This document shows positions 1 through 64,000 of a stretch of DNA of 64,000 nucleotides, piece by piece; position 1 is the first letter of the stretch; every line of letters begins with the position of its first letter. Source of the stretch: an uncultured Phascolarctobacterium sp. (lineage in GTDB: Bacteria > Bacillota > Negativicutes > Acidaminococcales > Acidaminococcaceae); the NCBI GenBank assembly GCA_949295115.1, contig CASFJU010000008.1, positions 1-64,000 of the forward strand, in the 5' to 3' direction. Made by a program: the position numbers and the translations under genes. Below the pieces are notes generated by a model, which worked only from the letters and a program-made list of their open reading frames with translations, made no database searches and was not told the origin of the DNA.

Positions 1-315
1 TACCACCACATTACCGTTATGGGCAAGGAAAACGCGCCGTGCGACCACATGTATGACGTTACCGGCGGTTTGTGCGAGAACAACGACAAATTTGCCATTG
101 ACCGCATGCTGCCGGAAATCAACATCGGTGATTTGGTGTTTATCCATGACGCAGGCGCGCATGGGTTTGCCATGGGCTACAACTACAACGGCAAGCTGCG
201 CAGCGCGGAGCTTCTGCTGAAAGAGGATGGCAGTGTGGAGATGATCCGCCGCGCGGAAACACCGGCAGATTATTTTGCCACCTTTGATTTTACAGGTTTG
301 TTTAACAGGGATTGA
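1..315 (+). CDS. lysA: Diaminopimelate decarboxylase, C-terminal part
   Basis: The reading frame is open from the first base and ends at TGA 313-315, giving 104 C-terminal residues; the 5' part lies outside the window. The segment GGLCENND, then an HDAGAHGF stretch and GYNYNG, matches the C-terminal barrel of PLP-dependent (fold type III) meso-diaminopimelate decarboxylases, which make lysine from meso-DAP in the cytoplasm. The Cys of CENND contributes to the active site of the partner subunit and the Tyr of GYNYNG contacts PLP in this family. A terminator follows directly, so this ends its transcription unit. Carboxynorspermidine decarboxylase is the main alternative, but the motif spacing fits LysA better. 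Confidence 0.85.
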   Translation, partial: YHHITVMGKENAPCDHMYDVTGGLCENNDKFAIDRMLPEINIGDLVFIHDAGAHGFAMGYNYNGKLRSAELLLKEDGSVEMIRRAETPADYFATFDFTGLFNRD

Positions 316-326
316 TTATATATAAA

Positions 327-355
327 AACTCCGGTTTTGTGCCGGAGTTTTTTGT
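327..355 (+). terminator. Rho-independent terminator after lysA
   Basis: AACTCCGG (327-334) pairs with CCGGAGTT (342-349) around a 7-nt loop and is followed by a T-rich run. It lies 11 bp past the lysA stop. Confidence 0.9.
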
Positions 356-397
356 TTGCCGAAAACGGTTAGGTATGGTATATTTATCTTTGTTAAA

Positions 398-549
398 ATA
401 AGTGAGCATCAGTGCTATGCGGCATTGCAAAAATGCTGCGGCTCCTCCGATTCCGTCCGGGCTTCGCGGCCGGACTCCCGTAGTTTAGTGCCTTAATTTT
501 AGCCGCCGCAGTTTTTGTCTGCTGCCTTATACCACTGACGCTCACTTTA
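398..549. repeat. Interspersed palindromic element, copy 1
   Basis: A roughly 150-bp imperfect palindrome in the lysA-M24 gap. The left arm begins AAGTGAGCATCAGTG near 400; the right arm ends CACTGACGCTCACTT near 547, its near-perfect complement. Inside are a conserved block shared with copy 2 (TGCAAAAATGCTGCGGCTCC near 426-445; AGCCGCCGCAGTTTTTGTCT near 501-520) and a central hairpin GTCCGG (455-460) / CCGGAC (470-475). Copy 2 lies at 39636-39794. It contains no ORF. It could be a MITE-like element, a REP-like element or a structured RNA; I see no target duplication that would decide. Confidence 0.8.
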
Positions 550-595
550 TCGAATACACTTGATTAAAACATACATCTTAAAGGAGAAAAACGAT

Positions 596-1822
596 ATGGC
601 GATTTTGGAATATGCTTCGCTGATGGCGGATGAAATCAGGCGTGTGCCTTTGGCAGAACTGCAAACGCGCCTTGCAAATTTCCGCGCGGCGATGGATGAG
701 CAGCATCCCGGCTGGCAGATGGCTGTGGTGAACGACAAGGTTAATATGTACTATTTTACTGGCACGATGCAGGAGGGCGCGCTCGTCATCCGCCCGCAGG
801 ACGAAATTTTGTGGGTGCGCCGCAGCTTCGACCGTGCGCGCAACGAGTCGCTGCTGCCGGATATTCGCGAGATGAAAAGCTTCCGCACTTTGGCGGAGTT
901 TTACGGCACGGTGCCGGACGAAATTTACCTGGAATGCAAAAAAGCAACGGTGGAATGGCTGAATATGCTGCGCAAATACCTGCCGTTCAAGGCTTACGCC
1001 GATATCGACGGGCTGTTGTGCAATTTGCGCCTGACCAAAAGCGTTTACGAGCTGGAGCTGATGAAACGCAGCGGCGCTATCCACCAGACGGTGCTGGAAC
1101 AGCTTGCACCCAAAATGATTAATGAGGGCGTAACGGAAGCAGAGCTGGCGGTGGAGCTGTATTCTGCCATGCTGCGCCGCGGTTCGCATGGCATTGCGCG
1201 CATGAATCTGCCTCTGGGCGAGGACGTTATCGGCGTGGCGTCGTTTGGTAAAAGCGGGCTGGTGCGCACGGCGTTTGACGGACCCGGCGGTACTGGCGGC
1301 ACCTGTATTGCAGTGCAGAGCATCGGTTCGCCGTTCCGCAAATTAAAGCAGGGCAGGCTGGTTTACCTTGATATCCCCTGCGGGGTGGAGGGCTACCACA
1401 CCGATAAGACGATAGTTTATTATTTTGGCGATATTAACAAGGACCCCAACCGCGATTTGATTTTGGCGGCGCATGAGCATTGCCTGATGCTGGAGCGTTT
1501 TGCGGCTTCCATGCTGAAGCCCGGCGTGGTGGTTGAGGACATTTATAATGAAACGATGAAGCATTTTGACGCGCGTTTTGCGGACGGCTTTATGAACGGC
1601 GGCAAGTTTTTGGGGCACAGCATCGGGCTGACAATGGACGAAAGCCCTGCCATTGCCGGCCGCTTCAAGCAGGTGCTGACGGAGAACATGACTTTTGCGC
1701 TGGAGCCGAAAATTGCCTTGCCCGGCATCGGCATGGTAGGGAGCGAAAATACCTATCTTGTAACGCCAAACGGCGGCAAGGCGCTGACTGGTTCACCGCA
1801 CAAGCTGAACTGCATTTTTTAA
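596..1822 (+). CDS. M24-family metallopeptidase (Xaa-Pro aminopeptidase-like)
   Basis: A 408-residue cytoplasmic protein with the two-part creatinase/pita-bread layout: a creatinase-like N-terminal domain (about 1-150) and an M24 catalytic domain (about 155-400). Likely dinuclear metal ligands are Asp259 and Asp269 in the LDIPCG..HTDKT segment, the His of GHSIGL near 341, Glu near 368 (LEPK) and Glu near 382 (GSENTYLV). Together they predict cleavage of N-terminal residues before proline or a related dipeptidase activity. I chose ATG 596 because AAGGAG (581-586) lies 9 bp upstream; an upstream in-frame start at 560 has no such site. It is monocistronic and ends at the shared terminator at 1844-1880. 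The exact substrate cannot be read from sequence. Confidence 0.85.
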   Translation: MAILEYASLMADEIRRVPLAELQTRLANFRAAMDEQHPGWQMAVVNDKVNMYYFTGTMQEGALVIRPQDEILWVRRSFDRARNESLLPDIREMKSFRTLAEFYGTVPDEIYLECKKATVEWLNMLRKYLPFKAYADIDGLLCNLRLTKSVYELELMKRSGAIHQTVLEQLAPKMINEGVTEAELAVELYSAMLRRGSHGIARMNLPLGEDVIGVASFGKSGLVRTAFDGPGGTGGTCIAVQSIGSPFRKLKQGRLVYLDIPCGVEGYHTDKTIVYYFGDINKDPNRDLILAAHEHCLMLERFAASMLKPGVVVEDIYNETMKHFDARFADGFMNGGKFLGHSIGLTMDESPAIAGRFKQVLTENMTFALEPKIALPGIGMVGSENTYLVTPNGGKALTGSPHKLNCIF

Positions 1823-1843
1823 AATTTAAAACAGGCATAAAAA

Positions 1844-1880
1844 TAACGGCAGCGGCCTAAAAAGGCAACTGCCGTTTTGT
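1844..1880. terminator. Bidirectional terminator
   Basis: AACGGCAG (1845-1852) pairs with CTGCCGTT (1869-1876), with an inner GGCC/GGC helix, an A-run on the left and a T-run on the right. It serves the M24 gene and the convergent genes on the minus strand. Confidence 0.85.
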
Positions 1881-1882
1881 TA

Positions 1883-1917
1883 TTTACCAATCAGTTTTTC
1901 CAGTTCTGCAAATCTTT
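1883..1917 (-). pseudogene. Relic copy of the clc gene 3' end
   Basis: On the minus strand this reads ...RFAELEKLIGK-stop, matching the terminus ...EIRDLEKLIGR-stop of the ClC gene about 600 bp away. Sixteen bases are identical (1887-1902 versus 2501-2516). The relic lies next to the old terminator, so the AT-rich gene at 1929-2483 looks inserted between the ClC 3' end and its original terminator. A chance match is possible, but the shared frame and stop position argue against it. Confidence 0.65.
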
Positions 1918-1928
1918 TAGCAATTCTT

Positions 1929-2483
1929 TTACGTTTTTGACTTGTAATTTGCTAATTGATAGTAACAATACATTGATATAGAGCCATAAAATAATATTGG
2001 AAACACTAAAGAGATATACTGCCCCAATGCTTGACCAGCGTAAAGATAAATATAAAAATTGATAAATGGAACAACTGAATTGATTAAATTATCTTTTTCA
2101 ATAATTAAGAACCAAGAATTAGTTTTTGGAATATAGTTTAATGTGTAAATGTAATCATTTTTTATAAAAACTAACTTATCTTGGGTTTGCTGTGTATAGT
2201 TGTTTTTGATAAGGTTAGTTAGAAGTTTATTGGTATCTATGTTTGATGTTAATTGAAATGCGGTTTTACTACTTCCGTAATCAAAAGTACTTACAAAGAT
2301 TTTGGCAGGAATATCGAATTGATTGGTTTCAGATATGAAATTGTCGGCAGCAGTTATCATAAGATTTTTTTGATTGCTAATTTCTATATTAGATGTGCGC
2401 AAAAAAATAATGTCAATTATTTTAAAAAGTAAAAATAGTGATAATATAAAAACAAGCCATTCTTTTTTACTGTGTTTTTGCAT
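1929..2483 (-). CDS. Hypothetical membrane-anchored protein
   Basis: I do not recognise this family. The 184-residue protein has a basic N-terminus, one membrane segment at about 8-28, a polar lysine- and asparagine-rich region of about 100 residues, and one or two further hydrophobic segments near the C-terminus (from IYLYAGQALGQ onward). That predicts an inner-membrane protein with an extracytoplasmic middle domain. ATG 2483 is preferred; a TTG at 2504 would extend it into the clc 3' end. Base composition is far more AT-rich than both flanks. It is bracketed by the clc terminus and a relic copy of it, which suggests acquisition as a cassette. Function unknown. Confidence 0.6.
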   Translation of the reverse strand: MQKHSKKEWLVFILSLFLLFKIIDIIFLRTSNIEISNQKNLMITAADNFISETNQFDIPAKIFVSTFDYGSSKTAFQLTSNIDTNKLLTNLIKNNYTQQTQDKLVFIKNDYIYTLNYIPKTNSWFLIIEKDNLINSVVPFINFYIYLYAGQALGQYISLVFPILFYGSISMYCYYQLANYKSKT

Positions 2484-2493
2484 ATTTTTGCAA

Positions 2494-4062
2494 CTACCTT
2501 CCAATCAGTTTTTCCAAATCCCGAATTTCCGTTGCGTAGCCTAAAATGTACAAGGTATCGCCGCTGCGCAGGCGGGTGTTGCCTTCGGGTATCAGTTCTT
2601 CGTCGCCGCGTTTTACGTCGACCAAAAGCGTGTGGCGCGGCCAGCTTATTTCGCGCACCAGGCGCCCGTCGGCGGTGCTGCCGGTGGCAACGGTCAGTTC
2701 AATAATGCTGCGTTCCTGTTCGGCGCTGCGGTCAGGCGTTTTGGTGCTGTTCAAAAGCCGCAAAAGCAGTTCGCCGTACAATGGTTTGGCGCGCCAGATT
2801 TCCGTCGTTGCAAACGCCGTCAGCGAGGCAAGCGCCAAAGGCAACAGGTGCAGAAACGAACCCGTCATTTCCATTACCAGCACGGTGGCGGTAATGGGCG
2901 TGCGCACGGACGCTGTAAAAAATGCCGCCATGCAGATGACGATAATGTTGGCTTTGTAAGCCGCCCCCAAAAAGTCAAGCTGCGTAAACACGGTCGCCGC
3001 CACGCTGCCAACCAGCCCGCCGGTAACAAGCGTCGGTATAAACGCGCCGCCCGGTAAACCGCTGCCGAACGCCAGCAGTGTCAGCACAACCTTGGCGGCT
3101 AAAAACAGCAGCAAAACCGTCAGCGGGTAGCTGTTGAAGGCAATGTCCGTCAGTAAATCATCGCCGCCGCCCAGCGCCTGAGGCAGATAAAAGCCCGCCG
3201 CGCCGGTGATAACGAGCAGCAAAAAATTGCTTACATAAGTATTTTTTAGGATTCCGGTTTGGTAAAGCCTGTTGCTGTTAAGCAGCCCGGCGTTAAAAAA
3301 TAAGCCGAGCACGCCGCAGATGAAGCCTGCCGCAAGGATAACCCAAAAATCACCTACCTGCATTATGGGCAGCCCGCTGAAATCAAAAACGGTGTCGCGC
3401 CCCAGCATGATGCGGCTGACGAGCGTTGCCGCCAGCGACGCCGATAACGCCGGGAACAGGAGTAAGCCGCTGAAGTTGTGGTTCAGTTCTTCCAGCACAA
3501 AAATTACGCCGGTAAGCGGTGCGTTAAAAACTGCCGCCAGGCCTGCCGCCGCGCCGCCGCTTAACAAATAGCGTTCTTCTACGCGCGGGCGGGCTAAAAG
3601 GCGGCTGACGCCCTGACCGGCAACAGCGCCCATCTGGATGGACGGGCCTGCCCTTCCCAGCGATAAGCCGCTGCCGATAGCGATTGCGCACGCCGCAAAT
3701 TTAACGAGCAAAATGCGCAGCCAGCGCAGCTTGAACACGCCTGCTATCGCCCCTTTAACCTGTGGTATGCCGCTGCCTGCCGCCTGTGGTTCGGCGTTTT
3801 TAAGGCGCGTTAAAACAAAAGCAATTACCAGCAGCGCGCCCAGCCACAGCAAAACGGCGGACGCCGTAAAACCGTCCGCAAACAAATCTGCCAGCAGTTT
3901 TTCGCGCAGCACGGCACCTTCTATCAAGGCAAGGCGGAAGCCGCTGATAATCACGCCCGCTGCCACGCCGGTGGCAATGCCTTCAAGGCATAAACGCAGG
4001 CGGAAGTACCGCGCGTTGTTCAGCAATTTGTAAGTGCTTAAAACTCTCAGCCTTGCGTCCAT
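2494..4062 (-). CDS. ClC-family chloride channel/antiporter with C-terminal TrkA-C domain
   Basis: A 522-residue polytopic inner-membrane protein. ClC signatures appear in order: GSGIP (about 96-100), GRAGP (136-140), the NAPLTGVIFVLEE segment holding the inner proton-pathway glutamate, and GSGLPGGAF/IP of the anion filter. The last 75 residues form a TrkA-C (RCK-C) ligand-binding domain. The gating glutamate of the usual GREGP motif is alanine here (codon 138, bases 3649-3651, GCA), a natural equivalent of the E148A change that uncouples proton exchange in E. coli ClC. Passive anion conduction is therefore likely (inference). Its start overlaps the end of hydE by 16 bp, so the two are co-transcribed. 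Confidence 0.92.
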   Translation of the reverse strand: MDARLRVLSTYKLLNNARYFRLRLCLEGIATGVAAGVIISGFRLALIEGAVLREKLLADLFADGFTASAVLLWLGALLVIAFVLTRLKNAEPQAAGSGIPQVKGAIAGVFKLRWLRILLVKFAACAIAIGSGLSLGRAGPSIQMGAVAGQGVSRLLARPRVEERYLLSGGAAAGLAAVFNAPLTGVIFVLEELNHNFSGLLLFPALSASLAATLVSRIMLGRDTVFDFSGLPIMQVGDFWVILAAGFICGVLGLFFNAGLLNSNRLYQTGILKNTYVSNFLLLVITGAAGFYLPQALGGGDDLLTDIAFNSYPLTVLLLFLAAKVVLTLLAFGSGLPGGAFIPTLVTGGLVGSVAATVFTQLDFLGAAYKANIIVICMAAFFTASVRTPITATVLVMEMTGSFLHLLPLALASLTAFATTEIWRAKPLYGELLLRLLNSTKTPDRSAEQERSIIELTVATGSTADGRLVREISWPRHTLLVDVKRGDEELIPEGNTRLRSGDTLYILGYATEIRDLEKLIGR

Positions 4063-5105
4063 GATTCCTCCGTGTAATCGCCGCGCGCGGCGACGATTTT
4101 ATAACCGATGCCGGCAACTTCCTTTTTTAAAAGTTCCAGCGCTTCGGCTGCTTCCGCGCCGCTGTGCAGCTTGTTGTCGTACAGTAAATATTTGCCGCGC
4201 ACGTTTTGCGGCGACAGGTTGGGCATGATGACGTTTGCCCCCGCCTTAATGCCAAGCACGCGACCGCCGGGGCACAGCGTGCCAAGCGCCGTCGTTGCGG
4301 GCAGCAGCACATGCGGGAACAGCAGGCGTAAAATTGCCAGCAGCACCAAAGTCAGCTCCACGCTGCCTGCCGGTTCGTCTTTAAACGGCGTGTCGTGGTG
4401 CGGGATGAACGGCCCGATGCCAATCATCTGCGGGCGCAGTTTTTGCAAAAACATCAGGTCGTCCGCCAGGTTTTCTGCCGTCTGGTACGGCGAACCGACC
4501 ATAAAGCCCGCCCCTGCCTGATAGCCAAGCTCCTTTAAAGTGTAAAGGCAGCTTTGACGGTTGGCGGCACTGAGCTCTGCCGGGTGCAGCATGGCGTAAT
4601 GGTTAAAATCAGCGGTTTCGTGCCGCAGAAGGTAGCGGTCGGCACCGGCTTCCTTCCATAATTTATAGGTTTCGCGGCTGCGCTCGCCGATGGAAAGCGT
4701 AACGGCGCAGTCCGGGTGCTGCTGTTTTATCGCGCGCACAATGGCGGCGATGTCGTCGCCGCTGTAAGTGTAATCTTCGCCGCCCTGCAAAACAAAGGTA
4801 CGGAAGCCCAGCGCATAGCCTGCACGGCAGCACTCTAAAATTTCATCCCGCGTTAAGCGGTAGCGCGCCGCGTTTTTGTTGCTGCGCCTGATGCCGCAGT
4901 AGTAGCAGTCGTTTTTGCAGTAATTGGTAAACTCAATCAGCCCGCGCACAAAAATATTGCGCCCAAAGCTTTGCTGTGCCGCCCGTTGTGCCAGCGCAAA
5001 AAGTTTGTCTTTATATTCTGCGCCCTCGCGGATAAGCTGCAACGCTTCGCTTTTCGTGAGCGCATGGTTTTGGTTTAATTTTTCTATCAGTAAAGCGGTG
5101 TCCAT
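4047..5105 (-). CDS. hydE: [FeFe]-hydrogenase maturase HydE (radical SAM)
   Basis: A 352-residue radical SAM enzyme with the CX3CX2C cluster ligands at Cys63, Cys67 and Cys70 (CKNDCYYC). Nearby sequence (FTNYCKNDC, GIRRSN, LQGGED) and length fit HydE, which helps build the dithiolate-bridged H-cluster of [FeFe]-hydrogenase together with HydF and HydG. BioB and PylB are relatives, but the CKNDCYYCGIR context is typical of HydE. A good ribosome-binding site (AAGGAG) precedes ATG 5105. No other hydrogenase genes are in the window, so it is separated from its partners. It is transcribed with the ClC gene, whose 5' end it overlaps. Confidence 0.9.
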   Translation of the reverse strand: MDTALLIEKLNQNHALTKSEALQLIREGAEYKDKLFALAQRAAQQSFGRNIFVRGLIEFTNYCKNDCYYCGIRRSNKNAARYRLTRDEILECCRAGYALGFRTFVLQGGEDYTYSGDDIAAIVRAIKQQHPDCAVTLSIGERSRETYKLWKEAGADRYLLRHETADFNHYAMLHPAELSAANRQSCLYTLKELGYQAGAGFMVGSPYQTAENLADDLMFLQKLRPQMIGIGPFIPHHDTPFKDEPAGSVELTLVLLAILRLLFPHVLLPATTALGTLCPGGRVLGIKAGANVIMPNLSPQNVRGKYLLYDNKLHSGAEAAEALELLKKEVAGIGYKIVAARGDYTEESWTQG

Positions 5106-5251
5106 AAAAATCTCCTTTAAACATCTTTATTATATCATTCTGCCTGCCGCTGTTCTATAAATATAGCAGGATTTTTATTCTTTGTGGCGAAGTTTAACAT
5201 ATTAAATTCATTTTGATTTTCCGCTGAACATAATGGAGGGAACATAATAAA

Positions 5252-6106
5252 ATGTTTGATAAAGTTTTGTTAGCGACCGATTTAACCGAAGAAGCCGACG
5301 GGCTGGTGCATTGTTTTTACAGCCTGTGCCCCGATGTTGATACCGAAATTACGGTGGCGCATGTGTTTAAGGATAAAAGTGACGCCGACCCGGACAGCAG
5401 CGCCTATAAAAAGGTGCAGAGCCGCGTGAAAGCCGTGGTGGCTGAGCTGCGCCGTGCCGGTTACGAGGAGGCGCACGAGCTGTACCGCAGCGGCGAGGTT
5501 TTTGAGGAGCTGACGGATATTGCCGAGGAGGAAGACGCCGGTTTGATTATGGTGGCTTCGCACGGCAAGGGCTTTTTTAAAAGCGCGCTTTTGGGCAGCA
5601 CTACTTTTGACCTGGCGCGTGCGACGGACAGGCCGCTGTTTGTATCAAAGCCTGTGGAAAACGACGAAGAAGAAATGCTGCAAAGAAATTTGCTGCACCG
5701 CATTTTAGTACCGACCGATTTTTCGTTAAAGTCGCTGTCGGCGCTGGACGTTATCCGCATGCTGCGCGAGCATATTAATGAAGTTGTGTTTGTGCATGTT
5801 GTGGAACGCAGCCGCAGCCAGACGGATTTGGACGATAAAATGCGCACTGCGGGGCTGCGCTTGCAGGAATTGGTGGACGAAATGAAAATTTTCGGCATCA
5901 AGGCCACTTACCATGTGCGCAAGGGCGCGGCTTCCAAAGAGATTCTGCGCCTGGCGGAAAAAGAGGACGTTTCGCTGATTGTAATGGCCAAAACCGGTGC
6001 AGGCCTTGTTAAAGGTTTGGTGATGGGCAGCACGGCGCAGAACGTAACTTTAAACGCCGAACGCTCGCTGCTTTTGCTGCCGCCGGAGAACGCAGCGGAA
6101 GAATAA
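5252..6106 (+). CDS. Tandem universal stress protein (two Usp domains)
   Basis: A 284-residue cytoplasmic protein made of two UspA folds, about 1-140 and 148-280. Each ends with the ATP-binding pattern G-x2-G-x9-G-S/T: GKGFFKSALLGST in the first and GAGLVKGLVMGST in the second. Nucleotide binding by both halves is therefore likely. Family members support survival under stress or starvation; the specific role cannot be read here. ATG 5252 follows GGAGGG at a suitable distance. It is monocistronic, and the next promoter drives the tRNA. Confidence 0.9.
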   Translation: MFDKVLLATDLTEEADGLVHCFYSLCPDVDTEITVAHVFKDKSDADPDSSAYKKVQSRVKAVVAELRRAGYEEAHELYRSGEVFEELTDIAEEEDAGLIMVASHGKGFFKSALLGSTTFDLARATDRPLFVSKPVENDEEEMLQRNLLHRILVPTDFSLKSLSALDVIRMLREHINEVVFVHVVERSRSQTDLDDKMRTAGLRLQELVDEMKIFGIKATYHVRKGAASKEILRLAEKEDVSLIVMAKTGAGLVKGLVMGSTAQNVTLNAERSLLLLPPENAAEE

Positions 6107-6127
6107 AGAAAAAATATTGCAAAACGC

Positions 6128-6156
6128 TTGACAATTAACCAAAATAAAGCTATACT
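6128..6156 (+). promoter_or_regulatory. Promoter for tRNA-Ser / SRP RNA
   Basis: TTGACA (6128-6133) and TATACT (6151-6156) are separated by 17 bp, a near-consensus sigma-70 promoter about 80 bp before the tRNA. Confidence 0.8.
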
Positions 6157-6233
6157 GTTACTTGCGGCTGATGCCATGGCCGCAAGTATTTTTTTGCGGC
6201 GACAATTTAATAAACACCTTACATTTTCAACAC

Positions 6234-6323
6234 GGAGAGATGACCGAGTGGTTGAAGGTGCACGCCTGGAAAGCGTGTGTGCGGGAAACCGTACCGAGGG
6301 TTCGAATCCCTCTCTCTCCGCCA
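6234..6323 (+). tRNA. tRNA-Ser (anticodon GGA)
   Basis: The acceptor GGAGAGA (6234-6240) pairs with TCTCTCC (6313-6319), followed by discriminator G and an encoded CCA (6321-6323). The anticodon stem CACGC/GCGTG encloses loop CTGGAAA, giving anticodon GGA. A long variable arm and the T-loop GGTTCGAATCC confirm a class II serine tRNA, decoding UCC and UCU. Confidence 0.97.
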
Positions 6324-6362
6324 CTTAAAAACTTGCCGCGTAAGCGGTTTTTTTTATTACTT

Positions 6363-6492
6363 CTTTGCAGGGCTGCAGATGGCGGGTCCTGCGCAATGAA
6401 AGCCTGTGAACCGTGTCAGGACCGGGAGGGAGCAGCACTAAGCAGTTACTTTTATGTGCCGCAGGGGTGCCTGCATTTGCGGTCCTGCAAGG
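6363..6492 (+). ncRNA. ffs: Signal recognition particle RNA
   Basis: The apical domain is clear: GTGAACCGTGTCAGGACC (near 6407-6424), then GGGAGGGAGCAGCAC and CTAAG, the conserved Ffh-binding helix 8. The outer arms pair, for example TTGCAGG (6365-6371) with CCTGCAA (6484-6490). A terminator follows. The position between tRNA-Ser and dnaX is typical of Firmicutes. Exact ends are estimated from pairing. Confidence 0.92.
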
Positions 6493-6502
6493 AAGTAATG
6501 CG

Positions 6503-6528
6503 AGCAGCCTTACGGGGCTGCTTTTTTA
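6503..6528 (+). terminator. Terminator of SRP RNA
   Basis: GCAGCC (6504-6509) pairs with GGCTGC (6516-6521) and is followed by a run of T. Confidence 0.85.
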
Positions 6529-6590
6529 TTTTACTTATCGGCAGAAATTTTATATAATTAACAGGTAAAGATTTTTTGGAGGTGAGGCAG

Positions 6591-8369
6591 TTGGCATACG
6601 TTGCGTTATACAGAAAATGGCGGCCGCAGGGCTTTGACGCGCTGGTTGGGCAGGAGGCGGTGCGCACGGCGCTGACCAATGCGCTGGAAACCGGGCGCAT
6701 TGCCCATGCGTATCTGTTTGCCGGGCCGCGCGGCACGGGCAAAACCAGTACGGCCAAAATTCTGGCTAAGGCCGTTAACTGCGAGCACGGGCCGACGCCG
6801 AACCCCTGCAACGAGTGCCAGAACTGCGTGCGCATTAACGACGGCACTTCGATGGACGTGTTTGAAATCGACGCTGCTTCCAACCGCGGCATTGATGAAA
6901 TCCGCGATTTGCGCGAAAAAGTTGCCTTTGCGCCTGTCAGCGGACGCTACAAAGTGTACATCATCGACGAAGTACATATGCTGACGACCGAAGCCTTTAA
7001 CGCGCTGTTGAAAACTTTGGAGGAACCGCCCCCGCATGTAATTTTTATTCTGGCGACGACCGAGCCGCACAAAATACCGGCGACCATCCATTCGCGCTGC
7101 CAGCGGTTTGACTTCCGCCGCGTGACGGACGCCGATATAGTAAAACGCCTGCGCGAAGTTGCAGACGGCAGCGGCATTGCCGCGGACGACGACGCTTTGC
7201 AGCTGATTGCCGTACAGGCGGACGGCGGCATGCGCGACGCATTAAGTTTGCTTGACCAGTGCGGCGTAATGGCGGAGCGCGTAACGGCGGAAACCGTGCG
7301 CAGCGTGCTGGGAATTGTAGGGCGCGAAGCCCTGCGCGAACTTGTTAAAGCCATCGGCGAAGGGCAGGTGCCAAGGGCGCTGGAGCTTCTGGAAACGCTT
7401 TTGGCAGGCGGCAAGGACGTAAAGCAGATCATTAGCGAGCTTGCCGAATATCTGCGCGCCGTACTTTTATATAAGGCTTCGCCCGATTACCGCGAAATTT
7501 ACCTGACTGATACCAAAGAAGCGATTGCCGCGCTGGAAGGCTTGTACAGCACCGACCGCTTAATGGCGGCGGAGGAACGCCTGCACCAGTGTACGGTAGA
7601 ACTGCGTCAGAGCGTGCGCGGGCGCATAGCGGCGGAGATGTGCCTGTTTGATTTGTGCCGCATCGAAGGCAGCACGCTGGCGGCGTTGACAGCGCGTGTA
7701 CAGAAGCTAGAAGCCATGCTGGCAGGGCAAAGTGTTATGCCCGTTCAGCAAGTTGCGCCGCCGGTTCAGCCCGTGCTGGTACGGCAGGCAGCGCCTGTGC
7801 ATCAGCCGGAAGCTGCCGCACCGCAGCCCAAGTTTGATTACGTTGTGGCGGAAGAACACGGCATTCAATTATCCGCGCCGGCGGAAGAACCGGTGCAGCA
7901 AAAAACACCGCCTGCCCCGGTAAGCACGCCGCAAAAAGCGGCTGCACCCAAAAAGCCGGAGCCTGTGCAGGCAGAAACCATTGCACCTACACCCGCACCG
8001 CAGGGCGATGCTGCAGCGGCGGAAGAAATGTGGCAGCAGGTGCTGGAAATTTTAAAATCCGAAAAGAAACGTTCGATGGTGGCATGCGCCGCCGGAGGGC
8101 ATGCAATTGATTATGTCAACGGCATTTTGACGGTTGCATTTAAAAACAAGTTTAACTGCAAGCGCATGAATGACGCTGATTATAAAAAAGCTTTTGAAGC
8201 GGTTTTGCTGCGCCTTGCGCGCTGCGAGGTAAGGCTGAACTGCGTGGAAGAAGCTGGTTTGAAACCGATGCCTGCCGCACCGGCGCCCGCCCCGAAACTG
8301 GAGGAAGATTTGGAGCCGGTTGTTAAAAAAGCCATGGAGGCTTTTGGCGGCACCTTACAAAAACTGTAA
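6591..8369 (+). CDS. dnaX: DNA polymerase III subunit gamma/tau
   Basis: The clamp-loader ATPase of the replisome. Domains: AAA+ core (about 1-220) with Walker A GPRGTGKT at 45-52, zinc-ligand Cys64/73/76/79, Walker B IIDEVH near 124-129 and the SRC arginine-finger motif; lid and collar (about 220-370); a Pro/Ala/Gln-rich linker (about 385-480); and a C-terminal domain that would contact the polymerase. TTG 6591 is chosen as the start because GGAGG (6578-6582) lies 8 bp upstream and the product then begins (M)AYVALYRKWRPQ, as in homologues. I saw no in-frame slippery heptamer, so a gamma form is not predicted. First gene of a dnaX-ebfC-recR-bofA operon. Confidence 0.96.
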   Translation: MAYVALYRKWRPQGFDALVGQEAVRTALTNALETGRIAHAYLFAGPRGTGKTSTAKILAKAVNCEHGPTPNPCNECQNCVRINDGTSMDVFEIDAASNRGIDEIRDLREKVAFAPVSGRYKVYIIDEVHMLTTEAFNALLKTLEEPPPHVIFILATTEPHKIPATIHSRCQRFDFRRVTDADIVKRLREVADGSGIAADDDALQLIAVQADGGMRDALSLLDQCGVMAERVTAETVRSVLGIVGREALRELVKAIGEGQVPRALELLETLLAGGKDVKQIISELAEYLRAVLLYKASPDYREIYLTDTKEAIAALEGLYSTDRLMAAEERLHQCTVELRQSVRGRIAAEMCLFDLCRIEGSTLAALTARVQKLEAMLAGQSVMPVQQVAPPVQPVLVRQAAPVHQPEAAAPQPKFDYVVAEEHGIQLSAPAEEPVQQKTPPAPVSTPQKAAAPKKPEPVQAETIAPTPAPQGDAAAAEEMWQQVLEILKSEKKRSMVACAAGGHAIDYVNGILTVAFKNKFNCKRMNDADYKKAFEAVLLRLARCEVRLNCVEEAGLKPMPAAPAPAPKLEEDLEPVVKKAMEAFGGTLQKL

Positions 8370-8393
8370 ACAATTTTAAGGAGGAGTTTATTT

Positions 8394-8720
8394 ATGTTTA
8401 ACCCCGGAATGGCAAATATGCAGGGCATGATGAAAAAAGTACAGAAAATGCAGCAGGAAATGCTGAAATTGCAGGAAGACCTTAAAAACCGCACGGTTGA
8501 AGCAACCGCTGGCGGCGGTGCCGTTACCGTTGTCGTAACCGGCCGCAAAACCGTTGAAAAAATTACCATCGCGCCGAGCGCTGTTGACCCGGACGATGTG
8601 GAAATGCTGGAAGATTTGGTTACCACTGCCGTTAACGAAGGCATGCGCAAGGTGGAGGAAATGACCGAAAGAGAAATGGGCAAGCTGACTGGCGGCATGA
8701 AACTGCCGGGCATGTTCTGA
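8394..8720 (+). CDS. ebfC: YbaB/EbfC nucleoid-associated protein
   Basis: A 108-residue protein with the Met/Gln-rich N-terminal helix and central VTVVVTGRK strand of the YbaB/EbfC family, which bind DNA as dimers with a tweezer shape. A strong GGAGG precedes ATG 8394. The gene sits 24 bp after dnaX and its stop is one base before the recR start, so translation is probably coupled. The dnaX-ebfC-recR order is widely conserved and suggests a role in DNA maintenance, though the precise function is unsettled in the family. Confidence 0.93.
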   Translation: MFNPGMANMQGMMKKVQKMQQEMLKLQEDLKNRTVEATAGGGAVTVVVTGRKTVEKITIAPSAVDPDDVEMLEDLVTTAVNEGMRKVEEMTEREMGKLTGGMKLPGMF

Positions 8721-8721
8721 T

Positions 8722-9321
8722 ATGGCGCGCCTGATACGCCCGCTGGCAAACCTGCACGAACAGCTGCGGCGTTTGCCGGGTGTTGGTTCCAAAACGGCTT
8801 TGCGCCTGGCTTATCACATCATCAATATGCCGGCGGAGGACGTGCAGCGCCTTGCCGCCGCGCTGGTTGATGCCAAACGCCAGGTGTGCCTGTGCCATAC
8901 CTGCTACAATTTAACAGATAAGCCGGAGTGCGAAATTTGCAGCGACCCGGGGCGCGATAAAACCATCATCTGCGTGGTTGAGCAGCCGCAGGACGTGATG
9001 GCGATGGAACGCAGCCGCGGCTACCGCGGATTGTACCATGTGCTGCACGGCGCGTTATCGCCGCTGGACGGCATTGGCCCGGACAACCTGCGCGTAAAGG
9101 AGCTTTTGCGCCGCTTGCAGCAGGGTGACGTGAAGGAAGTTATTTTGGCAACCAATTCCAATGTGGAGGGCGAGGCGACTGCGGCTTATTTAGCGCAGTT
9201 GCTGAAACCCATGGGCGTTGTAACCAGCCGCATTGCGCACGGTCTGCCCGTCGGCGGCGATTTGGAATATGCCGACGAGCTTACTTTGGCGCGCGCGCTG
9301 GAAAACAGGCTGCGCCTGTAA
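8722..9321 (+). CDS. recR: Recombination mediator RecR
   Basis: A 199-residue RecR with an N-terminal helix-hairpin-helix (LRRLPGVGSKTALRLA), a C4 zinc finger (Cys58, Cys61, Cys70, Cys73), a Toprim domain beginning CVVEQPQDVMAME, and a Walker-like C-terminal segment (EGEATA, THRIAHGLPVGGDLEYAD-like). With RecO and RecF it loads RecA on SSB-coated gaps. Length is normal for the family. It starts one base after the ebfC stop. Confidence 0.96.
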   Translation: MARLIRPLANLHEQLRRLPGVGSKTALRLAYHIINMPAEDVQRLAAALVDAKRQVCLCHTCYNLTDKPECEICSDPGRDKTIICVVEQPQDVMAMERSRGYRGLYHVLHGALSPLDGIGPDNLRVKELLRRLQQGDVKEVILATNSNVEGEATAAYLAQLLKPMGVVTSRIAHGLPVGGDLEYADELTLARALENRLRL

Positions 9322-9338
9322 GAAAGGCTGGTTGAAGA

Positions 9339-9662
9339 ATGGAAGAAGCTGAAAACGCCGTCAGGGAAATCGGCACGGCAGCGATGGACGCTGTGCAGGG
9401 TTTGGATTCCGCTACGCTGGAGGGCACAATGCCTTTTATTGTGGGCGTGCTGATTTTGCTGATTGTCGTTAAATTTTTTGCGCTGCCGTTCAAACTGGTG
9501 TGGAACGGCATTATCGGCGCTGTGGCGCTGTGGCTGGTAAACCTTGTGGGCGCTTTGTTCGGCTTTGGGCTTAAAATAACAGTTGTTAAAGCCTTAATTG
9601 CCGGTGTGTTCGGTGTGCCGGGCTTACTTGCCGTATTGTGCTGGGAAATTTTTATAAAATAA
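9339..9662 (+). CDS. BofA-family (pro-sigmaK processing inhibitor-like) membrane protein
   Basis: A 107-residue protein with a charged N-terminus of about 30 residues and then three hydrophobic segments (about 31-50, 58-78, 84-104), matching the BofA family. In Bacillus, BofA inhibits the SpoIVFB protease during sporulation. Homologues also occur in the recR neighbourhood of Firmicutes not known to sporulate, so the role here is uncertain. It is the last gene of the dnaX operon, 17 bp after recR, and is followed by a strong terminator. Confidence 0.8.
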   Translation: MEEAENAVREIGTAAMDAVQGLDSATLEGTMPFIVGVLILLIVVKFFALPFKLVWNGIIGAVALWLVNLVGALFGFGLKITVVKALIAGVFGVPGLLAVLCWEIFIK

Positions 9663-9678
9663 AACCGTAATTTTAAAG

Positions 9679-9707
9679 GACGTGCTTTGGCACGTCTTTT
9701 TTTATTT
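9679..9707 (+). terminator. Terminator of the dnaX operon
   Basis: GACGTGC (9679-9685) pairs with GCACGTC (9690-9696), followed by seven T residues. Confidence 0.92.
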
Positions 9708-9713
9708 TTTTGC

Positions 9714-9744
9714 TTGACTTGGAGCAGGCTCTAAAAAATATAAT
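9714..9744 (+). promoter_or_regulatory. MerR-type promoter, distal, upstream of tatA
   Basis: TTGACT (9714-9719) and TATAAT (9739-9744) are 19 bp apart instead of 17. The spacer carries the dyad TGGAGC-AG-GCTCTA. Over-long spacers with a central dyad are the signature of promoters that MerR-family activators untwist. Between it and the next promoter lie small hairpins, including AAAAGCC-AAA-GGCTTTT at about 9753-9769, and no ORF. Confidence 0.7.
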
Positions 9745-9863
9745 TTAAATAGAAAAGCCAAAGGCTTTTGGCAGGTGCAGCTTACGCTGAAATTTTAAAA
9801 AGCACCGTTGTGTTTAAGCGCAGTAAAGCGCGGGTTAAGGCGCGGTTAAATTTTGCAAAGCGC

Positions 9864-9894
9864 TTGACTTGCAGCACCCGGCAAGTGGTAGTAT
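9864..9894 (+). promoter_or_regulatory. MerR-type promoter, proximal, tatA
   Basis: TTGACT (9864-9869) and TAGTAT (9889-9894) are 19 bp apart; the spacer contains CTTGC-N8-GCAAG. It lies 40 bp before the tatA start and is the second such promoter in tandem. Confidence 0.7.
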
Positions 9895-9933
9895 ATACAT
9901 AAAGCTACTGCGTAAATTTAAGGAGGAATAATT

Positions 9934-10149
9934 ATGTTTGGATTGGGTTTACCTGAACTTTTACTTATTCTGGTTATCGGTTTAATCTTTTTCGGCCCCG
10001 GCAAACTGCCGGAAATCGGCTCTGCCTTGGGCAAGAGCATGAAGGAATTTAAACAGGCCGTGAACAGCACGGAAGCAGAAATTAAAAACGCCGGTGAAAT
10101 TACAGAACCTGCCAAAGAGGAAACTGCACAGGCGGAAGCCAAAAAGTAA
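9934..10149 (+). CDS. tatA: Twin-arginine translocase subunit TatA
   Basis: A 71-residue protein with the TatA layout: a short periplasmic N-terminus, one membrane helix (about 5-20), the FGPGKLPE hinge, an amphipathic helix ([15 protein letters not shown]) and an acidic/lysine-rich tail. TatA oligomers form the transient pathway for folded proteins across the inner membrane. AAGGAGGA precedes ATG 9934. It is co-transcribed with tatC, which follows after 8 bp, and both appear to depend on 19-bp-spacer promoters. A Tat substrate (13425-14447) lies 3 kb away under a promoter of the same type. Confidence 0.95.
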
Positions 10150-10157
10150 GGGTGCTT

Positions 10158-10877
10158 ATGGATAACGGCATCCCTTTGAACAATGACGGCAGCATGACCT
10201 TAACGGAACATCTGGGCGAGCTGCGTACAAGGATTCTGCACGGGCTGGCGGCGCTGGCGGTAGGCACCTGCATCAGCGGTGCGTTTATTGATGAAATAAT
10301 CGCGGTGCTGACCGCGCCTGCCACCAATTTGTATTACATGCGCCCGGCGGAAGCGTTTTTTATTTACATTAAAGTTGCGCTGGCCTGCGGCGTGCTGATT
10401 GCCGCGCCCGTGCTGTTTTATGAACTGTGGGCGTTTCTGGTGCCTGCCCTGACGGGGAAGGAACGCACGGCGCTGCTTTTGTTTGTGCCTGTTTCCGTAT
10501 TGCTGTTCTGGGCGGGTATTGCTTTTGCCTATTTTTTCGTGTTCCCGCAGGGGCTTAACTTTTTTACAAGTTTTGCGGGCGGCAACATCGCGCCGATGCT
10601 GTCGATAGAAAGTTACCTCGACTTCTTTTTAATGCTTGTCGTCCCTTTCGGCTTTATTTTTAACCTGCCCATGGTGCTTATCGTGCTGGCGCAGATGGGT
10701 GTGGTATCGTCGCTGCTATTGAAGCGCGGGCGCAAATACATGGTGCTGGCGTCTTTTATTCTGGCGGCCATCATCACGCCGACGCCGGACGTCATCACGC
10801 AGACGCTGCTTGCCGTACCTATGATTTTGCTGTATGAAGGCAGCCGCGTGTTCATTCATTACATACTGCGCAAATAA
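10158..10877 (+). CDS. tatC: Twin-arginine translocase subunit TatC
   Basis: A 239-residue inner-membrane protein with six predicted helices and the TatC signatures: N-terminal LTEHLGELRTRI, the conserved FYELWAFLVPAL loop, and FNLPMVLIVLAQMG. TatC recognises the twin-arginine signal and recruits TatA. I prefer ATG 10158, preceded by TAAGGG; a GTG two codons upstream is possible. It follows tatA by 8 bp. No tatB is seen, as is usual in minimal TatAC systems. Confidence 0.95.
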   Translation: MDNGIPLNNDGSMTLTEHLGELRTRILHGLAALAVGTCISGAFIDEIIAVLTAPATNLYYMRPAEAFFIYIKVALACGVLIAAPVLFYELWAFLVPALTGKERTALLLFVPVSVLLFWAGIAFAYFFVFPQGLNFFTSFAGGNIAPMLSIESYLDFFLMLVVPFGFIFNLPMVLIVLAQMGVVSSLLLKRGRKYMVLASFILAAIITPTPDVITQTLLAVPMILLYEGSRVFIHYILRK

Positions 10878-10887
10878 AACATAAAAA

Positions 10888-10919
10888 TAACCCTGTACAT
10901 TTAGGTGTACAGGGTTTTG
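10888..10919. terminator. Bidirectional terminator between tatC and flavodoxin
   Basis: AACCCTGTAC (10889-10898) pairs with GTACAGGGTT (10907-10916), with T-rich flanks on both strands, between convergent genes. Confidence 0.88.
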
Positions 10920-10931
10920 TACGTTTACAGG

Positions 10932-11528
10932 TTAGTAGCCAAGGCGTTTCAGCCAGCGTTCGGTGCTGGCGGCGTCGTTCGCGTAAGCGCGAATGCCTTC
11001 AACAACATTTGCGCCTTTAAACCATGTTTTCATATCGGGCGTGCTGTCGCTGATGGGGCTGCCGCCGCTGGTGCAAAAGGTGATAACGGTTTTGCCGGTA
11101 AAATCATAGCTGTCGGCAAAGCTGGCAACTGCCATCGGCGCGGTGTACCACCAGATGGGGTAGCCTACAAAAACAACGTCGTACTGCGCCATATCGCTGA
11201 CAGTATTTTTCAGCGCCGGGCGCGCATTGGCGGATTTTTCCTGTTTGGCAAGCTCGGTGGTTTCGCGGTATGCAGCGGGGTAGGGCGTTGCCGTTTCGAT
11301 TTTGAACAAATCGCCGCTGGTTTTGCTTTGGATTACCTGCGCAACCTTTTCCGTGTTGCCGGTGTGGCTGAAGTAAGCCACCAGAACTTTTTTGCCTTCC
11401 GTCTGGGGCTGTGCCTGCTTTGCCTGTGCGTTTTGCTGCGTGTCGGCGCTTTGGCCCGCAGCGCCGCCGCAGGCAGTAAGGCTTAAAGCCATAAATGCAG
11501 TAAATAAAATGCTTAAAAATTTCTTCAT
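10932..11528 (-). CDS. Flavodoxin-fold lipoprotein
   Basis: A 198-residue protein with a lipoprotein signal (lipobox SLTAC, Cys at about 20), a Gln/Ala-rich linker, then a flavodoxin_4-type fold: FMN phosphate-loop VAYFSHTGNTEKVAQ, GYPIWWYTAPM near the isoalloxazine, and FCTSGGSPI. It should carry FMN outside the cytoplasm, tethered to a membrane, and shuttle electrons or reduce a substrate. It is the last gene of the operon with a Cys-rich small protein and a membrane 4Fe-4S protein, a natural electron source. An export signal on a flavodoxin is unusual and supports a role in extracytoplasmic redox. Confidence 0.88.
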   Translation of the reverse strand: MKKFLSILFTAFMALSLTACGGAAGQSADTQQNAQAKQAQPQTEGKKVLVAYFSHTGNTEKVAQVIQSKTSGDLFKIETATPYPAAYRETTELAKQEKSANARPALKNTVSDMAQYDVVFVGYPIWWYTAPMAVASFADSYDFTGKTVITFCTSGGSPISDSTPDMKTWFKGANVVEGIRAYANDAASTERWLKRLGY

Positions 11529-11544
11529 TGCTGTTTGCTCCTTT

Positions 11545-11778
11545 TTATTTATTGGCAGATGGTTCTGCCTGTAAAACTGTTTTGTGGCGGCGTTTAAAAA
11601 TTACGCGCCCGCCCAGGTACGCTGCCAGTGCCAGCCCGCCGAGGCAGGTGCCGCCGCAGCTGCCGCATACGCCGGTGCAGCCTCCGGCAGTGCCGCTTAA
11701 AACAGTGCCTGCCGGTATGCCTGCGCCTATGGCAAAGTTCAGCGCTTTATCTTTGTTTTGCAAAAATTTTGCTTTCAT
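11545..11778 (-). CDS. Cys-rich small membrane protein
   Basis: A 77-residue protein I cannot assign to a family. A polar N-terminus leads to a Gly/Ala-rich hydrophobic stretch interrupted by a cysteine cluster, CTGVCGSCGGTC (Cx3Cx2Cx3C), then more hydrophobic sequence and a basic tail. The cysteines could hold a 4Fe-4S cluster or metal at the membrane. ATG 11778 is preferred because AGGTGA lies just upstream and it begins 5 bp after the 4Fe-4S gene. It sits between that gene and the lipoprotein flavodoxin, so a role as electron-transfer partner is plausible (inference). Confidence 0.7.
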   Translation of the reverse strand: MKAKFLQNKDKALNFAIGAGIPAGTVLSGTAGGCTGVCGSCGGTCLGGLALAAYLGGRVIFKRRHKTVLQAEPSANK

Positions 11779-11783
11779 GCTGC

Positions 11784-12599
11784 TCACCTGCCTGTATGGA
11801 TAGCGCCGCGCGGGCAGTTGTGGCTGCACACGCCGCACTTAATGCAAAGGGCGGTGTTGCTCTCTACGCTGCCGTTTTTAATGCTCATCGCGCGCATGGG
11901 GCAGCTTTTTACGCATAAGCCGCATTTAACGCAGGCGCTTTCATCAACCTTAATCCTTGCGGCAATGCCCAGCCTTGCGCCGATGTAAAACCAAAAGCTC
12001 TGCATTGCGCCCTGCGGGCATAAAAAGCGGCAGTAACCGCGCCCGCCTTTGGTGAACAGACCGAACAGCACCATGTACAGCGCGCCGCTGATTAAAAGCG
12101 GCAGGGTAAAATCAAGCGCTGCGCCAAAAATGACGCTGACGAGGGAATCGAAAAAGTAAAAATTACAGTAAGCGCAGGGGTAAAAGCCGTACCACAGCGG
12201 CAGCAGCATGTACGCCAGCAGCATGCCGTAACGGATATGCGCAACAGGCACGTATTTTTCCCATTCTATTTTGTATTTATCGGGTACGATGTGGCTCAAA
12301 GCTTCCGTAAAGAAACCGGCAACGCACAGCCTGCCGCAGAAGAATGGGCCGAAAACTAGGCACAGCAGCCAGAACACTAAGGTGCTCCACACCATGACGC
12401 TGTTTAAATCGAAAAAGCCGCCGGTAAAAATTTCCGCCGTGGGGATGCGCGGGCAAAAGGCGTGCGGCAAAAAGCCGGGCTGCACATCAAGCACGCCTTC
12501 CATAAAGCGGCGGTACAGTTCAAACGGCGCGTATAAAAGCACAAAGCCAAAAAGATATCCCGCCGTGCGTTTTAAGGTAAAGGGCAAAGTATTTTTCAT
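11784..12599 (-). CDS. NapH-like membrane 4Fe-4S ferredoxin protein
   Basis: A 271-residue inner-membrane protein with about four to five membrane helices. CxxxC-type motifs lie near helix ends (CGRLC, YPCAYC, RFLCP), and two classical 4Fe-4S motifs follow at the C-terminus, CVKCGLCVKSCP and CIKCGVCSHNCP. The architecture matches the NapH/NosR/RdxA polyferredoxin group, which pass electrons between the membrane and exported reductases. It is the first gene of a three-gene operon with the Cys-rich protein and the lipoprotein flavodoxin, driven by a 19-bp-spacer promoter at 12620-12650. I infer a route from the membrane pool to an external flavodoxin. Confidence 0.88.
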   Translation of the reverse strand: MKNTLPFTLKRTAGYLFGFVLLYAPFELYRRFMEGVLDVQPGFLPHAFCPRIPTAEIFTGGFFDLNSVMVWSTLVFWLLCLVFGPFFCGRLCVAGFFTEALSHIVPDKYKIEWEKYVPVAHIRYGMLLAYMLLPLWYGFYPCAYCNFYFFDSLVSVIFGAALDFTLPLLISGALYMVLFGLFTKGGRGYCRFLCPQGAMQSFWFYIGARLGIAARIKVDESACVKCGLCVKSCPMRAMSIKNGSVESNTALCIKCGVCSHNCPRGAIHTGR

Positions 12600-12619
12600 C
12601 GGGACACCGCCTTTCTTTC

Positions 12620-12650
12620 AGTGTAGCATTTAAACTTAACTCTAAGTCAA
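12620..12650 (-). promoter_or_regulatory. MerR-type promoter of the 4Fe-4S/flavodoxin operon
   Basis: On the minus strand TTGACT (12650-12645) and TACACT (12625-12620) are 19 bp apart, with dyad ACTTA-GAGT-TAAGT across the -35 edge and spacer. It lies 21 bp before the 4Fe-4S gene. Confidence 0.65.
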
Positions 12651-12801
12651 CTAAAAAACTGCTTTTTGTTTGTTTTATTATAAATCGCCTGAGCGGCAAT
12701 GCGCCAATGCTTATATTTTTGCTTCGGCAATGCTTAAAAAGCATTTTGCGCGCTGCGAAAAACCATGTATTTCAGGCATAGCAAACAATAAAATTTAAGT
12801 A

Positions 12802-12832
12802 TTGGACTCAGCTTTAAGCCGCGTTTTATAAT
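12802..12832 (+). promoter_or_regulatory. Candidate MerR-type promoter of merR
   Basis: TTGGAC (12802-12807) and TATAAT (12827-12832) are 19 bp apart. The segment GGACTCAGCTTTAAG resembles GGACTGAACTTTAAG in the DUF362 promoter at 13357-13387, though at a different offset, so this is the least certain of the set. The rest of the 291-bp gap at 12600-12890 holds no gene. Confidence 0.5.
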
Positions 12833-12890
12833 TAAGCCAACAAAACAGCTTTTAAAATCCATTGATGTGCATTGTAAGGAGGGGCCTGAA

Positions 12891-13283
12891 ATGACCATTA
12901 AAGAATTTTCGGCGCGGACGGGCGTAACGGCAGATACTTTAAGATATTACGAGCGCGTGGGCATTATCCCGGCGGTGCCGCGCAAAGCGGGCGGCGTGCG
13001 TGTGTATGACGAGAATTTTGTTGAGTGGATTAATTTTGTGCAGACGCTGAAGGCCAGCGGCATGTCGCTGGAGGCGATTGCCGATTATATCCGCCTGGCG
13101 AAACTGGGCGAGGCGACCTGCCAGCAGCGCAAAAACTTACTGGCTCAGGCACGCGAACTGCTGCGGCAAAAAATAGAAGCATTGCAGAACATGGCGCAGC
13201 AGGCGGATTACCAGCTGATGAGCTACGACACGGTTTTGCGCCCGCGCACCGACAGCCTTGTGAGCAGTTTTGCGATGGCGTGA
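12891..13283 (+). CDS. MerR-family regulator (AdhR-like)
   Basis: A 130-residue regulator with the MerR winged helix at the N-terminus (FSARTGVTADTLRYYERVGI) and a dimerising coiled coil (about 80-110). The short C-terminus lacks the cysteine pattern of metal sensors, placing it with AdhR/NmlR-like MerR proteins that respond to aldehydes or electrophiles. ATG 12891 is chosen because AAGGAGG lies 9 bp upstream. It stands between two operons with 19-bp-spacer promoters and is probably their activator. A second MerR lies at 23544-23918, so target assignment between the two is open. Confidence 0.9.
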   Translation: MTIKEFSARTGVTADTLRYYERVGIIPAVPRKAGGVRVYDENFVEWINFVQTLKASGMSLEAIADYIRLAKLGEATCQQRKNLLAQARELLRQKIEALQNMAQQADYQLMSYDTVLRPRTDSLVSSFAMA

Positions 13284-13294
13284 ACTAAAAAGAA

Positions 13295-13335
13295 AAATCC
13301 GTACAGGCTTGCGGCTTTGTACGGATTTGTTTTGT
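13295..13335 (+). terminator. Terminator after merR
   Basis: AAATCCGTAC (13295-13304) pairs with GTACGGATTT (13319-13328), followed by GTTTTG. Confidence 0.85.
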
Positions 13336-13356
13336 ATAAAATTTTAATAAAAACTG

Positions 13357-13387
13357 TTGACATGGACTGAACTTTAAGGGATAGAAT
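13357..13387 (+). promoter_or_regulatory. MerR-type promoter of the DUF362 gene
   Basis: TTGACA (13357-13362) and TAGAAT (13382-13387) are 19 bp apart. The gene's ATG follows 37 bp later behind AGGAGG. Confidence 0.65.
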
Positions 13388-13424
13388 TGAAGCATAAGAT
13401 GTTTATAAATTAGGAGGAAGTGTG

Positions 13425-14447
13425 ATGGATAAAATGACAAGACGCGAATTTTTAAAAATGGCAGGTTCGGCAGCCGTGGGTGCTGCGGCTTACGGCGCAG
13501 GTTTGCAGAATGTTTTTGCCGCCGGTGAGGGCAGCGTTAAAGTAACGGGCAACGGCGGCGCGGGCAGCCGTGCCAAAGTATATTTCAGCAAAAACATCAA
13601 CGCCGAAACGTTGATTAAACTGTACGACATGGTTAACGAAGGCATTTACGGCAAGGTTGCCATTAAGCTGCATACCGGCGAGCCGCACGGCCCGAACATT
13701 CTGCCGCGCGAAATGGTAAAGGCTTTTCAGGCGCATGTGCCCAACAGCAATATTGTTGAAACCAACGCTTTGTATGCGGGCGGCCGCGATACCACCGAAA
13801 AGCACCGTGCTACGATTGCGCTGAACGGCTGGGACTTCTGCCCCGTTGACATTATGGACGAGGAAGGCACGGTTATGCTGCCGGTACGCGGCGGCAAGCA
13901 CATGCAGGAAGTTTCCATGGGCGGGCACATCGTTAATTACGACAGCATGATTGTACTGACGCATTTTAAAGGGCACGCTATGGGCGGCTTCGGCGGCAGC
14001 ATGAAGAACATTGCTATCGGCTGCGCTGACGGTAAAATCGGTAAGGCAATGGTGCACGGCGTTTACGGACAGCCGCTGCCGGAGGACTGGGGCAAATGGC
14101 CTGCAAAGGAAGAACTGATGGAGCGCATGGCGGAATCCGCGAAAGCGACGGTTGATTATTTTGGCAAGCATATAGTGTTCCTTAATGTAATGCGCCGCAT
14201 GTCCGTGGACTGCGACTGCGCAGGTGTTGCTGCGGCAGAGCCGACCATTCCGGATATCGGCATTCTGGCTTCGACCGATATTCTGGCGATTGACCAGGCG
14301 TGCATTGACCTTGTTTACGCGCAGCCGGAAAAATACCGCCACGATTTGGTGGAACGCATTGAAAGCCGCCACGGGCTGCACCAGCTGACGGCGATGCGCG
14401 AGATGAAAATGGGCAACCCGCAGTACGAACTTATCAGCATCGACTGA
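13425..14447 (+). CDS. Tat-exported DUF362 protein
   Basis: A 340-residue protein beginning with a twin-arginine signal (TRREFLKMAGSAAVGAAAYG) and cleavage near AFA/AGE. The mature part is a DUF362 domain, often linked to ferredoxin-like Fe-S proteins: IKLHTGEPHGPNI, THFKGHAMGGFGG and CADGKIGKAMVHG are characteristic stretches. Conserved Cys, His and Asp (including VDCDCAGVAAAEP) could bind a metal or cluster; the reaction is unknown. Export by Tat implies folding, probably with a cofactor, before secretion. ATG 13425 follows AGGAGG by 7 bp. Its promoter is of the same 19-bp-spacer class as that of tatAC, so exporter and cargo appear co-regulated. Confidence 0.88.
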   Translation: MDKMTRREFLKMAGSAAVGAAAYGAGLQNVFAAGEGSVKVTGNGGAGSRAKVYFSKNINAETLIKLYDMVNEGIYGKVAIKLHTGEPHGPNILPREMVKAFQAHVPNSNIVETNALYAGGRDTTEKHRATIALNGWDFCPVDIMDEEGTVMLPVRGGKHMQEVSMGGHIVNYDSMIVLTHFKGHAMGGFGGSMKNIAIGCADGKIGKAMVHGVYGQPLPEDWGKWPAKEELMERMAESAKATVDYFGKHIVFLNVMRRMSVDCDCAGVAAAEPTIPDIGILASTDILAIDQACIDLVYAQPEKYRHDLVERIESRHGLHQLTAMREMKMGNPQYELISID

Positions 14448-14489
14448 TGAGTTTGACAAAGTTTTTCAGTTTGGTATAACATAAAAATA

Positions 14490-14546
14490 TAAAGCAGGCA
14501 ATTACTTAGTCCCATAAAAGGGATAAGCAGGAGCCTGCTTTTTTTA
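14490..14546. terminator. Hairpin terminator between convergent genes
   Basis: AAGCAGGC (14492-14499) pairs with GCCTGCTT (14533-14540), with an inner GTCCC/GGGAT stem and a long T-run. A TTGACA...TATAAC promoter-like pair sits just upstream (near 14454-14481), so a roughly 60-nt transcript is conceivable. Confidence 0.75.
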
Positions 14547-14918
14547 ATCTTTGCAATGGCAGCCGCTGCCGGCAGACATGCTGCACGAAGGGCACTGACC
14601 CTGGCTGCGCATCAGTTTGCTGCCCCAGTTGTACATCGCTTCCAGTATCGGGAACAGGCTTTCGCCCAGCGGCGTGAGGGAATATTCTACCTTGGGCGGC
14701 ACCACGGGGTACACCTTGCGGTTAATCAGCCCGTCCTGTTCCAGCTCGCGCAGCTGCTGCGTAAGCATTTTGGGCGTGGCTTCCGGCACTAATTGCCGCA
14801 GCTGGCTGAAGCGCAGCACGCGCCCCGATAAATGCCACAGCAAAAGCGCTTTGTATTTGCCGCCGATGAGGTGCAGCGTGGCGGCAACCGGGCAGTTTAC
14901 ATTGGTTGTTTGTTCCAT
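14544..14918 (-). CDS. HxlR-family regulator with Cys-rich tail
   Basis: A 124-residue winged-helix protein: [20 protein letters not shown] and the [20 protein letters not shown] recognition region are classic HxlR. It carries the usual N-terminal Cys (CPV) and adds a cysteine-rich tail, CPSC..GCHC, which could sense metal or redox state. It is divergent from the copper ATPase copA with a dyad in the shared promoter region (14944-14966). Control of copA and of itself is therefore likely. Most HxlR proteins sense electrophiles or oxidants, so copper sensing through the tail is only a hypothesis. Confidence 0.88.
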
Positions 14919-14943
14919 AATTTTCTCCTTGGTATCTTTTTGG

Positions 14944-14966
14944 GTACTATATCACAAAATAGTGCA
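14944..14966. promoter_or_regulatory. Probable HxlR operator between hxlR and copA
   Basis: The inverted repeat ACTAT-N7-ATAGT lies within GGTACTATATCACAAAATAG and continues TGC, between the two divergent genes. The copA promoter begins a few bases downstream. Confidence 0.55.
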
Positions 14967-14969
14967 TTC

Positions 14970-14998
14970 TTGATTAAAGGATAGCGGCTTAATATAAT
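14970..14998 (+). promoter_or_regulatory. copA promoter
   Basis: TTGATT (14970-14975) and TATAAT (14993-14998), spacer 17 bp, 58 bp upstream of the copA ATG. Confidence 0.75.
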
Positions 14999-15056
14999 AG
15001 TAACAGGAACTAACGCCTGCGTCAATGCGGGCAAGCGATAAACAAGGAGTAAAATT

Positions 15057-17651
15057 ATGAAAAAGGAACAGTTTAACGTAACCGGCATGACCTGCGCCGC
15101 CTGCTCCGCCCGCGTGGAAAAAGCGGTGGGCAAGCTGGCGGGCGTGGATAAGGTTGCCGTGAACCTTTTGAAAAACAGCATGGTGGTCGATTACGACGAT
15201 GCCGCGCTGAACACGCAGGGCATTATCGACGCCGTTGTAAACGCGGGCTATGGCGCCTCGCTGAAAAACGCAGAGGTTAAAAAATCCGGCAAGGCCGCCG
15301 ATACGACGGGTGCGGATATTGCCAAACAGGAATACGAAAGCATAAAGCGCCGCTTAAAGCTGTCGCTGATTTTTGCCGTGCCGCTGTCCTATATTTCTAT
15401 GGGGCACATGATGGGCTGGCCGCTGCCCGGGTTTTTCCTCGGCGTGGAAAACGCGATGATTTTTTCGCTGACGCTGCTGCTTTTGGTAATTCCGGTGGTG
15501 TTCATCAATTTTAAATTTTTCCGCGTCGGGTTTAAAACGCTGTTCGGGCTTGCGCCGAATATGGATTCACTGATTGCCATCGGTGCGTCGGCGTCGCTTG
15601 TTTACGGCGTGTACGCGCTGTACAAAATCGCTTACGGCTTCGGCCACGGCGATTTGGCGATGGTTCACCGTTTTTCGATGGATTTGTATTTTGAATCGGC
15701 AGGCATGATTTTAACGCTGATTACCTTCGGCAAATTCCTTGAAGCGCGCGCCAAGGGCAGGACTAGCGACGCTATCAACAAGCTGATGAATTTAGCGCCG
15801 AAAACTGCCGTTGTGGAACGTGACGGTGCAGAAACCGAAGTGCCGGTGGAAGAAGTTGAAAAGGGCGATATCCTCGTCGTACGCAGCGGCATGAGCGTGC
15901 CGGTGGACGGCGTGGTGACGGAAGGGCAAGCCGCCGTGGATGAATCTGCCATTACGGGCGAGAGCATACCGGTGGAAAAAGAAGCGGGCGCAAAGCTCAT
16001 CGGCGCGACGGTGCTGAAAAGCGGCTTTTTAAAAATGCGTGCCGAAAAGGTCGGCGAAGAAACCACGCTGGCGCAGATTGTGCGTTTGGTGGACGACGCT
16101 ACCGGCAGCAAGCCGCCCATCGCCAAAATGGCGGATAAAGTCAGCGGCGTATTTGTACCGGCGGTTATCGGCATTGCCGCTGTTACCGGCGCAGTGTGGC
16201 TGTTGCTGGGCGAAAGTTTTGAATTTGCTCTCTCCAACGCCATAGCGGTACTGGTTATCAGCTGCCCGTGCGCGCTGGGGCTGGCAACGCCTACTGCGAT
16301 AATGGTCGGCACGGGGCGCGGCGCTTCCGGCGGCGTGCTGATTAAATCGGCCGAGGCGCTGGAAACCGTGCATGAAGTAAATACTGTGGTGCTGGATAAA
16401 ACCGGCACCATTACGCAGGGCACGCCGGGCGTGACGGACGTGCTGTACGGCAGAAACGTGGGCGAAGAAAGGCTGCTGCAGCTGGCCGCTTCGCTGGAAA
16501 AATATTCCGAGCATCCGCTGGCGGAGGCGATTGTAAGCCACGCCGCCGCTAAAAACATCCGGCTTGTGCCGGTAACAGGCTTTGCACAGGAAGCGGGCCG
16601 CGGCATTAAAGGCTTAATTGAAGGCAAACTGTGCCTCGGCGGCAACCGCAAAATGCTGGCGGATGCCGGTTTGTACAATGAGGACGCCAAAGCCGTTGAG
16701 CAAAAACTGGCTGGCGAAGGAAAAACGCCGCTGTTCTTTGTGTATGACGGCAATTTAATTGGCATTATCGCGCTGGCGGACACGGTTAAGCCTACCAGCC
16801 GCGCGGCAATAGCCGAGCTGAAACGCATGGGGCTGGAGGTTGTAATGCTTACCGGCGACAACGCGCAGACCGCGCAGGCGATACAGAAAGAAGTCGGCGT
16901 GGACCGCGTGGTAGCAGAGGTTTTGCCGCAGGATAAGGAAAATGAAATCCGCCGCTTGCAGGAGCAGGGCAAAAAAGTTGCCATGGTCGGCGACGGCATT
17001 AACGATGCGCCTGCTCTGGCGCGTGCCGATGTGGGCATTGCTATCGGTGCGGGTACGGATATCGCCATTGAATCGGCAGACTTGGTACTGATGAAAAGCG
17101 ACCTGCTGGACGTTGCCGGTGCCGTGCAGCTTGGGCATGCCGTTATCCGCAACATTAAGCAAAATTTGTTCTGGGCGCTGTTTTACAACGCCATCTGCAT
17201 CCCCGTGGCGGCAGGTTTGTTTTACCCTGCCTTCGGCTTAAAGCTCAGCCCCATGCTGGGCGCGCTGGCGATGAGCTTCAGTTCTGTTTTTGTAGTTACC
17301 AACGCCCTGCGTTTAAGGTTTTTTAAACCCGTGTACACCGCTGCCGCAGATGTAAGCGCGGCGGCAGGCGCTGCGCGCGAATGCAGGACGATGGCGATAG
17401 ATATTAAACAAAGCACAAAAGAAAGGGTTGATACCATGAAAAAAGTATTGGATGTAGAAGGCATGATGTGCCAGCACTGCGTGGCGCACGTTAACAAAGC
17501 ATTGAGCGGCATTGAAGGCGTGGAAGCCGTTGAAGTATCGCTGGAGGGCAAAACCGCAACCGTAACCATGGGCAAGGAAGTTGCCGACGACGTACTTGCC
17601 AAAGCCGTTGTTGACGCTGGCTACGAAGTAAAAGGCGTTAAAACTTTATAA
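15057..17651 (+). CDS. copA: Copper-translocating P1B ATPase with N- and C-terminal HMA domains
   Basis: An 864-residue inner-membrane Cu+ export ATPase. An N-terminal HMA metal domain has GMTCAAC (10-16). Eight membrane helices follow, with the CPC site near 403-405 (SCPCALGLATPT), phosphorylation DKTGT near 447, SEHPLAEA in the nucleotide domain and GDGINDAP near 645-652. A charged linker leads to a second HMA domain (about 794-864) with the variant site GMMCQHC, equivalent to a fused CopZ chaperone. An ATG at 17436 preceded by GAAAGGG could also start a free 71-residue CopZ. The last codons and terminator are duplicated 4.7 kb downstream, bounding the AT-rich island. HxlR is divergent and probably regulatory. 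Confidence 0.95.
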   Translation: MKKEQFNVTGMTCAACSARVEKAVGKLAGVDKVAVNLLKNSMVVDYDDAALNTQGIIDAVVNAGYGASLKNAEVKKSGKAADTTGADIAKQEYESIKRRLKLSLIFAVPLSYISMGHMMGWPLPGFFLGVENAMIFSLTLLLLVIPVVFINFKFFRVGFKTLFGLAPNMDSLIAIGASASLVYGVYALYKIAYGFGHGDLAMVHRFSMDLYFESAGMILTLITFGKFLEARAKGRTSDAINKLMNLAPKTAVVERDGAETEVPVEEVEKGDILVVRSGMSVPVDGVVTEGQAAVDESAITGESIPVEKEAGAKLIGATVLKSGFLKMRAEKVGEETTLAQIVRLVDDATGSKPPIAKMADKVSGVFVPAVIGIAAVTGAVWLLLGESFEFALSNAIAVLVISCPCALGLATPTAIMVGTGRGASGGVLIKSAEALETVHEVNTVVLDKTGTITQGTPGVTDVLYGRNVGEERLLQLAASLEKYSEHPLAEAIVSHAAAKNIRLVPVTGFAQEAGRGIKGLIEGKLCLGGNRKMLADAGLYNEDAKAVEQKLAGEGKTPLFFVYDGNLIGIIALADTVKPTSRAAIAELKRMGLEVVMLTGDNAQTAQAIQKEVGVDRVVAEVLPQDKENEIRRLQEQGKKVAMVGDGINDAPALARADVGIAIGAGTDIAIESADLVLMKSDLLDVAGAVQLGHAVIRNIKQNLFWALFYNAICIPVAAGLFYPAFGLKLSPMLGALAMSFSSVFVVTNALRLRFFKPVYTAAADVSAAAGAARECRTMAIDIKQSTKERVDTMKKVLDVEGMMCQHCVAHVNKALSGIEGVEAVEVSLEGKTATVTMGKEVADDVLAKAVVDAGYEVKGVKTL

Positions 17652-17654
17652 AAA
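17609..17654 (+). repeat. Left 46-bp direct repeat (copA 3' end)
   Basis: These 46 bp cover the last 13 codons of copA, its stop and part of the A-run. They are identical to 22326-22371. The following terminator is also repeated in diverged form (17666-17700 versus 22392-22425). The repeats bound the AT-rich three-gene island. Confidence 0.95.
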
Positions 17655-17665
17655 AATAAAATTGT

Positions 17666-17700
17666 AAAAGCAGGAGTGATAATCATTCCTGCTTTTATTT
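17666..17700 (+). terminator. copA terminator, left copy
   Basis: AAAAGCAGGA (17666-17675) pairs with TCCTGCTTTT (17687-17696). The right copy beyond the island differs only in the loop region. Confidence 0.88.
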
Positions 17701-17728
17701 ATGCAAAAATAAAATTTATCGTAAAATA

Positions 17729-17759
17729 TTGTTATTAAGCATATTAAATATGATATAAT
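17729..17759 (+). promoter_or_regulatory. Island promoter with palindromic operator
   Basis: TATAAT (17754-17759) is clear; TTGTTA (17729-17734) is a possible -35 at 19 bp. A perfect palindrome CATATT-A-AATATG (17740-17752) fills the spacer and is likely a repressor site. Confidence 0.55.
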
Positions 17760-17796
17760 AAACGAAACAAGAGTCCGGTAAAGGTGTGTAAATTTT

Positions 17797-18690
17797 ATGT
17801 CAAATGAGTTATTTAATAAATTTTTAAATTTAATGACGGATGATGAATTGAAAGGAATGATTTCTAATCAAAAGATTATAATATCAGGATTTAGAAATGA
17901 TGCTAAAAATATACCAAATGTTTTATTAAAAAACATTATTAAAGATTATTTAAAAAAGCATAAAAGTTCAAAAACATTAGAGAGTAAGGAAGATTATCTA
18001 GAACTAAAAGATAAAAATATAAATGAATTCAATTTACTTGTTCTAAATGATTTATATAGGGATATAAATATAGAAATAATTAATGAGTTTTTAACTAATA
18101 AAGAAAAATCTAATAAAGCAATTAATAATTTATCTTCAATGAGTTTTCGTAAAGAAAATAATGAATTAAAAGTTCAAAAAGAAAAACTAGATAAGCGGAT
18201 TCTAGAATTGACACGTGAAATAGAAAAAAATAAAAAAATATATGACAAAGAAAATGATATATTGAAACATGAAAATCAAAAATTAGTAAAAGAAATAGAA
18301 AATCTAAAAGAAATTATAAGTAAATACAAAGAAAATATAGAAAAGAATAATGTAGCGTTAAATGAAATATTGGGTATTAATAAATTCCAGAAAGAAAAAT
18401 TGGAATATTATGATAGTATATTTAAAACATATAATATTATTTTGTTTAAATTAGAAATAAAAGATAAACTAAACTTTCCATATAATTTTGAAATTATAAA
18501 TAATTATGCAGAGTTAGAAATTGCTTTGAATAATAATAACTTTACAGATTTTTGGTATTTAAAAAACTCTCTAGATCCATTTCTTTGGAATAAAATATTA
18601 ATGTTATTAAAAAAATCAAGTGATGTAATTAATATTAGAGCAATAGATGAAAATGTATTAGAATTATTAAAGATAGGAGTAAAATTATGA
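17797..18690 (+). CDS. Coiled-coil protein of McrBC-like system
   Basis: A 297-residue protein with no family I recognise. Residues about 1-110 are helical and lysine-rich. A long heptad-rich coiled coil runs from about 120 to 195 (KEIENLKEIISKYKENIEK-type repeats), then a 100-residue C-terminal domain (YYDSIFKTYNIILFKL onward). No catalytic motif is visible. Its stop overlaps the start of the McrB-like gene by 4 bp, so the three genes form one translationally coupled unit. Coiled-coil partners occur in CoCoNuT-type McrBC relatives, where they are thought to recognise or assemble on nucleic acid; that role here is inference. Very AT-rich. Confidence 0.75.
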   Translation: MSNELFNKFLNLMTDDELKGMISNQKIIISGFRNDAKNIPNVLLKNIIKDYLKKHKSSKTLESKEDYLELKDKNINEFNLLVLNDLYRDINIEIINEFLTNKEKSNKAINNLSSMSFRKENNELKVQKEKLDKRILELTREIEKNKKIYDKENDILKHENQKLVKEIENLKEIISKYKENIEKNNVALNEILGINKFQKEKLEYYDSIFKTYNIILFKLEIKDKLNFPYNFEIINNYAELEIALNNNNFTDFWYLKNSLDPFLWNKILMLLKKSSDVINIRAIDENVLELLKIGVKL

Positions 18691-20567
18691 GTAAAGAGAT
18701 TAGAGTTTTAGGAAAATTAGTAACAAAAGAAAATTTATTGAAATATACTGGTGATGAATTTAAAAAACCTGTTTTTCAAAATAGTGATTACGAAAATGTA
18801 GTAGTAGTAGAACCAATCTCCGATTTATCAGAATATTTTGCGGGGAAACAATTTGGGTATTGTAGTGCATGGCGTTTAAATAAAAAATATAATTTGATGA
18901 GTATAGAAGATATTGAAAATGATTTAAAAGATAAATATATTAGCTTTCATCCAAGAAGATATAGTAGTGATACTTATGGAAGAGATAATAAATTTCAAGC
19001 GTATGATTCTAAAATTATTGAAGATGTAGTTGCAAGCGATATAAAAAAATATATACCTTTACCATATTTTGATTTGGACGAAATGAGGATGAATGTAGAT
19101 GAATTTGAAGAAACTATAAAATCCGGTAAGCCGTTGAATATAGTGCCAGAAATGCCTTATGAAGATCCTAGCATGTTCATAGTAAAAAAACAAAAAAATA
19201 ATTTACAAGAAAGTGATATTTTTGTTTTTTTAAATATTGAAAGTATGAAGTATGACATGTATACTACAATTATAAAATTCTGTAATAATAAAATAGTTAA
19301 AAAGATTTTGCCTACTGAAGTTTATGAAAATATTATATTAGATCCGTGGAGAGGAAGTAATGTTATTTTTATAGAAGCAGATGTAGAAAGAGATCTTAAT
19401 AATAATTTTAAGTTAGATTGTGAAATTGTTGGTGAATTAAATAGTAATAACACTGAAGGAGAGATTACTGTTTGTGAAAAAGAAAATAATTTAATTAAAT
19501 TGTTAGATAATAATTCGCGTAAATTAGGATTATTATATGATAAAAAGGATTTAATAAATTTTCATATTGCAGTTAAATCGTCAGGATTGGTTATTCTTTC
19601 TGGTATGAGTGGTACGGGTAAATCTAAATTAATAAATCTGTATGCTAAAACATTAGGGTTAGATGATAGATTTAAAATGATACCCGTTAGTCCGGCATGG
19701 ACTGACGATGCTGATTTATTGGGTTACTTAGATTATAGAAATATGATATATCGTCCTGCTGATACTGATTTGGTTAATTTTTTAATAGATGCAGAAAAAC
19801 ATTCCGATGAATTATATATGGTATGTTTTGATGAAATGAATTTAGCTAGGGTAGAACATTATTTTTCACAATTTATTTCAGTGTTGGAAAATAATGATTC
19901 TGAAAGGTATATACAACTTTACAATTCTAATTTAAAAGAACGTGTTTATAATAGCAATATTTATCCACCAAAAATTTTGATAAGAAAGAATGTTATTTTT
20001 GTTGGAACTGTCAATATTGATGAATCAACCTTTCATTTTTCAGATAAAGTATTAGATAGAGCGAGTGTTATTAAGCTTAATATGCGTCCTTTTAATGATT
20101 TGGCGGAGATAAAGAGAAATATTATTTCAGAAGAAATAGAATATATTAACTTTAATAAAGAAGAATTTTTTGAAACAAGTGCGATTGGTTTTACGATGAC
20201 TGAAGAAGAATTAAATTTATTAGATGAGTTAAGTCAAATTTTAAAGTCTCATAATCCGCGAATGGGTATTGGTTATAGAATTGTAACACAAATTAATCAA
20301 TATCTTTCTTCTATACCTGAAAATATTGATTATAGCCGTCGAGAAGCTATAGATAATTTAATAGTACAAAGAATATTAACAAAAATTAGAGGCGCAGATG
20401 ATCAAATTATAAAGTTAATAGGCAAATTAGATGATGATAATAATTTGCAAGATAGCATTTTAAATAATTTATTTAATTTTTATGTAAATGTGTCAGACTT
20501 TAAGCAATCTAAAAATGTATTAATACAGAAAGCGAAAGAGTTGAATTTGTATGGATATACCATTTAA
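18687..20567 (+). CDS. McrB-like AAA+ NTPase
   Basis: A 626-residue protein. The N-terminal 270 residues are unassigned and probably hold target recognition. An AAA+ domain follows with Walker A GMSGTGKS (306-313), Walker B VCFDEMN (Asp382, Glu383) and the VNIDES segment (442-447), which occupies the place of the MNTADRS signature of GTP-using McrB. The arrangement VGTVNIDEST...FSDKVLDRA is typical of McrB relatives paired with DUF2357 nucleases. It should form a ring motor that drives the nuclease encoded next. It overlaps its neighbours by 4 and 17 bp. AT-rich and embedded in the copA-bounded island. GTP versus ATP use cannot be read. Confidence 0.88.
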   Translation: MSKEIRVLGKLVTKENLLKYTGDEFKKPVFQNSDYENVVVVEPISDLSEYFAGKQFGYCSAWRLNKKYNLMSIEDIENDLKDKYISFHPRRYSSDTYGRDNKFQAYDSKIIEDVVASDIKKYIPLPYFDLDEMRMNVDEFEETIKSGKPLNIVPEMPYEDPSMFIVKKQKNNLQESDIFVFLNIESMKYDMYTTIIKFCNNKIVKKILPTEVYENIILDPWRGSNVIFIEADVERDLNNNFKLDCEIVGELNSNNTEGEITVCEKENNLIKLLDNNSRKLGLLYDKKDLINFHIAVKSSGLVILSGMSGTGKSKLINLYAKTLGLDDRFKMIPVSPAWTDDADLLGYLDYRNMIYRPADTDLVNFLIDAEKHSDELYMVCFDEMNLARVEHYFSQFISVLENNDSERYIQLYNSNLKERVYNSNIYPPKILIRKNVIFVGTVNIDESTFHFSDKVLDRASVIKLNMRPFNDLAEIKRNIISEEIEYINFNKEEFFETSAIGFTMTEEELNLLDELSQILKSHNPRMGIGYRIVTQINQYLSSIPENIDYSRREAIDNLIVQRILTKIRGADDQIIKLIGKLDDDNNLQDSILNNLFNFYVNVSDFKQSKNVLIQKAKELNLYGYTI

Positions 20568-22368
20568 ACTTATTTTAAAAACAGGTTTTAATTTTAATAA
20601 TGAATATAAAAATATAGATTTTTTTACATCTCTTGAAGAGATAAATAATAAAAATTTTGAGACAAAATTGGAAATTGTTGAAAATAATGATGTTTCATTA
20701 AAGATAATTTCTGATTATGATGTAAAGGTGGAAATGGACGGATTTGATGGAGTGTTTGTTGATGAAATTAAACACAAAGATGGATATTATCTAACAATCA
20801 AAAATAAAGAAATAAAAGTATTTACTTTTGATAATTTTCCTTTACCGCCAGGTGAGTATATTTTAAGTGTAGAAGTATTGAGGAAAAAATACTATACTGT
20901 TTTTAAAGTAAAGCCTTCACAAGTAGAAGAACAAGATTGGCAGTATATGGTAGATCTTGTTTTAGATAGATTAAAAATACTAGCTTTAGACATTATTAGA
21001 AAGAAAATATTTGTAACAAAGGGAAATGCTATTGAAACTATAAATTCCGAGTTATGGTTGAAAATGCAAATAATTAATTCTTCTTTTAACAAAGTTATGG
21101 GGACATTGGATGATCTGGTTACAAAACCCCATAATAAGATTTCGAAAAAATATATTAGTTGTGATTATAATGAAATCATTCAAGAAGATAGAAAATCAAA
21201 TAAATTAAATGCTAAAAGCAAAAATCAAATTAATTACCAAGTGGGATTAAAAAAATATATTGATTATGATTTATCTGAAAATAGATATATAAAAAAGATA
21301 ATTTTAGAACTTGATAATTTGATATTAGCATTTTTGAATGAAGTTTCAGAACAACATAAGTTTTTACAAGGAAGTATTAATAAAAATATTTATCAAACCA
21401 ATAGAGATATTTCTGCAAATCAGCGCAACAAAGAAGCAATAGACTTGTTAGAGGATTTTAAAAGCAAAGGTAGAAAAATAAATTATATAATTAATATTTT
21501 AAAATCGACTGAATGGTTTAAAAATATAAAAACTAATTCATATGATAGAATTTCTGTTCAAAGTTTACTAGATCCGCGATATAATATATTAAGCAAACTA
21601 AGTAAAGATTTAAAAAATAATAACATTAAGTATAATACAGATAATTTATTTGCTTTTTTATATAAAAGAACTGATAAATTATATGAAGTATATGGATTTT
21701 TAAAGATATTTGATGTGTTAATTAATTTAGGATTTGAAGTTGAAAGTAGTTTAAAGACAGATAAAATTAATAATGAAATAAAAATTTTTGGACTAGAAGA
21801 AGGAGATATTTTCATATTAAAAAAAGATGATTTAAAAATTAAGTTGGTTTATGATGCAATTTTGTCTAATAAATCCGAAGAGACTGATAAGGAAAATCCA
21901 TTGTATACAAAAGGTCGGCATAATAGACCAGATGGTAGAATGGATTGTTTTATTAACATAGAAAATGATTATTATTATGCAGGTAGTTTAATAATTGATT
22001 TTAAATATCGAAAGAAAAATAGTTTTTGGAGTTCAGGAAATAATAATAGTCAGGAGCAGTTAAGGCAATATAGAAATGATATAACATCAAAATTTTATCT
22101 AAACTGGTCAATCGAAGATTCTGTTGATAAAAGAGTTGCACAAGAAGTGTGGGTATTATATCCAGATAGATATGATCCAAATAAATTAGATGTCGAAATA
22201 GATGATAAAATAAAATTTTTATCGTTTGTTCCTCAACATGAAGCATTTATTGATGAGCGGATAGAAGAGTTTGTAAACTATGTAAAAAAAGATGCATGGA
22301 AGAAATTTAAATGGAATAAATTAAATGTTGACGCTGGCTACGAAGTAAAAGGCGTTAAAACTTTATAA
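20551..22368 (+). CDS. McrC-like DUF2357 / PD-(D/E)XK nuclease with copA-derived tail
   Basis: A 605-residue partner of the McrB-like motor. The N-terminal half is beta-rich. The DUF2357 hallmark SENRYIKK occurs at 242-249, followed by a helical region. The C-terminal nuclease core shows RPDGRMD (459-465) and IIDFKYR with Asp483 and Lys485, matching PD-(D/E)XK. It should cut DNA or modified DNA when activated, as in type IV restriction. The final 13 residues, VDAGYEVKGVKTL, are identical to the end of CopA and are encoded by the right 46-bp repeat, so the native C-terminus was replaced at the island junction. The core is intact, so activity may be kept. Confidence 0.88.
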   Translation: MDIPFKLILKTGFNFNNEYKNIDFFTSLEEINNKNFETKLEIVENNDVSLKIISDYDVKVEMDGFDGVFVDEIKHKDGYYLTIKNKEIKVFTFDNFPLPPGEYILSVEVLRKKYYTVFKVKPSQVEEQDWQYMVDLVLDRLKILALDIIRKKIFVTKGNAIETINSELWLKMQIINSSFNKVMGTLDDLVTKPHNKISKKYISCDYNEIIQEDRKSNKLNAKSKNQINYQVGLKKYIDYDLSENRYIKKIILELDNLILAFLNEVSEQHKFLQGSINKNIYQTNRDISANQRNKEAIDLLEDFKSKGRKINYIINILKSTEWFKNIKTNSYDRISVQSLLDPRYNILSKLSKDLKNNNIKYNTDNLFAFLYKRTDKLYEVYGFLKIFDVLINLGFEVESSLKTDKINNEIKIFGLEEGDIFILKKDDLKIKLVYDAILSNKSEETDKENPLYTKGRHNRPDGRMDCFINIENDYYYAGSLIIDFKYRKKNSFWSSGNNNSQEQLRQYRNDITSKFYLNWSIEDSVDKRVAQEVWVLYPDRYDPNKLDVEIDDKIKFLSFVPQHEAFIDERIEEFVNYVKKDAWKKFKWNKLNVDAGYEVKGVKTL

Positions 22369-22371
22369 AAA
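22326..22371 (+). repeat. Right 46-bp direct repeat (copA 3' end)
   Basis: An exact copy of 17609-17654, read in frame as the end of the McrC-like gene. Together with the duplicated terminator it marks the right boundary of the island. Confidence 0.95.
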
Positions 22372-22391
22372 TTACAGCACAATAAAACTAT

Positions 22392-22425
22392 AAAAGCAGG
22401 AGTGGTTATTCATTCCTGCTTTTTG
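22392..22425 (+). terminator. Terminator, right copy
   Basis: AAAAGCAGGA (22392-22401) pairs with TCCTGCTTTTT (22414-22424). It is homologous to the copA terminator. Confidence 0.88.
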
Positions 22426-22461
22426 CTAATTTATTAAAATTTTGATAAAATAAACTAAATG

Positions 22462-22490
22462 TTGCCAGTTTTTTACATAAATGGTAGAAT
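22462..22490 (+). promoter_or_regulatory. Promoter of toxin-antitoxin operon
   Basis: TTGCCA (22462-22467) and TAGAAT (22485-22490), spacer 17 bp. Transcription would begin just before the leader hairpin. Confidence 0.6.
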
Positions 22491-22509
22491 AAAGGTACAA
22501 ATAAGCATT

Positions 22510-22556
22510 TAACCCACCGTAATGTTTTAATTCATTATAACAGTGGGCTTTTATTT
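22510..22556 (+). terminator. Leader hairpin / attenuator before the antitoxin gene
   Basis: CCCACCGTAATG near 22513 pairs with CATTATAACAGTGGG ending near 22547, and a T-rich stretch follows. It lies between promoter and start codon, so it may limit expression of the operon. Confidence 0.55.
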
Positions 22557-22578
22557 TCTCTGTAAGGAGGTTTAAACT

Positions 22579-23112
22579 ATGTTGAAAGCAACGGATATTG
22601 CCAATTTCTTCATAAGTTTATCAAATTCCGCAGAAGAAGGCCATATTACCAATATGAAGGTGAATAAATTAGTTTATTTTGCTCAGGCATGGAGTATGGT
22701 GACTTTAAAACAAAAGCTTTTTGATGAAAAAATAGAAGCGTGGCCGCATGGCCCCGTTATTCCATCTGTATATAATGCGTTCAATCAATATAAAAGCCAT
22801 AATATAAATGAACCCTGCGGAATTTTTGATGAAAATGTTTTTACTTCAGAACAGCTTGATTTGCTGACTGATGTGGCATTAGCTTACGGCGCGTATAGTG
22901 CAGCTTATTTAAGAGGATTAACACATAAACCGGGCACGCCGTGGAATATGGTATATGAAGAGCATAAAAGAAATGTAATTCCCGATAAAATGATTTATAA
23001 TTACTTTAAAAAACAGCCGCCTATGTTTAAAAACAGCATTGAAAAAGAAAATTTTGTAGGCTATCGTGATAATGAAGGGTATTTAGTTTTACCAAAGGAA
23101 CTGAATGAATGA
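22579..23112 (+). CDS. Panacea-domain (DUF4065/SocA-like) antitoxin
   Basis: A 177-residue protein with the Panacea/DUF4065 pattern: NMKVNKLVYFAQAWSMV near the N-terminus, EAWPHGPVIPSVYNAF in the middle and THKPGTPWNMVYE toward the end. Such proteins act as antitoxins with varied toxins in PanAT pairs. TAAGGAGG precedes ATG 22579. Its stop overlaps the start of the next gene (ATGA at 23109), the usual coupling in toxin-antitoxin operons. It lies directly right of the McrBC-like island and may be part of the same defence cluster. GC content is intermediate between island and host. Confidence 0.85.
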   Translation: MLKATDIANFFISLSNSAEEGHITNMKVNKLVYFAQAWSMVTLKQKLFDEKIEAWPHGPVIPSVYNAFNQYKSHNINEPCGIFDENVFTSEQLDLLTDVALAYGAYSAAYLRGLTHKPGTPWNMVYEEHKRNVIPDKMIYNYFKKQPPMFKNSIEKENFVGYRDNEGYLVLPKELNE

Positions 23113-23441
23113 TAGATTACAATGATTTAAATAAATGGGATGTGTGTCTGGCGGCAGTAAAATTTGAGGATGAACCGGATGTAGTAAAAATACGTCCTGT
23201 AATTATTTACGATAAACATGAGGCGTTTTTACTTTCATTTAAGGTAACAGGACAGCCGCCGAGAGAATGCTGTAAAGGTGAATATATTCTTCAAGAATGG
23301 GAAGCAGCCGGTTTGGATACGGTGTCAGTAGTAAGGACATCAAAACGATTAAAGTTGGAGCCGAAAGATTTTACTAAAAAACTGGGTCGTTTGCGTACGA
23401 AAGATATTATGGCATTAAAAGTAATTATGATGGGTTGGTAA
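23109..23441 (+). CDS. Probable PemK/MazF-like toxin partner
   Basis: A 110-residue protein resembling the SH3-like PemK/MazF barrel: DVCLAAVKFED, KIRPVIIYDK and AFLLSFKVTG are the first strands, and the C-terminal half (DTVSVVRTSKRLKLEP) matches the region around the S/T-x-R site. MazF-type toxins cut mRNA. The match is by pattern, so confidence in the family is moderate. It overlaps the Panacea antitoxin by 4 bp and the operon ends in a terminator. Together they are a candidate PanAT pair with a ribonuclease-like toxin. Confidence 0.7.
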   Translation: MIDYNDLNKWDVCLAAVKFEDEPDVVKIRPVIIYDKHEAFLLSFKVTGQPPRECCKGEYILQEWEAAGLDTVSVVRTSKRLKLEPKDFTKKLGRLRTKDIMALKVIMMGW

Positions 23442-23473
23442 AGCACTTAACTAAATTGTTGAGTGCTTTTTAT
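23441..23473 (+). terminator. Terminator after the toxin gene
   Basis: AAGCACT and AGTGCTT form the stem and TTTATTT follows. Confidence 0.75.
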
Positions 23474-23485
23474 TTATAAAAAATA

Positions 23486-23540
23486 ACCCTTCCCGCAGGA
23501 AGGGTACAGTGCCGGGTGCAACAGCCCGGCATTTTTATTT
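23486..23540. terminator. Two hairpins at the end of the merR-2 operon
   Basis: ACCCTTCC/GGAAGGGT (23486-23505) and TGCCGGG/CCCGGCA (23510-23531, then a T-run on the plus strand). They separate the convergent toxin and merR genes. Confidence 0.7.
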
Positions 23541-23543
23541 TTA

Positions 23544-23918
23544 TCAGCAGTTTCTGTTTTTCATGCAGAACTCGCCGTTCTGGTAGGCGGTAATTTTGCG
23601 GTTCAGGCGTTCCAGCGTGCTTTGCATGTGTTCAAGGCGCGCCTGCAAACGGTCGCGCTCGGCAATCAAAAGCTCCTCGCGTTCCTTCAAAGTGCTGTCG
23701 CCCTCCAGAAACAGGTGCATGTATTTGGTCAGCACCTCAATGGAAAGCCCCGCCTCGCGCATACATTTAATAAACTCAATGCGCTCGCAGTCCACTTCGC
23801 TGTAATCGCGGTTGCCGCTTTTGTTGCGCGCCACCGCCGGCAAAAGCCCAATGCGTTCATAATAGCGCAGCGTATCGGCCGTAAGGCCGTATTGTTTGCT
23901 TACTTCTGCAATGTTCAT
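23544..23918 (-). CDS. MerR-family regulator 2 (AdhR-like)
   Basis: A 124-residue MerR protein: winged helix EVSKQYGLTADTLRYYERIG, coiled coil about 75-115, and a short tail with two cysteines (FCMKNRNC). Length and the TADTLRYYER core match AdhR-type sensors and the first MerR of the window. It is the last gene of the operon led by the lipoprotein phosphoesterase and a 35-residue protein, whose promoter (25346-25376) has a 19-bp spacer, so it probably activates its own operon. The tail cysteines could sense electrophiles or metal; this is inference. Confidence 0.9.
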   Translation of the reverse strand: MNIAEVSKQYGLTADTLRYYERIGLLPAVARNKSGNRDYSEVDCERIEFIKCMREAGLSIEVLTKYMHLFLEGDSTLKEREELLIAERDRLQARLEHMQSTLERLNRKITAYQNGEFCMKNRNC

Positions 23919-23947
23919 TTATGTCACTCCCGTTTAAAAATGCCGCT

Positions 23948-24055
23948 TCAGGCGGATAAAATTTTATAAGCGCTGCATACGGCGACGTGCCCGCTGATGT
24001 TGACCAGCGTGTAGATAAGGGCGAGCGCCGCTGCGATTTGCAAAAAGATTTTCAT
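23948..24055 (-). CDS. 35-residue single-pass membrane protein
   Basis: A small ORF that reads MKIFLQIAAALALIYTLVNI, then SGHVAVCSAYKILSA. One membrane helix covers most of the N-terminal half and a Cys lies in the tail. It starts 2 bp after the phosphoesterase stop, AGAGG lies upstream, and merR-2 follows, so it fits the operon by position and spacing. No known family. It could be an accessory or sensor peptide of the MerR circuit, but nothing in the sequence proves this. Confidence 0.6.
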   Translation of the reverse strand: MKIFLQIAAALALIYTLVNISGHVAVCSAYKILSA

Positions 24056-24057
24056 AG

Positions 24058-25320
24058 TCAGGACCTCTCTTTGGTGATGGTGACGCTGTCAAACTCCTTG
24101 CCGTCGGGCAGATATGCTTTAAAGGTTAAAGCGCCATCCGTTTTTTCCAGCGTCAGGTAGTTGGCGTCCTCCGGCTGGGGCGCAAGGGCTGCGTCGGCGG
24201 GGTTACGCTGCCACAGGTTGGCGTAACGTACGCTGCCTGCCACGCCGGTTAAAATGTAGGTGGTGCCGCTGCTGTCCGCCGCAAAGTTTTTCATCGGCAC
24301 GCGGCGGCGGTAGGTGTGCAGGTGCGCCGTCAGTACGGCGTCTACGTTAAACTCGTCAAACACCGGCATCAGCTGCTGCGCCCACGGCGTAAACTGAACG
24401 GTTGCCGGGTCAAAGCTGTTGGGCCGGTCGGTAAAGGCGTAGCGCAAAACGTCCTTGTGCATCAGTACAACTTTCCATTTGGCACCGGTAGCCGCAAGGT
24501 CATTGCGCAGCCACTCAAGCTGCTGTGCCATTAAGTTTGGGTTAAACTCTGCCATTTCGTCGGTCTGCGAATTTAAAACCGTAAAATGCACGCCGTTGTA
24601 ATCAAAGCTGTAATACTGGTTGCGGTTGTCGCTGCCGTTGGCGGGCAGGTTAAACAGCGTAAGGTACGGCGTGGGCCAGCCAACCTGCCAATCCAGCGTG
24701 TAGGTTTCGTGGTTGCCCATCACCGGCACAAAGGGTATGTTTTCAATCATCGGCTCAACGCTGCTGAACCAGGCGTTCCACTGGCTTAAATCGTAGCCGT
24801 TGTCCACCAAATCACCCATGTTGATGAAAAACGCAGCGTCCTTGTTATTGGCATAAGCGTTGTCGGCCAGCTTATGCCAGCCGCTGTAATCGCTGGATTG
24901 CGAATCCGGAAAAATCAGCGCCTTAAAATCGCCGCCGCTTGCCGTCTGCAAAGTTTGCCAGCCCGTGCGGCAGCTTTCGTAACCGGCGCGGTATTGATAG
25001 CTTGTGCCGGGTTCAAGCCCGGTCAGCTTGGCGGTATAAACGTAAATCCTGCGCCCGTCCACCGTAAAATCTGCCGCTTCTGCCGCTGCGGTTTTAATTT
25101 CGCCGCCGTCCGTGCGGTATTCTGCCAGCGGTTTTTTCAGTGCTTCATCCGCCTGCCACATAATGGTGCGGCCGGTGCTGCTGTCGGCGGTAATCATCTG
25201 GCGTAGGTGCGTAACTCCATCTGCCGCGGCAAAATTTTTATCCGCCGTGGCGGCGTTAAACGCGCAGCCCGCCGCTAAAAACACGGCCATAACTATTAAA
25301 TATTTAAGGTAATTTTTCAT
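24058..25320 (-). CDS. Lipoprotein purple-acid-phosphatase-like phosphoesterase
   Basis: A 420-residue protein with a lipoprotein signal (lipobox LAAGC at about 15-19), an FN3-like N-terminal domain typical of purple acid phosphatases (about 40-130), then a calcineurin-like domain: FPDSQSSD, NMGDLVDNG, PVMGNHETY, VLMHKDV and LTAHLHTYRR give the dimetal ligands in order. It should hydrolyse phosphate esters at the cell envelope. ATG 25320 is preferred, since AAAGGAG lies 8 bp upstream and the signal then begins properly. It is the first gene of the operon with a 35-residue protein and merR-2, and is divergent from another phosphoesterase. Both are under 19-bp-spacer promoters. Confidence 0.9.
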   Translation of the reverse strand: MKNYLKYLIVMAVFLAAGCAFNAATADKNFAAADGVTHLRQMITADSSTGRTIMWQADEALKKPLAEYRTDGGEIKTAAAEAADFTVDGRRIYVYTAKLTGLEPGTSYQYRAGYESCRTGWQTLQTASGGDFKALIFPDSQSSDYSGWHKLADNAYANNKDAAFFINMGDLVDNGYDLSQWNAWFSSVEPMIENIPFVPVMGNHETYTLDWQVGWPTPYLTLFNLPANGSDNRNQYYSFDYNGVHFTVLNSQTDEMAEFNPNLMAQQLEWLRNDLAATGAKWKVVLMHKDVLRYAFTDRPNSFDPATVQFTPWAQQLMPVFDEFNVDAVLTAHLHTYRRRVPMKNFAADSSGTTYILTGVAGSVRYANLWQRNPADAALAPQPEDANYLTLEKTDGALTFKAYLPDGKEFDSVTITKERS

Positions 25321-25345
25321 AAGCATTGCTCCTTTGGTTACTAAT

Positions 25346-25376
25346 AATATAACAGTTGTACCAAGCTCCAAGTCAA
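25346..25376 (-). promoter_or_regulatory. MerR-type promoter of lipoprotein phosphoesterase operon
   Basis: On the minus strand TTGACT (25376-25371) and TATATT (25351-25346) are 19 bp apart. The start of the spacer, TGGAGC, is the same half-site as at 9720-9725. Confidence 0.7.
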
Positions 25377-25398
25377 GCAGTTTTTTCAAAAATTTTCC

Positions 25399-25429
25399 TT
25401 GACTTGAAGCACACTCCAAAGTATATATT
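25399..25429 (+). promoter_or_regulatory. MerR-type promoter of membrane phosphoesterase
   Basis: TTGACT (25399-25404) and TATATT (25424-25429), spacer 19 bp with imperfect dyad CTTGAAG-CACA-CTCCAAAG. Only 22 bp separate it from the divergent promoter. Confidence 0.7.
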
Positions 25430-25460
25430 ATATACATAACAATGTGTAAGGAGATTTGCA

Positions 25461-26555
25461 ATGAACCTTTTTATGATTGTCATGTATTCGTACCTCATCG
25501 CCATGGGCATTGCCGTGTGGTTTTATTACCGCACGCTCATCCCCGGCTTTACCTCGTGGCTGTGGCCGCTGGCTGTTGTGGGCGCAACGGCAAGCTACCT
25601 TGTCAGCCACAGCGGCTATATCGTCCATCCGGAACCTGTCGCGCGCGCACTGGCGTGGATTGGCAACGTGTGGATTTTGTTCGGCTTTTACAGCCTGATT
25701 TTAATGCTCATCAACGGCGTTTTAATTATTCCCGCCAAAATCCTGCACTGGCAGGTGCGTTTCAGCACGCCGTTTGCCATGGCGGGACTGGCGCTGATTA
25801 CCGGCGTTTTGGCGTTTGGCATTTACAAGGCGCAGAACCCGATTGTGCGCACCGAAGTTGTGGCAGCCGATAAAATTGCCGCCGATACCAGAATTGTGCT
25901 GGCGACGGATTTGCACCTGGGGCACATCAACGCAAAGGGCTCGGCGGAAGACCTCTGCAATCGCGTTAACGCGCTGAACCCCGATTTAATTGTCCTCGGC
26001 GGCGATATCGTCGATGAAAGAATCAGCTATGTGCTGGATAACGGTTCGCTTGCCGCGCTGGGCGGATTAAAAGCGCCGCTGGGCGTGTACGCAGTGTACG
26101 GCAACCATGATTATATGGATACTACACCCAAAGAGCTGCGCAAACTGCTGGCAGAAAGCGGCATAACCGTTTTGGAAAACGAAAGCGCCGTGCTGCTCAA
26201 CGGCATTAAGCTGACCGGCCTGCGCGATTACAGCCGCGACCGCGGCACGGAAGCGCTGGAGGCATTGGCGGCTGGCAACACAGATTATTACAGCATTTTA
26301 ATAGACCATCAGCCGCGGCGTTTAAGGGAAGCGGCGGCGCTGGGGTATGACATGTCGCTGTCCGGCCATACGCACGCCGGGCAGGTGTGGCCGTTCCGCT
26401 ACATCACAAGCAATATGTACATCACCGATTACGGCACGGCGCAGGTGGATGATTTAACCGCTATTGTCAGCAACGGCAACGGCTTCTGGGGCCCGCCGGT
26501 ACGCACCGGCCCGTATCCGGAAATCGTCCTCATCAATTTAAAGAAAACAAACTGA
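25461..26555 (+). CDS. Membrane-anchored calcineurin-like phosphoesterase (YaeI/YkuE-like)
   Basis: A 364-residue protein with about four hydrophobic N-terminal segments (residues 1-125) and a calcineurin-like domain (about 135-360). Dimetal motifs appear as ATDLHLGH, VLGGDIVDE, VYGNHDY, ILIDHQP and SGHTHAGQ. This layout matches YaeI/YkuE proteins, some of which hydrolyse lipid-linked phosphates; the substrate here is unknown. TAAGGAG precedes ATG 25461. It is divergent from the lipoprotein phosphoesterase, with back-to-back MerR-type promoters, so two exported phosphoesterases are likely induced together. Confidence 0.9.
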   Translation: MNLFMIVMYSYLIAMGIAVWFYYRTLIPGFTSWLWPLAVVGATASYLVSHSGYIVHPEPVARALAWIGNVWILFGFYSLILMLINGVLIIPAKILHWQVRFSTPFAMAGLALITGVLAFGIYKAQNPIVRTEVVAADKIAADTRIVLATDLHLGHINAKGSAEDLCNRVNALNPDLIVLGGDIVDERISYVLDNGSLAALGGLKAPLGVYAVYGNHDYMDTTPKELRKLLAESGITVLENESAVLLNGIKLTGLRDYSRDRGTEALEALAAGNTDYYSILIDHQPRRLREAAALGYDMSLSGHTHAGQVWPFRYITSNMYITDYGTAQVDDLTAIVSNGNGFWGPPVRTGPYPEIVLINLKKTN

Positions 26556-26561
26556 ACAGCG

Positions 26562-26593
26562 CAGCATCGCCCCAACGGCGGTGCTGTTTTACG
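26562..26593 (+). terminator. Terminator
   Basis: CAGCATCGCC (26562-26571) pairs with GGCGGTGCTG (26577-26586), then TTTTACGTTT. Confidence 0.8.
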
Positions 26594-26621
26594 TTTGCGG
26601 TAAATTTAACGCAGCAAAATT

Positions 26622-26649
26622 TTGCACGATGCCGCAGTTTTGGTATAAT
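26622..26649 (+). promoter_or_regulatory. Promoter
   Basis: TTGCAC (26622-26627) and TATAAT (26644-26649), spacer 16 bp, 43 bp before the DUF697-like gene. Confidence 0.65.
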
Positions 26650-26691
26650 TTAAAACAGATTACAAACCACATTTAAAGCTGGAGGTATTTT

Positions 26692-27102
26692 ATGAAGATT
26701 GAAATCCCCGAGCCGGAAAAAACAAAATGCAATTACGTTATTCATACAGCGTCCGTAGCTGCGGGCGGCATTGGCATTGCGCCGATACCCGGTGCGGATA
26801 TTCTGCCGATATGCGCGGTGCAGGTTACGATGATTCTTGGTTTGGCGCGCATTTTTAACGTGTCCATTACCAAAGAAGTGGCGGAAGCGCAGGCCAAAGC
26901 CTATATGGTCGGCAACTTCGGCAAAATGCTGGCTGGCGAACTGAGCAAGCTGGTGCCGATATTCGGCAGCGCCACCAACGCCACCGTTGCCGTCGGGCTG
27001 ACGGAATATCTGGGCTGGGAAGTGGCAGAAGATTTTTATAAAAAATCGCTGGAAGAAAACAGGATTTTAAAAGAAGCGCAGAACAAAGTAAGCAAATTGT
27101 AA
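26692..27102 (+). CDS. DUF697-like small membrane-associated protein
   Basis: A 136-residue protein rich in small hydrophobic residues: VAAGGIGIAPIPGADILPIC with following hydrophobic helix, then KLVPIFGSATNATVAVGLTEYLG. These glycine-rich pairs resemble the DUF697 domain found next to or fused with GTPases, which anchors them to membranes. No GTPase partner is encoded nearby. GGAGG precedes ATG 26692. It has its own promoter and stands alone, so its function is unknown. Confidence 0.65.
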   Translation: MKIEIPEPEKTKCNYVIHTASVAAGGIGIAPIPGADILPICAVQVTMILGLARIFNVSITKEVAEAQAKAYMVGNFGKMLAGELSKLVPIFGSATNATVAVGLTEYLGWEVAEDFYKKSLEENRILKEAQNKVSKL

Positions 27103-27268
27103 ACAACTTAACAGTGTATGCCGCAAATTGCGTTTTGCACACAAAAATCTTTACGAAAATAACAATTTGCTTGCCGAAAAAACGCTAAAGTGATAAAATT
27201 TATAATTATAAAAGTACACAAACTACTGAAGCTGTACTGATTTTAAAAATAATTTGGAGGGAAAGAAC

Positions 27269-28450
27269 ATGAAATTTGCCAAACGTATGGAAAGGATGCA
27301 GGCATCCGAAATCCGTGAACTCTTAAAATTAACCGCGCAGCCGGACATCATCTCCTTTGCAGGCGGCCTGCCCGCACCGGAGCTGTTTCCTGTTGAAGAA
27401 ATTGCCAAAGTTTCCCATGACCTTGTTGAAAAAGAAGGCCGTGCGCTTTTGCAGTATGCTACCACCGAAGGCCGTCCGACCCTGCGTGCTAAAATTGCCA
27501 AACGCATGAAAGATAAATACCATACCGAAGTTAACCCGGACGATATCCTCATCACCACCGGCAGCCAGCAGTGCCTTGATTTTGCAGGCAAGCTGTTCCT
27601 TGACCCGGGCGATGTTGTTCTCTGCGAAAGCCCGTCCTATCTCGGCGCGCTGAACGCTTTCAACGCTTACGAGCCTAACTTTGTTGAAGTTCCGACCGAC
27701 GACGGCGGCCTTATCCCGGAAGAACTTGATAAAATCCTTGAAACCACCCCGAACTGCAAATTCATTTATGTAATTCCTGACTTCCAGAACCCGACCGGCC
27801 GTACCTGGAGCATGGAACGCCGCAAAGCGTTTATGGAAGTTGTAAACAAACATAACCTGCCGGTACTGGAAGACAATCCGTACGGCGAACTGCGTTATGA
27901 AGGCGAAATTCTTCCTTCCCTCAAATCCCTCGATACCAAAGGCCTTGTTATGTTCCTTGGCACTTTCTCCAAAATCTTCTGCCCGGGCCTGCGCTTAGGC
28001 TGGGTTGCAGCGGAACATTCCGTTGTGGAAGAATTTGTTAAAATCAAACAAAGCGCCGACCTGCACACCTCTAACTTTGACCAGGGCGTTGCCGACGCTT
28101 ACATGGATGCTTACGACCTCGACGCGCACGTTGAAGAAATCAAGGCGCTGTACAGAAAACGCCGCGATTTGATTGTAAAAACCATGGAAGAAGAATTCCC
28201 CGCAGGCGTTGAATTCACCCGTCCGCAGGGCGGCCTGTTCCTGTGGGTAACCCTTCCGGAAGGCGTAAGCGCCAAAACCGTATTCCACAAATGCATCGAG
28301 ATGAAAGTTGCTGCCGTTATCGGCGACGCTTTCTACCCGAATGACAAAACCGACCGCAGCCTGCGCGTAAACTACTCCAACATGACCGAAGACAGAATTG
28401 TTGAAGGCGTTAAACGCATGGCCAAAGCCATTAAAGAATGCATGAAATAA
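27269..28450 (+). CDS. PLP-dependent aminotransferase, MocR/LysN type
   Basis: A 393-residue class I/II fold-type I aminotransferase. Markers: FAGGLPAPELFP at the N-terminus, TTGSQQCLDF, PDFQNPTGRTWS around the cofactor-contacting Asn/Pro, the Schiff-base segment GTFSKIFCPGLRLGW (Lys within FSK), and the Arg-containing RVNYSN near the end. It most resembles 2-aminoadipate/aromatic aminotransferases with broad specificity. ATG 27269 follows GGAGGG; an upstream TTG is less likely. Codon choice (ATC, TTC, AAC, GTT) is more biased than in its neighbours, suggesting high expression. Monocistronic with a terminator. Confidence 0.9.
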   Translation: MKFAKRMERMQASEIRELLKLTAQPDIISFAGGLPAPELFPVEEIAKVSHDLVEKEGRALLQYATTEGRPTLRAKIAKRMKDKYHTEVNPDDILITTGSQQCLDFAGKLFLDPGDVVLCESPSYLGALNAFNAYEPNFVEVPTDDGGLIPEELDKILETTPNCKFIYVIPDFQNPTGRTWSMERRKAFMEVVNKHNLPVLEDNPYGELRYEGEILPSLKSLDTKGLVMFLGTFSKIFCPGLRLGWVAAEHSVVEEFVKIKQSADLHTSNFDQGVADAYMDAYDLDAHVEEIKALYRKRRDLIVKTMEEEFPAGVEFTRPQGGLFLWVTLPEGVSAKTVFHKCIEMKVAAVIGDAFYPNDKTDRSLRVNYSNMTEDRIVEGVKRMAKAIKECMK

Positions 28451-28463
28451 TCAGGCGTTAATA

Positions 28464-28499
28464 AAAAATCCCTCTGCTTGTGCGGAGGGATTTTGTTTT
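28464..28499 (+). terminator. Terminator of aminotransferase gene
   Basis: AAAATCCCTC (28465-28474) pairs with GAGGGATTTT (28485-28494). Confidence 0.88.
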
Positions 28500-28515
28500 A
28501 TATACTAAAATTTAC

Positions 28516-28546
28516 TTGACCTTGAGCCGGCTGTAAGAGTTATAAT
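28516..28546 (+). promoter_or_regulatory. MerR-type promoter of MFS-flavodoxin operon
   Basis: TTGACC (28516-28521) and TATAAT (28541-28546), spacer 19 bp, containing the dyad CTT-GA-GCCGGC-TGT-AAG. Confidence 0.72.
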
Positions 28547-28569
28547 AACAAGGTACCGGGAGGATAAAA

Positions 28570-29754
28570 ATGAAAGCTAAAAAACAGCTTTTAGGTTTTG
28601 CGGCGGCGTCGCTTTCGCTGACGGCAGCGTTTGTGGCGGGCGGCGCGCCGATACCTTATTATAATTTATACGCACAGCAGCTGGGCGCGGGCAACGGCGT
28701 TATGTCCATGGTAACAGTTGTGTACTTTTGCGGCACGGTGCTGGCGCTTTTGTTTTTGCCGCGCTTAACCAATTACTGGGGGCGCAAACGCGCGATTTAT
28801 TTAACGCTGGCCTTTGGCGTGGCGGGCTGCCTGCTGTTTGCCGATGTGAGCAGCGAGTGGCGCATGCTTTTGGCAAAATTTGTGCAGGGTTTGTGCTGCG
28901 GGCTGGCTTCCAGCACGGTGGCTGCGTTTATCATTGATAACGAGCCGCGCCGCTACAAAGGTCTGGCGGCGGTCATCATCGGCGCGGCGCCCAACGTGGG
29001 CCTGCCAATAGGCGCTATGGGCGCGGGAGTTTTAAACACGGCGTTTGATTCGCTGACGCTGGTGTTCATTTTAGTAGCGCTATTGCTTTTGGGCTGCGGC
29101 GCGCTGATTTTTGCCAGCGAAGAAACGATTACGCATCCGCTGAAGGGCGCGTGGAAAAGCCTTGTGCCGCAAATTAAAATGACGCCGCATGTACGCAGGC
29201 TTTTACCCGCAGCGGCGTGCGCTTTTGCGGGCACGTGGGCAGTCGGCGGCTTTTACCAGTCGTACAGCGCCGCTATCGGCGTGCAGGAGCTTGGCGTGGA
29301 CAGTACTTTTATCGCATCGCTCATTTACGTTTCGTTCATTGTGCCGGTAATTTTCGGCGCAATCATCACGCGCGGGCGCGATAAATTTGCCATGCAGCGC
29401 TGGTCCATGATAGTGTTTTTCGTGGGCGTGTGCGGCTCGCTGTTTGCCATGCACATCAAATCGTTGTGGCTGTTTATGTTTTTTAACGCTGTATCCGGCG
29501 CGGCCGACGGCGCAGCCTTTACCAGCAGCATGGCGGGCATTTTGGAAGGCACAGGGCTTAACGAAAGGGCGGGCGTGCTTTCGCTGATTTACATTGTTGC
29601 TTACGGCGGGGCGGCGCTGCCTAACTTAATTGTCAGCCGCATTGCCGATTACTTTACGCTGTTTGAGCTGACGGCGGGCTATGCCGTGTTTACCGCGGCG
29701 ATGGTGGCAATTATGCTTTTAACCGCGCGGCGCAGCTATTACTATATGGATTGA
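28570..29754 (+). CDS. Major facilitator superfamily transporter
   Basis: A 394-residue, 12-helix inner-membrane transporter. The MFS motif A equivalent NYWGRKRAIY lies in the loop between helices 2 and 3; VPVIFGAIITRGRDK marks the equivalent loop in the second half. It looks like an exporter-type MFS, but the substrate cannot be read. GGGAGG precedes ATG 28570. It shares an operon with a flavodoxin (12 bp gap) behind a MerR-type promoter, suggesting removal or detoxification of a redox-active or electrophilic compound (inference). Confidence 0.88.
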   Translation: MKAKKQLLGFAAASLSLTAAFVAGGAPIPYYNLYAQQLGAGNGVMSMVTVVYFCGTVLALLFLPRLTNYWGRKRAIYLTLAFGVAGCLLFADVSSEWRMLLAKFVQGLCCGLASSTVAAFIIDNEPRRYKGLAAVIIGAAPNVGLPIGAMGAGVLNTAFDSLTLVFILVALLLLGCGALIFASEETITHPLKGAWKSLVPQIKMTPHVRRLLPAAACAFAGTWAVGGFYQSYSAAIGVQELGVDSTFIASLIYVSFIVPVIFGAIITRGRDKFAMQRWSMIVFFVGVCGSLFAMHIKSLWLFMFFNAVSGAADGAAFTSSMAGILEGTGLNERAGVLSLIYIVAYGGAALPNLIVSRIADYFTLFELTAGYAVFTAAMVAIMLLTARRSYYYMD

Positions 29755-29766
29755 GGAGTGAGCGAA

Positions 29767-30225
29767 ATGGCAGAAAAAATTTTAATTGCATATTATTCCA
29801 AAACCGGCAACACCAAACGCGCGGCGGAAGAAATTGCCAAAATGACGGGCGGTACGCTGCACCGTATTGTGCCGCAGAAAACCTACCCCGACAGCTATTT
29901 TGCCACTATTGCCGTCGCCAAGTGGGAGAGCCTGAAAGGCGAAAAGCCCGCGCTGGCGGATAAGGTGGAAGGTATCGGCGGGTATGATAAAATCCTTGTG
30001 GGCTTTCCAATCTGGTGGTTCGGCTGCCCGCAGCTGATAAAAACCTTTATGGAAAGCTATGATTTTGACGGCAAAAAGGTGTACCCGTTCTGCACGCACG
30101 GCGGCAGCGGCCCTAAAAACAGCACGCGCGACATTAAGGCAATCTGCCCCGGGGCAGATGTAAAGGACTGCTTTGACGCAACCAAAAACTTAAACGAAGC
30201 CGCCGTTAAGGAATGGCTTGGCTAA
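29767..30225 (+). CDS. Flavodoxin family protein
   Basis: A 152-residue cytoplasmic flavodoxin_4-type protein: FMN phosphate loop IAYYSKTGNTKRAAEE, VGFPIWWFGCPQLIK at the flavin face, and FCTHGGSGP. It resembles the lipoprotein flavodoxin at 10932-11528 but lacks a signal, giving an inside/outside pair, both under MerR-type promoters. GAGGAG precedes ATG 29767. Downstream of the next three genes, a relic of the same 3' end (AVKEWLK-stop) is found at 32687-32764. Confidence 0.88.
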   Translation: MAEKILIAYYSKTGNTKRAAEEIAKMTGGTLHRIVPQKTYPDSYFATIAVAKWESLKGEKPALADKVEGIGGYDKILVGFPIWWFGCPQLIKTFMESYDFDGKKVYPFCTHGGSGPKNSTRDIKAICPGADVKDCFDATKNLNEAAVKEWLG

Positions 30226-30258
30226 CATACGCCTTGAGCATTAAAAACTATAAAAAGA

Positions 30259-30292
30259 ACCCTCCGTTAGCAGTTAACGGAGGGTATTTTTA
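30259..30292 (+). terminator. Terminator of MFS-flavodoxin operon
   Basis: ACCCTCCGTT (30259-30268) pairs with AACGGAGGGT (30276-30285), then ATTTTTAT. Confidence 0.9.
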
Positions 30293-30347
30293 TGTGTTTA
30301 TTGATTTTTAATCTGCTCAAACGTATTGCTTAAATTGGCACAGCATT

Positions 30348-30698
30348 TTAACAAGGGGTATTATCCTCGCCGTTTAACGCTTTATAATAATTTCCCCATT
30401 GCGCCATATGTTCCACAACGTCCTTTAAGGTAAGCCCAACTTCAGTCAGCGAATATTCCACGCGCGGCGGCACTTCGGCATAAACCTTGCGGTTGATGAT
30501 GCCGTCGGCTTCAAGTTCGCGCAAATTAGCTGTTATTACTTTCTGTGACAGCGGGATGAGCCTGCGCAGTTCGCCAAAGCGTTTAGTTCCTTCCAAAAGA
30601 TATTTAACAATTAAAATTTTGCACCGCGTTCCCACAATTTGCAGCATTACCGCTACAGGGCATGGCAGCAGTTCTTTTTCGGTTATTTTGTTTTCCAT
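30348..30698 (-). CDS. HxlR-family regulator
   Basis: A 116-residue winged-helix regulator with N-terminal CPVAVMLQIVGTRCKILIVK and the recognition region RFGELRRLIPLSQKVITANL. It keeps the N-terminal Cys (LPCPVAVM) used as redox sensor in several HxlR proteins, and lacks the Cys-rich tail of its paralogue at 14544-14918. ATG 30698 follows GGAGGAG. It is divergent from the MBL/SnoaL fusion gene, and the palindrome TAGTATACTA (30723-30732) lies between them, so it probably controls that gene and itself. Confidence 0.9.
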   Translation of the reverse strand: MENKITEKELLPCPVAVMLQIVGTRCKILIVKYLLEGTKRFGELRRLIPLSQKVITANLRELEADGIINRKVYAEVPPRVEYSLTEVGLTLKDVVEHMAQWGNYYKALNGEDNTPC

Positions 30699-30722
30699 AA
30701 TACTCCTCCGCATAGTTACTTT

Positions 30723-30732
30723 TAGTATACTA
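30723..30732. promoter_or_regulatory. Candidate HxlR operator
   Basis: The perfect palindrome TAGTATACTA, followed by a second half-site TATAGTTATAGT, lies in the divergent promoter region. Confidence 0.5.
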
Positions 30733-30831
30733 TAGTTATAGTTTGCACCTTTAATTACAATAAAGTGCCTTCTTTACAATATTCATCTATAATGATACCA
30801 TTACCTCATCAAAATGCAAGGAGGTTTTTAA

Positions 30832-32049
30832 ATGTTAATCCAACAAATCCGCAATGCTACCATAAAAATTACTATCGGTGGAGTAAAATTTTTAGTTGAC
30901 CCCATGTTTGCTCCAAAGGAAGCCTATGAGCCTTTTCCCGAAAGCCTGCTGCCCGGTAAGCCGTGGCCGTTTTGCCCGCTGCCGCAGACGGAAGCGGAAA
31001 TTACAGCCGATATCGACGCCGTTATTATGACGCATTATCATATTGACCACTTTGATGAATACGCCGTTAAAGCGCTTGATAAAAGCATAAAAATTTTCTG
31101 CCAGGACGAATACGACCGCAAAGTGCTGGAAGGTTTCGGCTTTACCGATACCGAAATCATCAGCGCCGAAGGTACGGAGTTTAACGGCGTTATCATGTAC
31201 AAAACCGAATGCCTGCACGGCGTAAGGGAAAAGGTGCAGCCATACTGCGATGCTATGGGCATCCGCGCCGACGCGATGGGCATTGTGTTTAAAGCGACCG
31301 GCGAAAAAACACTGTACCTGGCGGGCGACACCATTTGGTATGACGGCGTAAAAAGCGCGCTGGATAAATACAGCCCGGACGCTGTTATAGTTAATGCTGC
31401 CTGCGCGCAGCTTAAACATAGCGGGCCGATTATTATGGGTACGGACGACGTTTTGGCTCTGCATGAATACGCACCCAATGTAAAAATTATCGCCAGCCAT
31501 ATGGATACCGTAGGCCACGCTACTGTTGACCGCGAAACCCTGCGCCGCTTTGTTTACGATAACAACTTTGCCGACAGCATTGAAATACCCGCTGACGGCG
31601 AAACTGTAAACCTGCCCGGTTATGCCGAAACTGCCGAAAACAAAAAGACCGCCCGCCGTTTTTACGCACTGCTGAACCAGAAGCGTTATGACGAAGCGGC
31701 TGAGCTTATCCACCCGGATTTTGTTTACTGGCCGCAGGTTGATACCTGCCTGCACGGCGGACAGGCCTTTATGGATATAGAACGCGCCAACATGGACCCC
31801 TGCGGTGACTACAAAATGCGTACCAAATTTATTATTGCCGAAGATGACCGTGTTGCCGTTTACCTGACCTTTGACGGCGTCCTTTTGGGCGATAACTGGC
31901 ACGGCGTACCCGTAAACAACAAACACATGGTGCTTGATTTTATGTGCATGCTGCGTTTTAAAGACGGCAAAATTATTGAAAAGCGCGCCAAGTACGACCG
32001 TTATTTTATCTTCAAAAGCCTTGGCGTAAAAACGCTGGAACTTAAATAA
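30832..32049 (+). CDS. MBL-fold hydrolase fused to a SnoaL-like domain
   Basis: A 405-residue two-domain protein. Residues about 1-265 are an UlaG/YtnP-like metallo-beta-lactamase fold with THYHIDHFD, a metal-ligand His in ECLHG, AGDT and a late His (ASHMDT). Residues about 275-405 form a SnoaL/NTF2-like cone (KTARRFYALLNQKRYDEAAEL onward), a fold used for small hydrophobic ligands. The fusion is unusual and suggests hydrolysis of a lactone-like or aromatic substrate presented by the second domain (inference). AAGGAGG precedes ATG 30832. It is divergent from hxlR and followed after 3 bp by phosphatidylserine decarboxylase. Confidence 0.85.
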   Translation: MLIQQIRNATIKITIGGVKFLVDPMFAPKEAYEPFPESLLPGKPWPFCPLPQTEAEITADIDAVIMTHYHIDHFDEYAVKALDKSIKIFCQDEYDRKVLEGFGFTDTEIISAEGTEFNGVIMYKTECLHGVREKVQPYCDAMGIRADAMGIVFKATGEKTLYLAGDTIWYDGVKSALDKYSPDAVIVNAACAQLKHSGPIIMGTDDVLALHEYAPNVKIIASHMDTVGHATVDRETLRRFVYDNNFADSIEIPADGETVNLPGYAETAENKKTARRFYALLNQKRYDEAAELIHPDFVYWPQVDTCLHGGQAFMDIERANMDPCGDYKMRTKFIIAEDDRVAVYLTFDGVLLGDNWHGVPVNNKHMVLDFMCMLRFKDGKIIEKRAKYDRYFIFKSLGVKTLELK

Positions 32050-32052
32050 TCC

Positions 32053-32685
32053 ATGCACCCGATAGTTAAAGAAGGTTATCCCTTTATCTTTTACGCCGCC
32101 GGTACGGCACTGGCTGCTTTTTATCTGGGCGGGCTGCCCGCAGCGATACCTTTTGCGGTGCTGGCGCTGTATTTCAGTTACTTTTTCCGCAATCCCAAAC
32201 GTAATGCGCCCAAAGACGGCAATATTTTATATGCTCCCGCTGACGGTACGGTAATGGGCGTGGAAGATATTTTCGACAATGAATATCTGGACGCGCCCGC
32301 CAAAAAGGTAACAATTTTTCTATCCGTTTTAAACGTACACGTTAACCGCAGCCCTATGGACGGCGAAATAAATTACCGCCGCTATACCTGCGGGCATTAC
32401 GCGCCGGCATATAAAGACAGCGCCCCTTTTGAAAACGAACGCCATGCCATCGGCATTGAAAATGACGGCATGCGCATACTCGTTATACAGATTGCCGGTA
32501 TTTTAGCACGCCGCATCGTATCGTGGGTTGATATCGGTCAAAAACTTACGCAGGGGCAATGCTACGGCATGATAAAATTCGGCTCCTGTACGGAATTGAT
32601 AGTACCGCAAAACGTAACTATAAACGTCCGCAAAGGCGATAAGGTTACAGGCGGCGTTACCGTTATCGGCAAAATTGAAAAATAA
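32053..32685 (+). CDS. psd: Phosphatidylserine decarboxylase (short, archaetidylserine type)
   Basis: A 210-residue inner-membrane-associated enzyme that makes phosphatidylethanolamine. Two N-terminal hydrophobic segments are followed by YAPADGTVM, LNVHVNRSPMDGEI and the autocleavage/pyruvoyl site FGSCTE, where the Gly-Ser bond is cut and Ser becomes the pyruvoyl group. Length fits the short type-II PSD proteins. It begins 3 bp after the MBL/SnoaL gene, so the two are co-transcribed, an odd pairing. A synthase (pssA) is not in the window. Immediately after its stop lies the flavodoxin 3'-end relic. Confidence 0.93.
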   Translation: MHPIVKEGYPFIFYAAGTALAAFYLGGLPAAIPFAVLALYFSYFFRNPKRNAPKDGNILYAPADGTVMGVEDIFDNEYLDAPAKKVTIFLSVLNVHVNRSPMDGEINYRRYTCGHYAPAYKDSAPFENERHAIGIENDGMRILVIQIAGILARRIVSWVDIGQKLTQGQCYGMIKFGSCTELIVPQNVTINVRKGDKVTGGVTVIGKIEK

Positions 32686-32686
32686 A

Positions 32687-32764
32687 CCGTTTGTAAAAAC
32701 TAAACCCTGCCTTGATACTGTTAAAAACATGAAGGCAAAAGCCGTTAAGGAGTGGCTGAAATAA
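32687..32764 (+). pseudogene. Relic of a flavodoxin 3' end
   Basis: In frame this reads PFVKTKPCLDTVKNMKAKAV then KEWLK-stop, matching ...VKDCFDATKNLNEAAVKEWLG-stop of the flavodoxin at 29767-30225. No start or flavin loop remains. Either the hxlR-MBL-psd block was inserted with a second flavodoxin terminus, or a tandem flavodoxin paralogue was deleted down to its tail. Confidence 0.7.
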
Positions 32765-32847
32765 AAATACCGGGGGCTAACCACGATTTTTATGCCTTAC
32801 GGCGATATTCTGCTATAATAATAAAAAAAGCATTACGGAGGGGTAAT

Positions 32848-33726
32848 ATGTTTGAACTGGTACAGGTTGCGGAAAATACCTATTATATTGAAAGCCCTGC
32901 CAAAATTGGGCTGGTAAAATTAAAAGATAAGGACGTTTTCCTGATTGACAGCGGTAACGACAAGGACGCCGGGCGCAAGGTGCGCCAGATTTTAGATGCT
33001 AACGGCTGGCATTTAACTGCTATTTACAACACGCACGCCAATGCAGACCACATCGGCGGCAATAAATACCTGCAAGGGCAGACGGGCTGTAAAATTTACG
33101 CGCCGGGCATTGATTGCGCCGTTACGCGTTACCCGGTGCTGGAACCGGCGTTTTTGTACGGCGGCTACCCCTGCAAGGATTTGCGGCACAAATTTTTAAT
33201 GGCGCAGGAAAGCCCCGCAGAGGATTTAACGCCGGAAGTTATGCCGGAAGGGTTTGAAATTATCAAATTGCCGGGGCACTTTTTTGACATGGTGGGATAC
33301 CGCACGCCGGATGACGTGGTGTTCCTTGCGGATTGCCTTTCCAGCCGCGAGATTCTGGATAAGTACGGCATTGTGTTTATTTACGACGTTGCCGCTTACT
33401 TAAAAACGCTGGAAATGGTAAAAACGCTGAAAGCCAAAATGTTTGTACCCGCGCATACCGCCGCAGCGGAAGATATTGCGCCGCTTGCGCAGTACAACAT
33501 TGATAAGGTGCATGAAGCCGCCGCCAAAATCTTGGAGTTGTGCGCCGAACCCATTTGTTTTGAGCAGCTTTTGCAAAAACTGTTTGCCGCTTACGGGCTT
33601 GTGATGAACTTTGAACAGTACGTTCTTGTCGGCAGTACGGTGCGCTCGTACCTTGCATGGCTGAAAGACACCGGCAAAGCAAATGTGATTTTTGACAACA
33701 ACTTAATGCTGTGGCAGCGTGCATAA
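32848..33726 (+). CDS. MBL-fold metallohydrolase
   Basis: A 292-residue metallo-beta-lactamase-fold protein with NTHANADHIGG (the HxHxDH metal site), a later His in KLPGHFFDMVGY, ADCL and a final metal His in VPAHTAAAE. The C-terminal 70 residues are a helical extension. The substrate is unknown; glyoxalase-II-like or lactonase activity are candidates. ATG 32848 follows GGAGGGG. An upstream in-frame start at 32752 would overlap the flavodoxin relic and is rejected. A TATAAT at about 32814 gives a likely promoter. Monocistronic. Confidence 0.87.
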   Translation: MFELVQVAENTYYIESPAKIGLVKLKDKDVFLIDSGNDKDAGRKVRQILDANGWHLTAIYNTHANADHIGGNKYLQGQTGCKIYAPGIDCAVTRYPVLEPAFLYGGYPCKDLRHKFLMAQESPAEDLTPEVMPEGFEIIKLPGHFFDMVGYRTPDDVVFLADCLSSREILDKYGIVFIYDVAAYLKTLEMVKTLKAKMFVPAHTAAAEDIAPLAQYNIDKVHEAAAKILELCAEPICFEQLLQKLFAAYGLVMNFEQYVLVGSTVRSYLAWLKDTGKANVIFDNNLMLWQRA

Positions 33727-33754
33727 GCGTGCTTGCCAAAAGGGCATAAAACAA

Positions 33755-33785
33755 AAACCACCCAATAATGGGTGGCTTTTATTTT
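33755..33785. terminator. Terminator
   Basis: CCACCCA (33758-33764) pairs with TGGGTGG (33769-33775), with A-run left and T-run right. Confidence 0.88.
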
Positions 33786-33835
33786 ATAGGTGTAACTTGT
33801 GGCAAAATAGTTCAATTAATGATGATTTAAAATAA

Positions 33836-34558
33836 TTATTTTAGACCTTTTTGTTCCATCATGTAAGCTTTTCCGTTTTCAAACATAATTCTGGCATAAC
33901 CGTCTTCGGTTTCCCATATATAGTGATCCAACTTTCTGGAGCCAATCAATCTAATATTTGTTTCCTCAGAATTTGTCAGCCGACCAGGCATTTTAAATGT
34001 AAGTACTACATCAGGATAACTATCTCCCTTTTGGATTTTTTGGTAGTTGCGTAATGTTAATTCATAACTGCTTTTGCCCTTAGTTAACAAGGAATACTGA
34101 TTTAAGTATTCGACTTGTTCAGAAACCAAATTATTAATTGTACTTTGCATTTTATTGAAATAGGGGAGAGCCACTTCTTTTTCTGCATTGATTGGCAAAG
34201 AAGTTAATTCCAATCCAGTATCGAAAAGCATAATCACATCATTTAACATTAATCCAATTTGTTCTCGCATAAGTTTAGTATCTTCAACATCTTTTTCGCT
34301 TTTAAATTTATTTTGCATATCTACAAATTGGGGTTTATATTTTTCTTCAATTAATTTTTTTACAGCATCATCAAACCGTTTATCACCATATTTACTGCGG
34401 ATCTCGTTTATTTCCTTAGTAAAATTTTGAAACAAAGTAAAACCAGGTTTAGCATATTCTTGATTTAATCTTTCAGCTTCTTTTTTAGGGTCCGCACCGC
34501 ATCCGAGTATACTGATGCAGCAGATTAATGTTAATAAAACAATCAATACTTTTTTCAT
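33836..34558 (-). CDS. Lipoprotein with BLIP/DUF3862-like C-terminal domain
   Basis: A 240-residue lipoprotein: signal MKKVLIVLLTLICCISILGC with the lipobox at ILGC. A helical middle (about 25-160) follows, then a C-terminal domain with YQKIQKGDSYPDVVLTF and YIWETEDGYARIMFENGKAY, which resembles the BLIP/SmpA-like fold (DUF3862). It probably sits on the periplasmic face of a membrane. Function unknown. AAGGAG precedes ATG 34558. AT-rich relative to its neighbours and next to another AT-rich gene, so both may have arrived together. Confidence 0.75.
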   Translation of the reverse strand: MKKVLIVLLTLICCISILGCGADPKKEAERLNQEYAKPGFTLFQNFTKEINEIRSKYGDKRFDDAVKKLIEEKYKPQFVDMQNKFKSEKDVEDTKLMREQIGLMLNDVIMLFDTGLELTSLPINAEKEVALPYFNKMQSTINNLVSEQVEYLNQYSLLTKGKSSYELTLRNYQKIQKGDSYPDVVLTFKMPGRLTNSEETNIRLIGSRKLDHYIWETEDGYARIMFENGKAYMMEQKGLK

Positions 34559-34642
34559 TGATAACAACTCCTTATTTTATCGGCTTCCTTATTGTTTTTT
34601 GCTTTATGCATTATTGATTATTAAGAGAAATTGATTGCTGCA

Positions 34643-35464
34643 TTAAATTTGATGTATTGTTTTGAAGTATTTACAGAAAAATAATACGTCTACACACCAT
34701 TTTCTTACATCATCTTGACTAAGAGTGATATTTCCACCTTCATGAATAATATCATTACGTTTATTGCGCATTGCATCTAAACTATCAATTAAAAATTTAG
34801 GGCAAGGTAATAAATTGTTTTGGGAGGTAACTTTAGCTAAATCTTTTTTTAATTTTATATAGTATGAATGTTGTTTGTATTTTTTACTATAATTGTATAG
34901 GAATTTACCTAAAATAAATTCAGCGGCTATTTGAAGTTTTATTATTGTATCAACATATTCATTATTGAAATAACATTGATATGCTTCTGATATTTGTTTT
35001 AATGAAGGATCATTTAGTATTTTTTCTGGAACATATACATATGAAATATTTACATCTGTGGTTGTTGCAGGTTTAGTCTTATCAATTATGTATGGATATA
35101 ATTGTTTGTGAGTGTTGTATATTGTATTAAGCGGACTGTTTCCAAGTAGTTCCATAGGAAAAAGATTGCCATTTCCTTCCGGAGTGTAATTTATATATAA
35201 TAATTTACCGTTGTTTATTTCTTTGCTAAGGTCAAGTTTATAAATCTGTTCTGGTTCAAGTTTAATTTTTATAAATTTATTTGGGCAACAAAGCAGAATA
35301 TGCTGAAAATTAAAGTTAGTTAATGTAGTATTAAATGCAAAATCTAATGCAAGTTCATGTAAATTTTGACTGTTTTTAATACCTTGAAAATACTCATAAA
35401 ATGCTTTGTCGCTGAATACATTAGACAGTGTTGCTGTTAAAAAGTAATTAAAAAAATCAAACAT
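34643..35464 (-). CDS. HEPN-like protein, candidate defence ribonuclease
   Basis: A 273-residue protein with no full-length family I recognise. The N-terminal 150 residues are mixed alpha/beta. The C-terminal part is helical and ends with NKRNDIIHEGG, in which Arg236-x4-His241 fits the RX4-6H active-site motif of HEPN ribonucleases; an upstream helix rich in polar residues (KLQIAAEFILGK) would be its partner. ApeA and other abortive-infection proteins share this layout. It could also be a non-defence HEPN protein. Very AT-rich with little recognisable regulation, which supports horizontal transfer. Confidence 0.6.
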   Translation of the reverse strand: MFDFFNYFLTATLSNVFSDKAFYEYFQGIKNSQNLHELALDFAFNTTLTNFNFQHILLCCPNKFIKIKLEPEQIYKLDLSKEINNGKLLYINYTPEGNGNLFPMELLGNSPLNTIYNTHKQLYPYIIDKTKPATTTDVNISYVYVPEKILNDPSLKQISEAYQCYFNNEYVDTIIKLQIAAEFILGKFLYNYSKKYKQHSYYIKLKKDLAKVTSQNNLLPCPKFLIDSLDAMRNKRNDIIHEGGNITLSQDDVRKWCVDVLFFCKYFKTIHQI

Positions 35465-35642
35465 ATGTACCTCATAGTTTAAATTATGATGTCAATTAAA
35501 TTTTCATTCATTTTCTCCGTATAACTATTTTTATTATATATACATTTAGAGTTAAAAACAAGGTAATGTTTATAGTTGTTGAAATAAGGATATGCTTTTT
35601 TAACAGCTTTAGTAATTTGTCATGAGTAAAGTAGCAGATAAT

Positions 35643-35681
35643 AAAAAAGCATACCGAAAAACGGTATGCTTTTTATTTTTT
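35643..35681. terminator. Terminator of xpt (minus strand), possibly bidirectional
   Basis: AAAAGCATACCG (35645-35656) pairs with CGGTATGCTTTT (35662-35673), with A/T runs on both sides. Confidence 0.88.
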
Positions 35682-36252
35682 ATTCTTCAAATACAACTTG
35701 TCCGTCTTTAAAGGCTTTAATGCGCGCCAGCGATTCCAGATGGTAGCCTGCGTCCACAATGCGCTGGTGCCCTGGCTGGAAGGATTTTTCAATCACAATG
35801 CCGATGCCTGCAACCTTGCAGCCTGCCTGATGGGCAATATCCGCAAGGCCGAGCGCCGCTTCGCCGTTAGCTAAAAAGTCGTCCACAATCAAAACGCTTT
35901 CGCCTTCGTGTAAAAACTTTTTCAGCACGCTTACGTCGCTGGTAACTTTTTTGGTAAAGCTGTAAACCTTGGTGGTGTAGGCCGCGCTGCTCATCAGCTC
36001 GCTTTTCTGCTTGCGGGCAAATACAACCGGCACATGCAGGCACAGCGCCGTTGTCAGCGCACATGCGATGCCGCTGGATTCAATGGTAAAAACCTTGTCG
36101 ATTTTTTCGTCTTTAAAACGCTCGGCAAATTCCTTGCCGACAGCCATCATCAGTTCCGGGTCAATCTGATGGTTTAAAAAAGAATCTACCTTTAAAATGG
36201 AATCATTCAGCACGATTCCTTCGCTTTTGATTTTGTCTTTCAACAGTTTCAT
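35680..36252 (-). CDS. xpt: Xanthine phosphoribosyltransferase
   Basis: A 190-residue type I phosphoribosyltransferase that converts xanthine and PRPP to XMP in purine salvage. The PRPP loop is VLIVDDFLANGEA; FTIESSGIACAL and VPVVFARKQK match Xpt. Length is normal. GGGGTGG precedes ATG 36252. I looked for a purine riboswitch in the 120 bp upstream and did not recognise one. Monocistronic. Confidence 0.94.
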   Translation of the reverse strand: MKLLKDKIKSEGIVLNDSILKVDSFLNHQIDPELMMAVGKEFAERFKDEKIDKVFTIESSGIACALTTALCLHVPVVFARKQKSELMSSAAYTTKVYSFTKKVTSDVSVLKKFLHEGESVLIVDDFLANGEAALGLADIAHQAGCKVAGIGIVIEKSFQPGHQRIVDAGYHLESLARIKAFKDGQVVFEE

Positions 36253-36378
36253 GCTGCCACCCCTGCTTTTCCGTATATCTGTTAAATAATAGAATATGCC
36301 ATTTTACGCAAATAGTCCAGTATTTTGTTAAATAAAATACAAAAATTGCATATTTAACATTCAACAATACAAAAAATC

Positions 36379-36407
36379 TTGACAGACACTAAAAATATTG
36401 AGATAAT
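36379..36407 (+). promoter_or_regulatory. Promoter of leu operon
   Basis: TTGACA (36379-36384) and GATAAT (36402-36407), spacer 17 bp, just before the T-box leader. Confidence 0.7.
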
Positions 36408-36439
36408 GTAAAGGCAACATAAACATCATAAGCATTGTG

Positions 36440-36667
36440 TTATTGATAAAGGCTAAGAACGGGAACAGGCCACGGCAACCGGCACAGAGAGGCGGCGGAA
36501 GGTGCAAGCCGCAGCGGTTAAATGGCAGATGCTCGCCCGGGAGCCGCGCTTTTGAACTTTAGTAGGAAGTGCCGCCGACGCAGCGTTACGCAAAATGAAG
36601 ACCCAATCAGGGTGGTACCGCGGTGCATAATCGCCCCTGTCTGCAAAACGCAGGCAGGTTTTTTTAT
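36440..36667 (+). promoter_or_regulatory. T-box riboswitch of leuCDB
   Basis: A stem I region (about 36450-36545) with AGAGAGGCGG and GGTGCAAGCCG distal features is followed by the linker GAACTTTAGTAGGAAGTGCC, the canonical T-box AGGGTGGTACCGCG (36609-36622) that binds the tRNA acceptor end, and terminator CCTGTCTGC/GCAGGCAGG (36636-36658) plus T-run. Uncharged tRNA would favour the antiterminator. CTC at 36532-36534 is the likely leucine specifier, in keeping with the genes it controls. A short ORF called inside it is spurious. Confidence 0.9.
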
Positions 36668-36703
36668 TTGTCTTTATGGATTAAACAACAGGAGGAAGTT
36701 ACT

Positions 36704-37966
36704 ATGGGTATGACGATGACGGAAAAGATACTGGCAAGGCACGCCGGGCGCGACAGCGTTTCCGCGGGCGATTTGCTGGTATCGCAGGTGGATTTGGTGC
36801 TGGCAAACGATATTACCGGCCCTCCGGCGATTAACGAGTTTGAAAAAATCGGCAGGCCGGTGTTTGACAAAAATAAAATCGCTTTGGTGCCGGACCATTT
36901 TTCGCCCTGCAAGGATATTAAGGCGGCAACGATGTGCAAAACCATGCGTGATTTTGCGCGCGCGCACGAAATTAAAAATTATTTTGAAGTGGGCCGCATG
37001 GGCATTGAGCATACCCTGCTGCCGGACAGCGGGCTTGTTGCGCCGGGCGAGATTGTTATCGGCGCGGATTCGCACACCTGCACTTACGGTGCGGTGAACG
37101 CGCTCTCAACCGGTATGGGTTCCACCGATATCGGCTGCGCGATGGCAAGCGGCACCAGCTGGTTTAAAGTGCCTGCCGCCATTAAGGTTGAACTTACCGG
37201 CAAGCTGCCGCGCTTTGTAAAAGGCAAGGACGTTATTTTAACCTTAATCGGCATGATTGGTGTGGACGGCGCACGTTACCAGTCGCTGGAGTTTTGCGGC
37301 GACGGCGTGGCGGAGCTGGAAATGGCCGACCGCTTTACCATTTGCAACATGGCGATTGAAGCGGGCGCTAAAAACGGTATCTTCTCCGTGGACGATAAAA
37401 CGATTGCTTACCTTAAAGGGCGCGTGGACCGCGAGTGGCAGGGCGTTGAGCCTGACGCCGACGCTGTTTACGAGCGCGTGGTAACGATTGAGCTTGATAA
37501 ATTAGTGCCGGTTGTTGCTTACCCGCACCTGCCGGAAAACACGCATCCGGCAACCGAAGGGCGCGATATTAAAATCGACCAGGTTGTTGTGGGCAGCTGC
37601 ACCAACGGACGCCTTGAGGATTTGGCGCAGGCGGCGGAGGTTCTGAAAGGGCGCAAGGTGCATCCTTCCGTGCGCTGCATCATCATCCCTGCCACGCAGG
37701 AGATTTACAAAGAAGCGATGAAGCTGGGCTACATCGATACCTTTATCGACGCGGGCGCGGCTGTAAGCACCCCGACCTGCGGGCCGTGCCTTGGCGGCTA
37801 CATGGGCATTTTGGCTGCGGGCGAAAGGGCAGTGAGCACCACTAACCGCAACTTCCGCGGGCGCATGGGCCATGTGGACAGCGAGGTTTACCTGGCAAGC
37901 CCGTACACGGCGGCGGCAAGTGCCGTAACCGGTTATATTACCAGCCCCGAGGAGGTAATGAAATGA
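36704..37966 (+). CDS. leuC: 3-isopropylmalate dehydratase large subunit
   Basis: A 420-residue aconitase-family subunit that, with LeuD, isomerises 2- and 3-isopropylmalate in leucine synthesis. Cluster ligands are the Cys in VGSCTNGR and the pair in [19 protein letters not shown] and [12 protein letters not shown] are further hallmarks. The length suits the HacA/LeuC2 type rather than the 470-residue E. coli form. ATG 36704 follows AGGAGGA. It overlaps leuD by 4 bp and is under T-box control. Confidence 0.95.
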
Positions 37967-38454
37967 GTAAAGTTTGGCGTTATGGCGACCATGTAGATAC
38001 GGATGTAATCATCCCCGCAAGATATTTGAACATCAGCGATTTTAACGAGCTGGCCGAACACGCGATGGAGGACAGCAAGGAGAATTTGGTGGTAAACTTT
38101 GCCGCCAATGTAAAGCCGGGCGACATTGTGGTGGCAGGCAAAAACTTTGGCTGCGGCTCCAGCCGCGAACACGCGCCTGTTGTGTTGAAAGTGAAAGGCG
38201 TTAAGTGCATTATCGCCGACAGCTTTGCCCGCATTTTTTACCGCAACGCGATTAACATCGGACTGCCGGTGCTGGAAATCGGCAAGGACGTGGAGCAGAT
38301 TGAAGCGGGCGACGAGCTTGATGTGGATATGGCGAAGGGCGAAATTAAAATAGTCAACAAAAACATTACCATTAAAACCAAGCCCCTGCCGGAATTTATC
38401 CAGAAAATTGCCGACTGCGGCGGTTTAATTAACTACATTAAAGGAGAGCAATAA
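37963..38454 (+). CDS. leuD: 3-isopropylmalate dehydratase small subunit
   Basis: A 163-residue swivel-domain subunit with [16 protein letters not shown] and the substrate-binding loop [12 protein letters not shown]. It partners LeuC. The short form matches the LeuC2-type large subunit upstream. Its start overlaps the leuC stop (ATGA), and leuB begins one base after its stop region, so all three are translationally linked. Confidence 0.95.
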
Positions 38455-38455
38455 G

Positions 38456-39526
38456 ATGAAGATAACTTTACTGCCGGGCGACGGCATCGGCGTGGAAATT
38501 GTCGATGCTGCCGTAGAAGTGCTGGACGCAGCGGCAAAAAAATATAACTTTACCGTTGAATACGACAAAAAACTGATTGGCGGCGCCGCTATCGACGCTT
38601 TCGGTACTCCGCTGCCGGAGGAAACCTTAGCATCTGCCAAAGCGAGTGACGCAGTGCTGTTGGGCGCTGTCGGCGGACCGAAATGGGATAATGTTGACCC
38701 GTCCATCCGCCCGGAAAAGGGCCTTTTAAATATCCGCAAAGGGCTGGGGCTTTACTGCAACCTGCGCCCGATGTCGGTATCGCGCTTTACGGCGCATTTA
38801 AGCCCGCTTAAAACGGAACGCGCCGAAGGCGCCGACCTTTTGATTGTACGCGAGCTGACAGGCGGCATTTACTTTGGCACGCACAACGAGGCACACATTA
38901 ACGCAGACGGCGTGGAAGAAGCCAGCGACATTGAAATGTACACCCGCCCGGAAGTAGAACGCATTGCCCGCTTTGCCTTTGAAGCGGCACGCAAACGCCG
39001 CGGCAAGGTGACGAGCGTTGATAAAGCCAATGTTTTGGGCAGCAGCCGCATGTGGCGCAAAATTGTTACCGAAATGCGCGATAAGGATTACCCCGATGTT
39101 GAGCTGAACCATTTTTATGTAGACAACTGCGCTATGCAGCTGGTGCTGAACCCGAAACAGTTTGACGTTATTTTAACCAACAACATCTTCGGCGATATTT
39201 TAAGCGACGAAGCCAGCACCATTGCAGGAAGCATAGGTTTACTGCCGAGTGCAAGCCTTGGCGACGGCGCAGGCATGTACGAGCCTATCCACGGCAGTGC
39301 GCCGGATATTGCGGGGCAGGGCATTGCCAACCCGCTGGCTACCATTTTAAGCGTGGCCATGATGCTGAGATATTCGCTGAACCAGGACGCAGCGGCGGAC
39401 GCAGTTGAACGCGCCGTTGACGAAGTGCTGGAAGCAGGCTACCGCACGCCGGATTTATATGCCGAAGGGCTGAAAAAAGTAAGCACCGCCGAAATGGGCA
39501 AACTTGTTGCCGCAGCGGTAAAATAA
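38456..39526 (+). CDS. leuB: 3-isopropylmalate dehydrogenase
   Basis: A 356-residue NAD-dependent decarboxylating dehydrogenase: [11 protein letters not shown] at the start, [21 protein letters not shown], and the nucleotide region [19 protein letters not shown]. It oxidises 3-isopropylmalate to 2-oxoisocaproate precursor. Start ATG 38456 lies one base after leuD with GGAGAG upstream. Last gene of the T-box operon; leuA is not in the window. Confidence 0.96.
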
Positions 39527-39585
39527 AAAACGCAGCCGTAAAATAAGGGAAACACAAATAAACAAGATATAAATAAGGGAAAGAA

Positions 39586-39622
39586 AACAGGCGCAGACCA
39601 TTAGGTTTGCGCCTGTTGATTT
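39586..39622 (+). terminator. Terminator of leuCDB
   Basis: AACAGGCGCA (39586-39595) pairs with TGCGCCTGTT (39608-39617), then GATTTTG. Confidence 0.85.
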
Positions 39623-39635
39623 TGTATGTTCAAAA

Positions 39636-39794
39636 TATATAGCCAAAGATTATACTGTTACGGCGTTGCAAAAATGCTGCGGCTCCTCCGATTCCGCCCG
39701 TGCTGCGCGTCCGGGCTTTCGAAATTTATCGCTTTTGTATTTAGCCGCCGCAGTTTTTGTCTGCCGCCTTACAGCATAACACTTTGGCTATATT
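39636..39794. repeat. Interspersed palindromic element, copy 2
   Basis: A roughly 160-bp palindrome homologous to 398-549. The outer arms ATATAGCCAAAG (left) and CTTTGGCTATAT (right) are unrelated in sequence to those of copy 1 yet pair with each other. The inner conserved block (TGCAAAAATGCTGCGGCTCC; AGCCGCCGCAGTTTTTGTCT) is shared. The central hairpin is GCCCG/CGGGC here versus GTCCGG/CCGGAC in copy 1. Such compensatory change implies selection or copying of structure. It has no ORF. Confidence 0.8.
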
Positions 39795-39815
39795 GAGAGG
39801 AGCATTTATATGTTT

Positions 39816-41372
39816 TTAGTTTAACCTTACATATCCCACGCGTTCCGCTAATTCCTGCCCCTGCGGGGATTGCATCCAGTTGAGGAAGTGTGTAAGCTGT
39901 GGTTTGGTGTTGCTTTTAAGCGTGATGGCGTAAAGTTTGGTGGTGAAGGGGTATTGGCCGCTGCGGATATTTTCGTCAGTGGGGTAAACGCCGTCGATAG
40001 CAAGGATTTTAACCGGTGCATCCTTGCGACCTAACATGCCGGTTAAAAAGAATTTGAAGGAGAAACCAAGCGCACCGGCATCGCCGTTGTATTCGGCAAC
40101 ACTTTCACCTATACCGCCCATACTTGGTATGTATTCCGTTTTCAGCGGCTCCATAATCGGCGTATCGTCCATAATGTGCTGCAAAAGCGTCTGGCTGCCG
40201 CTGCCTTCCGGGCGTTGGAAGGCTAAAACGCGCCTGTCCTCGCCGCCCAGCGGCTGCCAGTTTTTAACTTTACCGCTGTAAATATCGCGTACCTGCTGCC
40301 TGGTAAGGCTTTCGACGGGGTTATCACTGCTTACAAAAAACACAAAGGCTTCGCCGGCTATCGGCGTTAAAACAAGTTCTTCACCCAAAGCGGCGGCTTC
40401 CTCCTGTTGTTTTTGCGAGGGCATGGCGCCGAAAAATACATCGCAGCGTTTGTTGATTAAATCCTTAAAAGCGTAGACGGTGTTGTTAAAGGCAACGTAT
40501 TTTTTAAATTCAGTATTAATTTTATCTTTTTCATCCCCTGTTAAAGCAATTTTGTTATACTGATATTTTTGAATGCCGTCGTAGCAGGCGTTGGCGAAGG
40601 CGGAATAAACCGGATAGGCGGCTTCAGCACCGTCCAGTGTCAGCCATTCATCCTGCGTAAGCAGCAAAGTGCTGGGCTCGTTTAGCTTTGGCAGAATGTT
40701 GTTGGGATTAGTGATTTTATATTTGGAAAGGTCAACACTGCTTAAGCCGTTTTCGTAAGCAAATTTATGTGAGCGGACGGTAATACCGTTTTCAATAGTG
40801 TAATTTGTTATGCTGCCGCAGATTGCCAAAATTGCCACTACACAGGCGGCAGGCTTAAACAGCGGCAATTTAACGCCGCATATTTTGTAAATGTAGCTGG
40901 CAAAAAACGCCAATGGAATGAGATTGGTGATAAGAAAAAATAAAATTATATATTCAGGATTATAGAGCAGCACTAAAAGTAATATTAGAAAACTACCGTG
41001 TATTAAAAGCAATAAATAAAAATACAAGCTGCTTAATAGATCTATCATAGAGCCGTTGCATGAATAAAAGAAGAATGCAAATGCTAATCCGCCAACAGAG
41101 CATGGTAATAAAGATGCGCAACTTAATTTTGCTAAACTGTCATTGTGGACATTTAGAGTTTTGAACCAATAAAATTTAAAAGGTTGTTTTAATAATATTA
41201 AGCCGATAATAACAAACATGCTAAATAAAAATATATAGGCGTAGGAAGTACCGTTGATTATCAGTATAGAACATAAAAAGGCGGAAATAATAGCTATTAT
41301 AATAGCTCCTAAAAAGAATAATTGATTATACAGCCAGTATTTTAACGCTAATTTTAAAAAGCTTTTCATCAT
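39816..41372 (-). CDS. PstS-like substrate-binding domain fused to a membrane domain
   Basis: A 518-residue protein. Residues about 1-195 hold five to six hydrophobic segments; residues about 230-518 are a PstS-like type 2 periplasmic-binding fold (QQVRDIYSGKVKNWQPLGGEDRRV, RPEGSGSQTLLQ, GGIGESVAEYNGDAGALG). Phosphate binding is likely, given the SGS and RPEGSGSQT elements. The usual PstS is a soluble or lipid-anchored protein; here a multi-pass region replaces the signal. The N-terminal coding half is much more AT-rich than the C-terminal half, suggesting fusion of two sources. No pstCAB genes adjoin it, so sensing rather than transport is possible. Confidence 0.75.
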   Translation of the reverse strand: MMKSFLKLALKYWLYNQLFFLGAIIIAIISAFLCSILIINGTSYAYIFLFSMFVIIGLILLKQPFKFYWFKTLNVHNDSLAKLSCASLLPCSVGGLAFAFFFYSCNGSMIDLLSSLYFYLLLLIHGSFLILLLVLLYNPEYIILFFLITNLIPLAFFASYIYKICGVKLPLFKPAACVVAILAICGSITNYTIENGITVRSHKFAYENGLSSVDLSKYKITNPNNILPKLNEPSTLLLTQDEWLTLDGAEAAYPVYSAFANACYDGIQKYQYNKIALTGDEKDKINTEFKKYVAFNNTVYAFKDLINKRCDVFFGAMPSQKQQEEAAALGEELVLTPIAGEAFVFFVSSDNPVESLTRQQVRDIYSGKVKNWQPLGGEDRRVLAFQRPEGSGSQTLLQHIMDDTPIMEPLKTEYIPSMGGIGESVAEYNGDAGALGFSFKFFLTGMLGRKDAPVKILAIDGVYPTDENIRSGQYPFTTKLYAITLKSNTKPQLTHFLNWMQSPQGQELAERVGYVRLN

Positions 41373-41435
41373 CCACACCGCCTTTAATGCAAAGTATGCT
41401 TACCTTTATTATAGCATTTTATCCGCGTAAGCGTA

Positions 41436-41464
41436 TTGCTAAAGCATGGGTAATGTGTTATACT
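41436..41464 (+). promoter_or_regulatory. sugE promoter
   Basis: TTGCTA (41436-41441) and TATACT (41459-41464), spacer 17 bp. Confidence 0.65.
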
Positions 41465-41468
41465 TGCA

Positions 41469-41556
41469 GTGGACTGTTTAACGCCGGTTAAGCAGGTGCC
41501 TTTATTTATGTATCGCAGGCCTTTGAAGATACATAAATAAGGGCATTTTTTATTTT
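41469..41556 (+). promoter_or_regulatory. sugE leader: small hairpin plus strong terminator (candidate guanidine-type riboswitch)
   Basis: The leader starts with hairpin CTGTTTAAC-GCCG-GTTAAGCAG (41474-41495), then a terminator whose arms are 41497-41514 and 41528-41545 (18 bp) followed by a T-run. Attenuation is therefore likely. SugE/Gdx genes are frequent targets of guanidine riboswitches. I could not match the class I (ykkC) consensus by eye and cannot name a class. Confidence 0.6.
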
Positions 41557-41571
41557 AAGGGGGTATTTGTT

Positions 41572-41892
41572 GTGGCATGGTTTGATTTGTTGATAGCAGG
41601 TTTGTTTGAAGTGGTGTGGTCTACCTGTTTAAAATATTCGCACGGGTTTACCAATTTAAAATTTACGCTTTTGACTTTTGCCGGTATGGCGGCAAGCTTC
41701 TGGTTTTTGGCACACGCCATTAAAGCGCTGCCGATGGGCACGGCTTATGCCATCTGGACGGGCATCGGCGCATTGGGCGCTGTTATAGTAGGCATTGTGC
41801 TGTTTGACGAAGCGCTTACATTGCCGCGCCTGTTTTTTACGGCGCTGCTTTTAACGGGCATTATCGGGCTTAAAATGAGTTCGGGGCAGTAG
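41572..41892 (+). CDS. sugE: SugE/Gdx-type small multidrug resistance exporter
   Basis: A 106-residue, four-helix SMR protein. AWFDLLIAGLFEVVWSTCLK holds the essential membrane Glu (in GLFEVVW); SHGFTNLK and MGTAYAIWTGIGALG are characteristic of the SugE/Gdx branch, whose members exchange guanidinium for protons. It works as an antiparallel dimer in the inner membrane. The start is GTG 41572 with AAGGGGG 8 bp upstream. It has its own promoter and an attenuated leader. Confidence 0.88.
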   Translation: MAWFDLLIAGLFEVVWSTCLKYSHGFTNLKFTLLTFAGMAASFWFLAHAIKALPMGTAYAIWTGIGALGAVIVGIVLFDEALTLPRLFFTALLLTGIIGLKMSSGQ

Positions 41893-41904
41893 GCAAAAGT
41901 TTAT

Positions 41905-41940
41905 TAAAGGGCGGGCGGCGTTGTGCCGTCCTTTGTTATT
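41905..41940 (+). terminator. Terminator after sugE
   Basis: AAAGGGCGGGCGGC and GCCGTCCTTTG pair around GTTGT, then TTATTTG. Confidence 0.7.
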
Positions 41941-42014
41941 TGTATCATTTGATACGCCGGTGGCGGAGGGTTAAAAACAAATGATGTTTTTGTTTGCTTT
42001 TTTCAGAATTATGT

Positions 42015-42075
42015 GTTAAATTAAAGTAAAATATTAGTTAAATAAAAGTAAAGATTTTGTTACTTTTTGTTTAAC
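42015..42075. promoter_or_regulatory. Triple-site operator before the ABC transporter
   Basis: The motif GTTAAATTAAAGTAAA (42015-42030) recurs as GTTAAATAAAAGTAAAG (42037-42053), exactly 22 bp on, and in inverted orientation as GTTACTTTTTGTTTAAC (42059-42075). Two helical turns between direct copies and a dyad between the last two suggest cooperative binding of a dimeric regulator. A clear promoter could not be singled out in this AT-rich stretch. Confidence 0.6.
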
Positions 42076-42130
42076 GGCGCTGATATTTTTAATCTGCCCG
42101 GCAAGGCAGCAAAATTAAGGAGGTTTTAAA

Positions 42131-43159
42131 ATGCTTAAGAAAACAACTGTATGGCTGCTTTCTGTGATGATGCTCATGATGATGCTTGTTGCAGGCTGCG
42201 GCGGCGGTGAAGAAAAACAGGCCGCAGGCAACGACAGCCAGAAACTCATCGTGTACACCTCGATGAAAGAATCCCTTATTAAAGGCATTGTTGACGGCTT
42301 TAAAAAGGCTAACCCCGGAATTGACGTTGACTATCAGTCCGCAGGCGCAGGCAAACTGATGGCTAAAATTGCGGCTGAACGCCAGAGCGGCAAAATTCTG
42401 GCCGACGTTATCTGGACCAGTGAAGTTCCTGACTTTTACAACATGAAAAACGAAGGCATTTTGCTGAACTACAAGAGCCCCGTTGAACCTGAAACCGTTA
42501 ACCCGTTTGACGATTACGACGGCTCCTTCCATGCTGCCCGTCTCGGCACCCTCGGCATCGTTATCAACACCGATAAAATCAAAACCGCTCCTACCCAGTG
42601 GTCCGACCTGATGGGCCCGGATTACACCGGTAAATTCGGTATTGCCAACCCGGCTCTTTCCGGCACCTCTTACATGAGCGTTGCACTTTTGGAAAAACAG
42701 TTCGGCTGGAAATTCTTTGAAGACATTAAAGCTAACGGCGGCCGTATCGGTAAAGGCTCCGGCCAGGTTATCGACGATACTGCTTCCGGCGAACTTGGCG
42801 CAGCACTGGCAGTTGACTACATCACCAATGCTAAAATCGAAAAAGGCGCTCACCTGCAGCTTTGCTATCCGCCCGAACTGCTCGTAGTTCCGAGCCCGGT
42901 TGCAATCTTTAAAGACAGCACCAAAGCTGACGCAGCCAAGAAATTTGTCGACTACCTGCTCGGCAAAGAAGCCCAGACCCTCGTTGCACAGCAGGGCACC
43001 ATTCCTGTTCGTGAAGACGTAGAAATTCCGGCTAAATTCAATCTGCCCGCTCCGAAAGAAGCTTTGGAAAAATCCATTAAGATTGACTACATCGAAGCAA
43101 TTAAAACCAAAGAAGACACCATTAAAAAATTCTCCGATATTATGCAGATTAAACAATAA
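42131..43159 (+). CDS. Fe3+-type ABC transporter substrate-binding lipoprotein
   Basis: A 342-residue lipoprotein (lipobox LVAGC at about 18-22) with a type 2 periplasmic-binding fold of the AfuA/FutA/PhnS group: LIVYTSMKESLIKGIVDGF, VDYQSAGAGKLMAKI, DVIWTSEVPDFY and QLCYPPELLVVPSPVAI. Likely ligands are ferric complexes or phosphonate/sulfonate anions; the sequence does not decide. It leads a four-gene operon (binding protein, ATPase, fused permease, second ATPase) behind the triple-site operator. The codon choice of highly expressed genes is seen, and a terminator-like hairpin follows the stop, favouring excess binding protein. Confidence 0.88.
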   Translation: MLKKTTVWLLSVMMLMMMLVAGCGGGEEKQAAGNDSQKLIVYTSMKESLIKGIVDGFKKANPGIDVDYQSAGAGKLMAKIAAERQSGKILADVIWTSEVPDFYNMKNEGILLNYKSPVEPETVNPFDDYDGSFHAARLGTLGIVINTDKIKTAPTQWSDLMGPDYTGKFGIANPALSGTSYMSVALLEKQFGWKFFEDIKANGGRIGKGSGQVIDDTASGELGAALAVDYITNAKIEKGAHLQLCYPPELLVVPSPVAIFKDSTKADAAKKFVDYLLGKEAQTLVAQQGTIPVREDVEIPAKFNLPAPKEALEKSIKIDYIEAIKTKEDTIKKFSDIMQIKQ

Positions 43160-43195
43160 CAGGGCATAACCGGATTATAATGGTTATTTAAAACT

Positions 43196-43231
43196 GGCGG
43201 CGGAACGGGGTTTCCCGTTCTGCCGTTTTTG
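43196..43231 (+). terminator. Partial terminator inside the ABC operon
   Basis: CGGCGGAACGGG pairs with CCCGTTCTGCCG around GTTT, then TTTTTG. It probably sets a high ratio of binding protein to transporter. Confidence 0.8.
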
Positions 43232-43261
43232 TAATATTAAAGGTTGACAGGAGGTAACCTT

Positions 43262-44359
43262 ATGGAAGATATCATTAAGGTTGAGGGCGTCGCCAAGGCC
43301 TATGGCAAGCATCAGGTGCATAAGGGACTTGACCTGGGCATAAAAAAAGGCGAATGCTTTACGCTGCTCGGCCCTTCCGGCTGCGGCAAAACGGTTTTAA
43401 TCCGCCTTATTGCCGGGCACGAAGTGCCGGACGAGGGGCGTATTATTATTGATAACACTACCGTTGCCGACAGCGCAAGCGGCGAATATATCCCGCCCGA
43501 AAGGCGTGGCTTGGGCATTGTGTTCCAGGATTATGCGGTTTGGCCGCACATGACGGTGTATGACAATATTGCCTACCCGCTGAAAATGGAAAAACGCCCG
43601 AAAGATGAAATTGATAAATTAGTAATGAAGATGATTGACATCGTCGGCATGAAGGGTTTGGATAAACGCCTGCCGTCCGAACTTTCCGGCGGCCAGCAGC
43701 AGCGTGTTGCCCTTGCGCGTGCGCTTGTAGCCGACCCTTCGGTTATGCTTCTGGACGAGCCGCTTTCCAACCTTGACGCTAATTTGCGCGAGGAAATGCG
43801 TTTTGAAATCAAGGCTTTGCAGCGCCAGTTCGGCATTACGGTTATGTATGTAACGCATGACCAGGAGGTTGCCCTTGCTATCAGCGACCGCATCGCGATT
43901 ATGGATAACGAAGGACATATCCGCCAGATTGGCACGCCTTACGAAATCTTTGAACAGCCTGCCGATTTGTTCATCTTTAAATTCATGGGCATCGCAAACT
44001 TCCTCGGTGTGCGCGCCGAAAACGGCAGATTTTTGGTTGGCACCGGCAATCAGGAAGTGCCCTGGGAAAAACCGCAGGATGCTGCGATTACCAACTGGGT
44101 TGCGGCTTTCCGCCCGTCGGACGTTGCAATCAACCGTGACGGCGAGGGTTTGCGCGGCGTTATTAAACGTGCCAACTTCCTTGGCGCTACGATGGACTAT
44201 ATGATTGAGATTGACGGCGAGCACCTGCGTACCGAGATTGTTACGCATGAAGCCATCAGCGAGAACCTGATGTTTAAAGAGGGCGAGGAGTGCGTTGTCA
44301 ACTTCCGTGCGCTGCACTGGTTTGACGCGGCACAGCTTAAGGAGGTGGAAGAATTATGA
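43262..44359 (+). CDS. ABC transporter ATPase 1
   Basis: A 365-residue FbpC/PotA-type ATPase: Walker A GPSGCGKT, Q-loop VFQDYAVWPHM, signature LSGGQQQRV, Walker B VMLLDEP, switch His VTHD. A C-terminal OB/TOBE region (about 240-365) follows. It powers the fused permease encoded next. ATG 43262 follows GGAGG. It overlaps the permease gene by 4 bp. Confidence 0.93.
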   Translation: MEDIIKVEGVAKAYGKHQVHKGLDLGIKKGECFTLLGPSGCGKTVLIRLIAGHEVPDEGRIIIDNTTVADSASGEYIPPERRGLGIVFQDYAVWPHMTVYDNIAYPLKMEKRPKDEIDKLVMKMIDIVGMKGLDKRLPSELSGGQQQRVALARALVADPSVMLLDEPLSNLDANLREEMRFEIKALQRQFGITVMYVTHDQEVALAISDRIAIMDNEGHIRQIGTPYEIFEQPADLFIFKFMGIANFLGVRAENGRFLVGTGNQEVPWEKPQDAAITNWVAAFRPSDVAINRDGEGLRGVIKRANFLGATMDYMIEIDGEHLRTEIVTHEAISENLMFKEGEECVVNFRALHWFDAAQLKEVEEL

Positions 44360-46047
44360 GTACAATTAAAAAAGACAGCGGCTTTGGTGTTGCACAAATA
44401 ATTCTGTTAATCTCCATTGCCATTCTGGTAATTTTTGTTGCGTGGCCTGTACTTTTAATTTTATTTAACGCCTTTTTTGTTGACGGCAATTTTAACAGCA
44501 CGGACTTTTACAATGTTTTAACCGAGCCGGAAACTTTCCAGGCGCTGAAAAACTCGCTGATTATCGCCAGCATGACGACTATCGGCAGTACGATTGTCGG
44601 CACGTTTTTTGCGTGGCTTGTTACCCGTACGGATTTGCCGTACAAAACCTTTATGAAAAGCCTGTTCCTTGTTCCGTTCATGCTGCCGAGCTTTATCGGC
44701 GCGTTGGCGTGGAAGATGCTGCTGTCGCCTAACTCCGGCTACATCAACACCTTCTTTATGGAAACCTTCGGCCTGAGCGAACCTGTTTTTGATATTTATA
44801 CTTACTACGGCATCAGTGCGGTTGAAGTTATGTACTTATTCCCGTTTGTATTTATTCAGGTTTGCGGCGCGCTGGAGCGTATGGACCCGACTTTGGAAGA
44901 ATCGGCGCGTATCAGCGGTGCGGGCCTGTTTACCATTACCCGCAAAATCACCATTCCGCTGGTGCTGCCTTCCATTATGTCCGGCGCACTCCTCATTATG
45001 CTGTACTCCATGGCACATTTCGGCACTGTTGCGGTACTCGGCATTGAGCAGGGCATTTACAACATCCCGACGCTGATTTACGAAAAAATCCACCAGAGCG
45101 GCGGCAGCTTCGACTCTATCCGTACCGGCACCGTACTTGCTACCGTGCTTGTTGTAACCGCTGCCATGATTATCTGGGCACAGCAGAAGGTTTTAAGCCG
45201 CGGCCATTACCAGATTATCGGCGGCAAGAGCTTCCGCCCGATGGAACTTAAACTGCGCGGCCTGCGTTACCCGCTCCTGTTCTTCTGCCTGGCTTACATC
45301 GGCTTTACCATTTTACTGCCGACTGCGGTTATCTTCTTAGTTGGCGGCGTAAGCACCTACGGCCTGCCGCTGACATGGGAAAACCTGTCGCTCGACAACT
45401 ACAAATATATCCTGTTTGAATACGAAGTTACCAAGGACGCTATCTTCAACAGCGTAACGCTGGGCCTTGCGGCGGCAGTTATCACCATGTTTGCCGGCGT
45501 TATGATTTCCTACGTTATCGTTAAGATGAAAGTCCGCGGCAAAGGCATCCTTGAGTTCCTCGGCATGCTGCCGTTCTCCGTACCGGGCTCTGTTATCGCG
45601 CTGGGCGTTATCCTTGCGTGGAGCGGCAAATTCGGCATCAACCTGTACAACACGGTATGGATTATCCTCGTTGCCTACATCGCGCGTTATATGGCGTTCA
45701 GCTTAAAGGCTAACTCCGCCGCGCTGGAACAGGTACACGACTCCTTGATGGAAGCTTCCCGCTCCTGCGGCGCAACGATGTGGCAGTCCTTAAAAGACAT
45801 CGTTATCCCGCTGGTGCGCCCGGGCATGATCAGTGCGTTCTTCTTGATCTTCCTGCCGGCGCTGCGTGAACTTACCGTTTCCATTATGCTGTATGCACCG
45901 ACGACGAGGACCATCGGCGTTGCCATTTACACGCTGAACGAAGACGGCGAAACCGTTATGAGTACCGCGCTCGCAGGCATTGCGCTGATTCTTATCGTTA
46001 TCGGCCAGATGCTGATTAACCATTTTACCAAGAAAGTGAGTGAGTAA
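44356..46047 (+). CDS. Fused ABC transporter permease (FbpB type)
   Basis: A 563-residue inner-membrane protein with two tandem permease halves and about 12 helices. Each half has a BPD_transp_1 EAA-type loop that docks an ATPase: ESARISGAGLFTITRKITIPL in the first (about 178-198, cited in part) and EASRSCGATMWQSLKDIVIP in the second. This is the FbpB/SfuB ferric-transport layout. It starts in the end of ATPase 1 (4-bp overlap) and ends 5 bp before ATPase 2. Confidence 0.92.
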   Translation: MSTIKKDSGFGVAQIILLISIAILVIFVAWPVLLILFNAFFVDGNFNSTDFYNVLTEPETFQALKNSLIIASMTTIGSTIVGTFFAWLVTRTDLPYKTFMKSLFLVPFMLPSFIGALAWKMLLSPNSGYINTFFMETFGLSEPVFDIYTYYGISAVEVMYLFPFVFIQVCGALERMDPTLEESARISGAGLFTITRKITIPLVLPSIMSGALLIMLYSMAHFGTVAVLGIEQGIYNIPTLIYEKIHQSGGSFDSIRTGTVLATVLVVTAAMIIWAQQKVLSRGHYQIIGGKSFRPMELKLRGLRYPLLFFCLAYIGFTILLPTAVIFLVGGVSTYGLPLTWENLSLDNYKYILFEYEVTKDAIFNSVTLGLAAAVITMFAGVMISYVIVKMKVRGKGILEFLGMLPFSVPGSVIALGVILAWSGKFGINLYNTVWIILVAYIARYMAFSLKANSAALEQVHDSLMEASRSCGATMWQSLKDIVIPLVRPGMISAFFLIFLPALRELTVSIMLYAPTTRTIGVAIYTLNEDGETVMSTALAGIALILIVIGQMLINHFTKKVSE

Positions 46048-46052
46048 CCGTC

Positions 46053-47123
46053 ATGTCTTATATACGCTTAGTTAACGTTACAAAACGCTTTGGCAATGTT
46101 ACTGCCGTAGATAACCTGAACTTTGAAATCGGCAAAGGCGAGTGCTTCTCCATGCTTGGTCCCTCCGGCTGCGGTAAGACGACTACCCTGCGCATGGTTG
46201 CAGGCTTTGAAGATTTAAGCGACGGCGAAGTGTGGGTTGGCGACCGCCTGCTCTCCTCGCCGAAAAAGCACCATTATACACCGCCCGAAAACCGTAACTT
46301 CGGTATGGTTTTTCAGGCCTTTGCCGTATGGCCGCACATGAGCGTCTATGAAAACGTTGCCTTCCCGCTGCGTCTGCGTAAGCTGCCCACAGCGGAAATT
46401 GAACAGCGTACCAAAGACGCGCTGACCGCGACTAACCTTTTAAAAGCGGCTGAAGAAAGCCCGGCCAGTCTCTCCGGCGGCGGCAAACAGCGCGTGGCGC
46501 TTGCGCGTGCGCTGGCCATTAACCCGGACGTAATGCTGCTGGACGAACCGCTTTCCAGCCTTGACCCGCATCTGCGTGAGGAAATGCGCTTTGAAATTAA
46601 GGACCTGCAGCGTAAATACGGTTTTTCCATTATTTACGTTACGCACGACCAGTCGGAAGCAATGGCGCTTTCGGACCGCATCCTTGTTATGAAGCTGGGC
46701 GTAATGCAGCAGATTGATTCGCCGCTGAATGTTTACAACCATCCGGCCAATAAATTTGTTTTCAGCTTCATCGGCGTGTCCAGCTTTACGGACGTAGTTT
46801 GGAACAACGGCGCTGCCTATATTAAAGGCGATAACCGCCCGCTGCCTTCCGGCCTTGTAGTGCCCGACCGCATGAACGGTGAAGCTATGTTCAACCTGGC
46901 CAGCCGCCCGACCGAAATCCGTTTTACCAACGAAAACGACATCAACGGCGTGCGCGGCGTGGTACTGCGTAAAGCCTTCCTCGGCGAAATTATCGACTAC
47001 CTCGTTAAAATCGGTGACCAGGAAGTACGCGTACAAATCGGCCGCCGCGACCATGGCCCCGAAACCGGCGAAGTATGCTACCTGCACTTCCTCCGCCCGT
47101 TCTGGTACAAGGTTGATGAATGA
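46053..47123 (+). CDS. ABC transporter ATPase 2 with altered signature
   Basis: A 356-residue paralogue of ATPase 1: Walker A GPSGCGKT, VFQAFAVWPHM, Walker B VMLLDEP, VTHDQSEA and a C-terminal TOBE region. The signature reads LSGGGKQRV instead of LSGGQQQRV. With one permease polypeptide and two ATPase genes, a heterodimeric ATPase pair with unequal sites is plausible. Alternatively the two form separate homodimers under different conditions. Last gene of the operon. Confidence 0.9.
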   Translation: MSYIRLVNVTKRFGNVTAVDNLNFEIGKGECFSMLGPSGCGKTTTLRMVAGFEDLSDGEVWVGDRLLSSPKKHHYTPPENRNFGMVFQAFAVWPHMSVYENVAFPLRLRKLPTAEIEQRTKDALTATNLLKAAEESPASLSGGGKQRVALARALAINPDVMLLDEPLSSLDPHLREEMRFEIKDLQRKYGFSIIYVTHDQSEAMALSDRILVMKLGVMQQIDSPLNVYNHPANKFVFSFIGVSSFTDVVWNNGAAYIKGDNRPLPSGLVVPDRMNGEAMFNLASRPTEIRFTNENDINGVRGVVLRKAFLGEIIDYLVKIGDQEVRVQIGRRDHGPETGEVCYLHFLRPFWYKVDE

Positions 47124-47148
47124 GGCAAAACCGAAAATAGCATAACAA

Positions 47149-47185
47149 AAAGCCTGAAGCGTAATGCTTCAGGCTTTAATTTTTT
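47149..47185. terminator. Bidirectional terminator between ABC operon and purC
   Basis: AAAGCCTGAAGC (47149-47160) pairs with GCTTCAGGCTTT (47166-47177), then AATTTTTTTG. Confidence 0.9.
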
Positions 47186-47222
47186 TGTTTGTAATTTTAG
47201 CTGCGTCAGGCAGCTTTATCTC

Positions 47223-47933
47223 TTATTTCCCCTCACCGGTCAGCCTTCTGATGATTTCGTGGTAGGCTTCTTCCACGCCGCCCATGTCGCGGCGGAAGCG
47301 GTCCTTATCAAGCTTTTCGTTGGTGTCCCAGTCCCACAGGCGTGCGCAGTCCGGCGTAATTTCGTCCGCCAGGATGATGTTGCCGTCCTTATCGACGCCG
47401 TATTCGGTTTTAAAGTCAATCAGGCGCACCTTGCGCGTTGCCAAAAAGTCTTTCAGCACTGCGTTGATTTTCAGCGCCATTTCGCGGATTGTGGCAATCT
47501 GTTCGTCGGTGGCGATGCCGAAGGCCACGCCGTAATCGGGGCTGATCATCGGGTCGTCCAGCTCGTCGCTTTTATAGTAAAATTCAACCAGCGGGCGGTG
47601 CAGCACGTAGCCTTCTTCCACGCCCATTTTTTTGGCAAGGCTGCCCGCAGCGATATTGCGGCAGACAACTTCAACCGGGATGATTTTTACTTTTTTGCAC
47701 AGCTGTTCGCGGTCGCTGAGCTTTTTGATGATGTGGTGCGGGATGCCGTTTTTGGCAAGCAAATCGAAGAAAAAGGTTGTAATGGTGTTGTTCATAATGC
47801 CCTTATCCACGATAGTGCCGTGTTTGGCGCCGTTTAAGGCGGTGGCGTCGTCCTTGTAGTAAATAACTACTTCGTTGGGGTCTGCGGTGGCAAATACTTT
47901 TTTGGCTTTTCCTTCGTATAACAGTTCGGCCAT
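47223..47933 (-). CDS. purC: SAICAR synthetase
   Basis: A 236-residue enzyme of de novo purine synthesis that joins aspartate to CAIR using ATP. Hallmarks: LLYEGKAKKVFAT at the N-terminus, IPVEVVCRNIAAGS, and LADEITPDCARLWD. Length fits the short bacterial form. It stands alone here, apart from other pur genes, behind its own promoter and a leader hairpin (ATGCCCGG/CCGGGCAT, near 47962-47985) that lacks a T-run. Confidence 0.95.
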   Translation of the reverse strand: MAELLYEGKAKKVFATADPNEVVIYYKDDATALNGAKHGTIVDKGIMNNTITTFFFDLLAKNGIPHHIIKKLSDREQLCKKVKIIPVEVVCRNIAAGSLAKKMGVEEGYVLHRPLVEFYYKSDELDDPMISPDYGVAFGIATDEQIATIREMALKINAVLKDFLATRKVRLIDFKTEYGVDKDGNIILADEITPDCARLWDWDTNEKLDKDRFRRDMGGVEEAYHEIIRRLTGEGK

Positions 47934-48013
47934 GGTTAAAACCTCTTTCTTTTATTAAGTAATGCCCGGCGGGGTACCGGGCATCCTGTTTGTGCTTTGT
48001 TTGTGATGTAAAT

Positions 48014-48042
48014 ATTTTAGAGCTTTTAAAAGTGGTTGTCAA
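48014..48042 (-). promoter_or_regulatory. purC promoter
   Basis: On the minus strand TTGACA (48042-48037) and TAAAAT (48019-48014), spacer 17 bp. Confidence 0.75.
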
Positions 48043-48079
48043 TGATTTTTTGCAAAAATGTCCAATGTATACAGCACAA

Positions 48080-48151
48080 TTTACACTAAATTTTCAGAAA
48101 ATAACAACATTTTCAAAAACCCTTTACAAATAGTGTAAAGCGATTTATAAT
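48080..48151 (+). promoter_or_regulatory. glnN promoter with inverted-repeat operator
   Basis: TTTACA (48123-48128) and TATAAT (48146-48151), spacer 17 bp. TTTACACTA (48080-48088) and its exact complement TAGTGTAAA (48131-48139, inside the spacer) form an inverted repeat that a regulator could bridge. Confidence 0.65.
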
Positions 48152-48160
48152 TACAGCATA

Positions 48161-48212
48161 AGCAACGACGAAGTTGTGGAAGTCATTCCGCTTCGCACGT
48201 TGCTTTTTTTAT
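48161..48212 (+). terminator. Attenuator in the glnN leader
   Basis: GCAACG (48162-48167) pairs with CGTTGC (48198-48203), GAAG with CTTC and GGAA with TTCC inside, then seven T residues. The 5' arm can alternatively fold as CAAC-GACGAA-GTTG, so a factor-dependent antiterminator is plausible. It begins about 10 nt after the predicted transcription start. Confidence 0.75.
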
Positions 48213-48244
48213 TTTATGTTTTGTTTGTGAGGGGGAACTTAATT

Positions 48245-50326
48245 ATGACGAGTGTTCCGAAACTTTTTGGCTGCGCGGTTTTTAACGAGACGGTGATGAA
48301 GGACCGCCTGCCGACCGCAACCTACAAGGCTTTTAAAAGTGCTGTTTTAAAGGGCGAGCCGCTGGATTTGCCGATTGCGAACATTATCGCCAACGCGATG
48401 AAGGATTGGGCTTTGGAGCAGGGCGCGACGCATTTTACGCACTGGTTCCAGCCGATGACAGGGATTACCGCCGAGAAGCACGAAAGCTTTATTACGCCTA
48501 CGGCGGATGGGCGCGTGATTATGGATTTCAGCGGTAAGGAGCTGGTGCAGGGCGAACCTGACGCTTCGAGCTTTCCTTCCGGCGGGCTGCGTGCAACTTT
48601 TGAGGCGCGCGGCTATACGGCGTGGGACCCGACGAGCTATGCTTTTGTTAAGGACGGCTGCCTGTACGTACCGACTGCTTTTTGCAGCTACACGGGCGAT
48701 GTGCTTGATAAAAAGACGCCGCTTTTGCGCAGCATGTGCTGTGTGGACAGGGCTGCCCGCCGCATTTTAAAGCTGTTCGGCACGGATACGGAGAAGGTTG
48801 TTACAACGGTCGGGCCGGAGCAGGAATACTTTCTGGTCGATAAGGATATGTACGATAAACGCACCGACCTGAAATTCACCGGGCGCACGCTGTTCGGCGC
48901 AATGCCGCCTAAGGGGCAGGAACTGGACGACCACTATTTTGGCATTATCAAGCCGCGCGTTAAGGCTTTTATGAAGGAGCTGGACGAGAAGCTGTGGGAG
49001 CTGGGCGTTCTGGCAAAGACCGAGCACAACGAGGTTGCGCCTGCGCAGCACGAGCTGGCACCGGTATTTACGGGCACCAACATTGCCACCGACCACAACC
49101 AGCTGACGATGGAGCTGATGCAGAGCATCGCACGTAAGCACAATTTGGTTTGCCTGCTGCACGAAAAGCCTTTTGACGGCGTGAATGGCAGCGGCAAGCA
49201 CAACAACTGGTCGCTGGCAACTGTCGAAGGTGAAAACCTTTTGGATCCGGGCAAGGAGCCTTATAAAAACCATCGCTTTTTGCTGTTTTTAGCCGCCGTT
49301 ATCAAAGCGGTTGACGAATATCAGGATTTGCTCCGCGTAAGCGTGGCAAGCGCAGGCAATGACCACCGCCTGGGCGCGAACGAAGCGCCGCCGGCAATAG
49401 TATCCATGTTTTTGGGCACCGAGCTTACCAATGTGCTGAAAGCCGTTGAAGCCGGTACTGAATATAAACCCGAGGGCGAAGGCGAGCTGAAGTTAAGCGG
49501 CAACGTACTGCCGGCCTTAACCAAGGACAATACGGACAGAAACCGTACATCGCCGTTTGCCTTCACCGGCAACAAGTTTGAATTCCGCATGGTTGGTTCT
49601 GCGCAGTCCATCGCAGGCCCCAACGTAATTTTAAACACCATTGTTGCCGAAGCGCTGGAGGAGTTTGCCGCCAAATTAGAAACCGCGGCCGATTTTGATG
49701 CCGCAGTGGTAAACCTCATCCGCGAAACAGTCATCGCGCATAAACGCATCATCTTCAACGGTGACGGTTATACCGATGCCTGGGTTGAAGAGGCCAAATC
49801 GAGGGGGCTTTTAAACCTGAAATCCACGCCGGAAGCACTGCCTTACATGGTAAAGGACAAAAACATCAGCTTGTTTGTAAAACACGGCATCTTTACCGGG
49901 GCAGAAATCCGCAGCCGTCTGGAAATTTCTCTGGAGGGCTACAGCAAAGCCATCCGCATTGAAGCGCTGGCAATGCTTGAGATGCTGTTTAAAGACATTT
50001 TGCCCGCCGCGTCCGCTTACAGCACGGACCTGACCACAGCGGCACAGGGCAAAAAGGCTCTCGGCATTGCCGGATGCTTTGAAACGGAGCTGGCAGGTAA
50101 AATCGCAACGCTTTCCAGCCTGCTTTACACAGATGCAGAAAAATTGAAGCTGGCATTGGCAGACGTTGTTAAAACATCCGCACAGGCGGAGGCAGATTAC
50201 TACCACGACGTTGTTTTAAAACGCATGGGCGAACTGCGCGAGGCGGCGGACGAGCTGGAAGTTTTGATGGGCGGCAAATACCTGCCGTACCCGACTTACA
50301 GTGATTTGTTGTTTGGCGTAAACTGA
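48245..50326 (+). CDS. glnN: Glutamine synthetase type III
   Basis: A 693-residue GSIII, much longer than GSI. GPEQEYFLVDKD, NEVAPAQHELAPVF, HEKPFDGVNGSGKHNNWSL (split by metal and glutamate sites) and NDHRLGANEAPPAI are typical. It makes glutamine from glutamate, ammonia and ATP in the cytoplasm. ATG 48245 is chosen over an upstream in-frame start at 48176, which would lie inside the attenuator. It precedes amt and glnK, forming a nitrogen-assimilation group with terminators before glnN and amt. Confidence 0.95.
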   Translation: MTSVPKLFGCAVFNETVMKDRLPTATYKAFKSAVLKGEPLDLPIANIIANAMKDWALEQGATHFTHWFQPMTGITAEKHESFITPTADGRVIMDFSGKELVQGEPDASSFPSGGLRATFEARGYTAWDPTSYAFVKDGCLYVPTAFCSYTGDVLDKKTPLLRSMCCVDRAARRILKLFGTDTEKVVTTVGPEQEYFLVDKDMYDKRTDLKFTGRTLFGAMPPKGQELDDHYFGIIKPRVKAFMKELDEKLWELGVLAKTEHNEVAPAQHELAPVFTGTNIATDHNQLTMELMQSIARKHNLVCLLHEKPFDGVNGSGKHNNWSLATVEGENLLDPGKEPYKNHRFLLFLAAVIKAVDEYQDLLRVSVASAGNDHRLGANEAPPAIVSMFLGTELTNVLKAVEAGTEYKPEGEGELKLSGNVLPALTKDNTDRNRTSPFAFTGNKFEFRMVGSAQSIAGPNVILNTIVAEALEEFAAKLETAADFDAAVVNLIRETVIAHKRIIFNGDGYTDAWVEEAKSRGLLNLKSTPEALPYMVKDKNISLFVKHGIFTGAEIRSRLEISLEGYSKAIRIEALAMLEMLFKDILPAASAYSTDLTTAAQGKKALGIAGCFETELAGKIATLSSLLYTDAEKLKLALADVVKTSAQAEADYYHDVVLKRMGELREAADELEVLMGGKYLPYPTYSDLLFGVN

Positions 50327-50347
50327 ATAACCTTTTACTTTGCACAA

Positions 50348-50385
50348 CGGGGTGTATCTTAAACGGTACACCCCGCTTTGTTTTA
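50348..50385 (+). terminator. Terminator / attenuator between glnN and amt
   Basis: CGGGGTGTA (50348-50356) pairs with TACACCCCG (50367-50375), then CTTTGTTTT. It would reduce read-through into amt. Confidence 0.85.
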
Positions 50386-50407
50386 TATTCAGAAAGAAGG
50401 GCTGAAA

Positions 50408-51808
50408 ATGAGGGGTTTGATACATGGTTTAACAGTTGCGGGCGTGCTTTTGGGGCTGCCGGGCACTGCCCTTGCGGCGGAGGGCGCGCCTGCCGTTGAC
50501 ACGGGCGACACGGCGTGGGTGCTGATGAGCGCGGCACTGGTAATGCTGATGACGCCGGGGCTGGCGTTTTTTTACGGCGGCATGGTGCGCAGCAAAAACG
50601 TGCTGACGACGATTATGCAAAGCTTTTTTATTGTGGCGATGGTAAGCGTGCAGTGGCTGGTGTTTGGTTTCAGCCTGGCCTTTGGGCCGGATGTAAACGG
50701 GCTGATTGGCGATTTAAGCTGGGCGGGGCTGGCGGACACCGCATTGTTTGCCGCACCTTATGTTGATTACAGCGCGACGGTGCCGCTGTTTGCGTTTGCG
50801 GCGTTTCAGTGCATGTTTGCGGTAATAACGGCGGCGCTTATCACCGGCGCTTACGCGGAACGCTTTAAGTTTCCGGCATTTGTGCTGTTCAGCTTTTTGT
50901 GGACGACGCTGTTGTACGACCCGATGGCGCACTGGGTGTGGGGCGCCGGCGGCTGGTTGCGTGATTTGGGCGCGCTGGATTTTGCGGGCGGCACGGTTAT
51001 CCACATTTTAAGCGGCGTCAGCGGTTTGGTGGCGTGCATTATGCTGGGCAAGCGCAGCGGCAAGGGCGTGGTTCCTATGCTGCCTCATCATTTGCCGATG
51101 ACGGTGTTGGGCGCGGCACTTTTGTGGTTCGGCTGGTTCGGGTTTAACGCAGGCAGCGCGCTGGGTGCTAACGGGCTTGCGGCAGGCGCGTTTGTGGTAA
51201 CGCAGGCAGCGGCAGCGGCGGCAACCTTATCGTGGGTAGCGGCAGAATGGCTTACAAGCGGGCACCCAACCATGCTCGGCGCGGCCAGCGGCTGCATTGC
51301 GGGCTTGGTTGCCATCACGCCTGCGGCGGGTTTTGTAACGGTTGTGCCTGCGGTGCTTATCGGCGCAATCGGCGGCGTGCTGTGCTTTACGGCGGTGGCC
51401 TACGCTAAAAACAAACTTGGCTACGACGACGCGCTGGATGCTTTTGGCGTACACGGAGTGGGCGGCACCTGGGGCGCACTGGCAACCGGGCTTTGGGCAA
51501 CCAAACAGGCTAATGCCGCCGGTGCGGACGGGCTGTTTTACGGCAACCCGCACCAGCTTTACGTGCAGGCGGTAACGGTTGTTGTCGCCGTTGTGCTGGC
51601 GGTTGCGGGCACTTACGTTATCTTAAAAATCGTCGGCGCGGTAACAGCCCTGCGCGCAGACGCTGCCGAAGAAGAAAGCGGTCTTGACATCGTCGAGCAC
51701 GGCGAACGCGCTTACAGGCAAAGCATTATTAACGGTACGCCGCTGACCAATCTTACTGTGCAGCAGCAGCCGGTGTTTGTAAATAATCCCGCCGTGGCGG
51801 ATAAATAA
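50408..51808 (+). CDS. amt: Ammonium transporter
   Basis: A 466-residue Amt with an N-terminal signal-like helix (cleavage near ALA/AEG), then 11 membrane helices: DTAWVLMSAALVMLMTPGLA, YGGMVRSKN, the pore region YDPMAHWVWG, and GVHGVGGTWG with the twin-His channel. The C-terminal tail ends in a glutamine/asparagine-rich segment. It conducts ammonium and is gated by GlnK, encoded 12 bp downstream. ATG 50408 follows a GAAGGG-type site. Confidence 0.95.
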   Translation: MRGLIHGLTVAGVLLGLPGTALAAEGAPAVDTGDTAWVLMSAALVMLMTPGLAFFYGGMVRSKNVLTTIMQSFFIVAMVSVQWLVFGFSLAFGPDVNGLIGDLSWAGLADTALFAAPYVDYSATVPLFAFAAFQCMFAVITAALITGAYAERFKFPAFVLFSFLWTTLLYDPMAHWVWGAGGWLRDLGALDFAGGTVIHILSGVSGLVACIMLGKRSGKGVVPMLPHHLPMTVLGAALLWFGWFGFNAGSALGANGLAAGAFVVTQAAAAAATLSWVAAEWLTSGHPTMLGAASGCIAGLVAITPAAGFVTVVPAVLIGAIGGVLCFTAVAYAKNKLGYDDALDAFGVHGVGGTWGALATGLWATKQANAAGADGLFYGNPHQLYVQAVTVVVAVVLAVAGTYVILKIVGAVTALRADAAEEESGLDIVEHGERAYRQSIINGTPLTNLTVQQQPVFVNNPAVADK

Positions 51809-51820
51809 ACGGAGGCAGTT

Positions 51821-52141
51821 ATGAGACCGATTACCAAAATTGACATTATTACCCGCACCGAGAAGCTGGACGAGCTGAAACTGGCGTTTGCCGAAATTGG
51901 CGTGACTGGCATAACGGTGAGCCAGGTGTTTGGCTGCGGGCTGCAAAAGGGGCACCGCGAGGTGTACCGCGGGCAGGAGTACGACATTAACCTGGTGCCG
52001 AAGGTGAAGATTGAAACCGTGGTGTGCGAGGTGCCGGTGGACGAGGTTTTGCGTGTGGCGCAGAAGGTTTTGAAAACGGCCAATGCTGTTAAAATACGCA
52101 CCGGCGAACAGGGCGAAGCCGCAATTATTGATGATAACTGA
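51821..52141 (+). CDS. glnK: PII signal protein (GlnK type)
   Basis: A 106-residue PII protein. The T-loop KGHREVYRGQEYDINLVPK keeps the Tyr of RGQEY that is uridylylated in proteobacteria; ITVSQVFGCG and KIRTGEQGE bind nucleotide and 2-oxoglutarate. Its place after amt marks it as GlnK, the regulator that blocks Amt when nitrogen is ample. GGAGG precedes ATG 51821. No uridylyltransferase is encoded in the window. Confidence 0.94.
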   Translation: MRPITKIDIITRTEKLDELKLAFAEIGVTGITVSQVFGCGLQKGHREVYRGQEYDINLVPKVKIETVVCEVPVDEVLRVAQKVLKTANAVKIRTGEQGEAAIIDDN

Positions 52142-52540
52142 GCGCTGTTGCAATAGCATGAACCGTTTGTTGTGTTATTGCTAATGCACTCTTACATCGG
52201 CGCAAGCCCGGCAGGCAACACTGCTACCGTACGGTAGTACATAGGGAACAAGGTAGATTATATATAATAATCTTTTAATTAACTTGGAACAAGGTTTGAA
52301 CGTAGATGGCAAAGAAAAGATAAAGAGAAAAAACAGACAAAAAAGAGAAAAGAAAAGAAACGTACACCCACATAAACGGCGGCAAGGGCAAAAAATTAAC
52401 CCTGCCGCCAAAAATTTTTTTACGGCAGCGGCAAAACAAAATTTTTACCCGCAGGTTAATTTTAAAACGGCAAACACGTTTATATGGGTGTAAGGGCAAA
52501 CAACAAAAACAAAATCAGCCCGCAGAAAGGAGCCGGTAAA
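52142..52540. promoter_or_regulatory. 399-bp structured leader region before the DUF1659 cluster
   Basis: It holds no convincing gene. CTACCGTACGGTAG (52224-52237) is a perfect palindrome, followed by TATATAATAATC as a likely -10 area. From 52309 to 52361 the plus strand is almost pure A/G. TACACCCACATAAACG (52363-52378) and CGTTTATATGGGTGTA (52477-52492) form a long-range stem. Inside it GGCGGCAAGGG pairs with CCCTGCCGCC (52400-52409), followed by A then T runs, and the right half can instead pair with GGCAGCGGCA. Switchable folding is likely. Confidence 0.6.
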
Positions 52541-52768
52541 ATGGCAGCACAAAAAACAGTATTATCCCAGACTATGGCAATCAACGTGGAGGACGGTTTT
52601 GATGACGAAGGCGGCGCGAAAACCAAGGCGCACACCTATTCGGGCATCAAAAAAGACGCTACTGCTGATGAGCTTGTTAAAGCTGGTACGGCGCTGGGCA
52701 GCCTGATGGAAAACGAAGTTGTGAACATCGTCGTAACCGAAAAGGCCGAAGTGGCCGAAGCCGAGTAA
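52541..52768 (+). CDS. DUF1659-like small protein
   Basis: A 75-residue protein matching the DUF1659 pattern: a strand-rich start (AAQKTVLSQTMAINVEDGFD), TYSGIKKDATADELVKAG and a conserved ALGSLM. ATG 52541 follows AAAGGAG. It forms a group with a DUF2922-like gene and a YvrJ gene, an association seen across Firmicutes, but the biological role is not known. It sits behind the long structured leader. Confidence 0.75.
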   Translation: MAAQKTVLSQTMAINVEDGFDDEGGAKTKAHTYSGIKKDATADELVKAGTALGSLMENEVVNIVVTEKAEVAEAE

Positions 52769-52786
52769 TGAAGGAGGAATGTGAAA

Positions 52787-52999
52787 ATGGAAAAAGTATT
52801 GCAGCTTGTATTTAAAAAAGCAGACGGCAAACAGAAAGTGCTTAACGTAACCGACCCGCGCGAAGGCGTAACCGGCGAAGAAGCACGCACCGCCATGCAG
52901 AGCGTTGTGGACAGCGGCGTGTTTAATGCCGACGGCAACGCGCTGACCGAAGTTGTGGAAGCGCGCCTGCGCAGCACCGACGTAACCGTGCTTAAATAA
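52787..52999 (+). CDS. DUF2922-like small protein
   Basis: A 70-residue protein: LQLVFKKADGKQKVLNVTDP and REGVTGEEARTAMQSVVDSG match DUF2922. ATG 52787 is preferred, since AAGGAGG lies 9 bp upstream; a GTG at 52781 is too close to it. Partner of the DUF1659-like gene, 18 bp downstream. Confidence 0.75.
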   Translation: MEKVLQLVFKKADGKQKVLNVTDPREGVTGEEARTAMQSVVDSGVFNADGNALTEVVEARLRSTDVTVLK

Positions 53000-53002
53000 G
53001 CC

Positions 53003-53155
53003 ATGGACGCGGAGCTTATTTTCAGCCAGCTGGCGAACTTCGGGTTTCCGGTAGTGCTTTCGTGGTACCTTTTGGTACGCATGGAAAGCAAGCTGGATAA
53101 ACTTACAGAAAGCATCGCCACGCTGACCAACACCATAACCCGCAGCGCAGCCTAA
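53003..53155 (+). CDS. YvrJ-family small membrane protein
   Basis: A 50-residue protein that reads MDAELIFSQLANFGFPVVLS, then WYLLVRMESKLDKLTESIAT, with one membrane helix and a short coiled-coil tail. This is the YvrJ (holin BhlA-like) layout. It lies 3 bp after the DUF2922-like gene and completes the three-gene group. The tail heptads suggest oligomerisation. Confidence 0.8.
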   Translation: MDAELIFSQLANFGFPVVLSWYLLVRMESKLDKLTESIATLTNTITRSAA

Positions 53156-53177
53156 AAGCACGCTTGCGCGGATAAAA

Positions 53178-53216
53178 AAACAGCCTGAACGCAGATAGCG
53201 CCGGGCTGTTTTTGTT
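53178..53216. terminator. Terminator between yvrJ and tautomerase
   Basis: AACAGCC (53179-53185) pairs with GGGCTGTT (53203-53210) over an imperfect stem, followed by TTTGTTT. Confidence 0.75.
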
Positions 53217-53422
53217 TATTTCTTCTGTTTTCTGATTTCCGTTACCGGCACGCCGCCGATGCCCCAGTTATCCGTGTCAACTTCGTCAATAACGACAACG
53301 GTAGTAGCGGTGTTTTTGTTCAGCACGCGGTGCAGAAGCTCCGTCGCGCCTTCAATAAGCTGCTTTTTCTGCTCCGGCGTAACATTGCCTTCGCGCGTAA
53401 TTTTAATGTTAACGTATGGCAT
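53216..53422 (-). CDS. 4-oxalocrotonate tautomerase-like protein
   Basis: A 68-residue protein starting MPYVNIKI; removal of Met leaves the catalytic Pro1 of the tautomerase family. TPEQKKQLIEGATELLHRVL is the helix and VVVIDEVDTDNWGIGG the second strand. Such proteins act as hexamers on enol/keto or unsaturated acid substrates. Substrate unknown. GGGTGA upstream serves as ribosome site. Confidence 0.88.
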   Translation of the reverse strand: MPYVNIKITREGNVTPEQKKQLIEGATELLHRVLNKNTATTVVVIDEVDTDNWGIGGVPVTEIRKQKK

Positions 53423-53538
53423 AAAATCACCCCTTTACAGGTATATTATAACATAAAAATTATCTGCGCCGGGCGCGATAAAACGTAATTTGCCTTAATC
53501 CGCGCAAGCGAATATAATAGGCAGTGGGAGTTGATATT

Positions 53539-54207
53539 ATGCAGTACAGGCTGGTGCGCACGGATAGGCGCACACTGGCGATAACGATAGACGGCGGGGG
53601 CGAATGCGTGGTGCGCGCGCCTATGCGCATGCCGCAGCGCGAGATAGAAGCGTTTGTGGCGGAAAAGGCGGCGTGGATACTTGCCAAACAGCGCGAAATG
53701 CAGCTGAAAAGCAGTAAAGCACAGCACTTGCAGCCGATACTAAAGGACGGCGCGGAATGGAACATTGCCGGGCGCAGGTTAGTTTTGCGTTTTGTTAGCG
53801 GCGTGCCTAAAAATTACGCCCGCTTTACGCAAACGGCGTTGGAATGCAGCTGCGACATAACTGAAAAGGCTTTACTTAAATTTTTAAAGCAGTTTGCCAA
53901 AGATTATTTTACATGGCGCATTAGTGAACTTGCCGCTGCCCACGCAAAGCCATGTGACGTAAAGGTCAGCGAAGCGCAGGCACGTTGGGGCTCGTGCAGC
54001 GCGCAGAACGTGCTGAACTTCAGCTGGCGGCTTATTTTTGCACCGCCCGCGCTGATTGACTACGTTGTAGTGCACGAACTGTGTCACATCGGCTGTATGA
54101 ACCACAGCCCCGCCTTCTGGCAGCGCGTCGCCGCCCTAATGCCCGATTACGCAATCAGACGCAAACAGCTGAAAGAGTGTGGGTACATGCTTAAATGGTT
54201 CAGGTGA
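53539..54207 (+). CDS. YgjP/SprT-like metallopeptidase (DUF45)
   Basis: A 222-residue protein with a beta-rich N-terminal part and a C-terminal zinc-peptidase-like domain: SEAQARWGSCSAQNVLNFSW, then VVVHELCHIGCMNHSPAFW with the HExxH zinc site (HELCH) and a third His in MNHS. It is the DUF45/M48-like family of unknown substrate, often beside restriction systems but here alone. ATG 53539 is preceded by a GGGAG site. Confidence 0.88.
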   Translation: MQYRLVRTDRRTLAITIDGGGECVVRAPMRMPQREIEAFVAEKAAWILAKQREMQLKSSKAQHLQPILKDGAEWNIAGRRLVLRFVSGVPKNYARFTQTALECSCDITEKALLKFLKQFAKDYFTWRISELAAAHAKPCDVKVSEAQARWGSCSAQNVLNFSWRLIFAPPALIDYVVVHELCHIGCMNHSPAFWQRVAALMPDYAIRRKQLKECGYMLKWFR

Positions 54208-54221
54208 AAATGGATAAAACG

Positions 54222-54252
54222 CCGCTGATTTATGTCAGCGGTTATTTTATTT
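54222..54252 (+). terminator. Terminator
   Basis: CCGCTGA (54222-54228) pairs with TCAGCGG (54235-54241), then TTATTTTATTT. Confidence 0.85.
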
Positions 54253-54383
54253 GTGAACACTGTTAAAAATAAGTGTGTAAGCGGCGGTAATAGTTTTTGT
54301 TTAAGCACAGATGTGGTATAATTATAATGTTATAGAATGCTTACAAGACTTTTGTTAATAATTTACCGGTGAGGAGCGGAATT

Positions 54384-55895
54384 ATGAATAAAAAACTTCT
54401 GGCTGCCGTGTGTTTGGCTGCGGCAGCAACTTTAAATACTGCCTGGGCAGAGGATTACACTAACGGCGATGGCAGATACGAAGAACCGAATTTTGATATG
54501 AATTTGACGCAGGAGGAAGCCGCTGCTGTTAAAGACGATAAAGACGTGACGGAAGCAAAAGACGGCGAAGAAAAAGCCGCGCCGCTGCCGATAACGATGA
54601 CCGGCGATTATGCCAGCTATGATTCCGTAAGCGGCGATTTTGTTGCTGAAGGAAATGTTGTTATTACGCAGGGCACCGAAACCTTAAAAACCGTGCGTGC
54701 CGAGGGCAATATGAAAACCGGCGACGTATGGCTGAAACAGGGCGGCACTTTGGTAGAGCCCAAGACCGTTATGAATGGTGAATGGGTTTACTATAATTTT
54801 AATAATAAAACCGGTGAGATCAAACAAATTCACGGCAAAGGCAACGAGGACTTTTTCCGCGCACCGCATGCGACGATTTATCCTGACAAAATGGTCGTTG
54901 ACCAGGGCGGTGAAACAACACGCTGCCCGGCGGTGGAGCATTCTCCCTGCCTGTTAATTAAAGCCGATACTTTTGAAATTTATCCGCACGATAAAATGGT
55001 AGCGCATAATGTAAAAGTGTATGTTAAAGGCAAACATGTTTATTCCCGCGATACGTGGGTTAATGAATTAGGAGATGATGGCGGTACGCGTATTATGCCA
55101 TCTATCGGATATGATGGTGACGACGACAAAGGTGCTTATATTAAACTGAAACTTGATTATGATATAGACGAAAACACCAATGTTCATGCAGAATTGCCGT
55201 ATTATAACCGCGGCCATTTTAAACCGATTTTTCAGGCTAAACATGACCAGCGCAATTACTATATTACTTATCAGAGCGGCTGGGAAGAAGAGGATGACGA
55301 GTGGGTAAATAAAAAGAATGAAATCGGTTTTTACTATAAACCACATTATTTTATCGACGGCATTCCTGTAACTTACAGATTGTATGCTCACAGAGGTTTA
55401 TGGGAAAATGACGAAACAGGCAGACAAAGCTGGCACACAGAATACGGTGCTTATTTAACGCATGACCGCATCTACTTATTTGACAGCAAAAAGACGTTCC
55501 TTGATTTGACCATCGGTAAAAAATGGGTAAATGAAAGTTATACGGATGAAACCCGTTCTACCATGATGTATTACGGCACGCTTGGTCAGAAGCTGGGTGA
55601 CAAATGGAATACATGGGTTGGTTACTATCGTGAAAAAGTTACCAGTGATTTGTACGATTTGGGTCAGCCGGATATGGAACGTGAATTGCGCAACGGTATC
55701 AGCTACAAGCCGGATGACAGAAATACTTTCAGCATCATAAACCGCTACGATACTGGCAAACATGAAAATTACGAGACCATTTATTCCTGGACGCATCGCT
55801 TCTGCTGCTGGGCAATTACCTTTGAATATGAGCATGCACAAACTGAAAAAGAAGATACTCAGTGGAATATCAGATACGAATTTTTGAACTGGTAA
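54384..55895 (+). CDS. lptD: LPS-assembly protein LptD, short form
   Basis: A 503-residue outer-membrane protein: signal peptide (cleavage near AWA/ED), an acidic linker, an OstA/LptA-like jellyroll (about 70-190, with DYASYDSVSGDFVAEGNVVI) and a beta-barrel region ending in FLNW, an aromatic C-terminus expected for BAM substrates. It would insert LPS in the outer leaflet. Proteobacterial LptD is about 780 residues; this form is shorter, as in diderm Firmicutes. Two Cys (TTRCPAVEHSPC) and a CC pair (HRFCCW) could form disulfides. It leads the heptose/core cluster. Confidence 0.85.
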   Translation: MNKKLLAAVCLAAAATLNTAWAEDYTNGDGRYEEPNFDMNLTQEEAAAVKDDKDVTEAKDGEEKAAPLPITMTGDYASYDSVSGDFVAEGNVVITQGTETLKTVRAEGNMKTGDVWLKQGGTLVEPKTVMNGEWVYYNFNNKTGEIKQIHGKGNEDFFRAPHATIYPDKMVVDQGGETTRCPAVEHSPCLLIKADTFEIYPHDKMVAHNVKVYVKGKHVYSRDTWVNELGDDGGTRIMPSIGYDGDDDKGAYIKLKLDYDIDENTNVHAELPYYNRGHFKPIFQAKHDQRNYYITYQSGWEEEDDEWVNKKNEIGFYYKPHYFIDGIPVTYRLYAHRGLWENDETGRQSWHTEYGAYLTHDRIYLFDSKKTFLDLTIGKKWVNESYTDETRSTMMYYGTLGQKLGDKWNTWVGYYREKVTSDLYDLGQPDMERELRNGISYKPDDRNTFSIINRYDTGKHENYETIYSWTHRFCCWAITFEYEHAQTEKEDTQWNIRYEFLNW

Positions 55896-55906
55896 CGAGG
55901 TGACTT

Positions 55907-56467
55907 ATGGATATTATTAAAGAGCGTTTTGCTGAGCATATTGCTTTGGCGCAGCAGGTAGCTGCAAGCGGCATTATGCAGCAGGTTGCTGCTGCCGCTG
56001 ACATCATCAAAAAAGCGCTGGCAGGCGGGCATAAGGTGCTGTTCTGCGGCAACGGCGGCAGCGCGGCTGACAGCCAGCATCTGGCGGCAGAATTTGTCGG
56101 GCGCTTCCAGAAGGAGCGCAAGGGCATTGCCGGTATTGCGCTGACGGTGGATACTTCCATCCTGACGGCTGTTGCCAACGATTACGGCTACGACCGCGTG
56201 TTCTCCCGTCAGGTAGAGGCGTTGGGGCAGCCGGGCGACGTTCTGGTAGGCATTTCTACCAGCGGCAACAGCAAAAACGTGCTGGCGGCTATTGCCGAAG
56301 CCAAAGCTAAAGGCATGTCCTGCATCGGCATGACGGCCGAGGGCGGCGGCAAAATGAAAGATGAGTGCGATATCTGCATCGCCATCCCGTGCCCGGTTAC
56401 GGCGCGCGCACAGGAGATGCACATTTTAATCGGCCATATTATTTGCGAACTGGTGGATGGTGAATAA
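55907..56467 (+). CDS. gmhA: Sedoheptulose-7-phosphate isomerase
   Basis: A 186-residue SIS-domain enzyme and first step of ADP-heptose synthesis, making D-glycero-D-manno-heptose 7-phosphate. [20 protein letters not shown] and [11 protein letters not shown] bind the sugar phosphate; [13 protein letters not shown] holds the metal-binding His and Glu. GAGGTGA precedes ATG 55907. Its stop shares a base with the hldE start. Confidence 0.96.
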
Positions 56468-57948
56468 TGTCACAGTTAAGCTGCACCAATTTTTTAGCAG
56501 AAAAAATACAACAACTTAAAATTGCCGTTATCGGCGATGTAATGCTGGACCGCTATTTTTACGGCGAGGTTAAGCGCATTTCGCCGGAAGCGCCGGTGCC
56601 TGTCAACAAGGTAACGCGCATTACTTCCGTTCTGGGCGGCGCGGCCAACGTGGCTGCCAACCTGGCGCACCTGGATTGCAAGGTATACGTCGGCGGCGTG
56701 ACGGGCGATGATGAAAACCGCCATTTGCTTGAAAAGATGATGACGGAAGCCGGTATTGATTACAGTGGCCTGATTAAGTCGGACAAGCGCGCCACCATTA
56801 CCAAAATGCGTATTTTGGGCGCCAAGCAGCAAATGCTGCGCCTTGATTTTGAAGAAGTCGGCGATATGTCCGAGGACGAAACGGAGCGCCTCAGCGCATG
56901 GCTTCTGAGCCTCATTGACAGCGGGCTTGACGGCATTGCCATTTCGGATTACGCCAAGGGCGTTTGCTCGCATAACTTTCTGCAATGGGTCATCGCCACG
57001 GCGGAGCAGCATAACATACCGGTGCTGGTCGACCCGAAGGGCGCGGATTGGACGAAGTACAGCGGCTGCACTTTTATTACCCCTAACTTAAAGGAAATGT
57101 GCGAAGCGGCGCACGAAACCGTATCCAACGCTGATGAACCGGTGCTGCGCCTTGCGCGCGATGCCGCTAAAACCTACAATATTAAAAACGTAGTTGTTAC
57201 TCGCAGCGAAAAGGGCATGACGCTGGCAGGGCAGAACGGGCTTGTCATCAACGCACCCGCAACGGCGCTGGACGTTTTTGATGTATCCGGCGCGGGCGAC
57301 ACGGTTGCTGCTACTTTGCTGGCCGGTGCAGCAGGCGGGCTTGATTTAAGCGACGCTGTGTACATGGCTAACCGTGCGGCAGGCATTGTTGTCGGCAAGG
57401 TCGGCACTTACCCGGTACACCGCGATGAACTTTTAAAAGACCTGCTTGCTGAGCAGCGCAAGGATGGCTATGGTTACCGCACTTTAAGCTGGCAGGAAAT
57501 TGAATCGCTTGCCAATACCTGGCGTGCCTGCGGCGAAAAAATCGTTTTCACCAACGGCTGCTTTGATATCCTGCATGTCGGGCATGTGTCCTATCTGGAG
57601 CAGGCAGCGCGATTGGGCAAGCATTTAATTGTCGGGCTTAATACGGACGCATCCGTTAAGCGTTTAAAGGGCGCAACCCGGCCGCTGAACCACGAGCTTG
57701 ACCGCGCGCGCGTTTTATCCGCGTTAGCGTGTGTTGACGCTGTTGTATTGTTTGGCGAGGATACGCCGACAGAACTGATTAAAAAAATCCGCCCCGACAT
57801 TTTGGTTAAGGGCGGCGATTATAAACCCGAAGAAGTTGCCGGGCGCGAATACGCCGGCGAAGTACAGATTATTAAATTCGAGGACGGCTATTCCACAACC
57901 GGCCTTTTGGAAAAAGTGGCACAGCTTGTGAAGGAGGGCAAATTATGA
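56467..57948 (+). CDS. hldE: Bifunctional heptose-7-P kinase / heptose-1-P adenylyltransferase
   Basis: A 493-residue fused enzyme. Residues about 1-325 are a PfkB-type kinase (VIGDVMLDRYFYG, DVSGAGDTVAATLL with the catalytic Asp). Residues about 355-493 are a nucleotidyltransferase (FTNGCFDILHVGHVSYLEQA). It makes ADP-D-glycero-heptose precursor in two steps around GmhB. It overlaps hldD by 4 bp. Confidence 0.96.
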   Translation: MSQLSCTNFLAEKIQQLKIAVIGDVMLDRYFYGEVKRISPEAPVPVNKVTRITSVLGGAANVAANLAHLDCKVYVGGVTGDDENRHLLEKMMTEAGIDYSGLIKSDKRATITKMRILGAKQQMLRLDFEEVGDMSEDETERLSAWLLSLIDSGLDGIAISDYAKGVCSHNFLQWVIATAEQHNIPVLVDPKGADWTKYSGCTFITPNLKEMCEAAHETVSNADEPVLRLARDAAKTYNIKNVVVTRSEKGMTLAGQNGLVINAPATALDVFDVSGAGDTVAATLLAGAAGGLDLSDAVYMANRAAGIVVGKVGTYPVHRDELLKDLLAEQRKDGYGYRTLSWQEIESLANTWRACGEKIVFTNGCFDILHVGHVSYLEQAARLGKHLIVGLNTDASVKRLKGATRPLNHELDRARVLSALACVDAVVLFGEDTPTELIKKIRPDILVKGGDYKPEEVAGREYAGEVQIIKFEDGYSTTGLLEKVAQLVKEGKL

Positions 57949-58919
57949 TTATTGTAACCGGCGGCGCCGGATTTATCGGCAGCAACATTGTTAAAGGGCT
58001 TAATGAACGCGACCGCGACGATATTTTGGTGGTCGATAACCTTACCAATATGGTAAAATTCAAAAACATCCAGGGCTTAAAGGTTATGGATTACATGGAC
58101 AAGATTGATTTTGCCGAAGCGCTGAAAGCAGGCAAATTTGCCCATGAAAAAATTGACGTTATTTTCCACGAGGGCGCGTGCAGCGATACGATGGAATACA
58201 ACGGCAAGTACATGATGCAGAACAACTTTGAATACACCAAAAACCTGATGCATTTTGCCATGGACAGAAAAATCCAGATGATTTACGCTTCGTCCGCTTC
58301 CACCTACGGCAGCGGCGCGCACGGCTTCAGCGAAAAGCCGGAATGCGAGGAAGCGCTGAATGTTTATGCGTTTTCCAAACTGTTTTTTGATAACTACGCC
58401 CGCCGTTATTTTGACAAAATGGACAGCCAGCTGGTTGGCCTGCGTTATTTTAATGTTTACGGACCGCAGGAGAACCACAAGGGCAAAATGGCTTCCATGG
58501 TCTTCCAGATGTACAACCAGTGGAAGGCCGAAGGCAAGGTTAAACTGTTTGAAGGCATCGACGGTTACGGCAACGGCGAACAGACCCGCGACTTTATCTA
58601 CGTTAAGGACGTTGTTAAGGTTAACTTCTTCTTCTGGGACCACCCGGAACTGCGCGGCGTTTACAACTGTGGCACCGGTCATGCGCACACCTTCAACACG
58701 CTGGCTAAAGGCGTGCTGAAACATTTCGGCAGCGGCACTCTGGAATACATTCCGTTCCCGGATGTTCTGCGCGGCAAATACCAGAGCTACACTCAGGCTG
58801 ACCCGACCAAACTGCTGGCAGCGGGTTACGACGGCGGCTTTACCGATATCGAAGATGCAGTAGCCGAATACTGCGCACTGTTGGACAAGACCGGCGGGTA
58901 CTACACCTATGAAGCTTAA
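57945..58919 (+). CDS. hldD: ADP-L-glycero-D-manno-heptose 6-epimerase
   Basis: A 324-residue short-chain dehydrogenase/epimerase: ITGGAGFIGSNIVKGL binds NADP; the catalytic Tyr/Lys occur in VYAFSKLFFDNY. FHEGACSDTMEYNGKYMMQN and YFNVYGPQENHKGKMAS are HldD signatures. It inverts C6 of ADP-heptose. It overlaps hldE and gmhB at both ends. Confidence 0.96.
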   Translation: MIIVTGGAGFIGSNIVKGLNERDRDDILVVDNLTNMVKFKNIQGLKVMDYMDKIDFAEALKAGKFAHEKIDVIFHEGACSDTMEYNGKYMMQNNFEYTKNLMHFAMDRKIQMIYASSASTYGSGAHGFSEKPECEEALNVYAFSKLFFDNYARRYFDKMDSQLVGLRYFNVYGPQENHKGKMASMVFQMYNQWKAEGKVKLFEGIDGYGNGEQTRDFIYVKDVVKVNFFFWDHPELRGVYNCGTGHAHTFNTLAKGVLKHFGSGTLEYIPFPDVLRGKYQSYTQADPTKLLAAGYDGGFTDIEDAVAEYCALLDKTGGYYTYEA

Positions 58920-59409
58920 GGCTGCGTTTTTCGACCGCGACGGCGTATTGAACGTCGATAAGTCGTACTTATATAAAATTGAAGATTTGGAATGGATTGA
59001 CGGCGCAAAAGAAGCGCTGGCCTATTTAACGCAGCAGGGTTATACCGTTTTTGTTGTGACCAACCAAAGCGGCATTGCCCGCGGCTATTACACTGTGGAC
59101 GACATGAACAGGCTGCATGAATTTATGGCGCAGCAGGTAGCAGCGGCAGGTGGTAAAATCGAAAAATTTTACTACTGTCCGCATCTGCCGGAAGGAAAAA
59201 TTGCGGAATACGCCGTTGAATGCGATTGCCGCAAACCCAAGCCGGGGCTGATTTTGCGCACATTTGAAGAATATGATATCGACAAGGAAGCCGCCTTTTT
59301 AATCGGCGATAAGCCGCGCGACGTGGAATCCGCAGAAGCGGCAGGCATTAAAGGCTATTTATTTAGCGGCGGCAATTTACTAAACTTTGTTAAAGAGATA
59401 GTTGGCTGA
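58909..59409 (+). CDS. gmhB: D-glycero-heptose 1,7-bisphosphate phosphatase
   Basis: A 166-residue HAD phosphatase: FFDRDGVLN nucleophile motif, VVTNQSGIARGYYT, and the zinc-binding cluster YYCPHLPEG...CDCRKPKPG, which is characteristic of GmhB/HisB-N. It removes the 7-phosphate between the two HldE steps. The start overlaps hldD by 11 bp. Confidence 0.94.
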   Translation: MKLKAAFFDRDGVLNVDKSYLYKIEDLEWIDGAKEALAYLTQQGYTVFVVTNQSGIARGYYTVDDMNRLHEFMAQQVAAAGGKIEKFYYCPHLPEGKIAEYAVECDCRKPKPGLILRTFEEYDIDKEAAFLIGDKPRDVESAEAAGIKGYLFSGGNLLNFVKEIVG

Positions 59410-60443
59410 TGGAATATAAAAATATTTTACTTATTAAAATGAGCTCGCTGGGCGATATCCTGCACTCGCTGCCGTTTGCGGCGGCTTTGCGCGGGCGGTT
59501 TCCCCATGCCAGAATAACGTGGCTGGTACACCCACAGTTTGCCGGCTTTTTGCCGGACCCGCCCGTTATCGACGAGGTCATTTATTTTGATAAGGTAAAA
59601 TTTAATAAAATGGGCTTGTGCGATAAGCTGCATTATTTTAAGGAAATGCGCCAGCTTCTGCACAGCAAACATTTTGACTTGGTTATTGACTTGCAGGGTC
59701 TGTTTAAAAGCGCGGTGCTGGCTGCTATCAGCGGATGCAGCAACCGCATCGGCTACTGCGAAATGCGCGAGGGCAGCAAATTTATCAGCCGCCCCATTAC
59801 CGGCGCGCACAAGAGTGACCATGTTATCGAGCGCTATCTTGACGTTGCCCGCTATCTGGGCGCGGAAGTTGAAGAAATAGAGTTTCCGCTGCCGGATTTG
59901 ACGAAGGAAAGCCAAGCCGTAGCGGAAAAATTGCAAAATAAAGGCCTTAACGGCGACTACGTTGTTATGGTGCCGGGCGCACGCTGGGAAACCAAGGCGT
60001 GGCCGCCGGAAAATTACGCCAAACTTGCGGAAATGCTTATTGCCGCTGGTACAAGCGTAGTGCTGGCAGGTGGGCCTGACGACGCGCCTAAGGGCGAAGC
60101 GATTGCGGAAAAGTGCAAATCCGCTAAGCTTATCAATTTAATCGGGCAGACTTCGCTGCGGGAGCTGGCGGCGCTGATTAAGGGCAGCAGCTTTTACATC
60201 AGCGGCGATACCGGGCCTCTGCACTTTGCGGCGGCGCTTAAAAAGCCGCTTATCGCCATGTATGGCCCGACCAAGGCCGACCGCACCGGCCCTTACGGCA
60301 GCGATAACAGCACGGTTATCATTAGCCCGGCCAAATGCGCAGGCTGCCTTAAAAAGCATTGCGGCGACTGGCACTGCATGTACGATATTACGCCCGATAT
60401 GGTGTTTGAAACTTATACCAAAAAGCGTGGGGAGATGAATTAA
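59409..60443 (+). CDS. Lipopolysaccharide heptosyltransferase (GT9), WaaC-like
   Basis: A 344-residue GT-B enzyme of family 9: LLIKMSSLGDILHSLPFA at the N-terminus, DLQGLFKSAV, and the donor site YISGDTGPLHFAAALKKPLIAMYGPT. It should transfer L,D-heptose from ADP-heptose to Kdo of the LPS inner core on the cytoplasmic face. WaaC is suggested by position and the GMxSLGD start, but WaaC and WaaF cannot be separated with certainty. It overlaps gmhB by one base. Confidence 0.9.
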   Translation: MEYKNILLIKMSSLGDILHSLPFAAALRGRFPHARITWLVHPQFAGFLPDPPVIDEVIYFDKVKFNKMGLCDKLHYFKEMRQLLHSKHFDLVIDLQGLFKSAVLAAISGCSNRIGYCEMREGSKFISRPITGAHKSDHVIERYLDVARYLGAEVEEIEFPLPDLTKESQAVAEKLQNKGLNGDYVVMVPGARWETKAWPPENYAKLAEMLIAAGTSVVLAGGPDDAPKGEAIAEKCKSAKLINLIGQTSLRELAALIKGSSFYISGDTGPLHFAAALKKPLIAMYGPTKADRTGPYGSDNSTVIISPAKCAGCLKKHCGDWHCMYDITPDMVFETYTKKRGEMN

Positions 60444-61487
60444 ATGGTTGAACTGAACGGAAAGAAAATACTGGTTACCTTTTTAATGCATCTGGGCGAC
60501 CTGACGCTGACGACGCCGTTTATCCATGCTTTGCGCAAAGCCGCTCCCGACAGCCATATCACTATGCTGGTGGATGAAAAGCTGAAAGACGTGGTGCTTT
60601 TTAATCCGTATTTAGATGAAGTTGTTACGATTGACAAAAAAGGGCGCGACAACAGCATTCTGGCGCTTATCGCCTGCGCGCGCCAGTTAAGCAAGCATAA
60701 TTTTGACGTTTTGATAAACCTGCATCCCAATGAGCGCTGCTCCTTTATCGACGCGCTGACCAACGTTAAGCTGCGCATCGGCACGACACACAGTATTTTT
60801 AAATGGCGCTGGGACGTGTTTACGCCGCTGGACCGCAGCATGCACGCGGCGGATATGTATCTGGACGTGCTGACGCAGCTGGGCGTTAAAAATCTTACGC
60901 ACAACGGGCTGGAGATTTTCCCCGGCGAGCGCCATATCGAAGAAGCCAATACTTTTTGGAAAGAGCACGGCGTAGCGCCGGAGGACAAACTGATTGGCTT
61001 TAATATTGGCAGCGCGGTGGTTACCAAGCGCTGGGCGCCGGAGCGTTTTGCCGAAGTAGCCGACCATTTTGCAAACAGCGGCTATAAAGTTGTGTACTTT
61101 GGCGGTGCTATGGACGAAGAAATGGTGCAGGACGCCGTCAGTCACATGAAAACAACGCCTGTTATCGCCACTGGCGCATTTGGTATAGGGGGCTTGGCCG
61201 CAGCCATGCGCAGGTGCAGCCTGATTATTACTAACGACAGTGGTCCGATGCACGTCGCCATCAGCCAGAAGGTACCCATTGTGGCAATGTACGGGCCCAG
61301 CAACCCCAAACTGTACGGGCCTTACACCAAAGACGCCGTTATTGTAACTGCACAGCCGCCGTGCCGGGGCTGCGCTGGCGGCATGAAGCACAAATGCAGC
61401 GACATGCAGTGCATGACCCGCCTCACCGTCGCGCAGGTCATCACCGCAGCAGAAGAAATGCTGGAAAAACATAGTAAATATACATAA
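60444..61487 (+). CDS. Lipopolysaccharide heptosyltransferase (GT9), WaaF-like
   Basis: A 347-residue second GT9 protein: VTFLMHLGDLTLTTPFIHAL, INLHPNERCSFIDALTNVKL, GFNIGSAVVTKRWAPERFAEV and ITNDSGPMHVAISQKVPIVA. It probably adds the second heptose. It starts directly after the previous stop. Both GT9 proteins end with a Cys cluster (CRGCAGGMKHKCSDMQC here). After it, composition turns AT-rich. Confidence 0.9.
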   Translation: MVELNGKKILVTFLMHLGDLTLTTPFIHALRKAAPDSHITMLVDEKLKDVVLFNPYLDEVVTIDKKGRDNSILALIACARQLSKHNFDVLINLHPNERCSFIDALTNVKLRIGTTHSIFKWRWDVFTPLDRSMHAADMYLDVLTQLGVKNLTHNGLEIFPGERHIEEANTFWKEHGVAPEDKLIGFNIGSAVVTKRWAPERFAEVADHFANSGYKVVYFGGAMDEEMVQDAVSHMKTTPVIATGAFGIGGLAAAMRRCSLIITNDSGPMHVAISQKVPIVAMYGPSNPKLYGPYTKDAVIVTAQPPCRGCAGGMKHKCSDMQCMTRLTVAQVITAAEEMLEKHSKYT

Positions 61488-61536
61488 CATAATAAAAGTA
61501 GTATAATGAGTAATATAATAAACTAAAGGGTGTAAA

Positions 61537-62517
61537 ATGTTTAAAGAAACCGAATTTGTAAAAGAAAAAATAAAATATAACTATAATGAATTGTATGACA
61601 AACATAATTGTATGCATATAGCTTTTAATGTAAATGCTTCATTTTTTATGCAGATGGGCGTAGCTATTATATCTGTTTTAGAAAATAATCCGCAAAAAGC
61701 TTTTTCGTTTCATGTTTTTGTAGATACTTTCAATAATGAAGATGCCGAAAAATTAAAAACCATCGCCGAAAAATATAAACAAACTATTACTATATATGTA
61801 ATGGATATGCAGCCATTGCAAGGTTTTCACATAAAAGTCAAAAGATTTTCCCGAGTTACATATCTGCGCCTATTAATGCCAAAAGTATTGCAAGAAATTG
61901 ATAAGTATTTATATATGGATGCAGATATGATTTGCTTGAGTAGCCTTACCGATATAGAAATATTTGATTTAGATAGATATGCTTTTGCAGCAGTTTCAGA
62001 TTTGCCGGAAGCAGTTGAATATCGTTCAAACTTCTTAAAATTAAAAAATGGTAAATATTTTAATGACGGTTTGATGTGGATTGATGTAAAAAAATGGAAT
62101 GAACAGCAAATAACAGAAAAATGCTTTGAATATCAAGGTGCAGATCCATCAATGTTTTTAGGCCAAACTCAAGATATATTAAATATTGTTATGGATGGTA
62201 ATATTTTATTTATTGATAGGAAATTCAATGTGATGACCGAGGATACAGAATTAAAAGAAGCAGTAATTTATCATTTTTTTGGAAGATTTAAACCATGGGA
62301 AATGGTTTTAAATAAATATGATAAATTATGGCGTAAATATCTTACTTTATCTCCTTGGCCGGATATGCCGAATGAATTGCCGCCTAAAAAGCCACAATAT
62401 TATCATGATTATAAGAAAATTGCGTCTATAAATTATAGTGAACAAAAATATTTAAAAGCACTAAACGCTTTTTGTTGGTATTCTATCCTTAAAATTCGTT
62501 TAAAATTAGGTGTATAA
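61537..62517 (+). CDS. Glycosyltransferase family 8 (LPS core type)
   Basis: A 326-residue GT8 enzyme: AFNVNASFFMQMGVAIISVL, RFSRVTYLRLLMPKVL, and the DxD metal site LYMDADMICL. The relatives WaaJ/WaaO add glucose or galactose to the LPS outer core. The last 100 residues form a basic/aromatic tail that may bind the membrane. It is clearly more AT-rich than the heptose genes and 49 bp after them, so the outer-core end of the cluster may have been exchanged. Confidence 0.88.
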   Translation: MFKETEFVKEKIKYNYNELYDKHNCMHIAFNVNASFFMQMGVAIISVLENNPQKAFSFHVFVDTFNNEDAEKLKTIAEKYKQTITIYVMDMQPLQGFHIKVKRFSRVTYLRLLMPKVLQEIDKYLYMDADMICLSSLTDIEIFDLDRYAFAAVSDLPEAVEYRSNFLKLKNGKYFNDGLMWIDVKKWNEQQITEKCFEYQGADPSMFLGQTQDILNIVMDGNILFIDRKFNVMTEDTELKEAVIYHFFGRFKPWEMVLNKYDKLWRKYLTLSPWPDMPNELPPKKPQYYHDYKKIASINYSEQKYLKALNAFCWYSILKIRLKLGV

Positions 62518-62530
62518 AGGAATGAAAGTA

Positions 62531-63511
62531 ATGAAAAAAACAATTCTCATAACCGGCGCAGCCGGGTTTATTGGCTTTCATTTAGCTAATGCATTATTAA
62601 AAAAAGGCTTTTTAATTATCGGTTATGATAATCTTAACGATTATTATGATGTGAATTTAAAAAAAGCACGTCTTGATATTTTAAATCAGTTTGATAATTT
62701 TAAATTTATCCATGCTGATTTGGCTGATGGAAAAGCAGTTAATGAAACATTTAAAACTTATAGGCCTGATATCGTTGTAAATCTTGCTGCGCAGGCTGGC
62801 GTGCGTTACAGTATCGAAAATCCTAAAGCTTATATAGATTCCAATATTGTTGGTTTCTTCAATATTTTGGAAGCGTGCCGCCATAATCCGGTAGAGCATT
62901 TGGTATATGCGTCCAGTTCGTCTGTTTATGGCAATCAGCAAAAAACACCTTTTTCAGTTAATGATAATGTTGACAGGCCAATCAGTCTTTATGCCGCAAC
63001 TAAAAAATCCAATGAGCTGATGGCGTTTACTTATGCTCATCTTTATAAAATTCCGGCAACCGGGCTGCGCTTTTTTACTGTTTATGGTCCGTTTGGACGA
63101 CCGGATATGGCATATTTTGGTTTTACCAATAAAATTTTTGCCGGTGAGCCGATTAAAATTTTTAATAACGGTGATATGTTAAGGGATTTTACTTACATTG
63201 ATGATATTGTAACCGGTATTGAAAATATTTTGCCCTGCCCGCCGGAAGCTGATGAAAATGGCGACCGATATAAAATTTATAATATTGGCAATAATAAACC
63301 GGAAGAACTTTTAACTTTTATTGAAACTTTGGAAAATATTATCGGTATTGAGGCTAAAAAGGAATATCTGCCAATGCAGCCAGGTGATGTTTACCAGACT
63401 TATGCCGATGTCAGTGAGTTGGAAAAGAATTTTAATTTTAAACCGCAGACAAGCATCATGGAAGGACTTACCAGATTTGTAAAATGGTACAGAGAGTTTT
63501 ACCATAAATAG
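62531..63511 (+). CDS. NAD-dependent epimerase, probable UDP-glucuronate 4-epimerase
   Basis: A 326-residue SDR-fold epimerase: ITGAAGFIGFHLANALL for NAD, VYASSSSVYGNQQ, catalytic LYAATKKSNEL and GLRFFTVYGPFGRPDMAYF. The latter segment favours UDP-GlcA 4-epimerase (UDP-GalA supply) over GalE. The adjacent UDP-sugar dehydrogenase would provide its substrate. ATG 62531 follows AAAGGA by 9 bp; upstream in-frame starts are poorly placed. Confidence 0.87.
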   Translation: MKKTILITGAAGFIGFHLANALLKKGFLIIGYDNLNDYYDVNLKKARLDILNQFDNFKFIHADLADGKAVNETFKTYRPDIVVNLAAQAGVRYSIENPKAYIDSNIVGFFNILEACRHNPVEHLVYASSSSVYGNQQKTPFSVNDNVDRPISLYAATKKSNELMAFTYAHLYKIPATGLRFFTVYGPFGRPDMAYFGFTNKIFAGEPIKIFNNGDMLRDFTYIDDIVTGIENILPCPPEADENGDRYKIYNIGNNKPEELLTFIETLENIIGIEAKKEYLPMQPGDVYQTYADVSELEKNFNFKPQTSIMEGLTRFVKWYREFYHK

Positions 63512-63522
63512 GAGATGTTATA

Positions 63523-64000
63523 ATGAAAATTGCAGTAGCTGGTACTGGTTATGTTGGTTTATCCAATGCTGTTTTGCTTGCCCAGCATAATTATGTTGAA
63601 GCAGTAGATATTATTCAGAATAAGGTAGATTTAATCAATGCAAAAAAATCACCTATTGTGGATAAAGAAATTGAAGATTATCTGATAAATAAAAAATTGG
63701 ATTTAGCTGCAACAACAAATGCAGAAGCAGCTTATAAAGATGCCGATTTTATAATTGTTGCAACTCCTACCAATTATGACCCGCAGAAAAACTATTTTGA
63801 TACATCTTCCGTAAATGCCGTGATTGATATTATCGAAAAGGTCAATACTAAAGCAATAGTAATTATTAAATCTACAGTACCGGTTGGTTTTACAGAAGGC
63901 ATCAGAAAAGAATATCCAACGTTGAATATTATTTTTGTGCCGGAGTTTTTGCGTGAAGGCAAGGCTCTTTATGATAATTTATATCCTTCGCGTATAATTG
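63523..64000 (+). CDS. ugd: UDP-glucose 6-dehydrogenase, N-terminal part
   Basis: The frame is open to the window end (159 codons seen). It begins MKIAVAGTGYVGLSNAVLLA, the NAD-binding loop of UDP-glucose/GDP-mannose dehydrogenases, followed by VATPTNYD, KSTVPVGFTEG and VPEFLREGKALYDN, which contact NAD and the UDP-sugar. GGAG precedes ATG 63523, 11 bp after the epimerase. Together they would make UDP-GlcA and UDP-GalA for LPS or capsule. Confidence 0.92.
   Translation, partial: MKIAVAGTGYVGLSNAVLLAQHNYVEAVDIIQNKVDLINAKKSPIVDKEIEDYLINKKLDLAATTNAEAAYKDADFIIVATPTNYDPQKNYFDTSSVNAVIDIIEKVNTKAIVIIKSTVPVGFTEGIRKEYPTLNIIFVPEFLREGKALYDNLYPSRII

Follow-up and report, generated by a model that had tools for sequence, protein, structure and literature searches.

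A probable Type I-B CoCoNuT operon, complete and lodged at the 3' end of a copper-ATPase gene, in an uncultured Phascolarctobacterium

Three adjoining genes in the DNA of an uncultured Phascolarctobacterium very probably constitute a complete Type I-B CoCoNuT operon (cnuA-cnuB-cnuC) that was horizontally acquired and for which a McrB-like mechanism is proposed. Here we document which genes are present and in what order, how they overlap, which motifs they carry, to which family they belong and how the insertion compares with congeneric genomes, within a stretch of 64,000 nucleotides (contig CASFJU010000008.1), hereafter called the window. In kind the locus is ordinary, a real, complete and recently acquired member of a described subtype with a few small new points; it enlarges by one member a large and experimentally untouched defence family, and as a compact cassette of 4.6 kb and three genes, with motor and nuclease motifs intact, its function is open to direct testing.

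Gene order and the named counterpart of the operon

Three open reading frames were confirmed on the + strand, at 17797-18690 (297 aa), 18687-20567 (626 aa) and 20551-22368 (605 aa); the first two overlap by 4 bp (ATGA) and the last two by 17 bp, just as a preliminary description of this DNA had noted. That description had also proposed a stand-alone coiled-coil protein, a McrB-like AAA+ motor and a DUF2357-PD-(D/E)XK nuclease, all three of which were upheld, and its claim of kinship to McrBC and CoCoNuT systems with a separate coiled-coil subunit encoded first was borne out by the published classification (PMC11090510). Its further suggestion of an undescribed variant did not survive: a layout of separate CnuA, CnuB and CnuC is already named Type I-B CoCoNuT, and the gene order of this described subtype matches that of the window (PMC11090510).

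Type I-B CoCoNuTs occur mainly in Bacillota and comprise a separate coiled-coil CnuA with a PYD/CARD-like N-terminus and a REC C-terminus, an NxD GTPase CnuB that has no coiled coil and carries an N-terminal CSD and often a YTH-like domain, and a CnuC with Ig-like, DUF2357 and PD-(D/E)XK domains (Bell et al. 2024, PMC11090510). The window locus resembles them in gene order, in a coiled-coil CnuA that is a protein of its own and has a helical domain at the N-terminus and a receiver-like one at the C-terminus, in an NxD CnuB without a coiled coil, in a CnuC that carries DUF2357 and keeps its PD-(D/E)XK motif intact, and in its host, which belongs to the Bacillota. It differs in two respects: the receiver-like domain of CnuA matches at the fold level only and is without a conserved phospho-acceptor; and CnuC, unlike the described Type I-B proteins, has a tail shared with the copper ATPase CopA. 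In the position of the CSD and YTH-like domains of Type I-B, the window CnuB has a beta-rich N-terminal region of suitable size; that neither fold was recovered in this region by Pfam or profile-profile searches counts against the Type I-B assignment.

Other known systems are less similar. Pseudo-Type I-B CoCoNuTs have a related NxD GTPase and nuclease partner but have lost CnuA, which the window retains, whereas Type III-B has a separate CnuA like that of the window but with no recognisable domain besides the coiled coil. Types II and III are encoded with a CnuH helicase, and none is present in the low-GC islet that holds the operon, which contains only cnuABC and a two-gene Panacea-type pair. 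Escherichia coli McrBC shares the AAA+ motor fold and the DUF2357-nuclease partner, but differs by its NxxD motif, its ADAM (DUF3578) sensor domain and its lack of CnuA. Among the PADLOC models, PDC-M26A, an unnamed candidate defence protein, was matched by the window CnuB (E 1.7e-50) and by 69 of the 69 aligned CnuB proteins of the family; no PADLOC model matched CnuC, and CnuA gave only weak matches at chance level.

Domains of CnuA, CnuB and CnuC

The product of the cnuA-like gene (17797..18690, + strand), which is found by a profile of 59 homologues, has no specific family in Pfam and gives coiled-coil matches only. Its AlphaFold2 model (mean pLDDT 83) consists of a helical N-terminal domain of five helices (residues 3-89), a long coiled-coil helix (92-192, continuing as 194-209; domain 92-209) and a receiver-like alpha/beta C-terminal domain (210-297). 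Foldseek with the whole model returned nothing significant (E at least 0.17), and the receiver-like part emerged only with a second structure aligner used after Foldseek; the best fold matches of residues 210-297 were mostly response-regulator receiver domains, with Z scores of up to 7.4, a middling value that some other alpha/beta folds nearly reached. The structural check that the preliminary description had proposed for this protein yielded the coiled coil and a receiver-like end, while the N-terminal helices were covered by none of the fold-search matches listed.

Control of Type I-B CoCoNuTs by phosphorylation, through a histidine kinase, is an idea put forward in PMC11090510. In the CnuA family alignment (60 homologues), neither the phospho-acceptor aspartate at the end of strand 3 nor the acidic pair after strand 1 is conserved, and phosphorylation control therefore appears unlikely as a general CnuA mechanism, the underlying receiver fold match being itself of middling strength. 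The window protein has K256 at the acceptor position, where the common pattern of the family is DEIWxxTY, and a few family members have an aspartate near this position. The absence of the receiver phospho-acceptor across the family is a simple constraint on how the complex may be regulated.

The cnuB-like gene (18687..20567, + strand) encodes a beta-rich N-terminal region (1-240) followed by a McrB-type AAA+ motor (about 265-625), with AAA_5 above the Pfam cut-off at residues 302-443 and McrB of E. coli McrBC as the best fold match of the motor domain (6ut6, Z 17.2). Walker A (GMSGTGKS, 306-313), Walker B (CFDEMN, 380-385) and the NxD motif (N443-D445) are all present; the last lies in the stretch FVGTVNIDES (FVGTVNIDESTF), in which the NxxD of canonical McrBC is absent. 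NxD was found in every readable relative of the clade except L081, where the search pattern matched none. The CnuB model contains no long coiled-coil helix, that is, no fused coiled coil. The N-terminus, which the preliminary description had left unassigned, was modelled as beta-rich; the matches listed in the fold search of CnuB were taken up by the motor. Searches of PDB sequences with the CnuB and CnuC profiles returned neither a McrB nor a McrC relative.

The third gene (20551..22368, + strand) encodes an N-terminal region of about 100 residues, which is Ig-like in published Type I-B proteins (PMC11090510), followed by DUF2357, a PD-(D/E)XK nuclease and the CopA-shared tail. PDDEXK_7 scored above the Pfam cut-off at residues 376-540 and DUF2357 just below it (21.3 versus 23.3 bits), and the nuclease motif residues are intact (E379, P460-D461, D483 and K485). 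The overlap of cnuB and cnuC (20551..20567, + strand) is near-invariant across the family: it measures exactly 17 bp in 70 of the 73 measurable loci, and a start codon stands at this position in all 77 sequences including the window (ATG in 73, TTG in 3 and GTG in 1), which points to strict translational coupling of the two genes. Such an overlap is a simple constraint on the assembly of the complex.

Relatives, proposed function and alternative readings

Scanning species genomes gave 414 stretches encoding relatives, and the best 79 loci among them, nearly all from Bacillota, were kept. Seventy-six loci had a readable CnuB start, including one from a viral collection, and in 62 of these 76 the gene immediately before cnuB is of CnuA type, called as an ORF of at least 280 aa; the three-gene arrangement is therefore not a product of chance. 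The remaining 14 comprise nine loci of Veillonellaceae/Dialister type, four at or near a contig end (L043, which also belongs to the Veillonellaceae/Dialister clade, L071, L081 and L097) and one fusion. In this last case, in Neobacillus drentensis (L050:6071-8149), the CnuA N-terminal domain and coiled coil are naturally fused to the CnuB GTPase, which argues for a physical partnership of CnuA and CnuB. Within the Veillonellaceae/Dialister clade, L048, L049, L051, L056, L058, L059 and L063 have cnuB-cnuC without cnuA upstream and a CnuB of about 680-770 aa; in this clade cnuA seems likely to have been lost independently of the Pseudo-Type I-B published for Bacillus.

A CnuB about 38% identical to that of the window, in the same three-gene arrangement, is found in a Negativicutes genome (L010/L041), and one related locus was detected by protein in the viral collection (L102). 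CnuB relatives of 31-49% identity also occur on plasmids of Lactococcus, Lactiplantibacillus, Companilactobacillus, Enterococcus and Priestia; on the Lactococcus plasmid p275A (L195) the three genes stand between two ISS1 transposase genes, the last two overlapping by the same 17 bp. Plasmid occurrence and flanking by ISS1 agree with a putative mobile defence cassette. On the Enterococcus faecium plasmid p16-164_1 (L196), elements of the IS982 and IS30 families interrupt the AAA and nuclease genes or come between them. A three-gene cassette was also seen on a contig of a Methanobrevibacter MAG (L065), for which contamination of the MAG is possible; CoCoNuTs are nearly absent from archaea (PMC11090510).

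The literature searched contained no CoCoNuT experiment, and a defence function thus stays a prediction from family, architecture and mobility. By analogy with McrBC, CnuB would assemble into a GTP-driven ring like that of McrB, and CnuC would dock on this ring through DUF2357, activate the GTPase and cut nucleic acid with its PD-(D/E)XK domain. The N-terminal region of CnuB may sense foreign or modified nucleic acid. CnuA would serve as a coiled-coil adaptor whose two end domains allow it to cluster or gate the complex, a role supported by the natural fusion in N. drentensis; it would probably work through protein contacts and not through phosphorylation. The predicted outcome is restriction of invading nucleic acid, abortive infection or both.

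A distinct, undescribed McrBC variant, in which the CnuA and CnuB of this Negativicutes lineage have sensor domains other than the Type I-B ones and a different target, was considered and appears unlikely. It would fit the small size of CnuA, whose 297 aa fall below nearly all others (about 305-410 in most), and its identity of only 11-22% to other CnuA proteins of the family, as well as the missing CSD/YTH signal in CnuB: among 69 homologues, the 25 Pfam families hit most often were all of P-loop/AAA type, with no CSD, YTH or EVE among them, and hhalign of CnuB found no profile-profile signal against 28 EVE and 30 CSD sequences taken from related genomes. Furthermore, a Lachnospiraceae fragment (L023) is the only sequence that groups closely with the window CnuB in our tree (SH-aLRT 99); the pair lies inside a clade in which most relatives bear CnuA. 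However, the alignment of the window CnuB with members of the canonical layout extends over the full length of the protein, and the gene order, the 17-bp overlap, the NxD motor and the domain plan of CnuA are all shared with relatives. We consider it highly improbable that the genes form a classical restriction-modification system, with McrB/McrC-like subunits restricting DNA that lacks the mark of a cognate methylase. A precedent is LlaJI, reported from Lactococcus as a restriction-modification cassette that is related to McrBC and confers phage resistance (PMC1459862), and an NxD McrB of the same family (L014) adjoins a DNA cytosine methyltransferase-like gene; the window islet, however, contains no methyltransferase, and the neighbours of the operon are the copper ATPase and the Panacea-type pair. 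The L014 gene itself (L014:2943-3770) is placed next to this methyltransferase-like gene as in the methyltransferase-associated NxD group.

Insertion at the copper-ATPase gene end

The cnuABC module and the Panacea-type pair together form an islet (17660..23472) whose GC content of 18-35%, and 18-30% over the three cnu genes, compares with about 52-59% in the flanks. It lies between a copper P-type ATPase gene (CopA; 15057-17651) and the original terminator of that gene. The 3' end of the ATPase gene (17609..17654, + strand) is repeated directly at 22326..22371 (+ strand) with identity at 46 of 46 positions, and the second copy is in frame with cnuC, so that the last 13 residues of CnuC (593-605, VDAGYEVKGVKTL) and its stop come from the gene-end copy and are identical to the end of CopA. 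A short third copy of 14 bp (TTTATAAAAAATAA) is kept at the right junction (23473-23486), and for this reason the islet reads as two modules, the cnuABC module at 17660-22371 and the Panacea-type pair at 22372-23472. Five congeners each contain the repeat core a single time, whereas this genome has it at two places. A pattern search placed terminator-like hairpins after the first (17666..17696, + strand) and second (22392..22423, + strand) copies, the only two places with this pattern among six genomes of the genus.

The islet is absent from the five congeners, which also have no CnuB match, and in three of them (G002-G004; flanks about 94-96% identical) the ATPase gene is joined directly to the terminator at window position 23487, giving a clean empty site. 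Judged from these comparisons the cassette is horizontally acquired, and the gain is recent because the site is empty in close congeners. The islet shows how such a cassette can insert without destroying its target gene. No integrase was found in the islet, the viral collection contained no copA-end repeat, and no plasmid shared islet DNA beyond short stretches of the AAA gene. Two broader readings, which we hold only tentatively and rate as possible, go further. One would make CnuA a phosphorylation-independent adaptor with a family-wide pseudo-receiver, in which case the histidine-kinase control put forward in PMC11090510 would be mistaken. The other would make the 3' end of the copper-ATPase gene an attachment-like site where integrase-less defence modules accrete, each leaving a gene-end copy.

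The gene-end copy within cnuC raises the question of whether the insertion swapped the natural end of CnuC for CopA residues and broke the system, leaving a decayed or inactive remnant, as the identity of the CnuC and CopA ends might suggest. We regard this as quite unlikely: the three ORFs are intact, the nuclease residues and the Walker and NxD motifs are kept, and little or none of the CnuC body can have been lost, because the CnuC proteins of relatives finish about where the CopA tail starts. An assembly artefact was also considered, but a chance misjoin would not explain a perfect copy of the genus's copA end inside the cnuC reading frame of foreign-looking DNA.

Beside the complete cnuABC operon, the islet carries a SocA/Panacea-type antitoxin-like gene (22579-23112) that overlaps a partner gene of 110 aa (23109-23441); together they are probably a toxin-antitoxin pair. 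The partner has no Pfam or NCBIfam match, and relatives of it occur in two genomes of the class. Adjoining the islet are two divergent genes, at 24058-25461 (- strand) and 25461-26555 (+ strand), that appear metallophosphoesterase-like from their sequence.
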